Part shown: piece after piece, positions 1 to 38,953 of the stretch
Layout: each line of letters begins with the position of its first letter
Position numbering within the stretch: position 1 is the first letter of the stretch
Source: an uncultured Anaerolineae bacterium
GTDB lineage: Bacteria > Chloroflexota > Anaerolineae > Anaerolineales > Villigracilaceae
Direction: 5' to 3'
Assembly: GCA_903910795.1 (NCBI GenBank)
Contig: CAIWAX010000121.1
Location: 5,001 to 43,953 of the forward strand
Length of the DNA: 38,953 nt
Notes under the pieces: generated by a model
The model's input: the letters and a program-made list of their open reading frames with translations, nothing else
Told to the model about the DNA's origin: nothing
Databases searched by the model: none
Translations under genes and position numbers: made by a program

Positions 1-598
<598 letters not shown>

Positions 599-882
599 AT
601 TTTATGACCCTTGCGGGTCTTAGTTTACGGAGTTTACAAAAGAACGACAAGGGTTTGTCGTATTTCCTATCACTTTTCAGTTGTTAAGGTCCTGTCAACC
701 GTGCGGGCTTTCTACCCGCGTCATGTTGGCCTGTCAAGGTTCTTCAAGAGACAATAATACCGATGTGTCACTTTCTCAACATCGGCTCGCCAGATTTATA
801 CTCTTGGTCTCCGGCGCGACGCTCTCTCTTTTGTCATCGATTTGCCCAAAGGGCGAAATCTTTCTTGCTGACCAGGGGTTTC

Positions 883-911
883 ATTATATTCAATCTGGTC
901 TTTTTCGTCAA
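883..911 (-). promoter_or_regulatory. rRNA promoter, gene-proximal
   Basis: On the minus strand, TTGACG (906-911) and TATAAT (883-888) are separated by 17 bases, a near-perfect sigma70-type promoter pointing into the 16S gene. It is the closest of three similar promoters. Start of transcription is expected near 876. Confidence 0.8.
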
Positions 912-999
912 GTCTATTTTCTGACCAATTTCCAAACTCGTTCTTCTCTTTGTCAGACAACTTGATTTTTTGTCGCTCCGTTTTTTGGGGCGAAGACGA

Positions 1000-1027
1000 A
1001 TTATATGCATTCGCCGTTTTCTGTCAA
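1000..1027 (-). promoter_or_regulatory. rRNA promoter, middle
   Basis: On the minus strand, a perfect TTGACA (1022-1027) and a perfect TATAAT (1000-1005) are separated by 16 bases. It points to the 16S gene and lies 117 bases upstream of the proximal promoter. Confidence 0.85.
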
Positions 1028-1111
1028 GAGTATTCCCAAAACTCGTTTCTTTCTTTTTTCGCGGAGCCTTGTTGGCATCTGCTCTCGTTTTGTTCCTGAC
1101 AGCGAGGGACA

Positions 1112-1139
1112 ATTATATGCATCCCAGCCATTGAGTCAA
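1112..1139 (-). promoter_or_regulatory. rRNA promoter, distal
   Basis: On the minus strand, TTGACT (1134-1139) and TATAAT (1112-1117) are separated by 16 bases. Sequence around the -10 box resembles the middle promoter (GCATATAATT in both), suggesting duplication. Confidence 0.8.
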
Positions 1140-1198
1140 GGGGCGATTGTGCATTTTTGAACATTTTAAGGTTAAAGATTCGGATTCTTTAAGGATGT

Positions 1199-1801
1199 TT
1201 ACATCTCCTGCCGCCCGGAAAGGGCGCGCAACAGGGTATTCTGGTCGGCGTATTCCAGATCGCCGCCCGCGGGCAGGCCGCGCGCCAGCCTGGTGACATG
1301 CACCCCGCTTTGCTGAAGCTGCTGACGCAGATACAACGCGGTGGCATCGCCTTCCATACTGGGGTTGGTCGCCAGGATGATTTCTTTCGCTTTGCCCAAT
1401 CCCACCCGTCCCAGGAGCGGCTTGATCCTCAGGTCATCCGGCCCAATGCCTTCAATCGGCGAGAGTACGCCGTGCAGCACATGGTATTTGCCTTTATAGG
1501 CGCCGATGCGCTCCAGCGCGATCACATCCAATGGCTCTTCCACCACGCAAATAATGCTTTCATCGCGCACCTGGCTTTCGCAGATTTCGCAGCGCTCGCG
1601 CCCGCTCAACATGATATTGAAGCATTCCGGGCAGAAGCTGGTCTGCTCCTTGAAGGCGATCAGGGCATCGGCCAGCGAGCGGGACACATCCACGGGCGCG
1701 CGCAGCAAATAGAAGGCCAACCGGGAGGCGGACTTTGGGCCAATTCCCGGCAGGCGTTCGAAAGCGGTCACAAGGTTTTGAATCGGTTCGGGCAGGATCA
1801 T
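1199..1801 (-). CDS. recR: Recombination protein RecR
   Basis: The 200-residue product matches RecR in length and layout: an N-terminal helix-hairpin-helix (RLPGIGPKSASRLAF, about residues 17-31), a four-cysteine zinc motif (CPECF...CEIC, about 57-75), and a Toprim domain (IICVVEEPLDVIALE onward, then ILATNPSMEGDATA). RecR forms a DNA clamp and, with RecF and RecO, loads RecA onto gapped DNA coated with SSB. It lies downstream of ybaB and dnaX, the conserved dnaX-ybaB-recR order of many bacteria, which supports the assignment. The ATG start at 1801 gives the expected N-terminus. The gap to ybaB is 92 bases and contains a short direct repeat. Confidence 0.97.
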   Translation of the reverse strand: MILPEPIQNLVTAFERLPGIGPKSASRLAFYLLRAPVDVSRSLADALIAFKEQTSFCPECFNIMLSGRERCEICESQVRDESIICVVEEPLDVIALERIGAYKGKYHVLHGVLSPIEGIGPDDLRIKPLLGRVGLGKAKEIILATNPSMEGDATALYLRQQLQQSGVHVTRLARGLPAGGDLEYADQNTLLRALSGRQEM

Positions 1802-1810
1802 AAAACGTAC

Positions 1811-1851
1811 CAGGTGTTGAGGTGTCAGGCGTCAGGTGTTGAGGTGTCAGG
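1811..1851. repeat. 19-bp direct repeat, two copies
   Basis: The 19-base word CAGGTGTTGAGGTGTCAGG occurs at 1811-1829 and again at 1833-1851, a 22-base period. It is followed by a related ACCTGATACCTAATACC tract to 1889. It fills the recR-ybaB gap; no function is evident. Confidence 0.85.
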
Positions 1852-1893
1852 TGAGAAGAAATCCAACCTGGAACCTGATACCTAATACCTTTT

Positions 1894-2229
1894 TTAGATC
1901 GGCAGCCCGGCGGCCAGGGGACCCATGGTCTTCTCCTGCAGCTCGCGGGATTTGTCGAGGGCCAGGTTGACGGCAGTCAGCACCATGTCATTGAGCATTT
2001 CGGCATCGGCATCCTTGAGGAATTCGGGATCGATCTCGATGGATTTGCATTTCTGGTCACCGGTCATGGTGATTTTAATAGCGCCGCCACCCGCGGTGAC
2101 GGAAACAGTTTCTTCCTTCAAATGCTCCTGGGCCAGGGCCATCTGAGCCTGCATCTTTTGTAGCTGGGCCATCATTGGGTTACCGCCGCCCCCGCCCATG
2201 GCGGGGCCTCTGTTAAATCCTTTTGCCAT
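1894..2229 (-). CDS. ybaB: Nucleoid-associated protein, YbaB/EbfC family
   Basis: A 111-residue protein with the YbaB/EbfC pattern: an N-terminal helix rich in Met and Gln (MMAQLQKMQAQMALAQ), a small beta sheet (VSVTAGGGAIKITMTG), and a C-terminal helix. The family forms dimers that bind DNA. The open frame extends 25 codons further upstream, but the ATG at 2229 has an AGGAG ribosome-binding site seven bases away and gives the usual MAKG-type N-terminus, so it is chosen. The glycine-rich insertion PAMGGGGGNPM is common in this family. It lies between dnaX and recR as in many bacteria. Confidence 0.95.
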   Translation of the reverse strand: MAKGFNRGPAMGGGGGNPMMAQLQKMQAQMALAQEHLKEETVSVTAGGGAIKITMTGDQKCKSIEIDPEFLKDADAEMLNDMVLTAVNLALDKSRELQEKTMGPLAAGLPI

Positions 2230-2264
2230 TTGGTTTTCTCCTGATTCAATTGTCAAAAATTGTA

Positions 2265-2370
2265 TATCGAAAACATTAAACCGCCAAGTCGCAAAGTACG
2301 CCAAGATTTAATAAATATTTCTCCTGCTTTCTTTGCTTTCTTTGCGTTCTTCGTTTCTTCGTGGTTAATT
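2265..2370. repeat. Imperfect CGCAAAG/CTTTGCG inverted-repeat tract
   Basis: The ybaB-dnaX gap has a left arm rich in CGCCAAG/CGCAAAG words (about 2281-2306) and a right arm rich in CTTTGC words (about 2329-2365) that could fold back imperfectly. Similar tracts occur near 17430-17510 and 28784-28886. It looks like a degenerate dispersed intergenic element; boundaries are approximate. Confidence 0.4.
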
Positions 2371-2373
2371 ATT

Positions 2374-3975
2374 TTACTGGATATCCACGATTTCGCCGCC
2401 TAACTGGCTGGCAGCCGCCACCATGCCACCCGGCTTGACATTGGCCGGCAGGGCATTCTTGTTGCCTGCCACCACGGTCTGGATGGGTAAATCGCGCCCC
2501 AGGACTTCATGCAGAGTCTTGCGCACCAGGTCGATACCCTCGGGACGGTCAAATCTTTTTTGCAGAATGTCGCTGGCGAAGGATACGATCAGCACGCCCT
2601 CACGAATTTCAAGTACTTTGCTTGAATTGACCAGGCCCATCAGGTTCGGGTCTTTGGTTCTTAAAAGATTGGCAACCTGCTTCCAGGCCTTTGTAACCTG
2701 CTCCAGGCTGACACCGGTCTGTGATTTCGGCGCTTCTCCGGGTTGGGCCGGGCCGGGAACAGCGGCCGGAATAGTTGTCTGGCTGCCAGGAGCGACCGGC
2801 TGGAGGCGTCCAACGGCCGGAGGCTGGGACGGGAGTGGACGAGGGGCCGCCGCTGGAACATGCTGCGCGGAAGTGGCCACGGCAAACTGCGGCTGGGCGG
2901 CCGGTTCCAGGATTTCAGCAAAGGCCAATTCCAACCCCAGGGATGGCGGCCCACCGCCGCGTTGGTCGGTGGCGGCGGCGTTGAAGGCGCGCAACATGCG
3001 CAGCACCTCCGCACTCGACAAGGCTACGGCATGGGCATTCATCTGGGCGCGCACGTCATTGGGGGCCTCCAACTGCGCGCCATTGCCCATCTGGATCAGC
3101 ATCAGGTTGCGCAGATACTCCACGAGTTGGCGCGCCAATGCGCGGACATCCGCGCCGCCATCCAGCGCATGCTGGATTTCGTCCAACCCATGCCCGGGTT
3201 GATGATCAATCGCCGCCTGGATCAGCGCCAGCACCGACTGGCTGGTGGCAGTGCCCAGTACGGTTTGGGCCAGCTCGATGGTGATGCGCCCGCCGGTTGA
3301 GGAAAGTTGGTCGAGCAGCGAAATGGCATCGCGCATGCCGCCAGTGGACTGGCGCGCAATGACTGCCAGGGCTTCGGGATCGGCCTCGATTTTTTCTTCG
3401 GTGCAGATATTGGTCAAGTGGCGGATGATTTCGCCGGGCGGGACGCGCCGGAACTCGTGGCGCTGGCAGCGCGAAAGGACTGTGGCCGGAATTTTGTGAA
3501 TTTCGGTGGTGGCCAGGATGAAAATAACATGCGGCGGCGGTTCTTCCAGCGTTTTCAGCAGGGCATTGAAGGCCTGGTTGGAAAGCATGTGAACTTCATC
3601 AATAATATAAACCTTGAACTTGCCCTGTGAGGGGGAGAAGTTGATCTTGTCGCGCAATTCGCGCACATCATCCACCCCGGTGTTGGAAGCGGCGTCAATC
3701 TCGATCAAATCCATGAAGCGGCTTTCATTGACCGCCTTGCAGTGGGCACACTCGTTACAGGGGCGTCTGGCCGAGTCAAGGTTCAGGCAGTTGACAGCCT
3801 TTGCCAGCAGGCGCGCGGCGGTGGTTTTTCCGGTGCCGCGCGGGCCGCTAAACAGGTAAGCATGCGCGACACGATCCGTCGCCACGGCGTTTTTCAGCGT
3901 GTGGATGATGTGTTCCTGGGAGATGACTTCATCCCAGAGTTGCGGTCGCCATTTTCGATAGAGTGCCTGGGTCAT
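2374..3975 (-). CDS. dnaX: DNA polymerase III subunit gamma/tau
   Basis: The 533-residue product starts MTQALYRKWRPQLWDEV, the hallmark of the DnaX N-terminus, followed by a Walker A loop (GPRGTGKT, about 45-52), a zinc-binding set of four cysteines (CLN...CNECAHC), Walker B (IIDEVHML) and the sensor region with LSRCQRHEF. Domain III follows, then a Pro/Ala-rich linker (about 375-430) and a C-terminal domain. It is the ATPase of the clamp loader. It is shorter than E. coli tau (643 residues). No internal slippery A-run was noted. It begins a dnaX-ybaB-recR cluster. No strong ribosome-binding site is visible before the ATG at 3975. Confidence 0.97.
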   Translation of the reverse strand: MTQALYRKWRPQLWDEVISQEHIIHTLKNAVATDRVAHAYLFSGPRGTGKTTAARLLAKAVNCLNLDSARRPCNECAHCKAVNESRFMDLIEIDAASNTGVDDVRELRDKINFSPSQGKFKVYIIDEVHMLSNQAFNALLKTLEEPPPHVIFILATTEIHKIPATVLSRCQRHEFRRVPPGEIIRHLTNICTEEKIEADPEALAVIARQSTGGMRDAISLLDQLSSTGGRITIELAQTVLGTATSQSVLALIQAAIDHQPGHGLDEIQHALDGGADVRALARQLVEYLRNLMLIQMGNGAQLEAPNDVRAQMNAHAVALSSAEVLRMLRAFNAAATDQRGGGPPSLGLELAFAEILEPAAQPQFAVATSAQHVPAAAPRPLPSQPPAVGRLQPVAPGSQTTIPAAVPGPAQPGEAPKSQTGVSLEQVTKAWKQVANLLRTKDPNLMGLVNSSKVLEIREGVLIVSFASDILQKRFDRPEGIDLVRKTLHEVLGRDLPIQTVVAGNKNALPANVKPGGMVAAASQLGGEIVDIQ

Positions 3976-4118
3976 ATTTGCCGGTGATTGATAGGGTGGG
4001 TTGAATTGCGCTTGTCACGAATCATAGCATGTTTTTGCATGAAACGAGCGGGGAAACCCATCGAATTTCAGCTTTTTGATTTTCTTTGCGTTCCTGGCGA
4101 CTGCGTGAGGTGTTTTTT

Positions 4119-6650
4119 TTACCCAATGTTATCGGTAAAACCCCACCTATGCCTTGAAGAATTTACACCTTCATACACCACCATCAGCGCCAGGGGCAGA
4201 AGTGGCGTGCTGAAACGCGGGGAGTAGCCGGTGGGAAGCACCACACAATACACCAGCAGGAACGCGACCATCAGCACACCCCAACGCGCGTCGATTTCAT
4301 GGAATGGGCGCAGCCGCAGCAGGGTCAGCAGGCCGAAAACGGTGCCCACCAGCAGCGGCAGGCTGATCAGGATCATATCCAGCGGATTGGCAGCCAAGCG
4401 TACACGCAGTTCATCCAGGCTGCCACCCAGGATGATACGCACCAGGCCTTCGAGAATGGAGGCAAACGAAGATGGGCGGGTATCGCTGGCATTCAACATG
4501 TAGCCCGGGATCAGCCAAGCGTACGCCAGTAAGATCAGGCCCGGCGGCAGGATCAAGGCCAGACCATAGCCGGCCAGTTTTTTCCAGCAGGCGGCCAACC
4601 AGGCGCGCAGGCTGCTCAAGCAGTCTGTCAGGCTGCCAGTCAGCGGCGGGCAAGTCAGCAGGGCGGCAGCAAAAACCAGCCCGATGTAATCCAGGCGCAT
4701 CAAGACAGCCAACATGCCGGTCAGCGTCATGCCGGCCAACTGTTTGCGGCGGGCCAGCCATAGGGTTGCCATCAATAGCAGAACGGCTGCTGGTTCCATC
4801 AAGCCGAAGCGGAAATAGAATAAATAAAAAGATGGCAGGCACAAGATCAGCAGCGCGGTCAGGGATAGAAGATAGGGGCCAGCCCGCGGGATGCGGGTTG
4901 GGTTGGTCATCTGTGCCAACAGCAGAACGCTGAGCAGGGCGCACCAGCTATTCAGGAATAACTGCGCGGCCACGGATTGACCAAACAACAGGTGTTCCAA
5001 GCCCACCAGGTAGGGGAAAAGGATCTTGTAGGCCCGCGCCGAGTGGTTCAAGAGCAGGAAATCACCTTCAACGAAGATATTGCGCGCCAGGGTTTGGTAT
5101 TCGATATTATCCTGCCCCTGTGGAAAAACCGCCACACTGCGCAAATCTCCGGCATCGAGACACAGGAACATGATCAGCAGCGGAATGCCAAGCGCCACCA
5201 GAAATTCCAGCCAGTGATAGCGGCGGCCGGGCCGCCGGGCCAGGAAAACCAGTTTGACCAATCCGAATCCGGCGATCACAAAGGGAATCAGGTTTTCAAA
5301 ATCCTTGCGCTGAAAAGCGACAGCCACCACCACGAAAAATGCGCCCGAACCCGCCAGGAACAAGTCAACCGGTTGGAGAATGTCCGCTCTGTACAGGCGA
5401 CTTAACCCAGCCAGAATCGCCAGCGTGATAAATCCCAATAGCCAGGTCAGCGTCAGCGCATCAAGGAGCCCCAGGAGATTGAGCACCAGCGGGGTCAGTT
5501 CCAACCCGGAGGCTGAGCGCCAAACGCGGTTAGCGCCCAGCGCCGGGGTAATGACCCCATCTGCGCTGGATGTGGCTAAATCGAATTGTTGATTCGCATA
5601 ATGTTTAAAAACCAGCCAGCCCTGCAGCCGGTATTTGCCGGGCTGCAGGCCGCTCGCAGCCAATTTTGAGGGGCGCTCCAGGGTCGAGATCGGCACTTTC
5701 TGCGCGATCCCGGTTTGCAAGTTGCTGATCTCAGCCTGCCCGTCAGTGACACCTTGTGCGAAAACCAGCGGGCTTTCAGCGTTTTCCAACTGCAGGTAAC
5801 CGGTAAAATCCAGCCTAATCCACAAGTTGTTCAGGTTTTCGGCAGGGCTGTTAATCCACTCAATGGGGAACTCGCGCGGGCTTTGATAGGGCGCGCGCAT
5901 CAAATCCGCCAATCCGGGATCGAGCAAGGAAGCATAACTTTTTTGGGGAGTGGCATGCTCTCCGCTTGCCAGTTGAACTTCGAGCCCGGTCTGCGGGAAG
6001 GTCAGGCAGGCCGATAGGCGCAGGACCAGCAGCAAGCCTGACAGGAAGAGTACCGGTTTAGGAGCGAAAAAACGGGGGTTTAATAATACGGCCAGTGGCA
6101 GGAGGCAGGCTGCCAGTACGAATTCCAGCAGCGAGTTCCAGGGCAGCCCATCCAGGCTGCCGGTCAGGGGCGTGCGCACTGCCAGGATGGCGTACAGACC
6201 GGCAATTGTCATTGCCGCGGCCCATTTTTCCCGGCCCTGTAAGTGGCCGGAAGGCGCGGGCTCCTGACTGCCGGGGAAAAAGTAAAGGAACTCGACGCAA
6301 ATCAGCCAGACGCAGGCCAAGCCGGGCGCCGATTGCAGGATAATATCCGGCCGGGCGCCGCGTACCAGGAGAATTACCGTCAGAGCTGGCGGGATCAGCG
6401 CCGGAAGAAGTTGGGCCCCCACACCGCGCAGGCACAGGCGCGTTTTCAGGCTTTCCAGCCGTTTACTGGAGGACAACCCCCGGCGCCACACAATCAACAG
6501 GAGTGCCCCGGCTGCCAGCAGGCCGGCAGCCAATAGCAGCTTGTAGATCGTTATGCGGCCAGGCATGACCAGACTGGCCAACCCCGCCAGACAACATTCC
6601 AGAACTGCGAGAAGATAAAACAAGCCGGGGCGCTTTGGCAATGTGGGCAT
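4119..6650 (-). CDS. Large polytopic membrane protein, GT-C/ArnT-like glycosyltransferase candidate
   Basis: About 843 residues with many hydrophobic helices. The N-terminal part has several helices, then a soluble stretch of about 150 residues (near 235-380, LDPGLADLMRAPYQ...), then a second block of helices. The second block starts with FPQGQDNIEYQTLARNIF and continues with segments such as LFPYLVGLEHLLFGQSVAA, which resemble the acidic first loop and following helices of GT-C (PMT/ArnT-like) enzymes. If so it would transfer sugar from a lipid-linked donor, but substrate is unknown. An in-frame TTG at 6701 lies inside prmA; the ATG at 6650, 23 bases after prmA, is preferred. Its position between prmA and dnaX does not reveal its role. 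Confidence 0.7.
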   Translation of the reverse strand: MPTLPKRPGLFYLLAVLECCLAGLASLVMPGRITIYKLLLAAGLLAAGALLLIVWRRGLSSSKRLESLKTRLCLRGVGAQLLPALIPPALTVILLVRGARPDIILQSAPGLACVWLICVEFLYFFPGSQEPAPSGHLQGREKWAAAMTIAGLYAILAVRTPLTGSLDGLPWNSLLEFVLAACLLPLAVLLNPRFFAPKPVLFLSGLLLVLRLSACLTFPQTGLEVQLASGEHATPQKSYASLLDPGLADLMRAPYQSPREFPIEWINSPAENLNNLWIRLDFTGYLQLENAESPLVFAQGVTDGQAEISNLQTGIAQKVPISTLERPSKLAASGLQPGKYRLQGWLVFKHYANQQFDLATSSADGVITPALGANRVWRSASGLELTPLVLNLLGLLDALTLTWLLGFITLAILAGLSRLYRADILQPVDLFLAGSGAFFVVVAVAFQRKDFENLIPFVIAGFGLVKLVFLARRPGRRYHWLEFLVALGIPLLIMFLCLDAGDLRSVAVFPQGQDNIEYQTLARNIFVEGDFLLLNHSARAYKILFPYLVGLEHLLFGQSVAAQLFLNSWCALLSVLLLAQMTNPTRIPRAGPYLLSLTALLILCLPSFYLFYFRFGLMEPAAVLLLMATLWLARRKQLAGMTLTGMLAVLMRLDYIGLVFAAALLTCPPLTGSLTDCLSSLRAWLAACWKKLAGYGLALILPPGLILLAYAWLIPGYMLNASDTRPSSFASILEGLVRIILGGSLDELRVRLAANPLDMILISLPLLVGTVFGLLTLLRLRPFHEIDARWGVLMVAFLLVYCVVLPTGYSPRFSTPLLPLALMVVYEGVNSSRHRWGFTDNIG

Positions 6651-6673
6651 GGCAGCCGCCAGGACAGGGGTTG

Positions 6674-7591
6674 TTATTTGCTCATCAGCAGCGCCACCCA
6701 ATCGTTGATCTGGCGTTGATCGACCAGCTTGAGACCTGCCTTTTGGCCCGCCTCGATCACGGACACAGCCTGGAAATCCAGGATGCCCGAAAGGATGATG
6801 GCGCCGCCCAGTTCGATCAAATCCGCCATGCCAGCCTCAAACAGGCGCACCAATACCGGCGCCAGGATATTAGCCAGCACCAGCGGGGCCTGATGGATGG
6901 CAAACCGCCCGGCTTTGACTTCGGCCACCGAGCCCAGGCCAATCGGGAATTTCTCAGCCGGGATATCGTTATTATCGGCATTCTCGCGGCTGTTCTTGAC
7001 CGAGGCTTCATCGATATCCACACCCAGGGCCAGTTCCGCCCCCAGCTTGATGGCCGCCACCGAAAGAATGCCCGAGCCGCAGCCCACATCAATGGCACTG
7101 CGCGGCGTGGCGCTGGCGTAAACGGTTTCCAGCAGATCCAAACACAATTGCGTGGTGGGATGCGTGCCAGTGCCAAAGGCCATGCCAGGGTCGATGCGGA
7201 TGGGGATACGCTGCGGTTCGGGCGAATCCACCCAGACTGGCAGGATAATCAGGCGCTTGCCAATCGGAATGGGCACATAGTGCTCCTTCCAGGCTTCCAT
7301 CCAGTTCCGGTCAGCAATTGGAGTAAAGGTAGGGGCGGGCAGCGGCTGGATCATGCCCAAATAATAGAGTGATTCTTCCAGCTTCTGGCGGGTTTGCTCC
7401 AGGGTTTCATCGGCCGGCAGGTAGGCGCGCACGGTGATATCCCCGCTGGGCGTGCCCATGTCTTCATCATCCATAAATTTGACGGATTGCTCGGTCATCA
7501 CGCCGTTGGGGGCGTAACGCGCCAGTACATCCGCCACAGCTTCTGCCAGTTCGCCGTTCACGGTCAGGGATACTTCCAGCCAGTTAGTCAT
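6674..7591 (-). CDS. prmA: Ribosomal protein L11 methyltransferase
   Basis: The 305-residue protein has the PrmA layout: an N-terminal substrate-recognition domain (MTNWLEVSLTVNGELAEAV), a linker with FGTGTHPTT (binding of the AdoMet domain), and a Rossmann methyltransferase domain with motif I AIDVGCGSGILSVAA, the acidic GVDIDEAS end of strand two, and LVLANILAPVL as motif IV (usual NxxxxPL-type). It trimethylates ribosomal protein L11. It follows dnaJ by 89 bases, a conserved neighbourhood in many bacteria, so it is probably the tail of the heat-shock operon. Confidence 0.96.
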   Translation of the reverse strand: MTNWLEVSLTVNGELAEAVADVLARYAPNGVMTEQSVKFMDDEDMGTPSGDITVRAYLPADETLEQTRQKLEESLYYLGMIQPLPAPTFTPIADRNWMEAWKEHYVPIPIGKRLIILPVWVDSPEPQRIPIRIDPGMAFGTGTHPTTQLCLDLLETVYASATPRSAIDVGCGSGILSVAAIKLGAELALGVDIDEASVKNSRENADNNDIPAEKFPIGLGSVAEVKAGRFAIHQAPLVLANILAPVLVRLFEAGMADLIELGGAIILSGILDFQAVSVIEAGQKAGLKLVDQRQINDWVALLMSK

Positions 7592-7680
7592 TCTGCCATC
7601 CAGTTATACAAAAAATAAATCCACAGATTCACATAGATTATGTTAAGCGTTAACGTTGCGAATCGGCGGATAAACGGGTT

Positions 7681-8805
7681 TTAGCCCCCCAGCGCCTCGT
7701 TCAGCCAATCCAGGAAACCTTTTTGCTGAGGCTTGGGGGTGGTACCCAGGGTCGCAGCCAACTTCTCAAATAACTCACGCTGCTCGGAGGTCAGTTTCTT
7801 GGGAATGTCCACATTGACGATTACACGCTGGTCGCCGCGCCCGCTCTGACGGATGCGCGGGACGCCTTTGCCGCGCATATTGAACATCCGGCCAGGTTGG
7901 GTACCGGCGGGGATATTCAAATGTTCTTCCTTGCCGTCCACGGTTGGGACGGCAATATCCGCGCCGAGCACAGCCTGAGCAATGTTGATATCCAGATCGA
8001 GAATGATATCCTCTTCTTTCCGCTTGAAAAATTCGTGCGGTTTGACATCCACCGCGATAAACAAGTTACCAGCCGGACCGCCGTTGCTGCCGGGTTGGCC
8101 TTCCCCTGGCAGCCGGATCTGCATGCCATTATCGACCCCGGCCGGGATGGTGACTTTCTTATTGATCCTTTTGCGTTCCTGCCCGCGCCCGCCGCAGGTA
8201 TGGCAGTATTTCTCGATGATCTGGCCGCGTCCCTGGCAGGTCTGGCAGGGCACGGTTTCCACCATCTGGATGATAAAGGTCTGGCGCACCTGCCGGACCT
8301 CGCCGCGCCCGCCGCAGGTGCTGCAAGTTTTTACACTGGTGCCCGGCTCGGCCCCGTTCCCATGGCAGGTGGAGCAAACCTCGTCGCGTTCAAACTCAAT
8401 ATCCTTCTCCACGCCAAAAATAGCTTCCTCGAAGGTCAGGCTGACACCCATCTGCAGGTCGCGCCCGCGCCGCGGGGCATTGCGCCGTGAGCCGCCACCG
8501 CGGCCGCCGCCCATGCCGCCGAACAATTCCTCGAAGATGTCTTCGACATGGATGTTGTAATCCTGCGCGCCACCCTGATCACCCAGACCCGCGCGCCCAA
8601 ATTTATCATACCGGGCGCGTTTATCCGGATTTGACAGCACGCTATAGGCCTCGTTAATTTCCTTCATTTTTTCTTCGGCATCAGCTTCCTCATTATGATC
8701 TGGATGAAACTGGAGAGCCAGCTTGCGAAAAGCCTGCTTGATCTCATCCTGAGTAGCCGTGCGGGCCAGGCCAAGTACTTCGTAGTAATCGCGGTTCGTG
8801 GTCAT
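7681..8805 (-). CDS. dnaJ: Chaperone protein DnaJ
   Basis: A full-length type I DnaJ of 374 residues. The J domain carries HPD in LQFHPDHNEEA (about 35), followed by a Gly-rich region (GGMGGGRGGGSRR), then four CxxCxGxG zinc motifs (CSTCHGNG, CSTCGGRG, CQTCQGRG, CHTCGGRG at about 142-210), and a C-terminal substrate-binding and dimerisation region. It stimulates the ATPase of DnaK. dnaK itself is not in the window. It starts 3 bases after grpE, so it is co-transcribed with hrcA and grpE and presumably under CIRCE/HrcA control. Confidence 0.98.
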   Translation of the reverse strand: MTTNRDYYEVLGLARTATQDEIKQAFRKLALQFHPDHNEEADAEEKMKEINEAYSVLSNPDKRARYDKFGRAGLGDQGGAQDYNIHVEDIFEELFGGMGGGRGGGSRRNAPRRGRDLQMGVSLTFEEAIFGVEKDIEFERDEVCSTCHGNGAEPGTSVKTCSTCGGRGEVRQVRQTFIIQMVETVPCQTCQGRGQIIEKYCHTCGGRGQERKRINKKVTIPAGVDNGMQIRLPGEGQPGSNGGPAGNLFIAVDVKPHEFFKRKEEDIILDLDINIAQAVLGADIAVPTVDGKEEHLNIPAGTQPGRMFNMRGKGVPRIRQSGRGDQRVIVNVDIPKKLTSEQRELFEKLAATLGTTPKPQQKGFLDWLNEALGG

Positions 8806-8808
8806 GAG

Positions 8809-9360
8809 TTACTGGGCCACTTTTACAAGAGCCGGGCGCAGAACGCGCTCACCATGCAGGTAACCCTGCTGGAGCACGGTTGAGACCATACCGGAGGGGT
8901 ATTTATCGGAGGGTTCTTGCATAATGGCCTCATGCAAAACCGGGTTGAAGGGCTGACCTTCGGCCTGCATAGCCTTGACGCCTTCGGCCTCCAGAACAGC
9001 AAGAAACTTGCGGTAAACCAGTTCCACACCATCCGCCCAGGCATCGCCCGCCGGGCGATGCGCCAGGGCGCGTTCCAGGTCATCAATGCCGCCCAAAAAT
9101 TTCTTAATGGTTGAACCCGAGGCTACCTGGCCCACCAGGGCATTTTCCAGATCGGTGCGCCGGCGGTAATTCATAAAACTGGCGCGTTCGCGCTGCAACG
9201 CTTCCAGGTATTCCTGGGCTTTGGCTTGCGATTCAGCCAGTTGAGACTTAAGCATCTCCAATTCCGCTTCCTGCGGGTTTTCAACGACTACTGGCCTGGT
9301 AGATTCGCCGGACTGTTCTTCGGGATTCTCTTCTTTATGTTTGGTTTTCTTTTCAGACAT
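8809..9360 (-). CDS. grpE: Nucleotide exchange factor GrpE
   Basis: The 183-residue protein has a charged N-terminal tail, a long coiled coil (AELEMLKSQLAESQAKAQEYLEALQRERASFMNYRRR, written here only by its ends: from about residue 33 to 68), and the C-terminal beta domain ending VLRPALVKVAQ, typical of GrpE. It exchanges ADP for ATP on DnaK. The frame is open 18 codons further, but the ATG at 9360 (MSEKKTKH) fits the family start and the extra residues (NFSKFFSKKFF) look like untranslated AT-rich leader. It lies 60 bases after hrcA and 3 bases before dnaJ. Confidence 0.95.
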   Translation of the reverse strand: MSEKKTKHKEENPEEQSGESTRPVVVENPQEAELEMLKSQLAESQAKAQEYLEALQRERASFMNYRRRTDLENALVGQVASGSTIKKFLGGIDDLERALAHRPAGDAWADGVELVYRKFLAVLEAEGVKAMQAEGQPFNPVLHEAIMQEPSDKYPSGMVSTVLQQGYLHGERVLRPALVKVAQ

Positions 9361-9420
9361 GGCTCTATACTCTCGAAAAAATTTTTTACTGAAAAATTTA
9401 CTGAAATTTAGCAAAGTGAA

Positions 9421-10476
9421 TTATCCGTTTTCCACGAATGAATCATTCACCAGGTCGCTCAATAAGTTGGCCACAAAGCGCACAGTCGGGATGGTCTTGC
9501 CGTAAGACATGCGCATCGGCCCCATCACACCCAGCATCCCGGTCACATGGCCGGCCACGCCGTAGCGCGCCAGCACCATCGAGCACTGACGCAGTTCTTC
9601 CCAGGTGCCCTCTCCGCCAATCAGAACCTGGACGCTGCCCAGTCCGGTGTTCAAAACCGTTTGCGAGAGCAGCTCCTGCAAGGTGGAGCGTTCATCGAAC
9701 AGGCGCAGCGCCCGGCGGGCATCACGTGTGCCCTGCGGGTCCGAAGCGTTAAACTCGGGCTCGGAGAGCACATTGCTCAACCCATCGTAATACAGGTTGC
9801 CGGAGGCGCGGTCATCAGCGCGGCGCATCTCCTGGAGCACCAGAGTCAGGATGTCAGTTTCAAGCGCATCCGCGTGCGTTAATTGAGAAATAGTTTCATC
9901 GGTGGTGCGGCCCTGGCAGGCTGAATTGATGCGCCGGGCAGCGCCGGATAAGCGCTCTTGCGAGACAGGCTCGGCCAGCGACAATACCTGCTGGCTGACT
10001 TCTCCACCCCACATCACCAACACCATCAAAACCTGCCGGCCCTGGGTTGAAATCAGCTCAACATGTTTGAAACGGGATTTTTCAGCGTGCGGCGCTGTTA
10101 CCAGTGAAACTGCCTGGGATTGGTGAGCCAGCACAGAGGCCGCCAGGGTCATCCACTGTTCGACATCCGGCCGGGACTGGTGAAACTGGTGGCTGATGGT
10201 GTTTTGAACGGCCTCGGGGAGTTCCGCCTGCTCTATCATGTGACTGACAAAATAGCGGTAGCCGTCCTCGCTGGGGATCCGGCCAGCCGAGGTGTGCGGC
10301 TGGCGCAAATAACCCATCTCGGTCAGTGCCGACATCTCATTGCGGATGGTGGCGGAGCTCATGTCCAGGTGGTAGCGCCCCACCAGGTGCAGTGAACTGA
10401 CCGGCTGGGCGGTTTCAATATAATCGCGCACCAGCAGCATCAGCAAATTTTTTTGTCGGTCGGTCAAATCATTCAT
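9421..10476 (-). CDS. hrcA: Heat-inducible transcription repressor HrcA
   Basis: A 351-residue HrcA: N-terminal winged helix (LTDRQKNLLMLLVRDYIETAQPVSS, with the DNA-contacting MSSATIRNEMSALTEMGYL), a GAF-like middle and the conserved LIGGEGTWEEL region near the end. It represses chaperone operons by binding CIRCE. A GTG at 10485 is in frame, but AAAGGG at 10485-10490 overlaps it and sits eight bases before the ATG at 10476, so the ATG is chosen. It is the first gene of hrcA-grpE-dnaJ and a CIRCE-like operator directly precedes it, so it should repress itself. Confidence 0.96.
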   Translation of the reverse strand: MNDLTDRQKNLLMLLVRDYIETAQPVSSLHLVGRYHLDMSSATIRNEMSALTEMGYLRQPHTSAGRIPSEDGYRYFVSHMIEQAELPEAVQNTISHQFHQSRPDVEQWMTLAASVLAHQSQAVSLVTAPHAEKSRFKHVELISTQGRQVLMVLVMWGGEVSQQVLSLAEPVSQERLSGAARRINSACQGRTTDETISQLTHADALETDILTLVLQEMRRADDRASGNLYYDGLSNVLSEPEFNASDPQGTRDARRALRLFDERSTLQELLSQTVLNTGLGSVQVLIGGEGTWEELRQCSMVLARYGVAGHVTGMLGVMGPMRMSYGKTIPTVRFVANLLSDLVNDSFVENG

Positions 10477-10488
10477 GTGGTTCACCCT

Positions 10489-10515
10489 TTAGCAATCGAA
10501 TAAACGGATTGCCAA
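10489..10515. promoter_or_regulatory. CIRCE operator (HrcA binding site), variant
   Basis: TTAGCAATC (10489-10497), nine-base spacer, GATTGCCAA (10507-10515): the exact 9-9-9 geometry of CIRCE, whose consensus is TTAGCACTC-N9-GAGTGCTAA. Both arms carry the same compensating C-to-A/G-to-T change at position 7. It lies between the hrcA promoter and its start codon and touches the ribosome-binding site, as expected for autorepression. Confidence 0.92.
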
Positions 10516-10530
10516 AAATACTAGAAAACA

Positions 10531-10559
10531 ATCATAACATGCGCAAAAACGAGCGTCAA
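10531..10559 (-). promoter_or_regulatory. Promoter of hrcA-grpE-dnaJ operon
   Basis: On the minus strand, TTGACG (10554-10559) and TATGAT (10531-10536) are 17 bases apart. Expected start of transcription near 10524 puts the CIRCE operator immediately downstream, a standard roadblock arrangement. Confidence 0.82.
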
Positions 10560-10592
10560 TAAGAGGAATGTTAGAAGGTTGGCGACCTCGCT

Positions 10593-10639
10593 GCCGGACT
10601 TCCGAAGTTCGCCGCGTTAAGGCGCTTCGGAAACCCGGC
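10593..10639. repeat. Long imperfect palindrome (REP-like hairpin)
   Basis: Nested arms GCCGG/CCGGC (10593-10597, 10635-10639), TTCCGAAG/CTTCGGAA (10600-10607, 10625-10632) and CGCC/GGCG (10610-10613, 10621-10624) would form a 17-pair hairpin between the divergent hrcA and oxidoreductase genes. There is no T-run, so it is not a usual terminator. The CCGAAG/CTTCGG words recur in the valS terminator (21172-21213). Confidence 0.75.
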
Positions 10640-10745
10640 TGTTATTGACCGAATTTAAAAAATGATCCACAAACCCGGGATTTGTGTTAAAACTGATAGA
10701 GTTATGAATTGGGCTTTTGACATTTTAAAATAAAGGATGCATTTT

Positions 10746-11612
10746 ATGAAAATCGGCGTTATTTTTCCACAAACAGAATTCGGCAACGACCCTATCGCCA
10801 TCCGCGATTATGCCCAGATCGCCGAAGGCCTGGGTTTTAAGCATGTGCTGGCCTATGATCATGTCCTGGGAGCCAACCCGAACCGCCCGGGAGGCTGGTC
10901 AGGGCCTTACACTTTCCAGACCCCTTTTCACGAGGTCTTCGTGTTATTAAGTTATCTGGCTGGCCTTACCCAGCAATTGGAACTCGTTACCGGTGTGGTA
11001 ATCTTGCCGCAAAGACAAACGGCCCTGGTCGCCAAACAGGCCGCCTCGTTGGATGTGCTGAGTGGCGGCAGATTGCGGCTGGGTGTGGGACTGGGCTGGA
11101 ACGAGGTTGAATACGCTTCGCTCAACGAGAACTTTCACAACCGGGGCAAACGCATGGAAGAACAGGTGGCGCTGCTGCGCCGCCTGTGGACTGAGCCGCT
11201 GGTGACTTTTGAAGGAAAATGGCACAGCATCCCGGACGCAGGTATTAACCCGCTGCCGGTGCAGCGGCCAATTCCGCTCTGGTTTGGCGGTCACGTGGAA
11301 GCGGCCCTGCGGCGGGCCGCACAACAGGCGGATGGCTTTATCATCCTGCATCCAAACGCGGCGGAAGCCAGGCCGGCGTTGGAGTTGCTGGAGCGGTTCC
11401 TGGCCGAGGCCGGACGCGCGCGCCAGGATTTTGGCCTGGAAGCACGCTTGTCTTACGCTGCCGGGGATGAAGGCGCCTGGGAAACAACGTTAAATGGATG
11501 GCGGGCAGCAGGGGCCACGCACCTCTCATTCAACAGCATGGGAAGCGGCTTTTCAACGCCGCAGGAACATATTCAGGCAATTCAAAAATTCGCGCAAGTT
11601 GCGCTAAAGTAA
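10746..11612 (+). CDS. LLM-class flavin-dependent oxidoreductase, probably F420-dependent
   Basis: A 288-residue luciferase-like TIM-barrel protein: N-terminal MKIGVIFPQTEFG, substrate-face ILPQRQTALVAKQAASLDVLSGGRL (positions about 90-115), the family signature GVGLGWNEVEY, and IPLWFGG. This motif set is typical of the subgroup annotated as TIGR03619-like F420-dependent enzymes, but cofactor choice between F420 and FMN cannot be settled from sequence reading. ATG at 10746 is preferred over an ATG at 10737 because AAGGA lies eight bases before it. It is the first gene of a four-gene plus-strand run with a MaoC hydratase, a CitE-type lyase and a transporter. Confidence 0.88.
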   Translation: MKIGVIFPQTEFGNDPIAIRDYAQIAEGLGFKHVLAYDHVLGANPNRPGGWSGPYTFQTPFHEVFVLLSYLAGLTQQLELVTGVVILPQRQTALVAKQAASLDVLSGGRLRLGVGLGWNEVEYASLNENFHNRGKRMEEQVALLRRLWTEPLVTFEGKWHSIPDAGINPLPVQRPIPLWFGGHVEAALRRAAQQADGFIILHPNAAEARPALELLERFLAEAGRARQDFGLEARLSYAAGDEGAWETTLNGWRAAGATHLSFNSMGSGFSTPQEHIQAIQKFAQVALK

Positions 11613-11626
11613 ACCAGAGAGTTACC

Positions 11627-12082
11627 ATGCCGGGCAAATATTATGAAGAACTGGAAACCGGTCAAAAGTTCAAACACAGCAACGGTCGCACCGTGACCGA
11701 AATGGATAACGTGCTGTTTTCCATGCTGACCATGAACTCACAGCCGCTGCACTCCAACCAGGACTTTGCCAGCAAAAGCCAGTTTGGGCAGCGCATCGTC
11801 AACGGTGTGTTTGTCCTCGGGCTGGTGGTGGGGCTGAGCGTGCCCGAGCTGACCGAAGGCACCATCGTTGCCACGCTGGGCTACGACCGGGTCATCGCGC
11901 CCCATCCCGCCTTCCACGGCGACACGATCTACGCCGAAAGCGAGGTACTCGAGAAACGCGAATCGAAATCCCACCCGGAAGCCGGCCTGGTGCGGCTCAA
12001 ACATTGGGGCCGCAAGCCGGACGGCACATTGGTGATCGAATTTGAACGCACGGTCATGTTTTTGAAAAAAGGAGTTGCATGA
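11627..12082 (+). CDS. MaoC-family acyl-CoA hydratase/dehydratase
   Basis: A 151-residue single hotdog-fold protein. The region NSQPLHSNQDFASKSQFGQ followed by RIVNGVFVLGLVVG matches the MaoC active-site segment (hydratase His in PLH, then the helix after FA). The aspartate usual before NPLH is replaced by a serine/asparagine, as seen in relatives of mesaconyl/itaconyl-CoA hydratases. It overlaps the CitE-type lyase start by four bases (ATGA), so the two are translationally coupled. Together they fit hydration of an unsaturated C5-CoA and cleavage of the resulting malyl-type CoA, as in the itaconate pair described in Mycobacterium. The upstream open frame from 11498 is ignored; AGAGAG precedes the ATG. 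Confidence 0.87.
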   Translation: MPGKYYEELETGQKFKHSNGRTVTEMDNVLFSMLTMNSQPLHSNQDFASKSQFGQRIVNGVFVLGLVVGLSVPELTEGTIVATLGYDRVIAPHPAFHGDTIYAESEVLEKRESKSHPEAGLVRLKHWGRKPDGTLVIEFERTVMFLKKGVA

Positions 12083-12948
12083 AAGCTCGACGCGCGCTGT
12101 TATATATGCCCGGTGATAATTGGAACATGATCAACAAGGCCATTACGCTGCATGTTGATTCAATCTGCATGGATATGGAAGACGGCGCCGCACTCAACCG
12201 CAAGGCGTACGCCCGCGCCACCATCGCCAAAGCCCTGCAAGAACTGCCCTTTGGGACAGCCGAGAAGCTGGCACGCATCAACGCGGTTGGCTCTGGTTTT
12301 GAACAGGATGACATCAGCACTGTCCTGCCGAGCCATCCGGATGGGATCGTGATCCCCAAGATCGAAAACGCCGGTCAAATTGAATGGGCCAGCCAGATCA
12401 TCGAAACCGTCGAACTTGCCAACGGCTGGCCGGTCAACTCCATTCGCATCCTGGTAGGCGTGGAAACGGCCAAAGGTATTTTAAACCTGAAAGAAATCGC
12501 CGCGCACCCCCGCCTGGATGCGCTGATCTTCGGCGCGGAGGATTTCGCCGCCAACATCGGCGCGACCCGCTCAAAGGCCGCCTGGGAAGTAATGTACGCG
12601 CGCAGCGCCGTGGTAACGCACGCGGCCGCCTATGACCTGCAGGCCATCGACATGGTTTTTATTGACTTCCGCGACACCCTCAATCTGAAGTTCGAGGCCG
12701 CGCAGGGCGCCGCGATGGGCTTCACCGGCAAACAGGTCATCCACCCCAACCAGGTCGGGCCGGTGCAGGAAGCCTTCACCCCCTCCAATGACGCGATCGC
12801 GTATGCGCAGCGCGTGGCGGAAACCTTTGAGGCGCACCAGGCCGAGGGCGCGGGCGCTTATGAGCTGGACGGTAAAATGATCGACATGCCCATCCTCAGA
12901 AATGCACACAAGGTGCTTGAGCGCGCCCGCGCAGCGGGAAAAATCTAA
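12079..12948 (+). CDS. HpcH/HpaI-family CoA lyase (CitE-like)
   Basis: The 289-residue product starts KARRALLYMPGDNWNMINKA, typical of CitE-like lyases, with MDMEDGAA (metal-proximal), KLARINAVGSGF (CoA-binding Arg), IVIPKIENAGQI, the metal-ligand glutamate in VGVETAKGI, and the aspartate in IFGAEDFAANIGA. TGKQVIHPNQ is the C-terminal signature. The family cleaves malyl-CoA, methylmalyl-CoA, citramalyl-CoA or citryl thioesters. With a coupled MaoC hydratase, (S)-citramalyl-CoA or methylmalyl-CoA is the likely substrate; which one is inference. No citrate lyase alpha or gamma subunits are near, so it is not part of citrate lyase. Confidence 0.9.
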   Translation: MKARRALLYMPGDNWNMINKAITLHVDSICMDMEDGAALNRKAYARATIAKALQELPFGTAEKLARINAVGSGFEQDDISTVLPSHPDGIVIPKIENAGQIEWASQIIETVELANGWPVNSIRILVGVETAKGILNLKEIAAHPRLDALIFGAEDFAANIGATRSKAAWEVMYARSAVVTHAAAYDLQAIDMVFIDFRDTLNLKFEAAQGAAMGFTGKQVIHPNQVGPVQEAFTPSNDAIAYAQRVAETFEAHQAEGAGAYELDGKMIDMPILRNAHKVLERARAAGKI

Positions 12949-12950
12949 AT

Positions 12951-13787
12951 ATGTCGATTTTCTTTGGTCTTTTATCAGCGCTGGCCTGGGGCGGCGGCGA
13001 CTTCTTTGGCGGGCTGGCCAGCCGCAAGATCGGCGCCTACCGCGCTGTTTTTTACGGCGAACTGCTCGGGCTGATCCTGCTGTTCATCGCGGTGGGGTTT
13101 GCAGGCGAAGCACTGCCCGCGCCAGGCAACCTGCTGCTGGCCGGAGTAGCCGGGGCGATCGGCTCCGTAGGCCTGCTGATCCTGTACCAGGCCGTCCGTT
13201 CCGGGCAGATGAGCATCGTCATGCCGGTTTCGGCCCTGCTGGCAGCCGCCCTGCCTGTGGCGGTTGGCGCTTTCCTGCAGGGATTGCCCGCCCCGACCAA
13301 GCTGGCGGGCTTTGCTTTGGCGCTGCTGGCGGTCTGGCTGGTGGCCCAGGAGGATGAGGAGAAGACCCACCTGAAACGCCTCTCCGATCTACGGCTGCCG
13401 CTGCTGGCCGGGTTGTGCTTTGGCACCTATTTCATCATTATGCACCAGGCCAGTGCCACAGCGGTTGTCTGGCCGATGGTAGCCTCGCGCTCCGGCGGAG
13501 CGATCATTATCCTGGTTTTCATGCTGGCCTTCCGGCAGGACTTCAGAATCGGGCGGGGCACCCCCTGGGGACTGATCGGCCTGAATGCGGTTCTGGATGT
13601 AGGCGGAAACGCCTTTTACATCCTGTCCTCACAGGTTGGGCGGCTGGATGTCTCGGCAGTGCTCAGCTCGCTGTACCCCGGCGCGACCGTTCTGCTGGCC
13701 TGGCTGGTCTTGAAAGAAAAAATCAACCGCGTGCAGTGGACAGGCATCGCCGCGGCCCTGGCGGCCATTGCGCTGCTGTCCATCTAA
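12951..13787 (+). CDS. EamA/DMT-superfamily transporter
   Basis: A 278-residue protein with about ten hydrophobic helices in two EamA halves (about 1-130 and 145-278); the second half ends with LVLKEKINRVQWTGIAAALAAIALLSI, the usual EamA tail. Such proteins export metabolites such as amino acids or organic acids. It starts two bases after the CoA lyase stop, so it belongs to the same operon and may move a substrate or product of that pathway. Substrate cannot be read from the sequence. Confidence 0.88.
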   Translation: MSIFFGLLSALAWGGGDFFGGLASRKIGAYRAVFYGELLGLILLFIAVGFAGEALPAPGNLLLAGVAGAIGSVGLLILYQAVRSGQMSIVMPVSALLAAALPVAVGAFLQGLPAPTKLAGFALALLAVWLVAQEDEEKTHLKRLSDLRLPLLAGLCFGTYFIIMHQASATAVVWPMVASRSGGAIIILVFMLAFRQDFRIGRGTPWGLIGLNAVLDVGGNAFYILSSQVGRLDVSAVLSSLYPGATVLLAWLVLKEKINRVQWTGIAAALAAIALLSI

Positions 13788-14038
13788 ACGAGCATCGCCA
13801 GGCGGTCATTTTTGGGCACAGGCTGGGCAAAACAGTACAAAACAGACTATGCCGGCGGCTTACACATCCGGTATCCCTCAAAAGTAACTGCTCACGGGGT
13901 GGGTGCTGTTTGGCAGAAACCCATCCTCGCAAAGAACGCGCGAGGTGGCGGGCGCTTTGCGAGCCATCGAAATATAGTTCTTTTACCGACTTTATTCTTA
14001 ATTGACGAAACAGGCTGAGTAGTCACCCTCAAAATTCA
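13788..14038. other. Convergent intergenic region with dispersed repeat
   Basis: Nothing protein-like is seen. The stretch holds the 43-base repeat at 13884-13926, then a hairpin-prone tract (CCTCGCAAAG...CTTTGCGAG, about 13925-13966), and CTGAGTAGTCACC near 14014, which faintly resembles the inverted repeat end GTGAGCAGTTAC found at the second copy of the element. Confidence 0.6.
13884..13926 (+). repeat. Dispersed 43-bp repeat, copy 1
   Basis: This 43-base stretch starting GTAACTGCTCAC is found again at 21284-21326 with a single G/T difference. It can fold as a hairpin: GGGTGGGT pairs imperfectly with AACCCATCC around an inner TGC/GCA. Confidence 0.9.
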
Positions 14039-14069
14039 AAAGAACCGTCCCAATACAGGATGGTTCTTT
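14039..14069. terminator. Bidirectional terminator between convergent units
   Basis: AAAGAACCGTCC (14039-14050) pairs with GGATGGTTCTTT (14058-14069) with one G-U pair, loop of seven; T-rich sequence follows on both strands (TTTGTTT and TTCTTTTGAATTTT). It would end both the plus-strand EamA operon and the minus-strand kinase gene. Confidence 0.75.
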
Positions 14070-14080
14070 GTTTATCCGGT

Positions 14081-16948
14081 TCACCATTCGTCAGGCTGCC
14101 ACGGCAAGCTGATGCTGAAACGACTGCCTGGCCCTGTAAAACTTTCCACCTCCAGGCTGCCGCCTTGCAATTCCACTAAGCGCTTAGCCAGGGCCAATCC
14201 CAGGCCTGTTCCGCTAAAATTACGGGATAGGCGGGCATCCAACTGGATGAACGGCTTGAATAATCGCGGGAAATCTTCGCTTCTAATGCCAATCCCGGTA
14301 TCCCAAGCAGTAATACGCACCTGACGGTCAACGATATTTCCAACCACCTGGATCCCATAACTGCCACCATCCGCGGTGAACTTAATGGCATTGTTCACCA
14401 GGTGATTGATGGCCTGCCCCAACTTGGCTGGGTCGCCGCGCAGGATGATCATGCGCGGTTCAATACTGCACGAGGCTTGCAGATGTTTGGCTTCGGTTTG
14501 GGTTTTGTTTGTTTTCAGGCAATCCAGGCACACATCTTCCAGCAGGAAAGGCACCTGGCTGGCTTGTATCATCCCGGCTTCCAGATGGGTGTAATCCAGG
14601 ATATTGTTGATCAACTCAAGCAGGCGCTTTCCGCTGGATTCGATATTGATCACAGCCGTGGTTTGCTTCTCGTTCAGCGGGCCGTAAACCTGCATCAACA
14701 AGACCTGCGCCAGCCCCAGTACGCCAGTCAGCGGGGTGCGCAGTTCGTGGCTCATGGCCGCAAAAAACTCATCCTTCATGCGCGCTGCTTTTTCAAGCGC
14801 CAGGTTTGCGGATTTCAATTCAACGGTCCTCTCAGCCACGCGCTGTTCCAATTCGGCGTAGGCGGCCCGCAGGGCTGCTTCGGCTTGCTTGCGTTCACTG
14901 ATATCCCTGCTAACGCCAAGAACGTGAACGTGGTCTGTTTTAATTTCACGCCAGCGATTGGTAACAACTTCCGTCCAGACGGTTGAGCCGTCTTTACAGG
15001 GCTGCTCTAATTCCTCTATATAATAACGGGATTTGCCTTCCGCCTCGCCGTCAATAAATTCCGCGGTGCGCGCCATAATCACTTCACGAGCATACTGGGC
15101 TCCCTCAGGGGTTAGGGCTGCATCCATCGGCTCCGCCATGATCTCTTCTGGGGTGTAGCCGCGCAGCGCCTTCACAGAGGGGCTGACGTAGACGAAGCGC
15201 ATAGTCTCCGTATCCATAATCCAGACGACATCCTTCATACTTTCAGCCAGGAAACGATACTTTTGTTCACTCTCCTGCAGGGCTGCCTCGACATTTTTGC
15301 GCCGGGTAATATCCGCCAACAGTGCCACCGTATAATCAACTGTGCCGTCTGGTTTTCGCACGCAGCCCACAGATAAGTAGGTCCAGATAATTTCGCCATT
15401 TTTGCGGATAAAGCGTTTTTCCAGTATATAGGTATCGATTTCACCTGCCAAAATCCGGTTGAATTGGGCTTCATCGGCGGCCAGGTCATCCGGGTGGGTC
15501 AACTCCGCCCAGGTGCGGCTGGCCAATTCCTGCGACGAATAGCCCAGCATATTGCAGACACTATCATTGGCCTGCAGCCAGCCTTTTTCCGGGGAAGTAA
15601 TGGCGATTCCGATCAAGGGCAGGTCAAAATAACTGCGGAAGCGCGCCTCGCTCTCGCGCAAGGCCTGCTCAACCAGCTTGCGTTCCGCGATTTCATCTGT
15701 CAGCCTGGCATTGGCGTTGCTCAAGGCCGCCGTGCGATCCTGAACCTGGCTTTCCAGGCTGGCATTCAATTGCTTGAGGGAGTGGCGCGCAAGATTCAAA
15801 TTGCGATTGAGGACTGTCAGGTAAATGGTCACCAGGGAGAGTAAGGCAAAGATCAGGCTGGCGGTGATGATCTGCAGCTGATACATCTCCCAAAAGGAAT
15901 ATTGCCGATTTTTAACGATACTGTCCGGCGGCAGACTGGAGAGCGGGATGCTATAGTGCTGCAACGCCAGGTGGTCAAATATGAACTGGTTGCCAGAATC
16001 AAAATTAAGGGGGATGGAACTGGCCGCCTCGCCGCGCAGAATGCGCAGCCCAATCCGGGCAGCCTGCCCGGCCTGTTCTTGAAGGCTGTAGGAATATCCA
16101 CCGATCGCACCTGTACCGATGAACTGATCAAAGCTGGTGAGCACCGGTACGGCCGAAACCGCTGTCAACTCGCGCAGCGCATCAAGCGGGTATAAATTGT
16201 CCCCGGCTGCATCCTGGAACATGGGCGCATACACGATGACCGCGCTGGAAGACAGACCGGCGGCCCGCTGCTTGATCTCGGCCAGCGGGTAGCTGCTCCA
16301 ATCACTGAACTGCGCCTTCCCGGCCAGGTGTGTCCGCATGGAACTGGCATACGCTGAAAACTGCTGATCATAGGGCCCGGCGCCATGCACAAAAACAATC
16401 TCTTTGACATTTGGCCGCGCCTGCAGGATCCAATCCACTGATTTATTGAAGTCGGTCGTGGAACCCAACCCGGTCATATTCGGGGTGGATTGGATGGTTT
16501 TCAGGTCTTCGGGGGTCAGATCAAACACTACCACCGGCGCATCCGGCGCGATCTCGGCACGGTGCGCCAGCCAGAAGTTCAGCGCAGCCCGGCCTGCCAG
16601 GATGACCAGATCGGGCGGGAAAGACTTGTATTTGGCGGCATACAGTCCGGCGAGCTGCTTCTGGTAGGCTTCCCCCGGGAAACGATTAAAATCCGTGTAT
16701 TCTGAAAACTGGGTCAGGTTCAGATCGCTGGCCCTGGCGAATTCCGCCTGCAAGCCCTGCGTGGCTGGCGGTGTAAAATCACTCTGGTAACCGAAAATGA
16801 TCAGGATGTTTTTCCTGACTGGTGCGGTCTGGGCAACAATGGGGGTGGCCGTGACCTGTGGCTGTCTGGCAGCCTGTGCCTGGTTCACACCTTGCAGACA
16901 AAATAAAAGGAAAAGCAATAAAACCAATGCCTTACATAAATTTTTCAT
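14081..16948 (-). CDS. Sensor histidine kinase with periplasmic ABC-binding-protein-like sensor and two PAS domains
   Basis: The 955-residue protein has a signal peptide (MKNLCKALVLLLFLLFCL), a periplasmic domain of about 300 residues resembling ABC_sub_bind proteins (KNILIIFGYQSDF, LVILAGRAALNFW, VVFDLTPEDLKTI, GGYSYSLQEQAGQAARI), one membrane helix (about 355-380), a coiled coil (to about 425), PAS domains at about 430-550 and 560-690 each followed by a PAC-like segment, a second coiled coil, HisKA with the phospho-acceptor His in MSHELRTPLTG (about 734), and HATPase_c with N box NHLVNNAIKF, DTGIGI and GTGLGLALAKRL. No receiver domain or partner regulator is adjacent, so it is an orphan kinase. 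Ligand unknown. Confidence 0.92.
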   Translation of the reverse strand: MKNLCKALVLLLFLLFCLQGVNQAQAARQPQVTATPIVAQTAPVRKNILIIFGYQSDFTPPATQGLQAEFARASDLNLTQFSEYTDFNRFPGEAYQKQLAGLYAAKYKSFPPDLVILAGRAALNFWLAHRAEIAPDAPVVVFDLTPEDLKTIQSTPNMTGLGSTTDFNKSVDWILQARPNVKEIVFVHGAGPYDQQFSAYASSMRTHLAGKAQFSDWSSYPLAEIKQRAAGLSSSAVIVYAPMFQDAAGDNLYPLDALRELTAVSAVPVLTSFDQFIGTGAIGGYSYSLQEQAGQAARIGLRILRGEAASSIPLNFDSGNQFIFDHLALQHYSIPLSSLPPDSIVKNRQYSFWEMYQLQIITASLIFALLSLVTIYLTVLNRNLNLARHSLKQLNASLESQVQDRTAALSNANARLTDEIAERKLVEQALRESEARFRSYFDLPLIGIAITSPEKGWLQANDSVCNMLGYSSQELASRTWAELTHPDDLAADEAQFNRILAGEIDTYILEKRFIRKNGEIIWTYLSVGCVRKPDGTVDYTVALLADITRRKNVEAALQESEQKYRFLAESMKDVVWIMDTETMRFVYVSPSVKALRGYTPEEIMAEPMDAALTPEGAQYAREVIMARTAEFIDGEAEGKSRYYIEELEQPCKDGSTVWTEVVTNRWREIKTDHVHVLGVSRDISERKQAEAALRAAYAELEQRVAERTVELKSANLALEKAARMKDEFFAAMSHELRTPLTGVLGLAQVLLMQVYGPLNEKQTTAVINIESSGKRLLELINNILDYTHLEAGMIQASQVPFLLEDVCLDCLKTNKTQTEAKHLQASCSIEPRMIILRGDPAKLGQAINHLVNNAIKFTADGGSYGIQVVGNIVDRQVRITAWDTGIGIRSEDFPRLFKPFIQLDARLSRNFSGTGLGLALAKRLVELQGGSLEVESFTGPGSRFSISLPWQPDEW

Positions 16949-17559
16949 GTCTGTCCCACAAACGAATCCAGCAAAAATAAAAAATGCGCTAAAAATTAGC
17001 CATCCATAAGATGGTCGACATAAAACAACTTTTCACCCCCGGGTTTGCTCCAAAAATATATAACTATATTATCAAATGCAGGGGACAATAACAATACAAT
17101 TTGAACAAACCTGCAAGTCTTTCTTATAGTCGAAGCCAAAGTTCTTTAGCCTCTGACCCCGCAAAACGCCCTCCCTCCGGGTAGAGCACTGGGGTAAAAC
17201 AACCGGTAGAGCACCGGGAACAAATCGTGTGCCCTTCGGCAAGATGGTAGAGCTACAATTTTCATAAACCTTAAAACGCATGGTTTTTATAAAAACTGTT
17301 CTTAAAATCAGCGGCAATCTGCGGATAACGTCTTTTTCCGATGGCTTTAAGAAACCCCTGCTGATTGTTTTAGCGATGGATGGCGTTCTCAAGAAAGCTT
17401 GACAACCTGTTCAAATAGCGAAGCAAACCTTTTCACCACAGAGAACGCACGAGAACGCTGAGTTTTATAAAGATTTTCTCTGCGGGCTTGGCGCGCTCGG
17501 CGGTAAATTTTTAATAAACTGCGTTCTTGAGAACGCCATATTTAGCGATGCCGTGATGC
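16949..17559. other. Intergenic region between kinase and T-box promoter
   Basis: No credible gene. It contains an AT-rich patch (17055-17075), three GGTAGAGC words at about 17174, 17200 and 17246 that recall a tRNA D arm but do not belong to a cloverleaf, and the inverted-repeat element at 17380-17539. ORFs here do not look protein-like. Confidence 0.65.
17380..17539. mobile_element. 160-bp element with 16-bp perfect terminal inverted repeats (MITE-like)
   Basis: ATGGCGTTCTCAAGAA at 17380-17395 is exactly the reverse complement of TTCTTGAGAACGCCAT at 17524-17539. Between them is a foldback tract (CACAGAGAACGC...GAGAACGCTGAG near 17436-17463 against CTCTGCG...GCGCTCGGCGG near 17478-17505). 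No coding frame is inside. The layout fits a miniature inverted-repeat element; no target-site duplication was confirmed. It ends 20 bases before the T-box promoter. Confidence 0.55.
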
Positions 17560-17588
17560 TTGACGTTCCTTCGTGATACTACTATAAT
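17560..17588 (+). promoter_or_regulatory. Promoter of the T-box valS operon
   Basis: TTGACG (17560-17565) and TATAAT (17583-17588) are 17 bases apart. Start of transcription is expected near 17595, at the beginning of the T-box leader. Confidence 0.88.
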
Positions 17589-17594
17589 CTTTCC

Positions 17595-17871
17595 ATCCGG
17601 GAGGAGTAGGCGCCTGGCACGCTGATAGAGAAGGAAGCCCTGGCTGGAAGCTTCCACAGCAGGCCAACGCCGAACGTAGCCCGGAATACTGCCGAAGAAC
17701 CCCACCTGGAAAGTAGAACGGCACGGGAGCGCCCGTTAACGCGCAGGCTGGTGCTGGCCAGCCGGAGCCTGAACTAAACGTTCAGGGCAGTCAAAGTGCG
17801 CCCCGCCGGGCGAACTGAGGTGGTACCGCGGAAGAGTTGTCTTTCGTCCTCATTGGACGGAAGGCATTTTT
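17595..17871 (+). promoter_or_regulatory. T-box leader, predicted tRNA-Val sensing
   Basis: The leader carries the T-box antiterminator word AGGTGGTACCGCGG (17818-17831); its UGGU would pair with a tRNA ACCA end, meaning an A discriminator as in tRNA-Val. Upstream is a stem I-like region (GATAGAGAAGGAAGCC and GGCTGGAAGCTTCC, 17625-17655). A candidate specifier GTA (Val) is at 17676-17678 in GAACGTAGC. A strong terminator (17839-17871) completes it. Known mechanism: uncharged tRNA stabilises the antiterminator so the genes are read. The specifier choice is inferred from position and from valS downstream. Confidence 0.9.
17839..17871 (+). terminator. T-box terminator hairpin
   Basis: GTCTTTCGTCC (17839-17849) pairs with GGACGGAAGGC (17855-17865) over 11 pairs including two G-U, five-base loop, followed by ATTTTTATTT. 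It lies just after the T-box word, as required for mutually exclusive antiterminator and terminator folds. Confidence 0.92.
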
Positions 17872-17890
17872 ATTTAACAAAAGGTGCAGA

Positions 17891-18361
17891 ATGGATATCC
17901 TCAAAGTGATTGAGTCGCAGTACCTGGCGGCGCTGGAAATGTTAAAAGAGGTCATTGTAAAATGCCCGGAGGCGCTTTGGAACGCGTCCGGGGATGTGGA
18001 GCCAACCTGGCGCAAGGCCTACCACGCGCTCTTTTACGCGCATCTGTACCTGCAGGATACCGAAAAAGATTTCAAACCGTGGCCAAAACACCACGATCCA
18101 GAGACTGGTGCGCCGTTTACACAGGTTGAAGTACTGGAATACCTGGCCTTTACCCAGAAGCAGGTTCAGGAACGCGTTCCGCACCTGGACCTGGCGGCTG
18201 CCTCCGGTTTTGAATGGCTGTCCTTCGGCAAACTAGAACTGCAGCTCTACAACATCCGGCACATTCAGCAGCACGCCGGAGAATTGTACGAACGCCTGGG
18301 CATCCGTGCCAACATCAATGATCTGGCCTGGATCGACCAAACGCCGGATTACCTGAAATAA
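17891..18361 (+). CDS. DinB-like four-helix metal-binding protein
   Basis: A 156-residue, mostly helical protein with the DinB/YfiT fold pattern: a first-helix region EPTWRKAYHALFYAHLYL carrying one histidine site and the C-terminal NIRHIQQHAGELYERLG carrying the other two histidines, the usual metal triad spacing. Functions in this superfamily range from thiol transferases to damage-induced proteins; the role here is unknown. The ATG at 17891 follows AAGGTG. It lies between the T-box leader and valS, so it should be induced by valine starvation, an unusual placement. The open frame upstream to 17837 crosses the terminator and is not used. Confidence 0.85.
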   Translation: MDILKVIESQYLAALEMLKEVIVKCPEALWNASGDVEPTWRKAYHALFYAHLYLQDTEKDFKPWPKHHDPETGAPFTQVEVLEYLAFTQKQVQERVPHLDLAAASGFEWLSFGKLELQLYNIRHIQQHAGELYERLGIRANINDLAWIDQTPDYLK

Positions 18362-18466
18362 ATTATCACGCTGAAAAAAATCGGCGCGATTTGCTTAAGC
18401 AAATCGTCTGCGGAAATCGGCGGATCATGACCGCCTCAAGCAGAAAGCAATGATCAAGGAGCAAGA

Positions 18467-21166
18467 ATGGCTGAATACACATTACCAAAAGCATACGACT
18501 TCAAAGAAACCGAGAAGCGCATTTACCAGATGTGGGAAAGCGGCGGCTACTTCCAACCGCACAACGACCCCAACAAGCCGGGCTTTGACCCGTCCATCAA
18601 GACCTTCGTGATCACCATCCCGCCGCCCAACGTGACCGGCGAACTGCACACCGGTCACGCCATGTTCGTCAGCATCGAAGACCTGATGATCCGCTACCAC
18701 CGCATGAAGGGCTATTCCACCCTGTGGGTGCCGGGCACCGACCACGCCGGCATCGCCACGCAGTTGATGGTCGAGCGCAAACTCCTCAGGGAAGGCACCA
18801 GCCGCGAAGAAGTGGGCCGCGAGGAATTCCTGCGCCAAACCTGGGATTGGAAAAACCGGTACGGCGGCATGATCACCAGCCAGATCCGACGCCTGGGCGC
18901 CTCGTGCGATTGGACGCGCGAACGCTTTACGATGGATGAGGGCCTCTCCAAAGCCGTGCGCGAAGCCTTCGTGCGGTTATACGAAGCCGGCAAGATCTAC
19001 CGCGGCCCGCGCCTGATCAACTGGTCGCCGGGGCTCAAGACGGCCGTCTCAGACCTGGAAGTGGAATACTCCGAGGAACCCGGCACGCTGTACTACTTCA
19101 AATATATGCTCAAACCACTGGATGGCGGCCCGCAGGGTGAATTCATCCCGGTGGCCACCACCCGCCCCGAGACTATCCTGGGCGATACCGCCGTGGCCGT
19201 GCACCCCGAGGATGAACGCTACCAGAAGTTCATCGGGCGCAGTGTGCTGGTGCCGATGCTCGGACGGGAAATCCCGGTCATCGCGGACGAGTACGTGACG
19301 CGCGACTTCGGCACCGGAGCGCTCAAAATCACGCCCGGCCACGACCCGAACGATTACGAGATCGGCCAGCGCCACGGGCTGCAGGTGCTCTCCATGCTCG
19401 ACCGCGCCGCCAAAGTGACCGAAGTGGGCGGCCCCTACGCCGGATTGGATCGCTTCGACTGCCGCAAAAAGCTGTGGGCCGACATGCAGGCCGCCGGGCT
19501 GGTCATTAAGGAAGAAGCCTACACCCTGAACGTGCCGCGTTCGCAGCGCGGCGGCGAGATCATCGAACCCATGATCTCGACCCAGTGGTTTGTGCGCATC
19601 CAGGAACAGGCCGATAAGGGCCTGCAGGCCGTCAAAAGCGGCGCCATCCGCATTGTGCCCGAACATTTCGAGAAGGTCTATTTCAACTGGCTGGAAAACA
19701 TCAACGATTGGTGCATCAGCCGCCAGTTGTGGTGGGGCCACCGCATCCCGGTCTGGTACTGCGCCGACTGCGGCAAGGAAACCTGCACGCGCGCCGACCC
19801 AAGCGCCTGCGCGCACTGCGGTTCCACCCACATCGAGCAGGACCCGGATGTGCTGGATACCTGGTTCTCGTCCGGGCTGTGGCCGTTCTCCACGCTGGGC
19901 TGGCCCGAGCAGACCCCCGACCTGAAGTATTTTTACCCAACCAGTTACATGGAAACCGGCTACGACATCCTGTTCTTCTGGGTGGCGCGCATGATCATGA
20001 GCGGGCTGGAATTTACAGAGGAACCGCCCTTCCACACCGTTTACCTGCACGGCCTGATCCGCGACGAACACGGCCAGAAGATGTCCAAAACCAAGGGTAA
20101 CGTCATCGACCCGCTGACCGTCATGGATGAACTCGGCACGGACGCGCTGCGCTTTACGCTGCTGGTGGGCTCGACCCCCGGCAAGGATTCCAACCTGAGC
20201 CTGAAGAAGGTTGAATCCAACCGCAACTTCGCCAATAAACTGTGGAATGCCGGGCGCTTTGTGATCAATGCCATCGCGGCCTGCGAGAACACCCCAAGCG
20301 AAAAAATCGAATGGACTCTGGCCGATTCCTGGATCTGGGCGCGCCTGCAAACCCTGACCGGCGATGTGGAGCGCCTGTTCCAGACCTTCCAATACGGCCA
20401 GGCCGGGCAGATGATCTACGACTTTGTGTGGAGCGACTTCGCCGACTGGTACCTGGAGATCGCCAAAAACCAGATGGCCGAGGGCGGCGCACGCGCGCAC
20501 CTGACCGCCGATACGCTGCTGCGCGTCTTTGATGCCTCACTGCGCCTGCTGCACCCCTTTACGCCCTTTGTGACCGAAGAGATCTGGGGCCACCTGCGCC
20601 AGGCCACGCTCGGCTCCGCGCTGGCTGAACGCGTGCAGGATTGGCCGCAAGTGCTGATGATGGCGCGCTGGCCGGAGGCCAACCCGGCCGAAGGCTGGGA
20701 AGCGGCCAAGATCGCCAGCTTTGCGCAGGTGCAGGAAGTGGTGCGCGCCATCCGCAACCTGCGCGCCGAGAAGAACGTCAAACCGGGGCTCAGGCTGGCC
20801 GCCACCCTGGTGGATGCCAGCGGGCTGGTGAAGCAGGAAGCGCGCTTTATCGCGGCCCTGGCCGGGCTGGATGAAGCCCGCCTGGATATCCGCGCCGCGC
20901 TGGATGCCAAGCCCGAAGGCCAGATCGCCCTGGTGGCTGGCTCCGTGGAAATCTACCTGCCGCTGGCCGATTTTGTTGACCCGGTCGAGGAGCAGGCGCG
21001 CCTGGCCAAGGATTTGCAGGAAGCCGAGTCACACATCGCCCGCCTGGAGAAACTGCTCTCGAGCGACTTCGCCAACAAGGCCCCCGCGCCCGTGGTTCAA
21101 AAGGAGCGCGATAAGCTGGCCGGTTACAAGGAAACCGCCGAGAAGATCAAGGCGCAGTTGGGATAA
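18467..21166 (+). CDS. valS: Valine--tRNA ligase
   Basis: The 899-residue class I synthetase has the HIGH-type motif HTGH in PPNVTGELHTGHAMF (about 61-64), the ValRS editing domain (VATTRPETILGDTAVAVHP), a four-cysteine CADCGKETC...CAHCG zinc-like insertion, the WFSSGLWPFSTLGWP segment, KMSKT (about 538-542), an anticodon-binding domain, and a C-terminal coiled coil (from about 840, ending KIKAQLG) specific to ValRS. It charges tRNA-Val. GGAGCAAG lies before the ATG at 18467. The T-box leader 600 bases upstream is expected to control it. The 105-base gap to the DinB gene contains the palindrome GATTTGCTTAAGCAAATC (about 18389-18406). Confidence 0.98.
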   Translation: MAEYTLPKAYDFKETEKRIYQMWESGGYFQPHNDPNKPGFDPSIKTFVITIPPPNVTGELHTGHAMFVSIEDLMIRYHRMKGYSTLWVPGTDHAGIATQLMVERKLLREGTSREEVGREEFLRQTWDWKNRYGGMITSQIRRLGASCDWTRERFTMDEGLSKAVREAFVRLYEAGKIYRGPRLINWSPGLKTAVSDLEVEYSEEPGTLYYFKYMLKPLDGGPQGEFIPVATTRPETILGDTAVAVHPEDERYQKFIGRSVLVPMLGREIPVIADEYVTRDFGTGALKITPGHDPNDYEIGQRHGLQVLSMLDRAAKVTEVGGPYAGLDRFDCRKKLWADMQAAGLVIKEEAYTLNVPRSQRGGEIIEPMISTQWFVRIQEQADKGLQAVKSGAIRIVPEHFEKVYFNWLENINDWCISRQLWWGHRIPVWYCADCGKETCTRADPSACAHCGSTHIEQDPDVLDTWFSSGLWPFSTLGWPEQTPDLKYFYPTSYMETGYDILFFWVARMIMSGLEFTEEPPFHTVYLHGLIRDEHGQKMSKTKGNVIDPLTVMDELGTDALRFTLLVGSTPGKDSNLSLKKVESNRNFANKLWNAGRFVINAIAACENTPSEKIEWTLADSWIWARLQTLTGDVERLFQTFQYGQAGQMIYDFVWSDFADWYLEIAKNQMAEGGARAHLTADTLLRVFDASLRLLHPFTPFVTEEIWGHLRQATLGSALAERVQDWPQVLMMARWPEANPAEGWEAAKIASFAQVQEVVRAIRNLRAEKNVKPGLRLAATLVDASGLVKQEARFIAALAGLDEARLDIRAALDAKPEGQIALVAGSVEIYLPLADFVDPVEEQARLAKDLQEAESHIARLEKLLSSDFANKAPAPVVQKERDKLAGYKETAEKIKAQLG

Positions 21167-21171
21167 TAACA

Positions 21172-21219
21172 AGACCTCCGAAGCGCCGGAAATCGACGAA
21201 ACTTCGGAGGTCTGTTTTT
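21172..21219 (+). terminator. Terminator of the valS operon
   Basis: AGACCTCCGAAG (21172-21183) pairs with CTTCGGAGGTCT (21202-21213), 12 perfect pairs, followed by GTTTTTA. It begins a few bases after the valS stop codon. Confidence 0.92.
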
Positions 21220-21283
21220 ATGCGCACGTTCCGAAGCACCCACATGGGTGATAAGGATGCTACCGCGTTTGGGAATTATTTTT

Positions 21284-21326
21284 GTAACTGCTCACGGGGT
21301 GGGTGCTTTTTGGCAGAAACCCATCC
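21284..21326 (+). repeat. Dispersed 43-bp repeat, copy 2
   Basis: Nearly identical to 13884-13926 (one difference). Here it is followed by a G/C-rich hairpin (CCCCTTCCC...GGGAAGGGG, about 21334-21358) and, 166 bases on, by GTGAGCAGTTAC (21492-21503), the exact inverse of its first 12 bases. The interval 21284-21503 therefore looks like a small element with inverted ends. No gene lies between. Confidence 0.85.
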
Positions 21327-21503
21327 CCCCGGCCCCCTTCCCAAAATCGGGAAGGGGGAGACGGTACTTTTCGTGGTATTTTCGCGCCAAATTCAGGCCG
21401 CTGCGCGAAAACACCACTTGCTGGGAAAACCAGTGATTATCGTTTCACTTGGGCATTAAAACTTGATGATTATGCCTAAACCAAGACATGGGTGAGCAGT
21501 TAC

Positions 21504-21877
21504 TTATTTTTTTACAAAAGTGATTTCCTGATTGGCCAGATCAATTTGCGCTCCAGCAGCCAACAAAAAATCCATGCCTAAAATCCCACCAATTTCAAAA
21601 CCGTAATCCATCCCGCCAACTTCAATCTACAATACCCACCCACCAAAATCTGGTCAATGCGCCGCATAAATACCACTTCACTGCCACCCACACCATAAAC
21701 ATGGTGGATGACATCATTTTCCCTCGGAGTGATGCCAATATTTTGGACAGAATCTGCGCTAAAAATAGTCCCCCCAGACCCCGTATCAACGAGTACATTA
21801 AGAATATCCACTTGCTGTCCCGCTTGCATCACTGTCACATTGATAAACGGGAGATTATCCCGAAGTGATAGGCGCAT
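21504..21877 (-). pseudogene. Retropepsin-like (clan AA) aspartic protease, frameshifted
   Basis: The first frame, from ATG 21877, reads MRLSLRDNLPFINVTV, then the catalytic signature LVDTGSGGTIFS (about residue 32) and DQILVGG, typical of bacterial single-domain retropepsins. Near 21620-21635 this frame loses similarity, while a different frame continues IEVGGMDYGFEIGGILGMDF and on to LANQEITFVKK, the expected C-terminal half with the GILGMDFL flap-side motif, ending at TAA 21504-21506. The gene is thus broken by one frameshift, or the assembly has an indel. It overlaps the upstream partner gene by about 20 bases. The inverted repeat end GTGAGCAGTTAC abuts its stop. Confidence 0.8.
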
Positions 21878-22133
21878 GTCCGCCCCGAACACCTAACCAT
21901 AGACGTTCCCGAATGTCCAATTCAGCCCGGCTGGTATGCACATAATAATATTCACGTTCAGGCATGGCGTGATGCAGGGAACGGTAGCTATTCAATGCAC
22001 TGCTGCCATCCGGGCAGACTTCGACCACCGCGATTGAATCAAGCACACGTTGATCAGCCTCACGATGTGCCTGCAAGGCTTCAATAACAAGCCATTGATG
22101 GGGATATGCCAAACGGACTTCCTGCCAACGCAT
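21855..22133 (-). CDS. Small conserved-looking protein partner of the retropepsin gene
   Basis: A 92-residue soluble protein (MRWQEVRLAYPHQWLVIEAL...) with no recognised enzymatic motif. GAGGA lies eight bases before the ATG. The content (VVEVCPDGSSALNSYRSLH, then YVHTSRAELDIRERLWLG) matches the type of short protein usually encoded just before clan AA aspartic protease genes in Cyanobacteria and Chloroflexota; I recall this pairing but could not verify it. The tail overlaps the protease start, suggesting coupled translation. Function unknown. Confidence 0.7.
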   Translation of the reverse strand: MRWQEVRLAYPHQWLVIEALQAHREADQRVLDSIAVVEVCPDGSSALNSYRSLHHAMPEREYYYVHTSRAELDIRERLWLGVRGGHAPITSG

Positions 22134-22191
22134 AAGAAATTCCTCTTACTCATTATACTATCCACTGTTTTTCCACTCGAATCAGTGCTCA

Positions 22192-22503
22192 TCACAGGCG
22201 GGATTTCATGATTCTCCGGTAGATGCCGTCTTCCAGCCACCAGGTGCTAAGACCGGTGACCAGCCCGCCGAACAGGCAAACGGCGGCATCTACCGCTACT
22301 TGAAGCAACAGACTTTCCGAGCTGGTTGGCGTCCGCAGCCAGTTGATGAGTGTGATCGCGCCGGTGATGATGAACAGGATTGAGGCAAAACCGGTCAACC
22401 CGTACCACGCCACAAAATGCCACAGGCCCGGCTGGCGGATTTTTTCCCAGGCCGCGATATCGCTGGGCGTCCAATCAAACAGCTTTCTAATCGCTTTTAT
22501 CAT
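22192..22503 (-). CDS. Small membrane protein, function unknown
   Basis: A 103-residue protein with a short cytoplasmic N-terminus (MIKAIRKLFDWTPSDIAAWEKIRQ, residues 1-24) and two or three hydrophobic helices (about 30-55 and 68-90), ending in basic residues. AGGAGG nine bases upstream of the ATG supports it as a real gene. It stands alone between the retropepsin pair and the divergent carboxypeptidase gene. No family recognised. Confidence 0.75.
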   Translation of the reverse strand: MIKAIRKLFDWTPSDIAAWEKIRQPGLWHFVAWYGLTGFASILFIITGAITLINWLRTPTSSESLLLQVAVDAAVCLFGGLVTGLSTWWLEDGIYRRIMKSRL

Positions 22504-22652
22504 CTGGCAAGCCTCCTGTGTGGTGGAATATTTCTATTTGTAACACAGGCCGGGCCGCACAGGTTTCCCCTGCCATTAATTTCCCCAATTCAGGTCTTAC
22601 TTTCGGGGGTAAAATCACATAAATTATAGGTTGTACGACAAGGAGAGCTTGA

Positions 22653-24167
<1,515 letters not shown>

Positions 24168-24347
24168 GCAGCCAGCAAAATGTCCCGGCGGCGTGGCATC
24201 ACCGTACCCGCTTTTGGGTATCTCTGCATCAAGAGGGCGATTGCCACGCTCACTGGAGATCGCTCGCGATGACAGCCAGAAGTTGTTCAGCCGGTAAGCG
24301 GCTGATAAAAACGTGACAAAATACCTCGAATTAGAGATTTTTGTCAT
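24168..24347. other. Intergenic tract with degenerate dispersed repeat
   Basis: No gene. At about 24237-24278 the words GCGATTGCCACGCTC and TCGCTCGCGATGACA resemble the inverted halves of the common environmental-bacterial repeat type containing ATTGCTTCGC...GCAATGACA. Identification is by eye and weak. Confidence 0.35.
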
Positions 24348-24377
24348 TTGACACGCAGCCCCTGAAACAGGTATAAG
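24348..24377 (+). promoter_or_regulatory. Promoter of the ferredoxin gene
   Basis: TTGACA (24348-24353) and TATAAG (24372-24377) with an 18-base spacer, 35 bases ahead of the ferredoxin ATG. Confidence 0.7.
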
Positions 24378-24412
24378 CAAGGTATCAAAATTTCTTATAG
24401 GAGCGTGTTACC

Positions 24413-24598
24413 ATGGCTATGAAAATTCAAGATGATTGCATTTCCTGTGGCGCCTGCCTGCCCGAGTGCCCGACCGAATCGATTACCGAAGACACCATTT
24501 ATGTCATCAATCCCGACACCTGTGTGGAATGCGTTGGACACTACGATGCCCCACGCTGCAAGGATGTCTGCCCGGTCGATTGCATCGTCAAGGCCTAA
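24413..24598 (+). CDS. 2[4Fe-4S] ferredoxin
   Basis: A 61-residue bacterial-type ferredoxin with two clusters: CISCGACLPECP (first CxxCxxCxxxCP) and CVECVGHYDAPRCKDVCP, where an eight-residue loop between the second and third cysteines replaces the standard two, as in the Chromatium/Azotobacter-like Alvin-type ferredoxins. It carries low-potential electrons. AGGAG lies eight bases before the ATG at 24413; a promoter is just upstream, and a terminator just after, so it is monocistronic. Redox partner is not apparent from the neighbours. Confidence 0.96.
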   Translation: MAMKIQDDCISCGACLPECPTESITEDTIYVINPDTCVECVGHYDAPRCKDVCPVDCIVKA

Positions 24599-24612
24599 TT
24601 TCTACAAGTAAA

Positions 24613-24642
24613 AACAGGCTGCCTTGTGAAAGGCAGCCTGTT
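24613..24642. terminator. Terminator between convergent ferredoxin and lipid-kinase genes
   Basis: AACAGGCTGCCTT (24613-24625) pairs perfectly with AAGGCAGCCTGTT (24630-24642). On the minus strand it is followed by TTTTTAC, a good factor-independent terminator for the lipid-kinase gene; on the plus strand the tail is weaker (TTCATTC), yet it is the only candidate for the ferredoxin gene. Confidence 0.85.
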
Positions 24643-24700
24643 CATTCAACATCACAACCGGATTGGCTGACCAATGGCTGATCTGGGTTATTTGTTTTTC

Positions 24701-25648
24701 TTACACTACCATCCTCAGTCTCTTCGGCAGCACTTCGATGGTGAGCTGGTGTGTCTGCATATAAGGCAGCTCGCCATCGGCTTCCACGATCAACGGCTGC
24801 TTTGAACTCAACACCACCTTGCGGGCGCGCGCCATACGCACCCCCGGATCACCCAGGTGTGTGCCGCTGGTGATCTTGGGGATCAGATTCAGAATCTGCA
24901 GGCGGTTCAACCCGCTGGCGATCATCAGATCAAAAATGCCGTCATCCGGCTGGGCCTGCGGGCAGACCCAGAAGCCATTGGCAAAACAGCGCCCGTTGGT
25001 GATGGCCGTCATGGTGGTATCCTGATCAAAGGGCGGCTCGTCATCCAACTGGATGGTGATGTGCAGCAGCGGGTACTTGATCATGGTCTTCAGAATGGTC
25101 AGCATGTAGGCGGTGAAGCCCTTGAAAATACGCGGGGTGGAAAGGAAATTCACGGTGGCATGCGCCCCGAAGCCGACATCGATGCCGTTCATAAAATAGT
25201 GCGGCCCCTGGGGCAGGTCGGAACGCAGATGGTCGCCCGTCAGGCGGCCCACGTCAAACAGGCGGGTTTGACCGCGCGCGATTTTTTCGACCGCCACCGG
25301 CCACTCAAAGGGATGCTGGCCAACAGCCGTTTCGGGTGGGATGACCTTGGCAAAGTCATCGCCGCTGCCCAGCGGGATGACCGCGAATGGCATGGTTTCG
25401 GCCTCACCGGAAGCCCTCAGCAGCCCGTTGACCACTTCATGCGCGGTGCCATCTCCGCCCACACTGACCACCATGTCATACCTCCCCGGCGCCTCATAGG
25501 CCAGCCGCGAGGCATGCAGCGGCCCCTGGGTGGGCGCTTCTACAAAATTGACGCCAGCCTGGCGCAGGGCCACCTCAATATGCGGCCATTGAGCTTTGGC
25601 GCGCCCGCGCCCGGCGATCGGGTTGTAAATGACAAGCACTGGTTTCAT
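24701..25648 (-). CDS. Diacylglycerol/sphingosine kinase-family protein (YegS/DgkB-like)
   Basis: The 315-residue protein has the DAGK catalytic fold: VLVIYNPIAGRGRAK (nucleotide-binding start), MVVSVGGDGTAHEVVNGLL (signature GGDGT), FAVIPLGSGDDFAK (usual GTGNDFA, here GSGDD), and the C-terminal beta domain with NGIDVGFGAHATVNF and the acidic VEADGELPY. It likely phosphorylates a lipid hydroxyl at the membrane using ATP. GGAGAG lies five bases before the ATG at 25648; an in-frame GTG at 25654 is too close to it. Exact lipid substrate unknown. Confidence 0.92.
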   Translation of the reverse strand: MKPVLVIYNPIAGRGRAKAQWPHIEVALRQAGVNFVEAPTQGPLHASRLAYEAPGRYDMVVSVGGDGTAHEVVNGLLRASGEAETMPFAVIPLGSGDDFAKVIPPETAVGQHPFEWPVAVEKIARGQTRLFDVGRLTGDHLRSDLPQGPHYFMNGIDVGFGAHATVNFLSTPRIFKGFTAYMLTILKTMIKYPLLHITIQLDDEPPFDQDTTMTAITNGRCFANGFWVCPQAQPDDGIFDLMIASGLNRLQILNLIPKITSGTHLGDPGVRMARARKVVLSSKQPLIVEADGELPYMQTHQLTIEVLPKRLRMVV

Positions 25649-25892
25649 TGACACTCTCCCACACGCATACTATTTGAAATAGAAACACCATTTTTGAAGG
25701 AAAGATTTAGGGAAATGACAATTTAGCGCCAGGGCTCACAGAACGCGAGGAAAATCATTCTTTTTTCTAAAGCCATTTCGCGCAGCGGCAAAATGCAATC
25801 GGGATCAATTCACGGGATGAATTGATGATGTTGTTATCCCTGTCGCAGCATGGCTCAACCGGTAGTCTGTGCAATTGTTAATACAATTCGAA
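25649..25892. other. Divergent intergenic region, no gene
   Basis: No coding potential seen. It contains one palindrome, ATCAATTCA (25804-25812) and TGAATTGAT (25818-25826), without a T-run, so an operator-like or structural role is possible but unproven. Confidence 0.5.
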
Positions 25893-25921
25893 TTGACACA
25901 CCCGGCCGGCGGGCATATAAT
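25893..25921 (+). promoter_or_regulatory. Consensus promoter of the FMN-riboswitch transport operon
   Basis: TTGACA (25893-25898), 17 bases, TATAAT (25916-25921): both boxes are perfect sigma70 consensus. Start of transcription is expected near 25928, just ahead of the riboswitch. Confidence 0.93.
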
Positions 25922-25935
25922 CATTTCTAATACAG

Positions 25936-26056
25936 TAAGGCCTTCGGGGCAGGGTGTAATTCCCGATCGGTGGTAGAGCCCACGAGCGCGACAAAAAGCG
26001 CAGGATGCGGTGTAATTCCGCGGCCGACGGTTAAAGTCCGGATAAAAGAAGGTGAC
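25936..26056 (+). promoter_or_regulatory. FMN riboswitch (RFN element)
   Basis: The conserved RFN words appear in order: CTTCGGGGCAGGGTG (25942-25956), ATTCCCGATCGGTGGT (25959-25974), AGCCCACGAGCG (25977-25988), GATGCGGTGTAATTCCG (26004-26020), GGCCGACGGTTAAAGTCCGG (about 26022-26041) and AGAAGG (26047-26052), which closes P1 with CCTTC. Binding of FMN is expected to shut off the genes downstream through the terminator at 26089-26118. The three genes that follow form an importer, matching regulation of riboflavin uptake. Confidence 0.97.
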
Positions 26057-26088
26057 GGCCCATTTTGGGTTTGTCTTGGTGTCTGCGC

Positions 26089-26118
26089 CCCGAAAACGTT
26101 CCTCGTTTTCGGGTTTTT
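26089..26118 (+). terminator. Riboswitch expression-platform terminator
   Basis: CCCGAAAACG (26089-26098) pairs with CGTTTTCGGG (26104-26113), loop TTCCT, then TTTTTGTT. It stands 32 bases after the riboswitch P1 and is a full factor-independent terminator, so control is probably transcriptional. Confidence 0.93.
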
Positions 26119-26137
26119 GTTAGACCGCCAGTATTTT

Positions 26138-26168
26138 AACGCCCCGCAGGTTCCCGCCGGGGCGTTTT
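26138..26168 (+). terminator. Second hairpin with short T-run
   Basis: AACGCCCC (26138-26145) pairs with GGGGCGTT (26159-26166), followed by TTG. It lies between the riboswitch terminator and the permease start and could act as a back-up terminator or hide the ribosome-binding region. Its role is inferred. Confidence 0.55.
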
Positions 26169-26201
26169 GCGTTCTCCGGCCCAATTTGGAAAGCCGTAAG
26201 A

Positions 26202-27005
26202 ATGGATTTGAACCTGACCCGTAAATTGGAAGGATTTTCCGACCGCACTCAGTGGAAGCACACGCACTGGATCCCGGTGGTGGTTGTGCTGGCGGCAGTG
26301 GCTGGCTGGCAGGCGCTGACGACCTTCGCCGGTCTGCCAGCCTTCATCCTGCCCTCGCCCGCACAGGTGGCGGTTCGCTTTGTGACTGCCATCCGGGATA
26401 GCAGCCTGTTATGGCATGCCGCGGTAACCCTCTCTGAAGTGCTGCTGGGGCTGCTGGCGGGCACCTGCAGCGCCACGCTGCTGGGCTACGCTGTGGCAAA
26501 ATCACGCGCTTTTGAACGGTTGGCATCGCCCTTCCTGGTGGCCAGCCAGGCCATCCCGATCGTGGCGATTGCGCCCCTGCTGGTGATCTGGTTCGGTCAG
26601 GGCATGTTCTCAAAAATCCTGATCTGCGGGCTGATCGTCTTTTTCCCGGTGCTGGTCAATACAGTGGTTGGACTGCGAGCCGTTCCACGCTCTTTGAATG
26701 AGTTGATGCGCTCGCTGCACGCCTCACCCTGGCAGACGCTGCGTTTGCTGGAAATCCCGGCGGCCCTGCCCATTTTTCTGGGCGGATTGCAGATTGGAGC
26801 CACGCTCTCGGTGATTGGCGCGGTGGTCGGTGAGTTTGTAGGCGCGGATCGCGGCCTGGGCTTCCTGATCAACGTCGGGCGCGGGCAGTACGATACCGCC
26901 CTGGTGTTTGTGGCCGTCTTTACGCTGATCGGTATGGCCCTCAGCCTGTACGGCATGGTCATCTATCTCGAACACCGCCTGCTGGCCTGGCAGGATAGAA
27001 ATTAA
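26202..27005 (+). CDS. ribX: ABC transporter permease, predicted riboflavin importer RibX
   Basis: The 267-residue inner-membrane protein has about six helices and the BPD_transp_1 coupling (EAA) loop SLNELMRSLHASPWQTLRLLEIPAALP (about 162-188). It resembles SsuC/TauC/ThiX-type permeases. Alone it could be any NMT1-family permease; the FMN riboswitch directly ahead and the THI5-like partner make it a RibX-type riboflavin permease, a system described for Chloroflexota. The ATG at 26202 has only a weak GGAAAG site ten bases upstream. It is the first of three genes: 21 bases to ribY, and ATGA overlap of ribY with the ATPase gene. Confidence 0.88.
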   Translation: MDLNLTRKLEGFSDRTQWKHTHWIPVVVVLAAVAGWQALTTFAGLPAFILPSPAQVAVRFVTAIRDSSLLWHAAVTLSEVLLGLLAGTCSATLLGYAVAKSRAFERLASPFLVASQAIPIVAIAPLLVIWFGQGMFSKILICGLIVFFPVLVNTVVGLRAVPRSLNELMRSLHASPWQTLRLLEIPAALPIFLGGLQIGATLSVIGAVVGEFVGADRGLGFLINVGRGQYDTALVFVAVFTLIGMALSLYGMVIYLEHRLLAWQDRN

Positions 27006-27026
27006 ATAATGTTTTTGGAGAAACGC

Positions 27027-28019
27027 ATGTATAAGAAAATAATGTTTTGGGTGCTGACGCTTGCGCTGCTGGCGGGCTGTGCTGCCCCAACTACACCCGT
27101 GCCTACGGCAACCGCCAACCCGGTTATCCATGTCAAACTGCCGATGGGTTACATCCCTAATGTGCAGTTTGCGCCATTTTACATGGCGGTTGAACGCGGC
27201 TATTTCAAGGACGCTGGCATCGAGGTCGAGTTTGATTACGCCAACGAGACCGACGGCGTGGCGCTGGTGGGTGCCAACACCCTGCAGTTTTCGCTGGTTT
27301 CGGGCGAACAGGTGCTGATGGCGCGCGCCCAGGGGCTGCCGGTAGTGTATGTGGCAGCCTGGTATCAAAAATACCCGGTTTCCATTATCTCCATGTCTGA
27401 TCAAAACATCAAAAGCCCCGCCGATCTGCGCGGCAAGAAAATCGGTTTACCAGGCCTGTATGGGGCCAACTATGTGGGCCTGCGCGCCCTGTTATATGCC
27501 GCCGGGCTGGGTGAAAAAGATGTGACTCTCGATTCAATTGGCTACACCCAGGTTGAAGCGCTGGCAACCGGGCGCGAACAGTCCATTGTCGGGTATGCCG
27601 CCAATGAACCGGTCATTCTGCGCTCCAAGGGTTACGCAGTGGATGAAGTGCGCGTGGCTGATTTCGTCCAACTGGCATCCAACGGCATCCTTACGAACGA
27701 AACCACCATTGCCCGGAACCCGGCGCTGGTGCGCGGCTTTGTAGAGGCTTTTTTGCACGGTTTGCAAGATACGATTGACGACCCAGACGGCGCCTACACC
27801 ATCAGCAAAAAATATGTCCAAAACCTGGATCAGGCTGACCCTCTGGTGCAGAAGCAGGTGCTGGGTACTTCCATCGAACAATGGCGCGCACCGGTGCTCG
27901 GGTATTCAGACCCGGCGGCCTGGGATAACATGCAAAAAGTTCTGCTCAACATGAAGTTATACACTGACCCGCTGGATCTCAAAAAAGCCTACACGAACAG
28001 CTTCCTGCCAACCAAATGA
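27027..28019 (+). CDS. ribY: Substrate-binding lipoprotein, THI5/NMT1-like, predicted RibY
   Basis: The 330-residue product starts with a lipoprotein signal (MYKKIMFWVLTLALLAGC, lipobox LLAGC), then a Thr/Pro linker, and a periplasmic binding domain of the NMT1/THI5 type (VKLPMGYIPNVQFAPFYMAVERGYF; VGANTLQFSLVSGEQVL; GKKIGLPGLYGANYVGLRALLYAAGL). Related proteins bind thiamine precursors, taurine or riboflavin; the FMN riboswitch points to a flavin. GGAG lies seven bases before the ATG at 27027, so the in-frame ATG at 27009 is not used. ATGA overlap with the next gene. Confidence 0.9.
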   Translation: MYKKIMFWVLTLALLAGCAAPTTPVPTATANPVIHVKLPMGYIPNVQFAPFYMAVERGYFKDAGIEVEFDYANETDGVALVGANTLQFSLVSGEQVLMARAQGLPVVYVAAWYQKYPVSIISMSDQNIKSPADLRGKKIGLPGLYGANYVGLRALLYAAGLGEKDVTLDSIGYTQVEALATGREQSIVGYAANEPVILRSKGYAVDEVRVADFVQLASNGILTNETTIARNPALVRGFVEAFLHGLQDTIDDPDGAYTISKKYVQNLDQADPLVQKQVLGTSIEQWRAPVLGYSDPAAWDNMQKVLLNMKLYTDPLDLKKAYTNSFLPTK

Positions 28020-28771
28020 CCAACGATACCCGCCAGCCAGTTGTATCTGTCCGCAGCCTGAGTGCCACCTTCCCGGATGGCAACGGTGGGCTGCATGCGC
28101 TGGGGGCTGTCAGCTTTGTGGTACATCCACAAGAGTTTGTGTGCGTGCTGGGCCCATCGGGCAGTGGGAAAAGCACCCTGCTGCGTATATTGGCCGGGCT
28201 GCTGCCGCCCACCAGCGGAGAGATCAACTTCGAAGGTCACCACCAGCCGCGCATCGGGTTTGTTTTTCAACAGGCCAACCTGATGCCCTGGCGGACTGTA
28301 AGTCAAAATATCATGCTGCCGCTCGAAGTGGAAAAAGTTCCGTATGAGGAAGCCTGTCAAAAGGCCCAGAAATTGATCGAACTGGTTGGTTTGGATGGTT
28401 TTGAAAAGGCGTTGCCCCGCGATCTGTCAGGCGGCATGGCGCAGCGCGTGGCGCTGGCCCGCGCGCTGGTTCATGATCCCGATATCCTGCTGCTGGATGA
28501 GCCGTTTGGCTCGCTAGACGCGCTGACCCGCGAGCGCATGTGGACGGAGCTGTCGCGCATCTGGCAGGCCGACCAGAAGACGGTCATCATGGTGACCCAT
28601 TCGATCGGGGAGGCTTTGTTCCTGGCCGATCGCGTGCTGGTGCTGACAGCCCGCCCCGGTCGCATCAAGCTGGATCTACCTGTGGATTTGCCGCGTCCGC
28701 GCGAGGAAGAGATGCGCTACACGCAGCATTTTGGCCGCCTGGCGCGCAGGTTGAAGGATGCGATTGAATGA
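28016..28771 (+). CDS. ABC transporter ATP-binding protein of the flavin importer
   Basis: The 251-residue ATPase has Walker A GPSGSGKST (about 44-52), Q-loop VFQQANLMPW, signature LSGGMAQRVALARAL (about 137-151), Walker B DILLLDEPFGSLD and the H-loop MVTHSIGEA. It is closest in style to the SsuB/NrtD/ThiZ type that powers NMT1-family importers. The start ATG overlaps the ribY stop by four bases. RibXY systems are often described without their own ATPase gene adjacent; here all three parts are together. Confidence 0.93.
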   Translation: MTNDTRQPVVSVRSLSATFPDGNGGLHALGAVSFVVHPQEFVCVLGPSGSGKSTLLRILAGLLPPTSGEINFEGHHQPRIGFVFQQANLMPWRTVSQNIMLPLEVEKVPYEEACQKAQKLIELVGLDGFEKALPRDLSGGMAQRVALARALVHDPDILLLDEPFGSLDALTRERMWTELSRIWQADQKTVIMVTHSIGEALFLADRVLVLTARPGRIKLDLPVDLPRPREEEMRYTQHFGRLARRLKDAIE

Positions 28772-28892
28772 TATAAAATATTAACGCAAAGATGCAAGGG
28801 GGCGAAGCCGCAAAGATTCTTTCCTGTTCAATAAACCATTTGCCCGTATATTTTTATTTATTTTGCGTCTTTGCTGCTTTGCTTTGAATCTT
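28772..28892. repeat. Intergenic foldback tract of CGCAAAG/CTTTGCG words
   Basis: AACGCAAAGATGCAAG (28783-28798) and CCGCAAAG (28809-28816) face TTTTGCGTCTTTGCTGCTTTGC (written in parts, 28860-28881) on the other side of an AT-rich centre. Of the same style as tracts at 2265-2370 and 17430-17510. It lies between convergent genes and no conventional terminator was found there. Confidence 0.5.
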
Positions 28893-30251
28893 TTATTCCC
28901 CGGCTCGCACAAAATCCATATATCTTGTGCGGCGGTCGATGAACTCCTGATAATCCCGGGAGGCACTGAACTCGGCCTCGGCCATCAAGGCGTTGATTTC
29001 ATGCACCCGGCTGCCCAGCAGTTTTATCAAGCGGGCATCCAGCAGACCCTTGCGAGCCATATCATTCATTACATCCATGACATCAATGTCATTTCTGGCA
29101 GAGCGGTAGGGGCGGTCTTCCGATACTGCGGTGAACACATCCGCGATGGCGATGATGCGCGAGCCGGTGGTCAATTCCTCGCCCTTAAGCTGGTAAGGGT
29201 AACCGCTGCCATCCAAACGCTCGTGGTGATAGGAACTCCAGACCCGCACATTCTCAAAAACGCCGATACGCTTCAAAATGTGGTTGGTGTAGTAGGCATG
29301 GTGACGCATGACCGCGGATTCTTCTGTCGACAATGCGGCGGGTTTATCGAGAATTTCCAGCGGCACGCACAGCTTGCCAATATCGTGCAGATAACCGCAC
29401 AATGAGATCAGGCGCTGATCCAGCATCGAAAAACCGGACAGTTCGGCCAGCGCCTGACCGCAAACCGCCACACGGCTGGAATGGGTGGCAGTAAAGGGGC
29501 TTTTGAAATCAACCAGGCGGCAGAAAAAGCGCGAGAGCTCCAAAAATTCAGCGCCTTCCAGCGAAATCACATCCCAATCCAGGTCATTCCACAGGGCGAT
29601 ATCCGCGCTGGGCGAAACCATGTCAAACCAGATAAAATCCTTTTCGGCCAGGCGCAGGAAGGCATCGACCACTTCCGGCATGAAATCATCCCCCGATTTA
29701 CGCTTGACCCGGTTGGTAATGCTCCTGACCTGCGAAAGCACTTCCTTGCGCGGGTCAATCTGCACCGCCACGCGCTCGGCCAGATGCAGGATATGGCTTT
29801 CCACCGGCACAGACAGCCCCATGTTGAGCTTTCCAGCGCCGTCATTCCAATTGACATGGTGAAACCGGACAATCTCAGCAGCCAGGGCAAAGGCCGGGTA
29901 GTTGGAGATAAGCAAGTAGCCCACTTCAGCATGCACAGCGGACACTTCGTTATGCGTAGCATACACTGCGTTATGCGCAGCATACACTGCGTTATGATCG
30001 GCAGAGACTTTTGTATCAAAATTGAGCAGGTTCAGGCGCTCTTTGAGGGCAGTCGCGCCGATATCATGTAGCGCCGCGGCAATAGCCAGCTCCTTGCAGC
30101 GCGCCACAGGCAACCCAAACTGGCGGCCAAGCTGGTACGCCAGGTAGGCTGTGCGCCTGTGATGATCAGCCAACTGCGGGCTGATCGAATCGACTGCATC
30201 CGAAATGCAGAGGATCAGGTCAAAAACCGGGGATTTCAGTTTATAAGACAT
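28893..30251 (-). CDS. Two-HD-domain protein with C-terminal HD-GYP, probable cyclic-di-GMP phosphodiesterase
   Basis: The 452-residue protein has an N-terminal HD domain (HHRRTAYLAYQLG, AAALHDIG, about 28-160) and a C-terminal HD-GYP domain (about 240-420) with YLHDIGKL, MRHHAYYTNHILKR, the signature HHERLDGSGYPYQLKG and the DVFTAVSEDRPYR motif, so the catalytic residues of HD-GYP phosphodiesterases are present. Residues about 86-107 are three in-frame copies of the local 21-bp repeat (HNAVYAA, HNAVYAT, HNEVSAV) inserted between the AAALHDIG region and the native HAEVGYLL motif. The gene begins 16 bases after sdhB and is probably the last gene of the sdh operon. Confidence 0.9.
   Translation of the reverse strand: MSYKLKSPVFDLILCISDAVDSISPQLADHHRRTAYLAYQLGRQFGLPVARCKELAIAAALHDIGATALKERLNLLNFDTKVSADHNAVYAAHNAVYATHNEVSAVHAEVGYLLISNYPAFALAAEIVRFHHVNWNDGAGKLNMGLSVPVESHILHLAERVAVQIDPRKEVLSQVRSITNRVKRKSGDDFMPEVVDAFLRLAEKDFIWFDMVSPSADIALWNDLDWDVISLEGAEFLELSRFFCRLVDFKSPFTATHSSRVAVCGQALAELSGFSMLDQRLISLCGYLHDIGKLCVPLEILDKPAALSTEESAVMRHHAYYTNHILKRIGVFENVRVWSSYHHERLDGSGYPYQLKGEELTTGSRIIAIADVFTAVSEDRPYRSARNDIDVMDVMNDMARKGLLDARLIKLLGSRVHEINALMAEAEFSASRDYQEFIDRRTRYMDFVRAGE
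29933..29995 (+). repeat. Three tandem 21-bp repeats inside the HD-GYP gene
   Basis: Copies at 29933-29953, 29954-29974 and 29975-29995 share the core ATACACTKCGTTAT (the first has GGACAC). They are in the same orientation on the plus strand as all other copies. On the coding (minus) strand they read in frame as 7-residue units, so they lengthen the protein by 21 residues without a frameshift. Confidence 0.95.
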
Positions 30252-30267
30252 ACACCAGGAAGGCTGT

Positions 30268-30975
30268 TCAGTCCAATTTACCGGTTATCATGGCCAGTTT
30301 TATCTCGCCAATGGCCTTTGTGATCTGGATTTCGCGCGGGCAGGCCATCGTGCAGTTGTAGACGGTATGGCAGCGCGCCACACCGTTGGTTTCGCTGAGG
30401 ATGTGCAGGCGCTCAGAAGCAGCTTCATCGCGGCTGTCGAAAATAAAGCGGTGGGCGGTGACAAACGCGGCCGGGCCGAGGTAGGTTTCACTGCCCCAGA
30501 AAGACGGGCAGGAGGTGGTGCAGGCCGCACACAGAACGCACTTGGTGGTCTCATCGAAACGCGCGCGCTGTTCGATGGTTTGCAGGCGTTCCTTGCCATC
30601 CGCGGGCAACGGACTATCATTAATGAAATAGGGTAAAACCGTTTTATAGTTGTCAAAAAACGGTTTCATATCCACAATCAAATCCTTGATGACTTTCAGG
30701 CCAAGCAAGGGTTCCACCGTGATCTTTGCGCCAGTGTCGCGCACCAGGGTCTTGCAGGCCAGTTGATTGCGTCCATTGATGCGCAGCGCGTCCGACCCGC
30801 AGACACCATGTGCACACGAGCGCCGGAAAGAGAGCGTGCCATCCACGTGACCCTTCACCTTCTCCAGCAAGTCCAGGATGCGGTCAGTCTCGGGGGCATC
30901 GAGCGTATAGGTCTCGTAATGCCACTTCTTATCCACTTCGGGATTGAAACGGAAGATCTTCAGGGTGACTTGCAT
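30268..30975 (-). CDS. sdhB: Succinate dehydrogenase iron-sulfur subunit
   Basis: The 235-residue subunit has all three cluster motifs: [2Fe-2S] CAHGVCGSDALRINGRNQLAC (two parts, CAHGVCGSD at about 59 and the last Cys near 79), [4Fe-4S] CVLCAACTTSCP (about 151-162) and [3Fe-4S]-type CHTVYNCTMACP (about 206-217). It passes electrons from the SdhA FAD to the quinone site. It is transcribed after sdhA with a 51-base gap containing a strong hairpin. Confidence 0.96.
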   Translation of the reverse strand: MQVTLKIFRFNPEVDKKWHYETYTLDAPETDRILDLLEKVKGHVDGTLSFRRSCAHGVCGSDALRINGRNQLACKTLVRDTGAKITVEPLLGLKVIKDLIVDMKPFFDNYKTVLPYFINDSPLPADGKERLQTIEQRARFDETTKCVLCAACTTSCPSFWGSETYLGPAAFVTAHRFIFDSRDEAASERLHILSETNGVARCHTVYNCTMACPREIQITKAIGEIKLAMITGKLD

Positions 30976-30996
30976 CTTCGCCTCTACTTTAGAATT

Positions 30997-31017
30997 GGGC
31001 GCAGCAACACTGCGCCC
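30997..31017. other. Intercistronic hairpin between sdhA and sdhB
   Basis: GGGCGCAG (30997-31004) and CTGCGCCC (31010-31017) form a perfect 8-bp GC-rich stem with a five-base loop and no T-run. It could stabilise or separate the sdhA and sdhB parts of the message. Confidence 0.8.
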
Positions 31018-31026
31018 CTACGATTA

Positions 31027-32817
31027 TTAATAAACGCGCACTTTGGGTTGATATTTGGTGACCGTGACCGGCTTGTAACTGATCTTGAGCTCATCTGCCT
31101 GCTTAACAACCAGGGTGTGCTTCATCCATTCTTTGTCATCACGGTTGGGATAATCCTCGCGCGAATGGCCGCCGCGGGATTCCTTGCGGTTCAGGGCGCT
31201 GACCGCGATCACTTCGGCCAGTTCGAGCATGTTGCCCAATTCCCAGGCATTGATCAATTCGGTGTTAAAAATCTTGCCGGTATCGGTCACCTTGACGTTC
31301 GCGTAACGTTGCTTCAATTCGCGCACCTTCTCGATGGCAACCAGCATGTCCTTTTCGGTGCGGTAAATGCCGACCAGGTCAAACATGATCTTTTTCATCT
31401 CGGTTGAGATGTCGTACACATTTTCCTTGCCGGTGGCGTGGCGCAGGGCGTCAAACTGCGAGCGGGCCGCGGCCTCCGGCTGCTTGGGAAGACTTTCAAA
31501 CTCGACCCCATTGGCGTACTCGGCCGCGCGCAGACCGGCGTGCTTGCCAAAGACAACCAGGTCAAGCAGCGAGTTGGTTCCCAAACGGTTACCGCCATGC
31601 ACAGAAACACAGGCACATTCACCGGCCGCGTACAGTCCGGGGAAGGGTGTCTGTTTGTCATCGATCACCACTTCGCCGTACTTGTTGGTGGGGATGCCGC
31701 CCATGGTGTAATGCGCGGTCGGCTGGATGGGCATCATCTGGGTCACAGGATCAACACCCAGATACACCCGGCAGAAATCAATGATATCGGGCAGCTTTTG
31801 CAAGATCTGCTCGCCTGTCACAGTGTATTTGGAACCGTCCGGGTTGGTGCGGCCGTCCAGTTCAGCAATGCGGTTGACAGTCTCGGGGCGGACATCCAGG
31901 TAGACATAGTTGGAGCCGTTGATGCCGCGACCTTCGCGGATTTCGGTATAGATGGCGCGGCTGACCACATCACGTGAGGCCAGATCCTTGACCGTAGGGG
32001 CATATTTGGGCATGAAGCGCTCGCCCTTGCCGTTGATCAACACACCCCCGTCGCCGCGCACACCCTCGGTGATCAGAATGCCGAGTTTATAGATACCGGT
32101 CGGGTGGAATTGGAAGAATTCCATATCTTCCAACGGCAGACCCTTGCGCAGGAGCATGGCCGCGCCGTCACCGGTATAGGCGTAAGCGTTGGAAGTGACT
32201 TCAAAGATGCGTCCGTGCCCACCAGTGGCAAAGATGACGGCTTTGGCGTGAAAGGTATGTAGTTCGCCGGTGGCAAGTTCAATCGCCACCACGCCCACGG
32301 CCCGGCCATTTTCGATCAGCAGGTCAATCGCCTGGTATTCATCGAAAAAGTTGACCTTGTTCTTCAGGCACTGCTGGTACAGGGTTTGCAAAATCATGTG
32401 ACCGGTACGGTCGGCGGCATGACAGGCGCGCCTGACCGGCTTGCCGGTTTCGTTGTTGGTATGACCGCCGAAGAAGCGTTGTGAAATGCGGCCTTCGGGC
32501 GTGCGGTCAAAGGGCAGGCCCATATGTTCCAGTTCCAGGATGGCTTGCGGCGCTTCCTCGCACATGAACTGAATCGCGTCCTGGTCGCCGAGATAATCGG
32601 AGCCCTTGATGGAGTCATAGGTATGCCACTCGATGCGGTCTTCTTCCAGGTTGCCAAGCGCGGCGCTGATGCCGCCCTGGGCTGCGCCGGTATGCGAACG
32701 TGTGGGGTACAACTTGCTGATAACAGCCGTTTTGGCGGTGCGCGAAGCATACAGGCCCGCCATCAAACCAGCGCCGCCCGCGCCTACTACAATCACATCA
32801 AATTGATGAGCATTCAT
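31027..32817 (-). CDS. sdhA: Succinate dehydrogenase flavoprotein subunit
   Basis: The 596-residue protein starts [21 protein letters not shown] (dinucleotide fold, FAD), with [18 protein letters not shown] (His for covalent FAD), [26 protein letters not shown] (split: [11 protein letters not shown] and [10 protein letters not shown]), [14 protein letters not shown] with active-site His, and [20 protein letters not shown]. It oxidises succinate to fumarate. The ATG at 32817 is chosen over in-frame upstream starts at 32829 and 32841, because those add residues encoded by the repeat/spacer and AGGATGG precedes 32817. Confidence 0.97.
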
Positions 32818-32837
32818 ACTTTCAACCATCCTAATAT

Positions 32838-32858
32838 GCACAGCATATACTTCGTTAT
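32838..32858 (+). repeat. 21-bp repeat, single copy at the sdhD-sdhA junction
   Basis: One copy (one difference from consensus: TATAC for TACAC) lies between sdhD and sdhA. The TAA stop codon of sdhD (32855-32857) is part of the repeat itself. Confidence 0.93.
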
Positions 32859-33274
32859 GCCCAGATAACCATCAGGCCAATCGGGCCCATTACAACCATC
32901 ACCACAATGCTGAGAAAACGGACAATTTTGCGGCCAGTGGCGCCAGCAATGTAATCATCACAGACTACCACCAAACCGTGGACACCGTGCGCCATAGCCA
33001 GCAAGTACAGCAGGCTGGCGGAAACCTTCCAGAAGGGGTTCGACCACATCGAAAGATCGAGCACATTGGTGTTTTGAACATGCGTGGTGTTGGGCATAAA
33101 ACTCCAGCGCATCAGATCAGCCATGTTCATCTGAGTGCGGGCGCCCATGATCAGCGCGCCGATGGCGCCCATCAGGATGAAGGCATACATTCCCAGCGCC
33201 GAAAGACGCGTAAAGAGCCACATCAGGGTTTCAAAATTCAGCCCGCGTTTATTGAGGGGTAAGGTTCGTCTCAT
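32855..33274 (-). CDS. sdhD: Succinate dehydrogenase membrane anchor subunit
   Basis: A 139-residue membrane protein with three helices (about 20-42, 80-105 and 115-138). [14 protein letters not shown] carries histidine(s) of the kind that bind heme b or the quinone site in anchor subunits. Its place between sdhC and sdhA, and co-directional transcription six bases after sdhC, support the assignment; anchors are poorly conserved, so C and D naming is by order. The stop codon is supplied by a 21-bp repeat copy. Confidence 0.88.
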
Positions 33275-33280
33275 GGCTGC

Positions 33281-33655
33281 TTATCCTCCCAGCGCAGTGT
33301 GAATGATGACATAGACAGCAATCAGATAGAGCGGGATGAAAACCGCGAATTCGATCCAGATGGCTTCGCGCTGGTGTTCGATCAGCGGCGGCCACAAATC
33401 CAGGATGGTGATCCGCAGGCCGTTGATGGCGTGGAACGTGGCGCAGAAAAATATAATGATCTGGAAGATCCAGCTCTCATACACGACATTCCCGGCATGA
33501 CCGAGCTGTCCGCCGATAAATGAGGACAGGATGTGGGTACCTACAAAAACTACAATGCCCAGTCCACCGATGCGGTGCAGTACAAAGGTCAACATAGGTT
33601 CCCTGCCTTTATACTGCAGCCCGGTGTTCAGGCTGACATTCCTATTCAAGCCCAT
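33281..33655 (-). CDS. sdhC: Succinate dehydrogenase cytochrome b subunit
   Basis: The 124-residue protein has three helices and the SdhC signatures LHRIGGLGIVVFVGTHI (SxxxHR-like quinone-site segment and heme-side His) and FHAINGLRITILD. It anchors the complex and binds heme b. AGGAGG seven bases before the ATG at 33655. First gene of the sdhCDAB-HD-GYP operon. The promoter is not obvious; the leader contains the four-copy 21-bp repeat array. Confidence 0.92.
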   Translation of the reverse strand: MGLNRNVSLNTGLQYKGREPMLTFVLHRIGGLGIVVFVGTHILSSFIGGQLGHAGNVVYESWIFQIIIFFCATFHAINGLRITILDLWPPLIEHQREAIWIEFAVFIPLYLIAVYVIIHTALGG

Positions 33656-33694
33656 CTATACCTCCTGGAGAAAATCGATCATTCCGATCAATTT

Positions 33695-33778
33695 GCACAG
33701 CATACACTGCGTTATGCACAGCATACACTGCGTTATGCACAGCATACACTGCGTTATGCACAGCATACACTTCGTTAT
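33695..33778 (+). repeat. Array of four tandem 21-bp repeats
   Basis: Four copies at 33695, 33716, 33737 and 33758, identical except that the last has TTCG instead of TGCG. No spacers. Adjacent units create TATGCACAGCATA, a 5-3-5 perfect palindrome at each junction, and each unit has GCATA...TATGC ends, so the array can fold as successive hairpins. It lies 40 bases ahead of sdhC, so it is probably in the sdh leader. Confidence 0.97.
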
Positions 33779-33927
33779 TGCGATCCCGTACTGAAACCGG
33801 GATATCCATACTGACCATGGGGATTATATCCCAATCAAATACCGGGATTATTCCATTATCTCATTTGTTAATCAGACATTCAACGTGACAAAACTCATGG
33901 ATTATGAGTTCGTTATTCGGACGAAAT

Positions 33928-33948
33928 GCACAACATACACTTCGTTAT
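33928..33948 (+). repeat. 21-bp repeat, single copy
   Basis: One difference from the TTCG form of the consensus (CAACATAC for CAGCATAC). A partial relative (GAGTTCGTTAT) is just upstream at 33906-33916. Confidence 0.9.
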
Positions 33949-34089
33949 CGCCATAAACCGGCGAAATCCGGAAGCCTAGCGTAGGAAGGGTGATAAGAAA
34001 GTGACAATCATCATCTCGATTTCATTCCACACATCCTATAATAATACGCACAATGACCTTTATAATCCAATTATTCTGAGTGTCGATGT

Positions 34090-34110
34090 CCACAGGATAC
34101 ACTTCGTTAT
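34090..34110 (+). repeat. 21-bp repeat, divergent copy
   Basis: Nineteen of 21 bases match; the differences are in the first part (CCACAGG), while the ATACACTTCGTTAT core is intact. Confidence 0.88.
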
Positions 34111-34155
34111 TCACAATTCTAATCCATTTTTTCAGAAGCGATTACAATTCCTGAT

Positions 34156-34197
34156 GCACAGCATACACTTCGTTATGCACAGCATACACTTCGTTGT
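34156..34197 (+). repeat. Two tandem 21-bp repeats ahead of qcrA
   Basis: Copies at 34156-34176 (perfect TTCG form) and 34177-34197 (ends GTTGT). They end about 50 bases before the qcrA start and are likely in the qcr leader. Confidence 0.95.
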
Positions 34198-34250
34198 AAG
34201 GCGCTCGCAGGAGCTGCGACCAGCATAAAACAGTGCCAGAGGAGGCATGC

Positions 34251-34748
34251 ATGTCAGGTTCGAACCACCTCAGCCGCCGTGACTTCATGAAAGTCACGAC
34301 AGGCGTCATCGGAGGCATTATCACCGTTGTAATCGGGGCGCCAGTCATCGATTATCTGGTCGACCCGGCCCTGCGCGCAGGCGCAAAAGAAGCCTGGATC
34401 CCGATTGGGAAGCTCGACTCCATCCCGATCGATAAACCCACCCCGTTTGCGTTCACCCGCACACAGGTTAACGGTTGGGAGAGAACCGGCACCAGCTTTG
34501 GCGGATTCATCATCCGCCGCTCAGCCGACCCGAAGGATATTTTGATCCTTTCGAGCCGTTGCACGCACCTGGGTTGCAGTGTCAACTGGCACGCAGATGC
34601 CAACGAATTCATCTGCCCCTGCCACGATGCCAAATTCAGCAAAGAGGGCAAGGTGCTGGATGGCCCGCCTCCCAAACCCCTCAACCAATACACCGATTTC
34701 AAGGTGGACGGCGACGGCAATCTGCTCATTTTCTTTAAGGAAGGCTAA
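34251..34748 (+). CDS. qcrA: Rieske iron-sulfur protein of menaquinol:cytochrome c reductase
   Basis: The 165-residue protein has a twin-arginine motif (SRRDFMK, about 9-15) followed by a hydrophobic anchor, then a Rieske domain with both [2Fe-2S] ligand boxes: CTHLGC and CPCHDAKFS (usual CPCHGS, here Asp). It takes electrons from quinol to cytochrome c. GAGGAGG lies just before the ATG at 34251; an in-frame GTG at 34233 overlaps that site and is rejected. Length matches QcrA of Bacillus. Two bases separate it from qcrB. Confidence 0.95.
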   Translation: MSGSNHLSRRDFMKVTTGVIGGIITVVIGAPVIDYLVDPALRAGAKEAWIPIGKLDSIPIDKPTPFAFTRTQVNGWERTGTSFGGFIIRRSADPKDILILSSRCTHLGCSVNWHADANEFICPCHDAKFSKEGKVLDGPPPKPLNQYTDFKVDGDGNLLIFFKEG

Positions 34749-34750
34749 GC

Positions 34751-35446
34751 ATGCACAGCATAGGTATGTGGCAGAAACTCCGTACAGCATACACTACGGT
34801 ATACCAATGGCTGGATGAACGCCTGGGGTTGGGTGAAATGTACACCAACTTGCTCGACCGCCCCGAACCCCTGGGCAACTGGTGGAACACCCTCGGCTCC
34901 GCCAGCCTGTTCTTATTTATCTTGCAAGCCGCCACGGGCATCTTCCTGACGGTTTATTACACCCCCTCCCCCGATCACGCCTACGACAGCATCAACTACA
35001 TTATGACCGGCGTGGCCTTCGGGTGGCTGGTGCGCGGCATTCACCACTGGGGCGCAACCCTGATGGTGCTGGTGGTCTTCATCCACATGCTGCGCGTCTT
35101 TGTGACCGCCTCCTACAAATATCCGCGCGAACTAACCTGGCTGGTTGGCGTGGGATTGCTGCTCCTGACTCTGGGAATGGGCTTTACCGGCTACCTGCTG
35201 CCCTGGAACCAGAAGGCTTACTGGGCCACCACTGTGGCGACCCAGATCGCCGGCAGCATGCCTTTCGTGGGCGATTTCATCCTGAAAGCCTTGCGCGGCG
35301 GGCCGGACCTGAGCGCCCTGACCCTGCAGCGCTTTTTTGCGGCTCACATCTGGATCCTGCCCGCTGTCTTAATCGCATTGATCGGCATTCATCTGTACTT
35401 GATCATCAAGCACGGCGAATCCCACTTCCCAACGAAGGAAGACTAA
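34751..35446 (+). CDS. qcrB: Cytochrome b (b6-type) subunit
   Basis: The 231-residue protein matches the cytochrome b6/QcrB length: N-terminal amphipathic VYQWLDERLGL, four helices, heme histidines in GIHHWGATLMVLVVFIHMLRVF (split: GIHHWGATL and VFIHMLRVF) and in FFAAHIWILPAV/GIHLYLI, and GFTGYLLPWNQKAYWA at the Qo side. No cysteine occurs anywhere in the protein, so the covalent heme c(i) attachment seen in b6f and Bacillus QcrB is absent. AAGGAAGG precedes ATG 34751. Residues near 12-17 (TAYTTVY) come from a divergent 21-bp repeat copy, and the first residues MHSI also look repeat-derived. Confidence 0.93.
   Translation: MHSIGMWQKLRTAYTTVYQWLDERLGLGEMYTNLLDRPEPLGNWWNTLGSASLFLFILQAATGIFLTVYYTPSPDHAYDSINYIMTGVAFGWLVRGIHHWGATLMVLVVFIHMLRVFVTASYKYPRELTWLVGVGLLLLTLGMGFTGYLLPWNQKAYWATTVATQIAGSMPFVGDFILKALRGGPDLSALTLQRFFAAHIWILPAVLIALIGIHLYLIIKHGESHFPTKED
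34753..34802 (+). repeat. 21-bp repeat remnants in the qcrB 5' coding end
   Basis: A copy at 34782-34802 matches the consensus in 18 of 21 bases and is in frame within qcrB. At 34753-34762 the first ten bases of the unit (GCACAGCATA) also occur just after the start codon, then similarity ends. Confidence 0.8.
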
Positions 35447-35456
35447 GGAGAACGCC

Positions 35457-36845
35457 ATGAAAAGTACCCATAAGTTCGGTATGAACAACGAAACCAAAGA
35501 AAAAATCAAAAAACGCTATGATCAAATCCTGACCCGCGGTGAACGCTTCTGGCCCGACAGCATCTTCAAGGATGCGGTCATGGCCCTGGCGATCTTCCTG
35601 GTGCTGGTACTGCTGGCATCCTTCGTGGGTGTGCCGGTTGAACCAAAAGCCGACCCCAGCGACACTTCGTACATTCCACGACCGGAATGGTACTTCCTGT
35701 TCCTGTTCAAATTTCTGGCGCTATACGGGCAGATTCCCCTGCTCGGGAAAATTGAATGGCTCGCCACTGTGATCATTCCCACCATCGCCATCCTGCTGTT
35801 GGTGGTGATGCCTTTCATCGACCACAAATCCGAACGGCATTACAGCAAGCGGGTGCTGCCCATCTCGATCATGGGCATCCTGGTGGTCAGCATGGTCACG
35901 CTGACCTTGATGTCGGATGTGCCCACCGGCCCCACCCTGGTTGGCGCGCTGCAAACCATCGGCGGGCTGGTCATCCCCAGCCTGGCTTACATCCTGCTGC
36001 TTTTTGTCTTTAAGAACATGTCCAACAAGACCATGATCTGGACAGCCGGAATCACTGCCGCGCTGATGATCGGCTTCTGCGGTGCGGTGCTGGCCCTGTA
36101 CCAGGCACCGCCCAGCACTACTGAGACTGTCGCCACGACTGTGGTGGAGCAGATCCAGGCCGGGCAGCAGTTGTATTCCGTCAACTGCGTGGAATGCCAC
36201 GGCGATGACGGCAAAACCACCACCATCAAGGGTGTCAAGGGTCTGGAAGGCAAACAGATCTTTGCCATTAACAGCAAGGATGTGCTCAACACATTGGATG
36301 ACCCGGCCCTGGAAGGCGTGATCGCCTACGGCCGCCCGGACGCGGGGATGAACCCCTTCGGCAAAGCCTACAACGCCCAGGGTCTCTCCAAGAGCGAGAT
36401 GGGTTACATTGTGGTCTTCATGCGCTACATGTGGGATGACCGCTTTGAGAAACCGACCCTCAAGCCGCTCTACCCGCCGCTGGCAGCCGGTGAAATCCCA
36501 TCTTACGAAGCACAGATCAAGCCGATCGTCGATCGCTACTGCGTTTCCTGCCACCGGCCCCAAAAGGTCAACCGGAGCTACTTGATGGATACTTACGATC
36601 ACATCCTCAAATCCGGCGATGACGCCCCGAACGTGACGGCCGGAGATATGAACAGCATCCTGATGCAGCTCATTCAGGGCCAGCGCGCCGTTGTCTCCGG
36701 CGACGGGATCGACGCCATGCCGCCCAACGGCAAGCTGCCCGCCGATGTGGTAGATGTCTTCAAGCGCTGGGTAGCGGCTGGTATGCCCAACACCGCCGCC
36801 GATGCCAAGGCTCTGCCCACCGCGGTGCCAACCGCCAAACCGTAA
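35457..36845 (+). CDS. qcrC: Cytochrome b subunit IV fused to a diheme cytochrome c
   Basis: The 462-residue protein begins with a subunit IV-like part: three or more helices and the PEWY motif (IPRPEWYFLFLFK, about 73-85) of the quinol-oxidising site, followed by further helices to about 225. The C-terminal half lies outside the membrane and has two c-type heme sites: CVECH (about 243, with a later Met in GRPDAGMNPFG) and CVSCH (about 364). Bacillus QcrC is shorter (about 255 residues) with one heme; this diheme tail is an extension that could pass electrons onward without a separate cytochrome c. Ten bases after qcrB; GGAG before ATG. Confidence 0.94.
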   Translation: MKSTHKFGMNNETKEKIKKRYDQILTRGERFWPDSIFKDAVMALAIFLVLVLLASFVGVPVEPKADPSDTSYIPRPEWYFLFLFKFLALYGQIPLLGKIEWLATVIIPTIAILLLVVMPFIDHKSERHYSKRVLPISIMGILVVSMVTLTLMSDVPTGPTLVGALQTIGGLVIPSLAYILLLFVFKNMSNKTMIWTAGITAALMIGFCGAVLALYQAPPSTTETVATTVVEQIQAGQQLYSVNCVECHGDDGKTTTIKGVKGLEGKQIFAINSKDVLNTLDDPALEGVIAYGRPDAGMNPFGKAYNAQGLSKSEMGYIVVFMRYMWDDRFEKPTLKPLYPPLAAGEIPSYEAQIKPIVDRYCVSCHRPQKVNRSYLMDTYDHILKSGDDAPNVTAGDMNSILMQLIQGQRAVVSGDGIDAMPPNGKLPADVVDVFKRWVAAGMPNTAADAKALPTAVPTAKP

Positions 36846-36866
36846 AAACTTTAAAATAGCGGCAAT

Positions 36867-36904
36867 AAAAAGGACTGGCCGGTTTTGGTCAGTCCTTTTT
36901 TGAT
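36867..36904 (+). terminator. Terminator of the qcrABC operon
   Basis: AAAAGGACTGGCC (36867-36879/80) pairs with GGTCAGTCCTTTT (36887-36899), about 13 pairs with a six-base loop, followed by a T-run into TTTGATTT. Confidence 0.93.
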
Positions 36905-36981
36905 TTAAGATTTCGGCGGGGAATTGGGCATCGAGCCTGGCGGGCCGATACTCGCTTCCTATCCGATTACTTTTTTGGAAC

Positions 36982-37887
36982 TTACTTTATCGTGGATGGT
37001 GGAATTTTTGCACGTGCCCATTCTAAATCACGACCTATTAATAATTCTGCCATTTCAGCATGGTGAGTATTATTCATCAAGACTAGTTGAGTGTCAAAAC
37101 CATATTTTCGGGCCAGGTCAATTACTTCAGGGGCATTGTCATAAGTCATAAGGAAATCACCTTGAATTTGGCTGGCCAAGGAAAAAAGAATTTCATGATT
37201 AATTTGAAAATGAGTATATAAACGGCTACCTGCATTTTTCTTTCCGGCTGTGTAAGGTGGATCAATAAAAAATATATTGTTCTTGCTTTTAGAATATGTT
37301 TTTATACATTCAAATCCATCGCCATGTACACAAGAAATACGATCACGAATATTTTCAATTTCAAGAATACGATGATATAAGGTTTGAGGATACCATCTGG
37401 AAAGCATACCTTTTCCATTCTCCCCATATTTTAATCGCCCGGCTCCAGGTGCAAGAATGCCACCATGATTAACACGGTTTTTCAAAATAGTTTGAAAAGC
37501 TCTTTCCTTAATGGAATCGGGTGGAATAGATAACTCATTTTCAACCGTTTTATCGGTTAAATTAAATTCTAATATTTTATTAGCAAGCCATCTCGCATCA
37601 TCAGAAAAAATTGTTTGCCAAACTGCTATAACATCACTATCTAATTCAACCAAAGTGACATATCTGGCTAATTTTTCGAATGCCACGGTTAAGCCAATTA
37701 TTGCGCCTCCAGCAAAAGGTTCGAGGAATTCGATAAGCTCAGGATCGTATTGAGATAGCCATTTTCGAATAAAGGGTACTAACCAGGTTTTTCCACCAGG
37801 ATAACGAAAAGGGCTTCTTTGTGGAATTGAAGCCACATTTACCGGTTTTGTAGGTAATACTGGATCGAAAAGAGGTAGTTGGCTCAT
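36982..37887 (-). CDS. D12-class N6-adenine DNA methyltransferase (Dam-like)
   Basis: The 301-residue enzyme has SPFRYPGGKTWLVPFI (AdoMet-site start, about 25-40), EPFAGGAIIGLTVAF (motif I), the second-strand acidic VELDSDVIAVWQ, and catalytic motif IV DPPY in NIFFIDPPYTAGKK (about 206-209). This order is that of the alpha (D12/Dam) class. It should protect host DNA from the endonuclease that starts one base upstream. Base composition is clearly more AT-rich than the respiratory genes next door, consistent with transfer. The target sequence is not readable from the protein. Confidence 0.93.
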   Translation of the reverse strand: MSQLPLFDPVLPTKPVNVASIPQRSPFRYPGGKTWLVPFIRKWLSQYDPELIEFLEPFAGGAIIGLTVAFEKLARYVTLVELDSDVIAVWQTIFSDDARWLANKILEFNLTDKTVENELSIPPDSIKERAFQTILKNRVNHGGILAPGAGRLKYGENGKGMLSRWYPQTLYHRILEIENIRDRISCVHGDGFECIKTYSKSKNNIFFIDPPYTAGKKNAGSRLYTHFQINHEILFSLASQIQGDFLMTYDNAPEVIDLARKYGFDTQLVLMNNTHHAEMAELLIGRDLEWARAKIPPSTIK

Positions 37888-37888
37888 G

Positions 37889-38770
37889 CTAGCTGCCTGT
37901 AAAATCCGTCAAAGAAGGTGCATCAGGCGGATTATTATCTTCGAGCTTTTCATCTAATTTATCTTGTAAAAGGTTGAGAAAATCATCAACCTGACCGGCT
38001 TCCGGGTTTATAACTTTATCAAGCGCTGGATGAAATTGGGTATATATTGTCCGTTCCAGTTTTAGAAAATAACGGTTTTGTTCTTCGTTATAACTCAAGT
38101 CATAAATAAGCCAAGCAAGAGTTGCCATTTCCGGAGAGACTTCCGGTAAATCAGGTAGTGTATTAAAAAAGTTTTTATGCAAGGATACCGCTGTCTTTTT
38201 GCCCCATGCGCTAAAAATACCACCTTTGAAAATCAGTTGCGGAACCAGCCTTTTCCGGGAAGATGACAAATAGTCTGGGTTAGGGTATAACGGGTTTTTA
38301 CTCCAATCAAAATCACTTCGGTTATCGGGGTCTTTCATGTAGTGTTCAAAAGGGTTCCGAACGTTTCCAGAAATATAAACTGCCTGGATCTCCAGTGCTC
38401 CGAAATCTAAAATTCGACCATTATCATCATACGCTACTAAAACAAGATCAATATTTCCGGCTGATTTTCCATTTTGGTCCTTCAGTCTTACTTCTGTTAA
38501 GGATGTCCAATTCGTATTTACTGGAAAAAAGAATTTAGCTGCATCTTCCGCGATTTTCCAATCCTGCCTAAAACGAACGGGACAAGTAATTGCCAATTGG
38601 TTATTATCAAAAACAGTGCATACACCAAGCGGGGAATTTGCCTTGTCTTTTGTGCAAGATGGAACCTTATTGTTATACGGGCATAACCTCAGACGCCGAT
38701 GGCGTTGTGCATCTTCGGAAAAATTATTTATTGGAAAGCCAAAAACTTCGGCAAGAGGTTGTTTTCTCAT
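37889..38770 (-). CDS. NotI-family type II restriction endonuclease
   Basis: The 293-residue protein shows the NotI pattern: four cysteines C30, C39, C51 and C63 in LCPYNNKVPSCTK, PLGVC and ITCP, which in NotI hold an iron atom, and a PD-(D/E)xK-type centre with D108 (GNID) and E127-x-Q129 (GALEIQ), equivalent to the Asp...Glu-x-Gln of NotI. It is shorter than NotI (383 residues) and differs elsewhere, so the recognition site may differ. It ends one base before the methyltransferase, in a restriction-modification pair. I recall the NotI sequence from memory; a profile search against PF12183 would settle it. Confidence 0.88.
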   Translation of the reverse strand: MRKQPLAEVFGFPINNFSEDAQRHRRLRLCPYNNKVPSCTKDKANSPLGVCTVFDNNQLAITCPVRFRQDWKIAEDAAKFFFPVNTNWTSLTEVRLKDQNGKSAGNIDLVLVAYDDNGRILDFGALEIQAVYISGNVRNPFEHYMKDPDNRSDFDWSKNPLYPNPDYLSSSRKRLVPQLIFKGGIFSAWGKKTAVSLHKNFFNTLPDLPEVSPEMATLAWLIYDLSYNEEQNRYFLKLERTIYTQFHPALDKVINPEAGQVDDFLNLLQDKLDEKLEDNNPPDAPSLTDFTGS

Positions 38771-38828
38771 ATCGTTTTATCTTTTCCACTTTTCAAGAGT
38801 TTCTTTTATTTCTCACTCACGTTCTATT

Positions 38829-38953
38829 TTATTGGAAATATAAAGGGGCGAATTCTATGACTAACTCCGTGGGCTTAAAATCTCTAATTATCTGAATAGC
38901 TGACTTTGTAAATTTTCTCCCTGAAATTTTCCAGTACTTCTTCCTCCAAAGGG
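38829..38953 (-). CDS. Possible 3' end of another gene (partial, frame uncertain)
   Basis: The minus strand from the window end has an open frame of 40 residues ending ...SAIQIIRDFKPTELVIEFAPLY, 58 bases before the endonuclease. A second frame also reads plausibly over the first 22 codons (LEEEVLENFREKI). The ends together vaguely resemble short helix-plus-PTELVIEF domains, so a frameshift is possible. Too short to identify. Confidence 0.3.
   Translation of the reverse strand, partial: LWRKKYWKISGRKFTKSAIQIIRDFKPTELVIEFAPLYFQ

Follow-up and report, generated by a model that had tools for sequence, protein, structure and literature searches.

Known small repeats in bacteria

Small dispersed repeats (SDRs) of cyanobacteria are said to have been described by Elhai et al. 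in 2008 (Genome Res 18:1484). Rickettsia palindromic elements (RPEs) insert in frame into protein genes. In the excerpts available of two papers, SDR5 is reported to be inserted precisely at a short defined site, in HIP1 (PMC4390886), and SDRs are described, in a citing paper, only as repeats that 'might be mobile' (PMC2884548). How such units move is unsettled. The available part of PMC3733652 reports GTAG repeats in Chloroflexi, notes that those with short stems or bulges may go undetected, and states that CGTC repeats have no dedicated transposase and that some RAYT genes are not flanked by REPs. Larger elements appear in the excerpt of PMC2229807, where RPEs are 105-146 bp with long stem-loops and the bacterial MITEs reviewed are about 100-200 bp, mostly with terminal inverted repeats.

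The repeat considered here, GCACAGCATACACTTCGTTAT (F1), is a 21-bp unit in the genome of an uncultured Anaerolineae bacterium. The best explanation overall, which we regard as likely, is past mobility in this lineage of a dispersed repeat of very small size. To judge from sequence comparison, it appears to have been placed at dozens of genome sites, including genes and control regions of respiratory operons, with reading frames intact where this could be checked.

Distribution of the repeat at the sdh/qcr locus and across the genome

In the window, which is the whole stretch of 38,953 nt that was analysed, GCATACACTKCGTTAT has 13 matches at up to three mismatches (seven exact, four with one mismatch and two with two), all on the plus strand between 29938 and 34802. 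No further match at this threshold was found elsewhere in the window, and the chance level in 100 dinucleotide shuffles was a mean of 0.22 with a maximum of 2, so that the 21-bp family of the original prediction, with its single direction in the window, is real. In three window arrays the units follow each other at a period of 21; they abut or stand singly, without unique spacers, which bears out the statement that this is not a CRISPR. The copies at the locus are as follows.

29933..29995, plus strand: three tandem F1 units within the HD-GYP/HDOD gene (28893-30251, minus strand); a 63-bp, 21-residue in-frame insertion
32838..32858, plus strand: single F1 at the sdhA/sdhD junction; the subunit gene 32855-33274 has its stop codon within this copy
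33695..33778, plus strand: four tandem F1 units, upstream of sdhC (minus strand, with its start at 33655)
33830..33856, plus strand: F3-like copy (27-bp family, see below); congeners have a similar native stretch
33928..33948, plus strand: single F1 in the sdhC-Rieske intergenic region
34090..34110, plus strand: single F1 belonging to the CCACAGGATA subtype, in what is presumed to be the Rieske gene leader
34156..34197, plus strand: two tandem F1 units in the region upstream of the Rieske gene
34751..34762, plus strand: partial F1 comprising the left half, ATGCACAGCATA, at the cytochrome b start; a 15-nt in-frame addition
34782..34802, plus strand: diverged single F1 within the cytochrome b gene; a 21-nt in-frame insertion
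35459..35482, plus strand: F2 copy (24 bp, see below) at the start codon of the cytochrome b C-terminal/cytochrome c gene; a 24-nt in-frame insertion

The repeat had been taken to be confined to this locus, which is refuted by the genome assembly (496 contigs), where F1 has 57 matches at up to two mismatches in both orientations (33 + 24) on 34 contigs; a backwards control sequence has one. The window contig carries 13 of the 57 and other contigs the remaining 44. Six single groups without the TGCACA half (L068, L070, L077, L079, L084 and L092) were left out as probable chance matches, and the 43 groups kept are 38 singles and arrays of 2, 2, 3, 4 and 6 units. Seven of these groups lie in a 4.9-kb part of the window, the largest cluster among the fetched stretches (Poisson expectation 0.04). 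F1 copies favour non-coding DNA, with genes called by a crude script of our own (coding fraction 0.82 in repeat-bearing stretches, 0.71 with a second script version and 20 more contigs), and their scatter across the genome is not random. Random scatter in both orientations without gene preference, named beforehand as an outcome that would refute the prediction, is seen in part: both orientations do occur genome-wide, but with a non-coding preference and strong clustering in the window. Two observations speak for local spread: neighbouring F1 groups have the same orientation in 13 of 15 pairs, and two arrays of the window, separated by 3.7 kb, share a CACTGCG variant with a single further copy among those fetched. 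Ten congeners were also searched, with at most one F1 match in each.

Empty sites in relatives

The relatives used for comparison are other species, with 60-89% amino acid identity at the locus and about 41% for two HD-GYP homologues. All four same-genus HD-GYP homologues have 21 residues fewer, the gap being exact in two and a few residues off in the other two, and the 63 bp are absent in both relatives aligned as DNA. At the sdhA/sdhD junction the gap is 21 nt in three of four congeners and 24 nt in the fourth; in the Rieske leader (34090..34110) it is 21 nt in four of five and 24 nt in the fifth. The two cytochrome b copies correspond to gaps of 21 nt (34782..34802) and 15 nt (34751..34762), and the F2 copy to one of 24 nt, each in 4/4 congeners. 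The array at 33695..33778 has no copies in five congeners, with flanks too diverged for an exact length. In the parts of the same operons available from five congeners there was no F1 match at up to three mismatches and four chance-like ones at four. An unrelated conserved gene (L083) gives the same picture: its protein has a 7-aa gap in 6/6 same-genus homologues and in one partial same-order homologue (a weak match in G011 was left out), and 21 bp are absent at the DNA level in 6/6 relatives. The L075 protein differs by 7 aa from its one usable homologue, L082 shows a 7-residue gap in some homologues only, and L188 and L189 show none. Polymorphism within the species was not seen.

The F1 excess at the compared sites nearly always consists of whole 21-bp units, one 15-nt partial copy and two 24-nt single-relative cases aside, and the genes concerned stay in frame as a result. 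This supports two elements of the original prediction, a short self-spreading repeat and entry into genes without frameshift (cytochrome b, HD-GYP and the L083 gene); slippage, which it also invoked, may apply to the growth of arrays but cannot account for dispersal. The frame use of in-gene copies was set aside as circular evidence because the gene caller sees only open frames.

Unit structure, target-site preference and additional families

Isolated F1 copies are sharp-edged, AT-(GCACAGCATACACTTCGTTAT), in the 41 single copies compared, and the flanks of most are unrelated to each other. The unit is divisible by three, as had been noted, and open in five of six frames; with TAA in one antisense frame, the accompanying claim that it is open on both strands does not hold for every frame. 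As predicted, it has no terminal inverted repeats of the transposon type, its sole palindrome when isolated being ATGC-ACA-GCAT, at one side. Foldable palindromic junctions had also been proposed; the palindrome is there, but it is weak (-1.4 kcal/mol, with 40/200 shuffles folding equally well). In an alignment of 74 24-mers (50 + 24), from which three judged to be chance were left out, the column 2-8 pairs of TNC-ACA-GNA are GC 38, CG 25, AU 1, UA 1 and other 6 (71 distinct units), a covariation that rests mainly on two subfamilies.

The same genome contains a 24-bp family, F2, with 298 copies and none in 79 other genomes of the same taxonomic family or in the control, as well as a degenerate 27-bp family, F3, whose set was taken at 4 mismatches in 17 and is estimated to include chance hits. 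Statistically, F1 and F2 units stand preferentially directly 3' of C-N3-A-T, as a tendency rather than a fixed rule: isolated F1 copies (n=32) have C at -6 in 19, A at -2 in 25 and T at -1 in 29, and isolated F2 copies (n=25) have them in 17, 23 and 23, respectively. The site is also seen where the unit is missing, the empty L083 sites having a native CGTAAT in 4/6 relatives and the empty F2 site a native CGCCAT in 3/4 congeners; the C is absent in one congener. At F3 sites AT is present and the C is not clear. A weak downstream A accompanies F1 (16/32) and F3 (11/17). The 3' ends of both F1 and F2 are themselves C-N3-A-T, F1 ending in C-GTT-A-T, and a unit that both stands 3' of this motif and ends in it would account for arrays at the unit period.

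Possible mechanism and alternative explanations

These features suggest a trans-acting machinery that would add a unit 3' of C-N3-A-T, guided by a short match of the unit 3' end to the site; each added unit would restore the target site, and arrays would grow by further units at the same period because the site is recreated. Since F2, distinct in sequence, has the site preference and type of 3' end of F1, one machinery probably moves both. We consider it possible, though somewhat doubtful, that this is a dedicated machinery of the lineage, adding distinct units of 21 or 24 nt (perhaps 27 nt) at sites matching their own 3' end. It would act as a template-copying enzyme or single-strand transferase does, and each unit it produced would serve as the next target. 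The analysis did not turn up an enzyme, a template or a source element. RAYT and reverse transcriptase were rejected as movers, no repeats being linked to the corresponding genes: the sole Y1 transposase domain in the genome is part of a fusion protein with no F1 copy in its 3.4-kb locus, and the loci of the two RT genes hold no F1 copy at up to three mismatches and one chance-like copy at four. Viral carriers were dismissed on one 20-base pattern without an exact match in viral contigs, and a replication-strand rule on the lack of a GC-skew pattern and the 7:7 orientations of F1 and F2 (majority orientation the same on seven and opposite on seven of 14 shared contigs; ties would drop out). 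An all-pairs orientation count across families looked coherent and was set aside, the pairs not being independent and the F3 set containing estimated chance hits.

Movement as a REP/REPIN-type element by a RAYT (HUH) transposase, or by IS200/IS605-like strand transfer, is unlikely. The compensatory change that maintains TNC-ACA-GNA would fit such movement, and the one-sided target matching the unit 3' end recalls the cleavage-site logic of IS200/IS605 elements; however, the unit has no GTAG or CGTC tag, its hairpins are weak by fold energy, the covariation comes mostly from two subfamilies, the only Y1 domain has no copies nearby, and F1 and F2 orientations show no agreement on shared contigs. 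Excision footprints of a larger transposon, or copies borne by larger repeats, later multiplied by slippage, are improbable. The AT at the two ends of each unit does resemble a 2-bp duplication, and a few F1 copies lie within dispersed repeats (about 108-150 bp common to L091, L086, L066 and partly L076; 75 bp common to L061 and L073), so that some copies did not arise as independent 21-bp insertions; nevertheless, two unit sequences and lengths share one site preference, most singles have unrelated flanks, and scans for repeated words in 400-585 kb of own DNA, which were not exhaustive, revealed no long element with F1 or F2 ends.

A protein-binding array through which the two respiratory operons, sdh and qcr, would be controlled together, as put forward in the original prediction, has little to recommend it. 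Copies in the putative leaders of the two divergent operons, a period equal to two helical turns and the clustering of 7/43 groups at the locus are what such an array would show, but 44/57 matches lie elsewhere, further copies are within coding sequence, and the syntenic stretches of the congeners are empty at up to three mismatches. Sites without the DNA in congeners and an excess in whole units point instead to inserted DNA, and for the sdh/qcr cluster the best reading is that early insertions spread locally, rather than a designed regulatory array. A cluster of boxes titrating DnaA is less probable again. Array junctions are TTATGCACA or TTATCCACA, and the DnaA-box consensus TTATNCACA, with 8-nt flanks included, is found in 10/43 groups (3/5 arrays and 7/38 singles); own DNA totalling 401 kb has 22 such sites, 13 of them in these groups. 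Most copies do not have it, however, since isolated copies are not consistently preceded by the TT and 31/38 singles are therefore without a box, which looks like a by-product of joining. An assembly artefact of the metagenome bin, for which the division into 496 contigs might speak, is scarcely credible for sequence-diverged units within conserved syntenic operons and open frames, with single copies far below read length.

Comparison with known systems and significance

F1 resembles REP/REPIN elements as a short palindromic repeat with an intergenic bias and arrays, but lacks the GTAG/CGTC tag of the definition in the available part of PMC3733652 and a flanking RAYT was not found; it occurs mostly as isolated single units, in contrast to the inverted doublets of REPINs. 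It shares in-frame insertion into protein genes with RPEs, and with MITEs a non-coding, dispersed nature and a short terminal dinucleotide. In the excerpt of PMC2229807, RPEs are larger and long-stemmed, and MITEs are larger and mostly have terminal inverted repeats, which F1 lacks. By analogy, F1 and F2 would work like the SDRs of cyanobacteria, as far as these are covered by the excerpts cited. The unit size of ~20 bp is matched by F1, with its sharp edges, and F2; F1 is both dispersed and tandem in varying number (38 singles and five arrays); filled and empty sites are evidence of insertion for both; and precise insertion at a short defined site recalls SDR5 in HIP1 (PMC4390886, in the part available). 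They differ in a host that appears to belong to another phylum, in unit lengths of 21 and 24 bp (27 in the weaker family), and in two families with one C-N3-A-T preference recreated by the 3' end of each unit.

To our knowledge, few DNA units as small as F1 and F2 have been shown by comparison to be precisely inserted. Two families in one genome with one self-recreated site preference provide a specific, testable rule for the movement of small units, and site recreation offers a simple reason for tandem growth. If a dedicated unit-adding machinery does exist, lengths divisible by three would permit spread through coding DNA. The repeats are also an example of DNA by which proteins, cytochrome b among them, gain segments of 7 or 8 residues.

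Genomic distribution of the repeat

The 21-bp repeat of the sdh/qcr locus (F1) had first been described as confined to that locus, but the whole assembly (5.01 Mb, 496 contigs) was found to contain 33 forward and 24 reverse matches to its core at up to two mismatches, spread over 34 contigs, against a single match for a control query in which the core was read backwards. Within the window, the matches at up to three mismatches do all fall in one region, with none outside it (0.22 in shuffled sequence), and have a period of 21 in three arrays:

29938-34802 (+), 13 core matches of F1

By Pfam, the host genes encode an HD-GYP/HDOD protein, succinate dehydrogenase subunits (one of which scores under its cut-off), a Rieske protein and cytochromes b/c.

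At one mismatch, 11 genomes of the genus yielded 37 copies here, one each in two others and none in the remaining eight. The core matched 24 of 301 genomes of the order (one or two copies in each of the 23 besides this one), and since the backwards control likewise matched 24, its occurrence outside this genome is near chance. A related subtype, CCACAGGATACRCTTCGYTATCC, does exceed chance: at two mismatches it matched 24 of 150 family genomes, against 5 for the control. Of these 24 genomes, 18 belong to one sister genus, with 1-5 copies each. In seven of the sister-genus genomes (stretches L048, L050, L053, L049, L116, L102 and L103) this related repeat, CCACAGGATA, lies directly upstream of the start of an SbcC-like gene (identified by eye); from this shared position, the repeat is an old one at this site, retained by vertical descent. 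Exact scanning of GTDB contigs returned 11 stretches, five of them Chloroflexota by title and some from the same genomes; one exact scan of viral contigs returned none.

Unit boundaries and structure

When aligned with one another, single F1 copies share a 23-bp block, ATGCACAGCATACACTTCGTTAT, beside which information drops immediately to near zero on both sides, except for a C four bases upstream (26 of 41 singles, or 26 of the 38 left by filtering, P = 1e-7). The fetched stretches hold 55 units in 43 groups, 38 of them single and the others arrays of 2, 2, 3, 4 and 6; by a crude gene caller, 26 of the 43 groups are non-coding, vs a coding fraction of 0.82. Some copies have longer flanks in common and belong to larger dispersed repeats, such as one of ~108-150 bp with an F1 copy inside (L091:3884-3990, L086:100-237 and L066:3433-3540). 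By eye, the copy at L071:3450-3472 apparently supplies the first part of the lipoprotein signal peptide (MHSKHFVISLIVLIASLSLTACG) in an HtrA-like protein.

In the left palindrome, TNC-ACA-GNA, pairing is retained through changes on both sides. Among 71 distinct units, columns 2-8 read GC in 38, CG in 25, AU in 1, UA in 1 and other in 6, and columns 13-19 A-U in 46, G-C in 14, G-U in 3 and other in 8, counts that are inflated by kinship among units. Fold energies are small.

Two further families in the same genome

F2 (GGAAAGTACCCATAAGTTCAGTAT, period 24) is far more abundant than F1, with 171 + 127 (~298) copies at up to two mismatches, and was found only in this genome of 80 searched (no copy in any of the other 79 from the family, nor in the control). 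The third family, F3, has a 27-bp unit, is more degenerate and occurs near F1 copies in several contigs.

35459-35482, 24-bp F2 copy, in frame where the next qcr gene starts, missing in 4/4 congeners
L083:570-641, F2
L080:8159-8348 and L085:72-125, degenerate F3 arrays of 27-bp period with CCGGGATTATTTCAT

Twenty additional contigs (167.5 kb) gave no F1, five F2 and five F3 units, the last at a loose threshold. Other dispersed motifs, CCGTGAGCAGTTAC and TAATGCCCAAGTGA, were noted at 13884, 21284 and 21445 of the window, on six fetched stretches each, and a palindrome, CGATTTGCTTAGCAAATCG, adjoins F2-like units at L092:11618-15854, its core being present on 11 fetched stretches.

Unoccupied sites in relatives

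L083, which encodes a large conserved protein with no Pfam match, has SEAYAVH at the precise point at which six same-genus homologues, and one partial homologue from the same order, read through; at the DNA level the gap is 21 bp in 6/6. The HD-GYP gene has 21 residues more than 4/4 same-genus homologues (the gap is exact in two and off by a few residues in two), or 63 bp extra when its DNA was aligned with two of them. Gaps of 21 nt were also found at the sdhA/sdhD junction (3/4 congeners, 24 nt in the remaining one), in the Rieske leader (4/5, 24 nt in the fifth) and in cytochrome b (4/4), whose start codon has an additional 15 nt. L075 shows a 7-residue gap against its single usable homologue. 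For L082, a 7-residue gap is in one piece against L187, L191 and L192 and split in two against L190 and L193; nine residues are missing in L194, and L188 and L189 show no such gap. Stretches from five congeners, two of them partial, contain no F1 copy at up to three mismatches.

Target preference, candidate machinery and probable local spread

Isolated copies with neighbours unlike a unit, counted once per distinct upstream flank, revealed a preference for sites just 3' of C-N3-A-T. For F1 (n=32), 19 copies have C at -6, 25 have A at -2 and 29 have T at -1; for F2 (n=25), the figures are 17, 23 and 23 (P for C at -6, 1e-4 and 2e-5, respectively). F3 (n=17) has A in 12 and T in 11 and no clear C, and a few further positions give weak signals. 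The unoccupied L083 site reads CGTAAT in 4/6 relatives (the other two differ) and an unoccupied F2 site CGCCAT in 3/4 congeners and TGCCAT in the fourth; because C..AT is thus seen in most unoccupied relatives, the site mostly predates the insert. A comparable case is SDR5, a cyanobacterial small dispersed repeat inserted precisely in HIP1 according to PMC4390886. REP, RAYT and MITE topics are treated in PMC3116915, PMC3733652, PMC6006769 and PMC2229807, nothing on SDRs was found in PMC3126725, and narrow searches of a limited literature collection found no publication on such repeats in Chloroflexi.

The C-N3-A-T rule stands as a site preference, and the mover is putative. One Y1 domain was found, inside a fusion protein with no HUH dyad by eye and no repeat copies in its locus, as were two reverse transcriptase (RT) genes; neither the Y1 gene nor either RT gene is linked to repeats. 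By eye, one RT (L180, C178) is DGR-like and adjoins a formylglycine-enzyme-like gene, and the other (L181/L182, C292) adjoins or is fused to Cas1-like sequence.

Adjacent F1 groups agree in orientation in 13/15 pairs (six come from the window and are hence not independent), and contigs with at least two groups are unanimous in 5/7 cases for F1 and 5/6 for F2. The orientations of F1 and F2, however, differ as often as they match (7:7). The CACTGCG variant occurs in five window units, which belong to two arrays; the fetched stretches hold one other copy with it. Spread within each family to nearby sites fits these orientation and variant data better than a strand rule.

C-N3-A-T is also the 3' end of both units (CGTTAT in F1, CAGTAT in F2), which by eye share the loose common termini GNANAG..TTCNNTAT. 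An inserted unit would create a new C-N3-A-T site at unit distance, at which further units could be added, and the target preference would in this way explain the arrays.
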